A stretch of DNA of 11,438 nucleotides from Frankiaceae bacterium (GTDB taxonomy: Bacteria > Actinomycetota > Actinomycetes > JAVEEB01), in assembly GCA_030840665.1 (NCBI GenBank), contig JAVEEB010000220.1:1-11438 (forward strand), read 5' to 3'. Positions 1 through 11,438 of this stretch are shown here, in pieces. Position 1 is the stretch's first letter. Each line of letters starts with the position of its first letter. A model generated the notes under the pieces. It ran no database searches, was not told the DNA's origin, and worked only from the letters and a program-made list of their open reading frames with translations. Position numbers and translations under genes: made by a program.

Positions 1-818
1 GGGACGCCGCCGGCGAGCTCGAGCACCTCGCGGAACGTCGTACCCAACGGAATCTCGTACTGACCCGGGCGCACGACGTGACCGCTGACGCTGAACATCT
101 TCGGGCCGGGCGACTTCTCCGTGCCCATGCTCTTGAACCAGGCCGCACCGTTGCGGATGATGTACGGCACCGAGGCGATTGTCTCGACGTTGTTGACGCA
201 CGTCGGGGACGCGTAAAGCCCAGCCACAGCAGGGAAAGGCGGGCGCAGCCGCGGCTGCCCGCGGTAGCCCTCGAGCGAGTCGAGGAGCGCCGTTTCCTCG
301 CCGCAGATGTAGGCGCCCGCGCCGCGGTGCAGGGTCAGCTCGAGGTCGAAGCCGGTGCCCATGACGTTCTTGCCGAGGTAACCCTTGGCGTACGCCTCGT
401 CGATCGCGCGCTGCAACCGGCGGCCGGCGTGCACGAGCTCGCCGCGCAGGTAGATGAAGGCGTGGTTGGAGCGGATCGCGTACGACGCGATGATCATGCC
501 CTCGATCAGCCCGTGCGGGTCGATCATCATGTACGGCGCGTCCTTGCACGTGCCCGGCTCGCCCTCGTCGGCGTTGACGACGAGGTAGTGCGGCTTGCCG
601 TCACCCTGCGGGATGAAGCCCCACTTCATGCCGGTGGGAAAGCCTGCGCCGCCGCGGCCGCGCAGGCCCGAGTCCTTCACGATGGCGATCACGGCGTCCG
701 GGTCCAGGGCCAGCGCGGTGCGCGCGGCCTTGTAACCCTCGGTCGCCTCGTACGTCTTCATCGTCCACGGCTGGTCGGCGTCCCAGCGCGACATCAGCAT
801 GCGGGTCTCGGCGATCAC
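1..818 (-). CDS. nuoF: NADH-quinone oxidoreductase subunit F, 5' part (runs off the left edge)
   Basis: This is the N-terminal 272 residues of the 51-kDa subunit of complex I, which binds NADH and FMN and passes electrons to the iron-sulfur chain on the cytoplasmic arm. Visible motifs are the glycine-rich flavin/NADH site [10 protein letters not shown] (residues 54-63), [12 protein letters not shown] (82-93) and [14 protein letters not shown] (166-179). [10 protein letters not shown] (207-216) leads into the SLBB region. The C-terminal cysteines for the [4Fe-4S] cluster lie outside the window. I chose the GTG start at 818, whose TGA-sharing overlap with nuoE is 4 bases (GTGA) and which has GGAAGG 7 bases upstream. 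An in-frame ATG at 800 (MLMSRWD) is a possible alternative. It is the last visible gene of the nuo operon; nuoG would be expected next. Confidence 0.95.
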
Positions 819-1405
819 TTCTCCGCCTTCCGGGCTGCCGCGTCCGTCTGCGCCACATCCACGAAGCCCGCGAGCTCCATCTCGACCTCGCGGAACGTGC
901 GCGGCGTCTCGCCGCGGATCGGCGCCGGCACCGTGCCCGCCTGCAGCGACTTGACGATGCCGAGAGCCGACTCGGTTGTCTGGTCGTCGTAGAACTCGTA
1001 GTTGACCGTCACGACGGGCGCGAAGTCACACGCAGCAAGGCATTCCGCGTGCTCGAGCGTGATGCGGCCGTCCTCGGTCGTCTCGTTGTGGCCGACGCCC
1101 AGGTGTTCCTTCACGCACGCGTAGATCTCTTCGCCGCCGCGCAGCTGGCACGCGATGTTGGTGCACACGCTGACGAGGTAATCGCCCGTCGGGCGGCGCT
1201 TGTACATCGTGTAGAAGGTCGCGACAGCGCCGACCTCGGCCTTCGTGAGGCCGAGCTCTTCAGCGCACAACGCGACGCCGGCGGGGGTGACGTACCCCTC
1301 CTCGGCCTGCACGAGGTGCAACATCGGCAGCAACGCACTGCGCGACTTGGGGTAACGGGCGATGATCGCCCGCGCCCGCTCGCGAGTCTGCTCGGACAAG
1401 GGCAC
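815..1405 (-). CDS. nuoE: NADH-quinone oxidoreductase subunit E (24-kDa, [2Fe-2S])
   Basis: A protein of 196 residues with the thioredoxin-like fold of the 24-kDa complex I subunit, which carries cluster N1a beside the FMN in NuoF. The four cluster ligands are visible: C81 and C86 in CTNIAC, and C122 and C126 in CLAAC. The helical N-terminal part has the family sequence EEGYVTPAG, and VATFYTMY follows at residues 61-68. The start is GTG at 1405, sharing one base with the nuoD stop (TAGTG), with a GGAG about 10 bases upstream. A TTG two codons further in is a weaker alternative. The gene overlaps the nuoF start by 4 bases, so translation is probably coupled. The charged tail after residue 160 (to ARKAEK) is longer than the core fold needs. 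Confidence 0.95.
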
Positions 1406-2760
1406 TAGCGATCCACTCCACCCATGACGGGGTCGACGCTCGCGACCGCCGCGATCACGTCGGAAATCATGCTGCCCTCGGTCATCGCCGGGACTGCCTG
1501 CAGGTTGACGAACGAGGGGTCGCGCACGTGGACACGGTACGGGCGGGTGCCCCCGTCGCTGACGACGTGGTAGCCCATCTCGCCGCGCGGCGACTCGATC
1601 GGCACGTAGACCTGCCCGGCCGGCACGCGGAAACCTTCCGTGACCAGCTTGAAGTGGTGGATGAGCGCCTCCATGGAGGTGCCCATGATGTTGCGGATGT
1701 GGTCGAGCGAGTTGCCCATGCCGTCGCTGCCGAGGGCGAGCTGGGCGGGCCACGCGATCTTCTTGTCGCCGATCATCACGGGGCCGGGCCGCAGCTTGCC
1801 GAGGCACTGCTCGATGATTTTGAGCGACTCGCGCATCTCGGCGACACGGACCTCGAAGCGGGCCCAGCAGTCGCCGTTCTCGCGGGTGGGGACGTCGAAC
1901 TCGTAGGTCTCGTAGCCGCAGTACGGCTCCTGCTTTCGCAGGTCCCACGGGAGCCCGGCGGCGCGGAGCAACGGGCCGGTGACGCCGAGGGCGACGCAAC
2001 CGCTGGCGTCGATCACGCCGACGTTCTTGTTGCGGGCCGCCCAGATCGGGTTGCCGGCGAGCAGGCCCTCGTTCTCCTTGATCTTCTTCGGCATGTACAC
2101 GAGGAACTCGCGGATCTTGTCGACCGCGCCCGGGGGCAGGTCCTGGATGACGCCGCCGGGGCGGACGTACGCGTGGTTCATGCGCAATCCGGTGATGAGC
2201 TCGAGGATCTCGAGAATGACCTCGCGCTCGCGCCAGCCGTACAACATCATGCCCATCGCGCCGAGCTCGAGGCCGCCGGTCGCGAGCCAGACGAGGTGCG
2301 ACGCGATGCGCTGCAGCTCCATGACGAGGACGCGGATGACGGTCGCGCGCTCCGGGATGTCGTCGGTGATGCCGAGCAGCTTCTCGACGGCGAGGCAGTA
2401 GGCCGTCTCGTTGTACAGCGGCGCGAGGTAGTCCATCCGCGTGACGAACGTGACGCCCTGCACCCAGTTGCGGTACTCCGTCGACTTCTCGATGCCCGTG
2501 TGCAGGTAGCCGATGACGAGCCGGCACTCGGTGACCGTCTCCCCTTCGAGCTCGAGCACGAGCCGGAGCACGCCGTGGGTCGAGGGGTGCTGCGGCCCCA
2601 TGTTGACGACCATCTTCTCGGTGCCGCTGATCGCCTCGTCCGTCAGCGAGTCCCAGTCGCCGCCGACGAGCGTGAAGATGCGGCCCTCGGTCGTGTCGCG
2701 GCTCGGGGCAAACGGGTCGGTCGGGCTCGCGCCCGTCCCGGGGGTGTCTGTGGTGGTCAT
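1405..2760 (-). CDS. nuoD: NADH-quinone oxidoreductase subunit D (49-kDa, quinone-binding)
   Basis: A protein of 451 residues that with NuoB forms the quinone-reduction pocket of complex I; it descends from the large subunit of [NiFe] hydrogenases. The signature GPQHPSTHG (residues 55-63) contains a conserved pocket histidine, and [10 protein letters not shown] (109-118) carries the conserved tyrosine region. [10 protein letters not shown] and the C-terminal DPVMGGVDR are also typical. The N-terminal 45 residues are a variable extension. The ATG at 2760 overlaps the nuoC stop by 4 bases (ATGA) and has a GGAGG about 9 bases upstream. The open frame continues upstream to 3153, but that part lies inside nuoC and is not coding. 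Confidence 0.97.
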
Positions 2761-3425
2761 GCGTACGACCTCCGCTCGTCCGGCGGCGGCACGTGCGCGC
2801 CCTTGTATTCGACGTCGATGCCGCCGAGTGGATAGTCCTTGCGCTGCGGGTGCCCGATCCAGTCGTCCGGCATCTGGATCCGGGTGAGCGCGGGGTGACC
2901 GTCGAACACGATGCCGAAGAAGTCCCACGCCTCGCGCTCGTGCCAGTCGGCGGTCGGATACACCGACACCACCGACGGGATGTGCGGGTCCTCGACGGTC
3001 GTCGCGACTTCCAGCCGGAGGCGGCGACGGTAGGTCATCGACGTCAGGTGGTAGACCGCGTGCAGCCGGCGCGGCGAGTCGATGTAGTCGACACCGCTCA
3101 CGGAGCTCAGCAGCTCGAAGCGCAGCGAGGGGTCGTCGCGCATCGTGCGGCACAACTCGAGGATGTGCTCGCGCTTCACGTGCAGTGTCAGCTCGCCGCG
3201 GTCGACGACGATGCGCTCGATCGCGTCGCCGAAGCCGCCGAAGACCTCGGCCAGATGGTCGGTGGCCTCGTCGTACCAGCTCCCGTAGGGCTTGGGCGTC
3301 GACAGGTCCGCATGCACCGGCGTCGCGAGGCCGTTGAAGCCCGACGTGTCGGAGGAGCCGGACACGCCGAACATGCCGCGGCTCGGGCGCGCCGGACTCA
3401 AGGAACCGTCACCGGTCTCGCTCAT
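2757..3425 (-). CDS. nuoC: NADH-quinone oxidoreductase subunit C (30-kDa)
   Basis: A protein of 222 residues of the 30-kDa complex I subunit family, a structural subunit of the cytoplasmic arm that packs against NuoD and NuoB. The family signature is clear: [11 protein letters not shown] (163-173) followed by [10 protein letters not shown] and [16 protein letters not shown] (187-202). The first 45 residues are Gly/Ser-rich and look like an actinobacterial extension. The ATG at 3425 shares one base with the nuoB stop (TGATG). Separate nuoC and nuoD genes, rather than a fused nuoCD, are normal for actinobacteria. Confidence 0.96.
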
Positions 3426-4003
3426 CAGCGGCGCTTCTGGATCTCGAGGACCGGCAGGCCGGCACTGACGGCGGTGCCGCGGACGATCGGCTTCTGGTAC
3501 GGCGAGTCGTCCAGCTCCGTGCGGGTCAGCTTGCCCGTCACGTCGCCGGCCTGGATCTTGGCGTGCAGCTTGAGGATCGCATCGAGGAGCATCTCGGGCC
3601 GCGGGGGGCAGCCCGGCAGGTACATGTCGACGGGGACGATGTGGTCGACGCCCTGGATGATCGCGTAGTTGTTGAACATGCCGCCGCTGGAGGCGCAGAC
3701 GCCCATCGCGATGACCCACTTCGGCTCGGACATCTGGTCGTAGATCTGGCGCAGTACGGGAGCCATCTTCTGGCTCACCCGGCCGGCGACGATCATGAGG
3801 TCGGCCTGGCGCGGGGTCGCGCTGAAGCGTTCCATGCCGAAGCGCGCGATGTCGTACTTGCCGGCGCCCGTCGCCATCATCTCGATGGCACAACAGGCCA
3901 GGCCGAACGTCGCCGGCCAGACCGACGACTTGCGCGCCCAGTTCACGGCACCCGCGACGGTCGTGAGAATCACGCCGGTCGGGAGCTTCTCCTCGAGACC
4001 CAT
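3425..4003 (-). CDS. nuoB: NADH-quinone oxidoreductase subunit B (20-kDa, cluster N2)
   Basis: A protein of 192 residues that carries cluster N2, the terminal [4Fe-4S] cluster that hands electrons to menaquinone. All four expected ligands are present: the adjacent pair C37-C38 in [11 protein letters not shown]103 in [14 protein letters not shown] and C132 in [10 protein letters not shown]. The ATG at 4003 gives the family N-terminus ([11 protein letters not shown]). The gap of 39 bp from nuoA holds only a weak ribosome-binding site (AAGCGAG), so expression may depend partly on read-through from nuoA. Confidence 0.97.
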
Positions 4004-4042
4004 GTGGTGGTTGCTCGCTTCAGCCTTGGTTGACGGTGAGGA

Positions 4043-4414
4043 CTAGTCCCATTCGAGCCCGCCGCGACGCAGGACGTACACGTACGCGACGAGAACGGGG
4101 GCGACAAACAACAGCATTTCGACGAACAAGAAGATCGACGAGCTGCCCGTACGGAAGAAGGCCACGGCCCACGGGTAGAGAAAAATGATCTCGATGTCGA
4201 ACACGATGAAGAGCATCGCGGTCAGGTAGAACTTGATCGGCATGCGGCTGCCGACCGCCCGCGGTGACGGCTCGATCCCGCACTCGTACGCGTCGAGCTT
4301 GGCGCGGTTGTAACGCTTCGGGCCGACGAGGGAGTTGGCGGCGATCGACCCGACGGCGAACAGCGTCGCCAGGATGAACAGGACCACCATCGGCAGGTAG
4401 ACGTTCAGTCCCAT
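4043..4414 (-). CDS. nuoA: NADH-quinone oxidoreductase subunit A (membrane)
   Basis: A small membrane subunit of 123 residues at the junction of the peripheral and membrane arms of complex I. Three hydrophobic segments are visible, at about residues 6-26, 61-86 and 91-115. The loop motif AYECGIEP carries the conserved loop cysteine of this family, and FDIEIIFLYPWA (71-82) is the second-helix signature with its conserved acidic residues. The ATG at 4414 has a strong ribosome-binding site, GAGGAAGGAC (4419-4428 on the minus strand). It is the first nuo gene. The 62 bp between it and the menJ stop show no convincing promoter, so it is probably transcribed together with menJ. Confidence 0.96.
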   Translation of the reverse strand: MGLNVYLPMVVLFILATLFAVGSIAANSLVGPKRYNRAKLDAYECGIEPSPRAVGSRMPIKFYLTAMLFIVFDIEIIFLYPWAVAFFRTGSSSIFLFVEMLLFVAPVLVAYVYVLRRGGLEWD

Positions 4415-4476
4415 GGCTGTCCTTCCTCGAGCGTTGGGGCGTGCCAGCGGTTCAGTGTAGGTAAAGCGATCGTCGG

Positions 4477-5766
4477 CTATGCGGCCGGGGCGACCTTGGC
4501 GAGTGCGTTGATGACACGGTCGACGGCGTCGCCGCCGCGGGCGTCGGTGAGGTTGGCCATCAGCTTCAGCAGGGCCCGCATGAGGGCGGGGTGCTTCAGG
4601 CCGTGTTCGGTGCAGGCCTTCATGACCTGCGGGTGCCCGATGAGCTTCACGAACGTGTTGCCGAGGCGGTAGTAGCCGCCGTACGTGGACTTGAGGTGCG
4701 TGGAGTAGCCGGTGAGGGCGCGCTCCCTGGCCGGGCCCTCCTTGCGGGAGAGGGCCTGCACGACGGTCTCGGCGGCCAGGTAGCCGGACTCCATGGCGTA
4801 GGCGATGCCCTCCCCGTTGAACGGGTTGACCATGCCTGCGGAGTCGCCGAGGAGAAGAAGACCATCTTTGTACGCCGGCTGGCGGTTGAAGCCCATGGGC
4901 AACGCGGCGCCCTTCGCCTTCCCGGTGGCCGTCTCCTCGGTCATCTCCCAGTCGCCGGGCAGGCTCGCCACCCAGCGGTTGAGGAGATCGGGGTAGTCGG
5001 TCTTGCCGAAGGCGGCGCTGGTGTTGAGGGCGCCGAGGCCGACGTTGCAGGTGCCGTCGCCCATCGGGAAGATCCAGCCGTAGCCGGGGAGCAGGCGGCT
5101 CTCGCGCGGCTTGCCCTCCCACAGCTCGAGCCAGCCTTCGAGGTAGTTGTCGGTGGAGCGGGGGCTGCTGTAGTAGCGGCGGTAGGCGACGCCCAGCGGG
5201 CGGTCGTGTCGACGCGGGATGCCGGCGCCCAGCGCGGTGCGGGCGGAGTTGCCGTCGGCGGCGAGCACGACGGGGGCCCGGTAGTTGACCTTGTCGGCCT
5301 TGCGGTCGCCGGTGGTCTGTGCGGTGACGCCGATGACGCGGCCGGTCGTCTCGTCGTGGAGCGGGCCGAGGACGTTCGTGGACTCCTGCAGCCGGGCGCC
5401 CGCCTTCTGCGCGTGCCGGATGAGGATCTCGTCGAAGTCCATGCGGGTGCGGGTCACGCTGTAGGGCGGGTAGTTCGAGAGCTCGGGCCAGGGCAGCTCG
5501 AGGCTGATGCCCCCGCCGTACACCCGCAGGCCGTCGCTGTGCCGCCAGCCGGCCTCGACGCTCGTGTCGATGCCGAGCCGGATCAGCTGCTTGACGCCGC
5601 GGGGGGTGAGCCCGTCGCCGCAGACTTTCTCGCGGGGGAAGCTCGTCTTCTCGAGGACGAGGACGTCGAGGCCGGCCTGGGCCAGGTACGCCGCTGCGGT
5701 AGCTCCGGAGGGACCGGCTCCGACGACGATGACGTCGGCGTCGTGGTCGGCGGTGCGCTGCGGCAC
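4477..5766 (-). CDS. menJ: Geranylgeranyl reductase family FAD oxidoreductase, probable menaquinone side-chain reductase
   Basis: A flavoprotein of 429 residues. The FAD-binding features are GAGPSG (residues 16-21), the acidic end of strand 2 at E39, CGDG (49-52) and GDSAGMVNPFNGEGI (307-321), which is the second FAD motif of this family; GWIFP (230-234) is typical of the substrate domain. Relatives reduce isoprenoid double bonds in chlorophyll, archaeal lipids or quinones. In mycobacteria the homologue MenJ saturates one isoprene unit of menaquinone. Its place between menG and nuoA favours that role here, but the exact substrate is inferred. The GTG start at 5766 has GAGGAG 6 bases upstream. 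It appears to be the first gene of a Rex-controlled unit that continues into nuo. Confidence 0.88.
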   Translation of the reverse strand: MPQRTADHDADVIVVGAGPSGATAAAYLAQAGLDVLVLEKTSFPREKVCGDGLTPRGVKQLIRLGIDTSVEAGWRHSDGLRVYGGGISLELPWPELSNYPPYSVTRTRMDFDEILIRHAQKAGARLQESTNVLGPLHDETTGRVIGVTAQTTGDRKADKVNYRAPVVLAADGNSARTALGAGIPRRHDRPLGVAYRRYYSSPRSTDNYLEGWLELWEGKPRESRLLPGYGWIFPMGDGTCNVGLGALNTSAAFGKTDYPDLLNRWVASLPGDWEMTEETATGKAKGAALPMGFNRQPAYKDGLLLLGDSAGMVNPFNGEGIAYAMESGYLAAETVVQALSRKEGPARERALTGYSTHLKSTYGGYYRLGNTFVKLIGHPQVMKACTEHGLKHPALMRALLKLMANLTDARGGDAVDRVINALAKVAPAA

Positions 5767-5820
5767 GCGAGCTCCTCAGGCCATCCGGTGCGGCACCCGG
5801 CGGGCGTCGCCTCGTGCGCT

Positions 5821-5836
5821 TGTGAACACTTTCACG
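5821..5836 (-). promoter_or_regulatory. Probable Rex operator (ROP site)
   Basis: The plus strand reads TGTGAACACTTTCACG. The published Rex operator of Streptomyces is TGTGAAC-NNN-TTCACA, so only the last base differs. Rex is a repressor that leaves DNA when the NADH/NAD+ ratio rises, and it controls nuo in Streptomyces. The site lies 55 bp before the menJ start and just downstream of a candidate -10 box, where bound protein would block transcription of menJ-nuoABCDEF. The wider dyad spans 5817-5840, with 9 of 10 arm bases paired. No rex gene is in the window. Confidence 0.75.
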
Positions 5837-5851
5837 AGCGTCTCAGCGGCG

Positions 5852-5881
5852 ATGATAAGCCCTGGGCAACACCCATGCCAC
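5852..5881 (-). promoter_or_regulatory. Candidate promoter for menJ-nuo
   Basis: On the minus strand GTGGCA (5881-5876; 4 of 6 bases of TTGACA) is followed after 18 bp by TATCAT (5857-5852; 5 of 6 bases of TATAAT). Transcription would start near 5845, directly before the Rex operator. The call rests on these matches and on position, and the -35 box is weak. Confidence 0.4.
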
Positions 5882-5887
5882 GACGCG

Positions 5888-6577
5888 TCAGGGACGGGTC
5901 GCGCGGTGCAGGGCCACGACCCCGAACGTGAGGCCCCGCCATTGCACGCCGCCCCAGCCCGATTCCGCGATCCGCCGGCCGAGGGTGTCGCCGTCGGGCC
6001 AGGTCAGCATCGACTCGGTGAGGTAGCGGTAGGCGGCCGGGTTGGACGAGAACCGGCTCGCCACGGTCGGCAGCATCCGCAGCCACGTGCGGTTGCCGAA
6101 GCGCAGGATCGGCCTTGCGGGCTGGCTCGTCTCGCAGATCACCAACCGACCCCCTGGCTTCGTGACCCGCAGCATCTCCCCCAGCGCGGCATCGACGTCC
6201 GCCACGTTGCGCAGCCCGAACGAGATGGTGACGACGTCGAAGGACTCGTCGGCGAAGGGCAGCCGCAAGGCGTCGCCCGCAACGAGTGACACGACGTTTC
6301 CGTACTTGCGGCCCTGCTCGAGCATGCCCAGGGAAAAGTCTGCGGCGACGACGCGCGCGCCGGCCGACGCCAGCACCACTGAGCTGACGGCCGTCCCGGC
6401 CGCGAGGTCCAGAATTGTCATGCCTGGTTGGGGATCGACGGTCTCCATGGCCTCGCGGCGCCAGCGGGACTCGAGCCCGAACGTCATCACACGGTTCATC
6501 AGGTCGTAGCGTTTCGCGACGCCGTCGAACATCGCCGCCACCTCGTCGGGCCGGCGGTCGAGCCGGGCGCGCGTCAT
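5888..6577 (-). CDS. menG: Demethylmenaquinone methyltransferase (UbiE/MenG family)
   Basis: A class I SAM-dependent methyltransferase of 229 residues that adds the ring methyl group in the last step of menaquinone synthesis. Family signatures are MFDGVAKRYDLMNRVMTFGL (residues 16-35), SAM motif I ILDLAAGTAVSS (55-66), AADFS (78-82) with the acidic residue that would hold the SAM ribose, and FGLRNV (120-125). GTAVS in place of GTGxx is what I recall from actinobacterial MenG, so I do not read it as damage. The ATG at 6577 overlaps the mqnX stop by 4 bases and has AAGGAG 5 bases upstream. It is the last gene before the 121-bp gap that carries the menJ promoter region. Confidence 0.93.
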   Translation of the reverse strand: MTRARLDRRPDEVAAMFDGVAKRYDLMNRVMTFGLESRWRREAMETVDPQPGMTILDLAAGTAVSSVVLASAGARVVAADFSLGMLEQGRKYGNVVSLVAGDALRLPFADESFDVVTISFGLRNVADVDAALGEMLRVTKPGGRLVICETSQPARPILRFGNRTWLRMLPTVASRFSSNPAAYRYLTESMLTWPDGDTLGRRIAESGWGGVQWRGLTFGVVALHRATRP

Positions 6578-7827
6578 GAGATCTCCTTGCTGGGCAGCGA
6601 ATTGCGCGGCACGACCGCCCCGGCGAGCACCGTGACGGTGCAGCTGCCGTGCCCGGACGCGACGAGGCTTGCGTAGATGTCGTCGACGATCGGCACGTCG
6701 AACACCGCGAGGTCCGCCCGCGCCCCGACCTCGAGCCGGCCGATGTCGCGCATGCCGAGCGCGGCGGCCCCGCCGATCGTCGCGGCCTCGATCAGGCGGC
6801 GGTCGAGGTCTGGCTCGTCGTACCCCTGAGAAATCGCCAGCGCGCGCAGTGCCTGCACGTCTCCGAGGACATCGAGGTCCAGGTTGCTGGCGCTCGAGTC
6901 CGTGCCGACGGCGATCTGGTTGCCCTCCCGCAGGTACGCGGCGACCGGCGCCTCGCCCGAGTGCAGGATGGCGTTCGACCGCGGGCACAAGGCAACGGCG
7001 GTGCCCCGCTCGCGCAGCAGCGCTCGATCGGCGGCATCGACGTGGACCCCGTGGGCGATGTGCACGTCGGGCCCCAGGAGGCCCAGGGCATCGAGACGGG
7101 CCACGGGCGTCATCCCGCATCCGCGGCCGGCAAGGTCGAGCAGCAGCCCGGTCCGGTCGGCGCCGACCGCGAACGGCCCCGTGCCGCTGAACACGAACTC
7201 GCACTCGTCGACCGTCTCCGCCGCGTGGGGGTGCAGGCGCAACCCGCGCTCGCGGGCCAGCTCGCCGATGGTGCGCATGGTCTCGGAGCTGTTCGTGTAC
7301 AGGGAGTGCGGGCTCAGGCCGGCGTCCGCGGCGCCCAAGCGGGTCTCGAGTTCTGCCCGCAGTTTCGGCCAGCGGATGTCGTCCGCCCCGACCACTTCCT
7401 GGTAGCGGATCCCGACGAGCCCGGCCTCCTGCGCGGCCACCGCGGCGAAGCCGTACGTGTCGACGTCCGCGACGGCCGTCGTGCCGCTCGCCAGCACCTG
7501 CTGGACGCCGTCCCGCGCGCTGGCGAGCCACTCGTCGGTCGTCGTCGCCCGGTAGCGGGCGAAGAACAACCCGACCCACTCCGCGAAGGACACGCCGAGG
7601 GTCGCCATGTCCGCGTACGCCGTGAGCTGCAAATGCGTGTGAGCGTTGACGAGTCCGGGCGTCAGGACACCGTCGTGGCGGTGGATCGCAGCGCCGTACA
7701 GGTCCTCGATCTCTGTACGCGCGCCGACCGCGAGGATGCGCCCCTCGTCGACCGCGACGGCGCCATCCCGGATCGGGCCGGTGACGACGGGGACCACCAC
7801 AGTCGCGGCGTGTACTTCGATGGTCAC
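6574..7827 (-). CDS. mqnX: Amidohydrolase, probable aminodeoxyfutalosine deaminase
   Basis: A metal-dependent deaminase of 417 residues from the amidohydrolase superfamily (cytosine deaminase / chlorohydrolase-like group). Metal and catalytic residues are visible in order: H63 and H65 in NAHTHLQL, H201 and E204 in HPHAAET, H259 in HIAHGVH and D310 in GTDSSASN. In the futalosine pathway MqnX converts 6-amino-6-deoxyfutalosine to futalosine. The choice among deaminases of this group rests on position: it is coupled to menG and lies near mqnC. The start is GTG at 7827, overlapping the MFS stop by 4 bases (GTGA); the ribosome-binding site is weak, which fits coupled translation. Confidence 0.85.
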   Translation of the reverse strand: MTIEVHAATVVVPVVTGPIRDGAVAVDEGRILAVGARTEIEDLYGAAIHRHDGVLTPGLVNAHTHLQLTAYADMATLGVSFAEWVGLFFARYRATTTDEWLASARDGVQQVLASGTTAVADVDTYGFAAVAAQEAGLVGIRYQEVVGADDIRWPKLRAELETRLGAADAGLSPHSLYTNSSETMRTIGELARERGLRLHPHAAETVDECEFVFSGTGPFAVGADRTGLLLDLAGRGCGMTPVARLDALGLLGPDVHIAHGVHVDAADRALLRERGTAVALCPRSNAILHSGEAPVAAYLREGNQIAVGTDSSASNLDLDVLGDVQALRALAISQGYDEPDLDRRLIEAATIGGAAALGMRDIGRLEVGARADLAVFDVPIVDDIYASLVASGHGSCTVTVLAGAVVPRNSLPSKEIS

Positions 7828-9341
7828 GCGCTCATCGTCTCAGCTGCCCGTTCGGACTCCTGACCGAGGCCCGCGGGGAGCAACCACGCCGCAACGCAGG
7901 CAGCGAGGAAGGCGATCCCGGCCGCCACCCCCATCGCGACCGCGGCGCCGTCTTCGAAGGCGTTGCGCGCGGCGGCTGCCAACCCCGGGTGGTTCAGCAT
8001 GAGCGCGGTGCCGAGGCCCTCGCGCGCGCCGGGCGGCGCGTCGGCCGGCAGGTTGGCCCGGTAGCCGGTCGACACGAGGGCGCCGAGGAGCGCCACCCCC
8101 AGGGCGATGCCGATCTCCTGCACCATGTCGTTGAGCGCGGAACCGAGGCCGGCCCGCTCGACGGGGATCGCGCCGAGCAGCGCCTCGGAAGCCGGAGCGA
8201 GCGCGAGCCCCGCCCCAAAGCCGACGCCGAGGAAGGTGACGACGATCCGCGAGTAGCCGCCGCCGCGGCCGATGAGGGCGAAGTACGCGAGGCCGAGGCT
8301 CACGATGGTGAGGCCGACGAAGACGAGCACGCGCCCGCCGACGCGCCTGGTCAGCGGCTCCGACAGGACCGCGCCCACGATCACCGCGGCGACGAGCGGC
8401 AACATCCGCAGCCCGGCCGCCAACGGCGACAGGCCGAGAACGAACTGCAGCTGCTGCGTCACGAGGAAGCTCGCGCCGCCGAACGTGAACAGGAGCAGCG
8501 TCCCGGCGACGGCAGCCCCGATGAACCGCCGCTGCCCCAGGATGGCGAAGTCGAGCATGGGGTGATCCGTGCGCCGTTCCCACCAGAGGAACGCCACGCC
8601 GAAAGCGCCCGTCAAGGTGACGGCCGACAAGACGTCCGTCGAGCTCCAGCCGTGCGCGGGGGAGGAGATCACGGCGTACACGAGGCTTGTCATGAAGCCG
8701 GTGCTCAGCAGGGCGCCCACGATGTCCGCACGTCTGGCGACCGGATCCCGCGACTCCGGCAGGAGCCGGACGGCCACGACGGTCGCGACGGCGACGACCG
8801 GCACGTTGAGCAGGAAGACCGATCCCCACCAGAAGTGCTCGACGAGGACGCCGCCCAGGATCGGGCCGGCGGCCATGCCGAGGGCGCTCATGCCGCCCCA
8901 GACCGACATGGCCTTCACGCGTTCCCGCGCCGGGAACACGTTGATGAGGATCGACAAGGTACCGGGCATCAGCAGGGCGCCGCCGAGGCCGAGGAGGGCG
9001 CGCGCCGCGATGAGCCAGGACGTCGTCGGCGCGAACGCGCAGGCCAAGGACGCGACACCGAAGACGAGCAGGCCGGCCACGAAACCGCGCTTGCGGCCGT
9101 ACGTGTCGGACATCGTGCCCGACGACAGCAGCAGCCCGCCGAAAACGAGGGAGTAGGCGTCGATCACCCACTGCACCTCGGCCGTCGAGGTCTGCAGGTC
9201 GTTGGACAGGGACGGGATCGCGACGTTCAGGACGGTGTTGTCGAGAACGACCACGAACAGGCTGACGCACAGGACCCCGAGGATGACCCAGCGCCGGGGG
9301 TGGCCCTGGACGTCGTACGTGTAGCGGGTCCCGTGTGTCAC
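7824..9341 (-). CDS. MFS transporter, DHA2 (EmrB/QacA-like) family
   Basis: A membrane protein of 505 residues with the hydrophobic pattern of a 14-helix drug:proton antiporter. Motif D1 is VLDNTVLNVAIPSL (residues 32-45), loop motif A is SGTMSDTYGRKRG (74-86), and the antiporter motif C region is GMAAGPILGG (155-164). Relatives export drugs, dyes or metabolites; the substrate cannot be read from the sequence. The start is set at GTG 9341, with GGGGAC 9 bases upstream and a short basic N-terminus before helix 1. The open frame runs on to 9836, but that extension lies antisense to the DUF3224 gene and lacks membrane character. It is the first gene of the unit with mqnX and menG and is translationally coupled to mqnX. 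Confidence 0.9.
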   Translation of the reverse strand: MTHGTRYTYDVQGHPRRWVILGVLCVSLFVVVLDNTVLNVAIPSLSNDLQTSTAEVQWVIDAYSLVFGGLLLSSGTMSDTYGRKRGFVAGLLVFGVASLACAFAPTTSWLIAARALLGLGGALLMPGTLSILINVFPARERVKAMSVWGGMSALGMAAGPILGGVLVEHFWWGSVFLLNVPVVAVATVVAVRLLPESRDPVARRADIVGALLSTGFMTSLVYAVISSPAHGWSSTDVLSAVTLTGAFGVAFLWWERRTDHPMLDFAILGQRRFIGAAVAGTLLLFTFGGASFLVTQQLQFVLGLSPLAAGLRMLPLVAAVIVGAVLSEPLTRRVGGRVLVFVGLTIVSLGLAYFALIGRGGGYSRIVVTFLGVGFGAGLALAPASEALLGAIPVERAGLGSALNDMVQEIGIALGVALLGALVSTGYRANLPADAPPGAREGLGTALMLNHPGLAAAARNAFEDGAAVAMGVAAGIAFLAACVAAWLLPAGLGQESERAAETMSA

Positions 9342-9398
9342 CGTGAGAGTGTCCCCTATCCCGGGCGACGTTCCGCCTGTACGAAAGGACCCGCTCCG

Positions 9399-9791
9399 AT
9401 GCCGACCGCGACCGGATCGTTCACCGTCGACAGCTTCGACGCGACGCCCCTCGACGGGGACGGTGGGCTGCTGGCCCATATCGAGATCGGCAAGACGTTC
9501 AGTGGGGGTCTCACCGGGACGTCCACGGTCTACATGACGTCCGCGCGCACGGCGGTCGACGACTCGGCGGGCTACGTGGCGATCGAGCGGGTCGTGGGCG
9601 TGGTGGACGACCTGGACGGGACGTTCGTGCTGCAGCACTCCGGCGTCTCCAACCGCGGGGTCCAGAGCCTGACGATGATGGTGGTGCCGGACTCCGGGAC
9701 CGGCTCGCTGGAGGGCCTGGCCGGGGAGCTGGCGATTGTGGCCGACCTGCCGGGCGGCCACGAGTACGCGTTCACCTACACGATCGGCTAG
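9399..9791 (+). CDS. DUF3224 family protein
   Basis: A cytosolic protein of 130 residues with no signal peptide. It matches the DUF3224 pattern (allene-oxide-cyclase-like barrel): GSFTVDSFDATPLD at the start, GKTFSGGLTGTSTVYM, then VAIERVVG, FVLQHSG, VVPDSGTGSLEGLAGE and a C-terminal HEYAFTYTIG. The family is widespread in actinobacteria and has no established role that I know of. The ATG at 9399 has GAAAGGAC 8 bases upstream. It is divergent from the MFS gene across a gap of 57 bp, in which I found no clear promoter boxes. Its stop lies 37 bp before the first large palindrome. Confidence 0.85.
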   Translation: MPTATGSFTVDSFDATPLDGDGGLLAHIEIGKTFSGGLTGTSTVYMTSARTAVDDSAGYVAIERVVGVVDDLDGTFVLQHSGVSNRGVQSLTMMVVPDSGTGSLEGLAGELAIVADLPGGHEYAFTYTIG

Positions 9792-9821
9792 CCGGTCTGC
9801 GGCCGGACCGCCGCCTAACTT

Positions 9822-9869
9822 CGTGCGCCACGACAAATGTCGTCACATGTGACGACATTTGTCGTGAGC
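9822..9869. repeat. 48-bp repeat, copy 1, with a perfect 38-bp palindrome (9829-9866)
   Basis: The left palindrome arm is CACGACAAATGTCGTCACA (9829-9847), and 9848-9866 is its exact reverse complement. Each half contains a smaller dyad, ACGACA-N2-TGTCGT, at 9830-9843 and 9852-9865, with centres 22 bp apart. The palindrome has asymmetric flanks, CGTGCGC on the left and AGC on the right, which recur at copy 2 in the same orientation. It lies between DUF3224 and the DUF559 gene. Possible roles are operator, recombination site, dispersed genomic repeat or U-tract-less terminator. Confidence 0.95.
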
Positions 9870-9926
9870 GACGTGTCCGCGAGCGACGTGTCCGCGAGCG
9901 ACGTGTCCACGAGCGACGTGTCCGCG
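9867..9926. repeat. Four 15-bp tandem repeats
   Basis: The unit AGCGACGTGTCCGCG occurs four times without gaps (9867, 9882, 9897 and 9912), with one base changed in the third copy (CCACG). The array begins at the edge of the palindrome and ends about 50 bp before the DUF559 start codon. It could arise by slippage or be a set of binding sites. The frames across it would encode repeats such as SDVSA, but no gene is supported there. The rest of 9927-9978 holds only CTGTGGACAG (9931-9940), a small dyad. Confidence 0.9.
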
Positions 9927-9978
9927 AGCCCTGTGGACAGACGAGCCGCGGTGAGCCGGGACACGCCAGGCTCAACGG

Positions 9979-10860
9979 GTGGATGTCGACTTCGACCGAG
10001 AGTGGCAGTCCGATGTCCTGACCCGCCAACAGCTCCGCGAGGCCGGGATCAGCCATGACGCCGTCCGCAGCAAGGTGCGGGCAGGTAGGTGGCAAGCCGT
10101 GGGCAGCGTGGTGGTTCTGCACAACGGGCCCCTGACCGAGACGCAGACCCTCTGGTGCGCGGTGCTCGACCAACCTCAGCCCAGCGCACTGGCCGGAATC
10201 ACCGCAGCGATCGCCTATGGGTTGCGCACCAAGCCTCGCACCGAGATTCATGTCGCGATTCCGATTGGCGCGCGTCGACGGCCTCGGCCTGGTGTCGTCA
10301 CGCACCGAGTCGCCGATAGCCGCCCGGCTTCTGCACCCGGCGTTTCGCGGGTCTCCGCGCCTCGCGCCATCGTGCAGGCCGCGCTTTGGGAACCAGACCC
10401 GTCAGTTGCCGCAGGCCTGTTCATCGCAGGCTTCCAGCAGCGCCTGGTGAAGCCCAAACCGGTGACGCGAGAACTCGACGCGTCGCGCAGAAGCTCACGT
10501 ATCGATCTATTGAGGGGACTGATGGACGACGTTGCCAAGGAGGTCGGTTCGCTGGCTGAGGTCGAGTTTCTCCGGCTTGCCAAGCGCGCCGGGCTGCCGG
10601 TGCCGGTCTGCCAGGCATTGCGACGCGAGTCCGGTGGCAAGGCTCGCTACCTCGACTTCGATTTCGGTCCCTTCGCGGTCGAGGTCGACGGGCCGCTCCA
10701 TTGGCAGGACGGCGTGGACGCCCACAACAAGCGCCGGAATGCCCTGTCCCGGCAGCGCCAAGCTGTCCTGCACTTCACGACCATGGCGGTGTGGACGGAC
10801 GCGGACTATGTCGTGAGCGAGCTTCGTGGGATGTGGCGGGACCTGCACGGAGCCGTTTAA
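9979..10860 (+). CDS. AbiEi-like winged-helix protein with C-terminal DUF559 nuclease domain
   Basis: A protein of 293 residues with two parts. The N-terminal part (about 10-45, with LTRQQLREAGISHDAVRSKV and RAGRWQAVG) looks like the winged-helix domain of AbiEi-type antitoxins, and about 55-165 is the region usual in that family. The C-terminal part (about 190-293) resembles DUF559, a Vsr-like endonuclease fold: E194 and E196 in SLAEVEFL, D226 and D228 in YLDFDFG, then VEVDGPLHW (234-242), a later R253 and VLHFTTMAVWTDADYV. These residues could form a metal-dependent nuclease site, though activity is untested. No partner AbiEii-type toxin (nucleotidyltransferase) is adjacent. The GTG start at 9979 has only a weak AGG upstream. 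The gene lies between two palindromic repeats in the opposite direction to mqnC. Confidence 0.8.
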   Translation: MDVDFDREWQSDVLTRQQLREAGISHDAVRSKVRAGRWQAVGSVVVLHNGPLTETQTLWCAVLDQPQPSALAGITAAIAYGLRTKPRTEIHVAIPIGARRRPRPGVVTHRVADSRPASAPGVSRVSAPRAIVQAALWEPDPSVAAGLFIAGFQQRLVKPKPVTRELDASRRSSRIDLLRGLMDDVAKEVGSLAEVEFLRLAKRAGLPVPVCQALRRESGGKARYLDFDFGPFAVEVDGPLHWQDGVDAHNKRRNALSRQRQAVLHFTTMAVWTDADYVVSELRGMWRDLHGAV

Positions 10861-10870
10861 GGCTCCGCGA

Positions 10871-10918
10871 CGTGCGCCACGACAAATGTCGTCACATCTG
10901 ACGACATTTGTCGTGAGC
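10871..10918. repeat. 48-bp repeat, copy 2, with a near-perfect 38-bp palindrome (10878-10915)
   Basis: This is identical to copy 1 over 48 bases except for C instead of G at 10898, which breaks the central pairing and leaves 17-bp arms around the tetranucleotide CATC. The flanks CGTGCGC and AGC and the two inner dyads (10879-10892 and 10901-10914) are retained. It lies 17 bp after the DUF559 stop and 65 bp from the end of convergent mqnC. The two copies are direct repeats 1049 bp apart and enclose exactly one gene. Confidence 0.95.
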
Positions 10919-10936
10919 CAGCGGTTAGGCAGTCGA

Positions 10937-10979
10937 GGCGGGCGGCGGGGGCGGCGGGGTGGTCGGCGGGGGCGGTGGG
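10937..10979. other. G-rich low-complexity tract between convergent genes
   Basis: The plus strand has five runs of three or more G (10940-10942, 10947-10951, 10956-10959, 10968-10972 and 10977-10979) separated by short CGGC-like loops. One loop is 8 bases, so the tract is just outside the usual G-quadruplex pattern. It ends at the mqnC stop codon and would be C-rich in mqnC mRNA. It may be chance in GC-rich DNA. Confidence 0.5.
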
Positions 10980-11438
10980 CTAGGCCGAGGCGGGGGCGGC
11001 GGCCTGCACCGTCGGCATCGGCAGGGGCGACGTCGTCCCAGCCGCGGCCGCGCTCGACTCCGGCGAACCCGTCAGCGTCGAACTGAAGTGCGAGACCACG
11101 AGGTCGTCCACCGGGTCGTTCGCGGGGTCGGAATGGACGACGAGGTGGTTGTACAGCGTGTCGCGCTGGGCTGGCGTACGGCCGGCGGTGCGGATCATGT
11201 GGATCAGCTCCGTGCGGTTGGTGCGGTGGCGGGCACCGGCGGAGGACACCACGTTCTCCTCCAGCATCACCGAGCCGAGGTCGTCCGCGCCGTAGTGCAG
11301 CGTCAGCTGGCCGACTTCCTTGCCGACGGTCAGCCACGAGCCCTGCAAGTGGACGACGTTGTCGAAGAACAGCCGGGCGACCGCCACGAGCCGCAAATAT
11401 TCAATGAGGGTTGCCTGGGTGCGGCCCTTGAGGTGGTT
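10980..11438 (-). CDS. mqnC: Cyclic dehypoxanthinyl futalosine synthase, C-terminal part (runs off the right edge)
   Basis: This is the last 152 residues of a radical-SAM enzyme of the futalosine pathway. MqnC cyclises dehypoxanthinyl futalosine on the way to menaquinone. The C-terminal domain motifs are visible: EYLRLVAVARLFFDNVVHLQ, then WLTVGKEVGQLTLHYGADDLGSVMLEENVVSSAGA broken across residues 35-69, and IRTAGRTPAQRDTLY. MLEENVVS separates MqnC from its relative MqnE. The [4Fe-4S] CxxxCxxC motif is upstream, outside the window. After VVSHFSSTL the protein ends in about 30 Ala/Ser/Pro-rich residues, probably a disordered tail. It stops with TAG next to a G-rich tract and converges on the DUF559 gene. 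Confidence 0.92.
   Translation of the reverse strand, partial: NHLKGRTQATLIEYLRLVAVARLFFDNVVHLQGSWLTVGKEVGQLTLHYGADDLGSVMLEENVVSSAGARHRTNRTELIHMIRTAGRTPAQRDTLYNHLVVHSDPANDPVDDLVVSHFSSTLTGSPESSAAAAGTTSPLPMPTVQAAAPASA

Follow-up and report, generated by a model that had tools for sequence, protein, structure and literature searches.

The spread of palindromic repeats is known, and only partly, for families linked to RAYT transposases. A REPtron, in the accessible sections of three reports, consists of a RAYT (TnpA_REP) gene flanked by REP palindromes (PMC6006769, PMC8266576, PMC3733652), and RAYT proteins have been assayed on single-stranded hairpin substrates (PMC8266576, in part). The CGTC REPs, with hosts that include Azospirillum lipoferum, Sinorhizobium meliloti, Caulobacter crescentus, and Neisseriae, “apparently lack a dedicated transposase” and stand without an enzyme in the accessible part of that 2013 survey (PMC3733652). 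Caulobacter VsrA, a DUF559 Vsr-like protein, is linked in the accessible text of its report to DNA damage when a methyltransferase is missing (PMC12907096).

Here, we analyzed 11,438 nucleotides (the window) of a Frankiaceae bacterium in which one gene for a predicted nuclease lies between two palindromic repeats. Our best reading is that a PD-(D/E)XK nuclease takes the place of the RAYT transposase and recognizes its own palindrome. Relatives of the gene have their own flanking palindromes, some of them dispersed, which suggests an undescribed kind of palindrome-spreading system, one that works without the enzyme known for such spreading.

The nuclease gene and its palindromes

The two 48-bp repeats of the window are equal at 47 of 48 positions, one base differing, and share the asymmetric flanks CGTGCGC (left) and GAGC (right). 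This match is far above that of other repeats in the window: besides a 15-bp tandem array, the direct-repeat families shown were shorter and at most 89% alike, and a scan for exact arms of at least 12 bases with loops of up to 10 returned no palindrome other than the two repeat cores. The gene between them starts 109 bp past the first repeat and ends 10 bp ahead of the second (Table 1). Near-identical 48-bp repeats around a single gene, each built on a 38-bp palindrome with conserved asymmetric flanks, had been described in an earlier note made from the letters of the window, and this description was borne out.

Table 1. Features at the nuclease locus, in window coordinates
Feature	Position	Strand	Remarks
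GCCTAAC	9813..9819	.	just outside upstream repeat; inverted partner of 10924-10930
Upstream 48-bp repeat	9822..9869	.	perfect 38-bp palindrome core, 9829-9866
15-bp unit (GAGCGACGTGTCCGC-like)	9863-9937		tandem copies, between upstream palindrome and gene
Predicted nuclease gene, 293 aa	9979..10860	+	GTG start; AbiEi-like residues 1-186, DUF559/Vsr-type PD-(D/E)XK 189-293
Downstream 48-bp repeat	10871..10918	.	palindrome core 10878-10915, 36/38 positions pair
GTTAGGC	10924..10930	.	just outside downstream repeat; inverted partner of 9813-9819

The paired 7-mers outside the repeats resemble integron core sites. An integron-like cassette was not supported, with this layout found only in the window (L009) among 90 loci of the gene family and such 7-mers present in other layouts in L017 and L108.

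The AbiEi/DUF559 label given to the gene by the earlier note fell short in Pfam but stood on other evidence. AbiEi and DUF559 were the only Pfam matches of the protein, both under the Pfam cut-offs (13.7 bits for DUF559, PF04480, against a curated 20.6), and an NCBIfam search gave no match. On the other side, DUF559 was matched at E 0.01 in 12 of 16 aligned relatives, PADLOC AbiEi models matched the window protein at E 1e-12, and the predicted fold supports an AbiEi part joined to a DUF559/Vsr nuclease part. Fold searches returned no solved structure matching the whole protein, a result that does not imply a novel fold.

The same note had placed the gene in a locus otherwise made of respiration genes. 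Six of eight neighbouring stretches had Pfam matches (the other two had none), and these were to DUF3224, the CofH/MqnC C-terminus, MFS, an amidohydrolase, an FAD-binding protein with a weak geranylgeranyl-reductase match, and the NADH dehydrogenase 20-kDa subunit, the first two being the nearest neighbours of the nuclease gene; the description is therefore only partly right.

In the window genome (2.77 Mb in 503 contigs, 78% complete), we observed the nuclease gene with its two flanking copies and detected no dispersed ones: the 36-bp core (up to 3 mismatches) and the half-palindrome ACGACANNTGTCGT occurred at the two window sites only. A looser pattern of the ends alone matched two further places, a hairpin resembling a terminator (matched twice) and an unrelated sequence; the reversed control had 2 matches, and by eye neither place has the same repeat. 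Wider searching, as the earlier note had proposed, covered 59 other class genomes, a set without the window organism's own family, and the core was absent from all of them; relatives carry repeats of their own. The same genome encodes a second homologue of the nuclease at a contig edge (G000:C298:3-599, L109; 31% identity), with no palindrome of arm 9 or longer in the first 1600 bases of that locus. A phage or plasmid origin of the window gene was rejected: the protein had no plasmid match and one distant phage match (35% identity, 78% covered), and the exact repeat core was absent from the viral contigs searched.

Flanking repeats across the gene family

Homologues of the nuclease were found in 105 of 296 class genomes, the window genome included (E ≤1e-10); on metagenome contigs, relatives reach identities of 78% (P0002) and 63% (P0003). 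The two 400-bp flanks of each gene were matched against each other, in direct or inverted orientation, and local scores of at least 18 counted as two-sided repeats. Such repeats, many of them palindromic, flanked the gene in 62 of 90 Actinomycetota loci, the window among them. As controls, intervals moved along the same loci reached this score in 9 of 702 cases and neighbouring genes in 2 of 123; at a score of 25, the counts were 51/90, 1/702, and 0/123. A generic repeat is rejected on these controls, which support the view of the earlier note that gene and palindromes belong together. The threshold of 18 has misses, with L030 (G227) scored negative despite exact palindromes on both sides. The 90 loci derive from 100 with a tblastn match (30 from the homologue search, window included, 31 named, and 39 picked places, mostly on long contigs, the fetched places being part of those listed), minus 5 duplicates, L042 and L068 (no stop codon), L045 (short flank), and L069 and L089 (odd length).

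Flank-positive loci were spread across the whole protein tree, one Micromonosporaceae group being mostly negative. The repeats themselves vary from locus to locus. Their similarity between genomes tracks protein identity (r 0.365; top of 2000 permutations, 0.105; computed on 54 of the 62 positives, 8 with repeats longer than 110 bp being excluded), and pairs within one genome (n = 12) have unlike repeats. The pairing of this nuclease family with flanking repeats is thus frequent and locus-specific. At two loci, L072 and L078, the inverted repeats around the nuclease gene measure roughly 190 to 260 bp, far longer than elsewhere. Nucleases of distant clades (L036, L038, L073, and L085 versus L048 and L051) adjoin the same conserved downstream neighbour.

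DUF559 genes beyond Actinomycetota were sampled on plasmids. A short DUF559 query matched 43 records, from which 20 loci were taken (six of them unannotated, with gene starts assigned by a script), with short DUF559 genes from Proteobacteria, Deinococcota, and Cyanobacteriota. Two-sided repeats (score ≥18) were present in 9 of the 20, versus 5 of 339 control intervals; L225, which scored 23 only with a shorter gene start, is outside the 9. Among these repeats were CCCTCTCCC...GGGAGAGGG palindromes. Across 8 records, this pattern had 32 copies on an A. lipoferum plasmid, 28 in an S. meliloti record (3 of them within 150 bp of a DUF559 gene), and 37 in A. brasilense, where the one DUF559 gene examined had no flanks of this type; three other records had 12, 3, and 1, two had none, and the reversed control gave none. 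On Sphingomonas plasmids (L231, L232), DUF559 genes lie inside operons, between sufB and sufC and among transhydrogenase genes, with no flanking repeats by score. On Deinococcus plasmids (L227, L228, L235, L237), an opposite-strand DUF559 gene lies within hpa clusters, with three different neighbour pairs in four species.

Dispersed palindromes in relatives

Two families of palindromes are dispersed in relatives of the window organism; they are REP-like, nearly always 40 bp long, mostly intergenic, and near gene ends. The first, GTCATACG...CGTATGAC (12 to 42 free bases between the ends), matched 25 times in G294, 16 in G062, and 14 each in G218 and G145, all listed matches in these four being exactly 40 bp, and its reversed control matched nowhere in 14 genomes. 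It was present in 17 of 296 class genomes, with at least three copies in 8, all of one family (f26); single matches outside that family were often of other length. A nuclease match was found in 7 of these 8 genomes versus 98 of the 288 others (Fisher p 0.003, kinship not corrected), the eighth being G135 with 3 copies. Seven such palindromes (up to 3 mismatches) are clustered at 52- to 110-bp spacing at L147 in G062. Within genus g65, the second family, GTCCTGCA...TGCAGGAC, reached 35, 30, and 9 copies in the three genomes with the cognate nuclease and 7 and 11 (some of other lengths) in two congeners without the gene at that site. Another 13 genomes had 0 or 1, and reversed controls gave 0 to 2.

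Copies of the first family within 250 bp of a nuclease gene numbered 3 of 25 in G294, 3 of 14 in G145, 2 of 3 in G227, and 1 of 16 in G062, against a chance expectation of about 0.001 to 0.008; among the matches listed for G218 (14), G044 (3), G175 (4), G286 (1), and G077 (1), none was that close. Away from known nuclease genes, 40 loci around such copies gave no reliable nuclease match within 2.5 kb, the sole match (L136) coming from query L069, whose 765-aa ORF was judged to be mis-called. A hidden RAYT driver was rejected, PF01797 (Y1/RAYT transposase) being found in none of 11 genomes, the window genome included.

It is highly improbable that generic intergenic hairpins, whether terminators or unrelated repeats, came to lie beside the gene by chance. 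Hairpins near gene ends are common, and the relatives' repeats do occupy many sites without the gene; against this stand the excess of two-sided matching over controls, the tracking of protein relatedness by the repeats, and the enrichment at the nuclease gene within four genomes. The earlier note had held that many genome-wide copies with no link to DUF559 genes would make this a generic dispersed repeat. Copies elsewhere without the gene were indeed found in relatives, but alongside a strong link to the gene, a combination that gives the REP/REPtron pattern rather than a generic repeat.

Duplex site or hairpin

In each half-site of the 40-mers, two short blocks with constant spacing are conserved. 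Pairing inside the 40-mers was not above that of shuffled sequences in G062 (0.619 versus a shuffled mean of 0.670), G145 (0.582 versus 0.604), G225 (0.597 versus 0.628), or G218 (0.575 versus 0.582; 4 sequences), and an RNA or single-strand hairpin was rejected as the conserved feature on these four genomes. From these patterns, we infer that the 40-mers are symmetric duplex sites for a protein dimer. In G294, pairing was raised (0.760 versus a shuffled mean of 0.706, with 0.760 also the highest value among 1000 shuffles), and its palindromes may have a hairpin role.

Symmetric duplex sites could also be operators: the AbiEi-like part would repress its own gene through both copies, maybe by looping 1 kb of DNA, and the dispersed copies would be its regulon. 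A dimer bound to duplex DNA would fit symmetric sites of constant 40-bp length that conserve their half-sites but show no compensatory pairing within (G062, G225), AbiEi folds are DNA-binding regulators, and the predicted AbiEi-like fold and PADLOC matches would put the window protein among them. The location of the dispersed copies argues against a regulon. Placed relative to genes by a simple in-house gene caller, the 54 copies of the first family in the 40 loci lay between convergent (22), tandem (23), or divergent (2) genes or inside a called ORF (7), whereas 1343 of 1600 random positions fell inside ORFs and 32 of 240 random intergenic positions were divergent; among 22 copies of the second family, 8 lay between convergent and 9 between tandem genes, 4 fell within an ORF, and 1 was at an edge. 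Operators would also not be expected in clusters of up to 7 dispersed copies, and they leave unexplained both the near-identical copy past the stop codon and a copied 40-mer with unrelated flanks. We consider this reading unlikely.

Movement of palindromes and of the unit

That 40-mer is in G225, where it occurs in identical form at two places; the match spans 71 bp at 96%, and the remaining flanks are unrelated. At one of these sites, the neighbour genes are kept in four congeners, from which the repeat is absent (up to 3 mismatches at the ends). In two of these (G101, G182; L246, L249), this GTCCTGCA site holds another palindrome with GTGATCGT-like ends. In relatives, the main dispersing element is the palindrome alone. 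The nuclease gene is often at an orthologous position in several species, and in genus g65 it is absent from its site in 2 of 5 genomes, with other sequence there and gain versus loss unpolarized.

Beyond Actinomycetota, a Sinorhizobium unit of 114-bp inverted repeat, DUF559 gene (a distant relative of the window nuclease), and inverted repeat separates two genes that are immediate neighbours in Shinella; the whole unit is present or absent at an orthologous site, with gain or loss not polarized. The S. meliloti copy has an IS element on one side, and the repeat stretch of the unit, which resembles rhizobial RIME elements, occurs at 23 places in the S. meliloti record.

The earlier note had suggested that the window unit moves, excises, or is copied as one; this found no support for the window unit, for which neither a second copy nor an empty site turned up in searches of its own genome and of relatives from other families. 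More generally, palindrome-gene-palindrome might be a single-gene transposon with the palindromes as its ends. The Sinorhizobium unit, missing from the corresponding junction in Shinella, and the three neighbour pairs of the Deinococcus hpa clusters speak for movement of this sort. Yet the unit is single in its own genome, same-genome paralogues differ in sequence and in repeats, orthologous positions are kept between species, and the dispersed copies are mostly without the gene, as in the 40 loci described above, and we regard a transposon as quite unlikely.

The window probably contains a REPtron-like unit, in which a nuclease recognizes a palindrome present as one copy on either side of its single gene. 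The AbiEi-like part would bind the double-stranded palindrome as a dimer, and the Vsr/homing-endonuclease-like domain would nick or cut at or beside it. Repair of the break could then copy the palindrome and, more rarely, the whole palindrome-gene-palindrome unit to new intergenic sites. The comparisons establish the association between gene and palindromes; binding, cutting, and spreading of palindromes by the nuclease are inferred.

Comparison with known systems

The AbiEi antitoxin of the AbiE type IV toxin-antitoxin system (PDB 6y8q) has an AbiEi-type fold that the window protein is predicted to share, and with it DNA binding; here, the AbiEi part is instead fused to a nuclease domain. The window gene has no AbiEii nucleotidyltransferase gene beside it and, lacking this partner, does not form an AbiE toxin-antitoxin pair.

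The homing endonuclease I-Bth0305I is of the family named EDxHD. Its Vsr-like catalytic-domain fold (PDB 3r3p) appears, by structure prediction, to be shared by the window protein, whose gene, in contrast, is free-standing between two palindromes and encodes a predicted nuclease with an AbiEi part. Caulobacter VsrA shares the DUF559 nuclease domain and has an experimental sign of DNA damage; in the accessible text of PMC12907096, VsrA is read as acting in mismatch repair and no word beginning “palindrom” occurs. Open-access reports, searched by title and abstract start, included none linking DUF559, AbiEi, or Vsr genes with flanking palindromes, and earlier reports may exist elsewhere.

Judged by the accessible sections of the REPtron reports, the likeness lies in a single nuclease-type gene between short palindromes, in families with distinct cognate palindromes, and, in relatives of the window organism, in dispersed intergenic copies and clusters. 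A gene flanked by palindromes of one family was found in the window and in the gene family at large; dispersed copies in the same genome were seen in several relatives, and none was found in the window genome (78% complete). The differences are an enzyme that is a PD-(D/E)XK DUF559 nuclease with an AbiEi part, not an HUH Y1 transposase, and palindromes that, in the two families examined, are 40 bp long and mostly without compensatory pairing inside. By eye, no GTAG-type foot was present at the ends of the 48-bp repeats or of the two dispersed families. The window unit is thus REPtron-like in layout and not a REPtron member, because the defining HUH enzyme is missing.

The CGTC REPs, as far as the accessible part of their survey goes, are likewise palindromic dispersed repeats not paired with a RAYT (PMC3733652), and in their host genera DUF559 genes were seen here or, for Caulobacter, reported (PMC12907096, in part). 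We tentatively propose, at somewhat less than even confidence, that the RAYTs are joined by a second class of enzymes that spread palindromes, the DUF559/Vsr-type PD-(D/E)XK nucleases, which occur in at least four phyla (Actinomycetota, Pseudomonadota, Deinococcota, and Cyanobacteriota). Their substrates would be duplex palindromes, not single-stranded hairpins, and they could be the missing partner of transposase-less palindromic repeats. If so, genes annotated as very-short-patch-repair endonucleases could have a role other than mismatch repair, and an orphan nuclease domain and an orphan class of repeats would explain each other.
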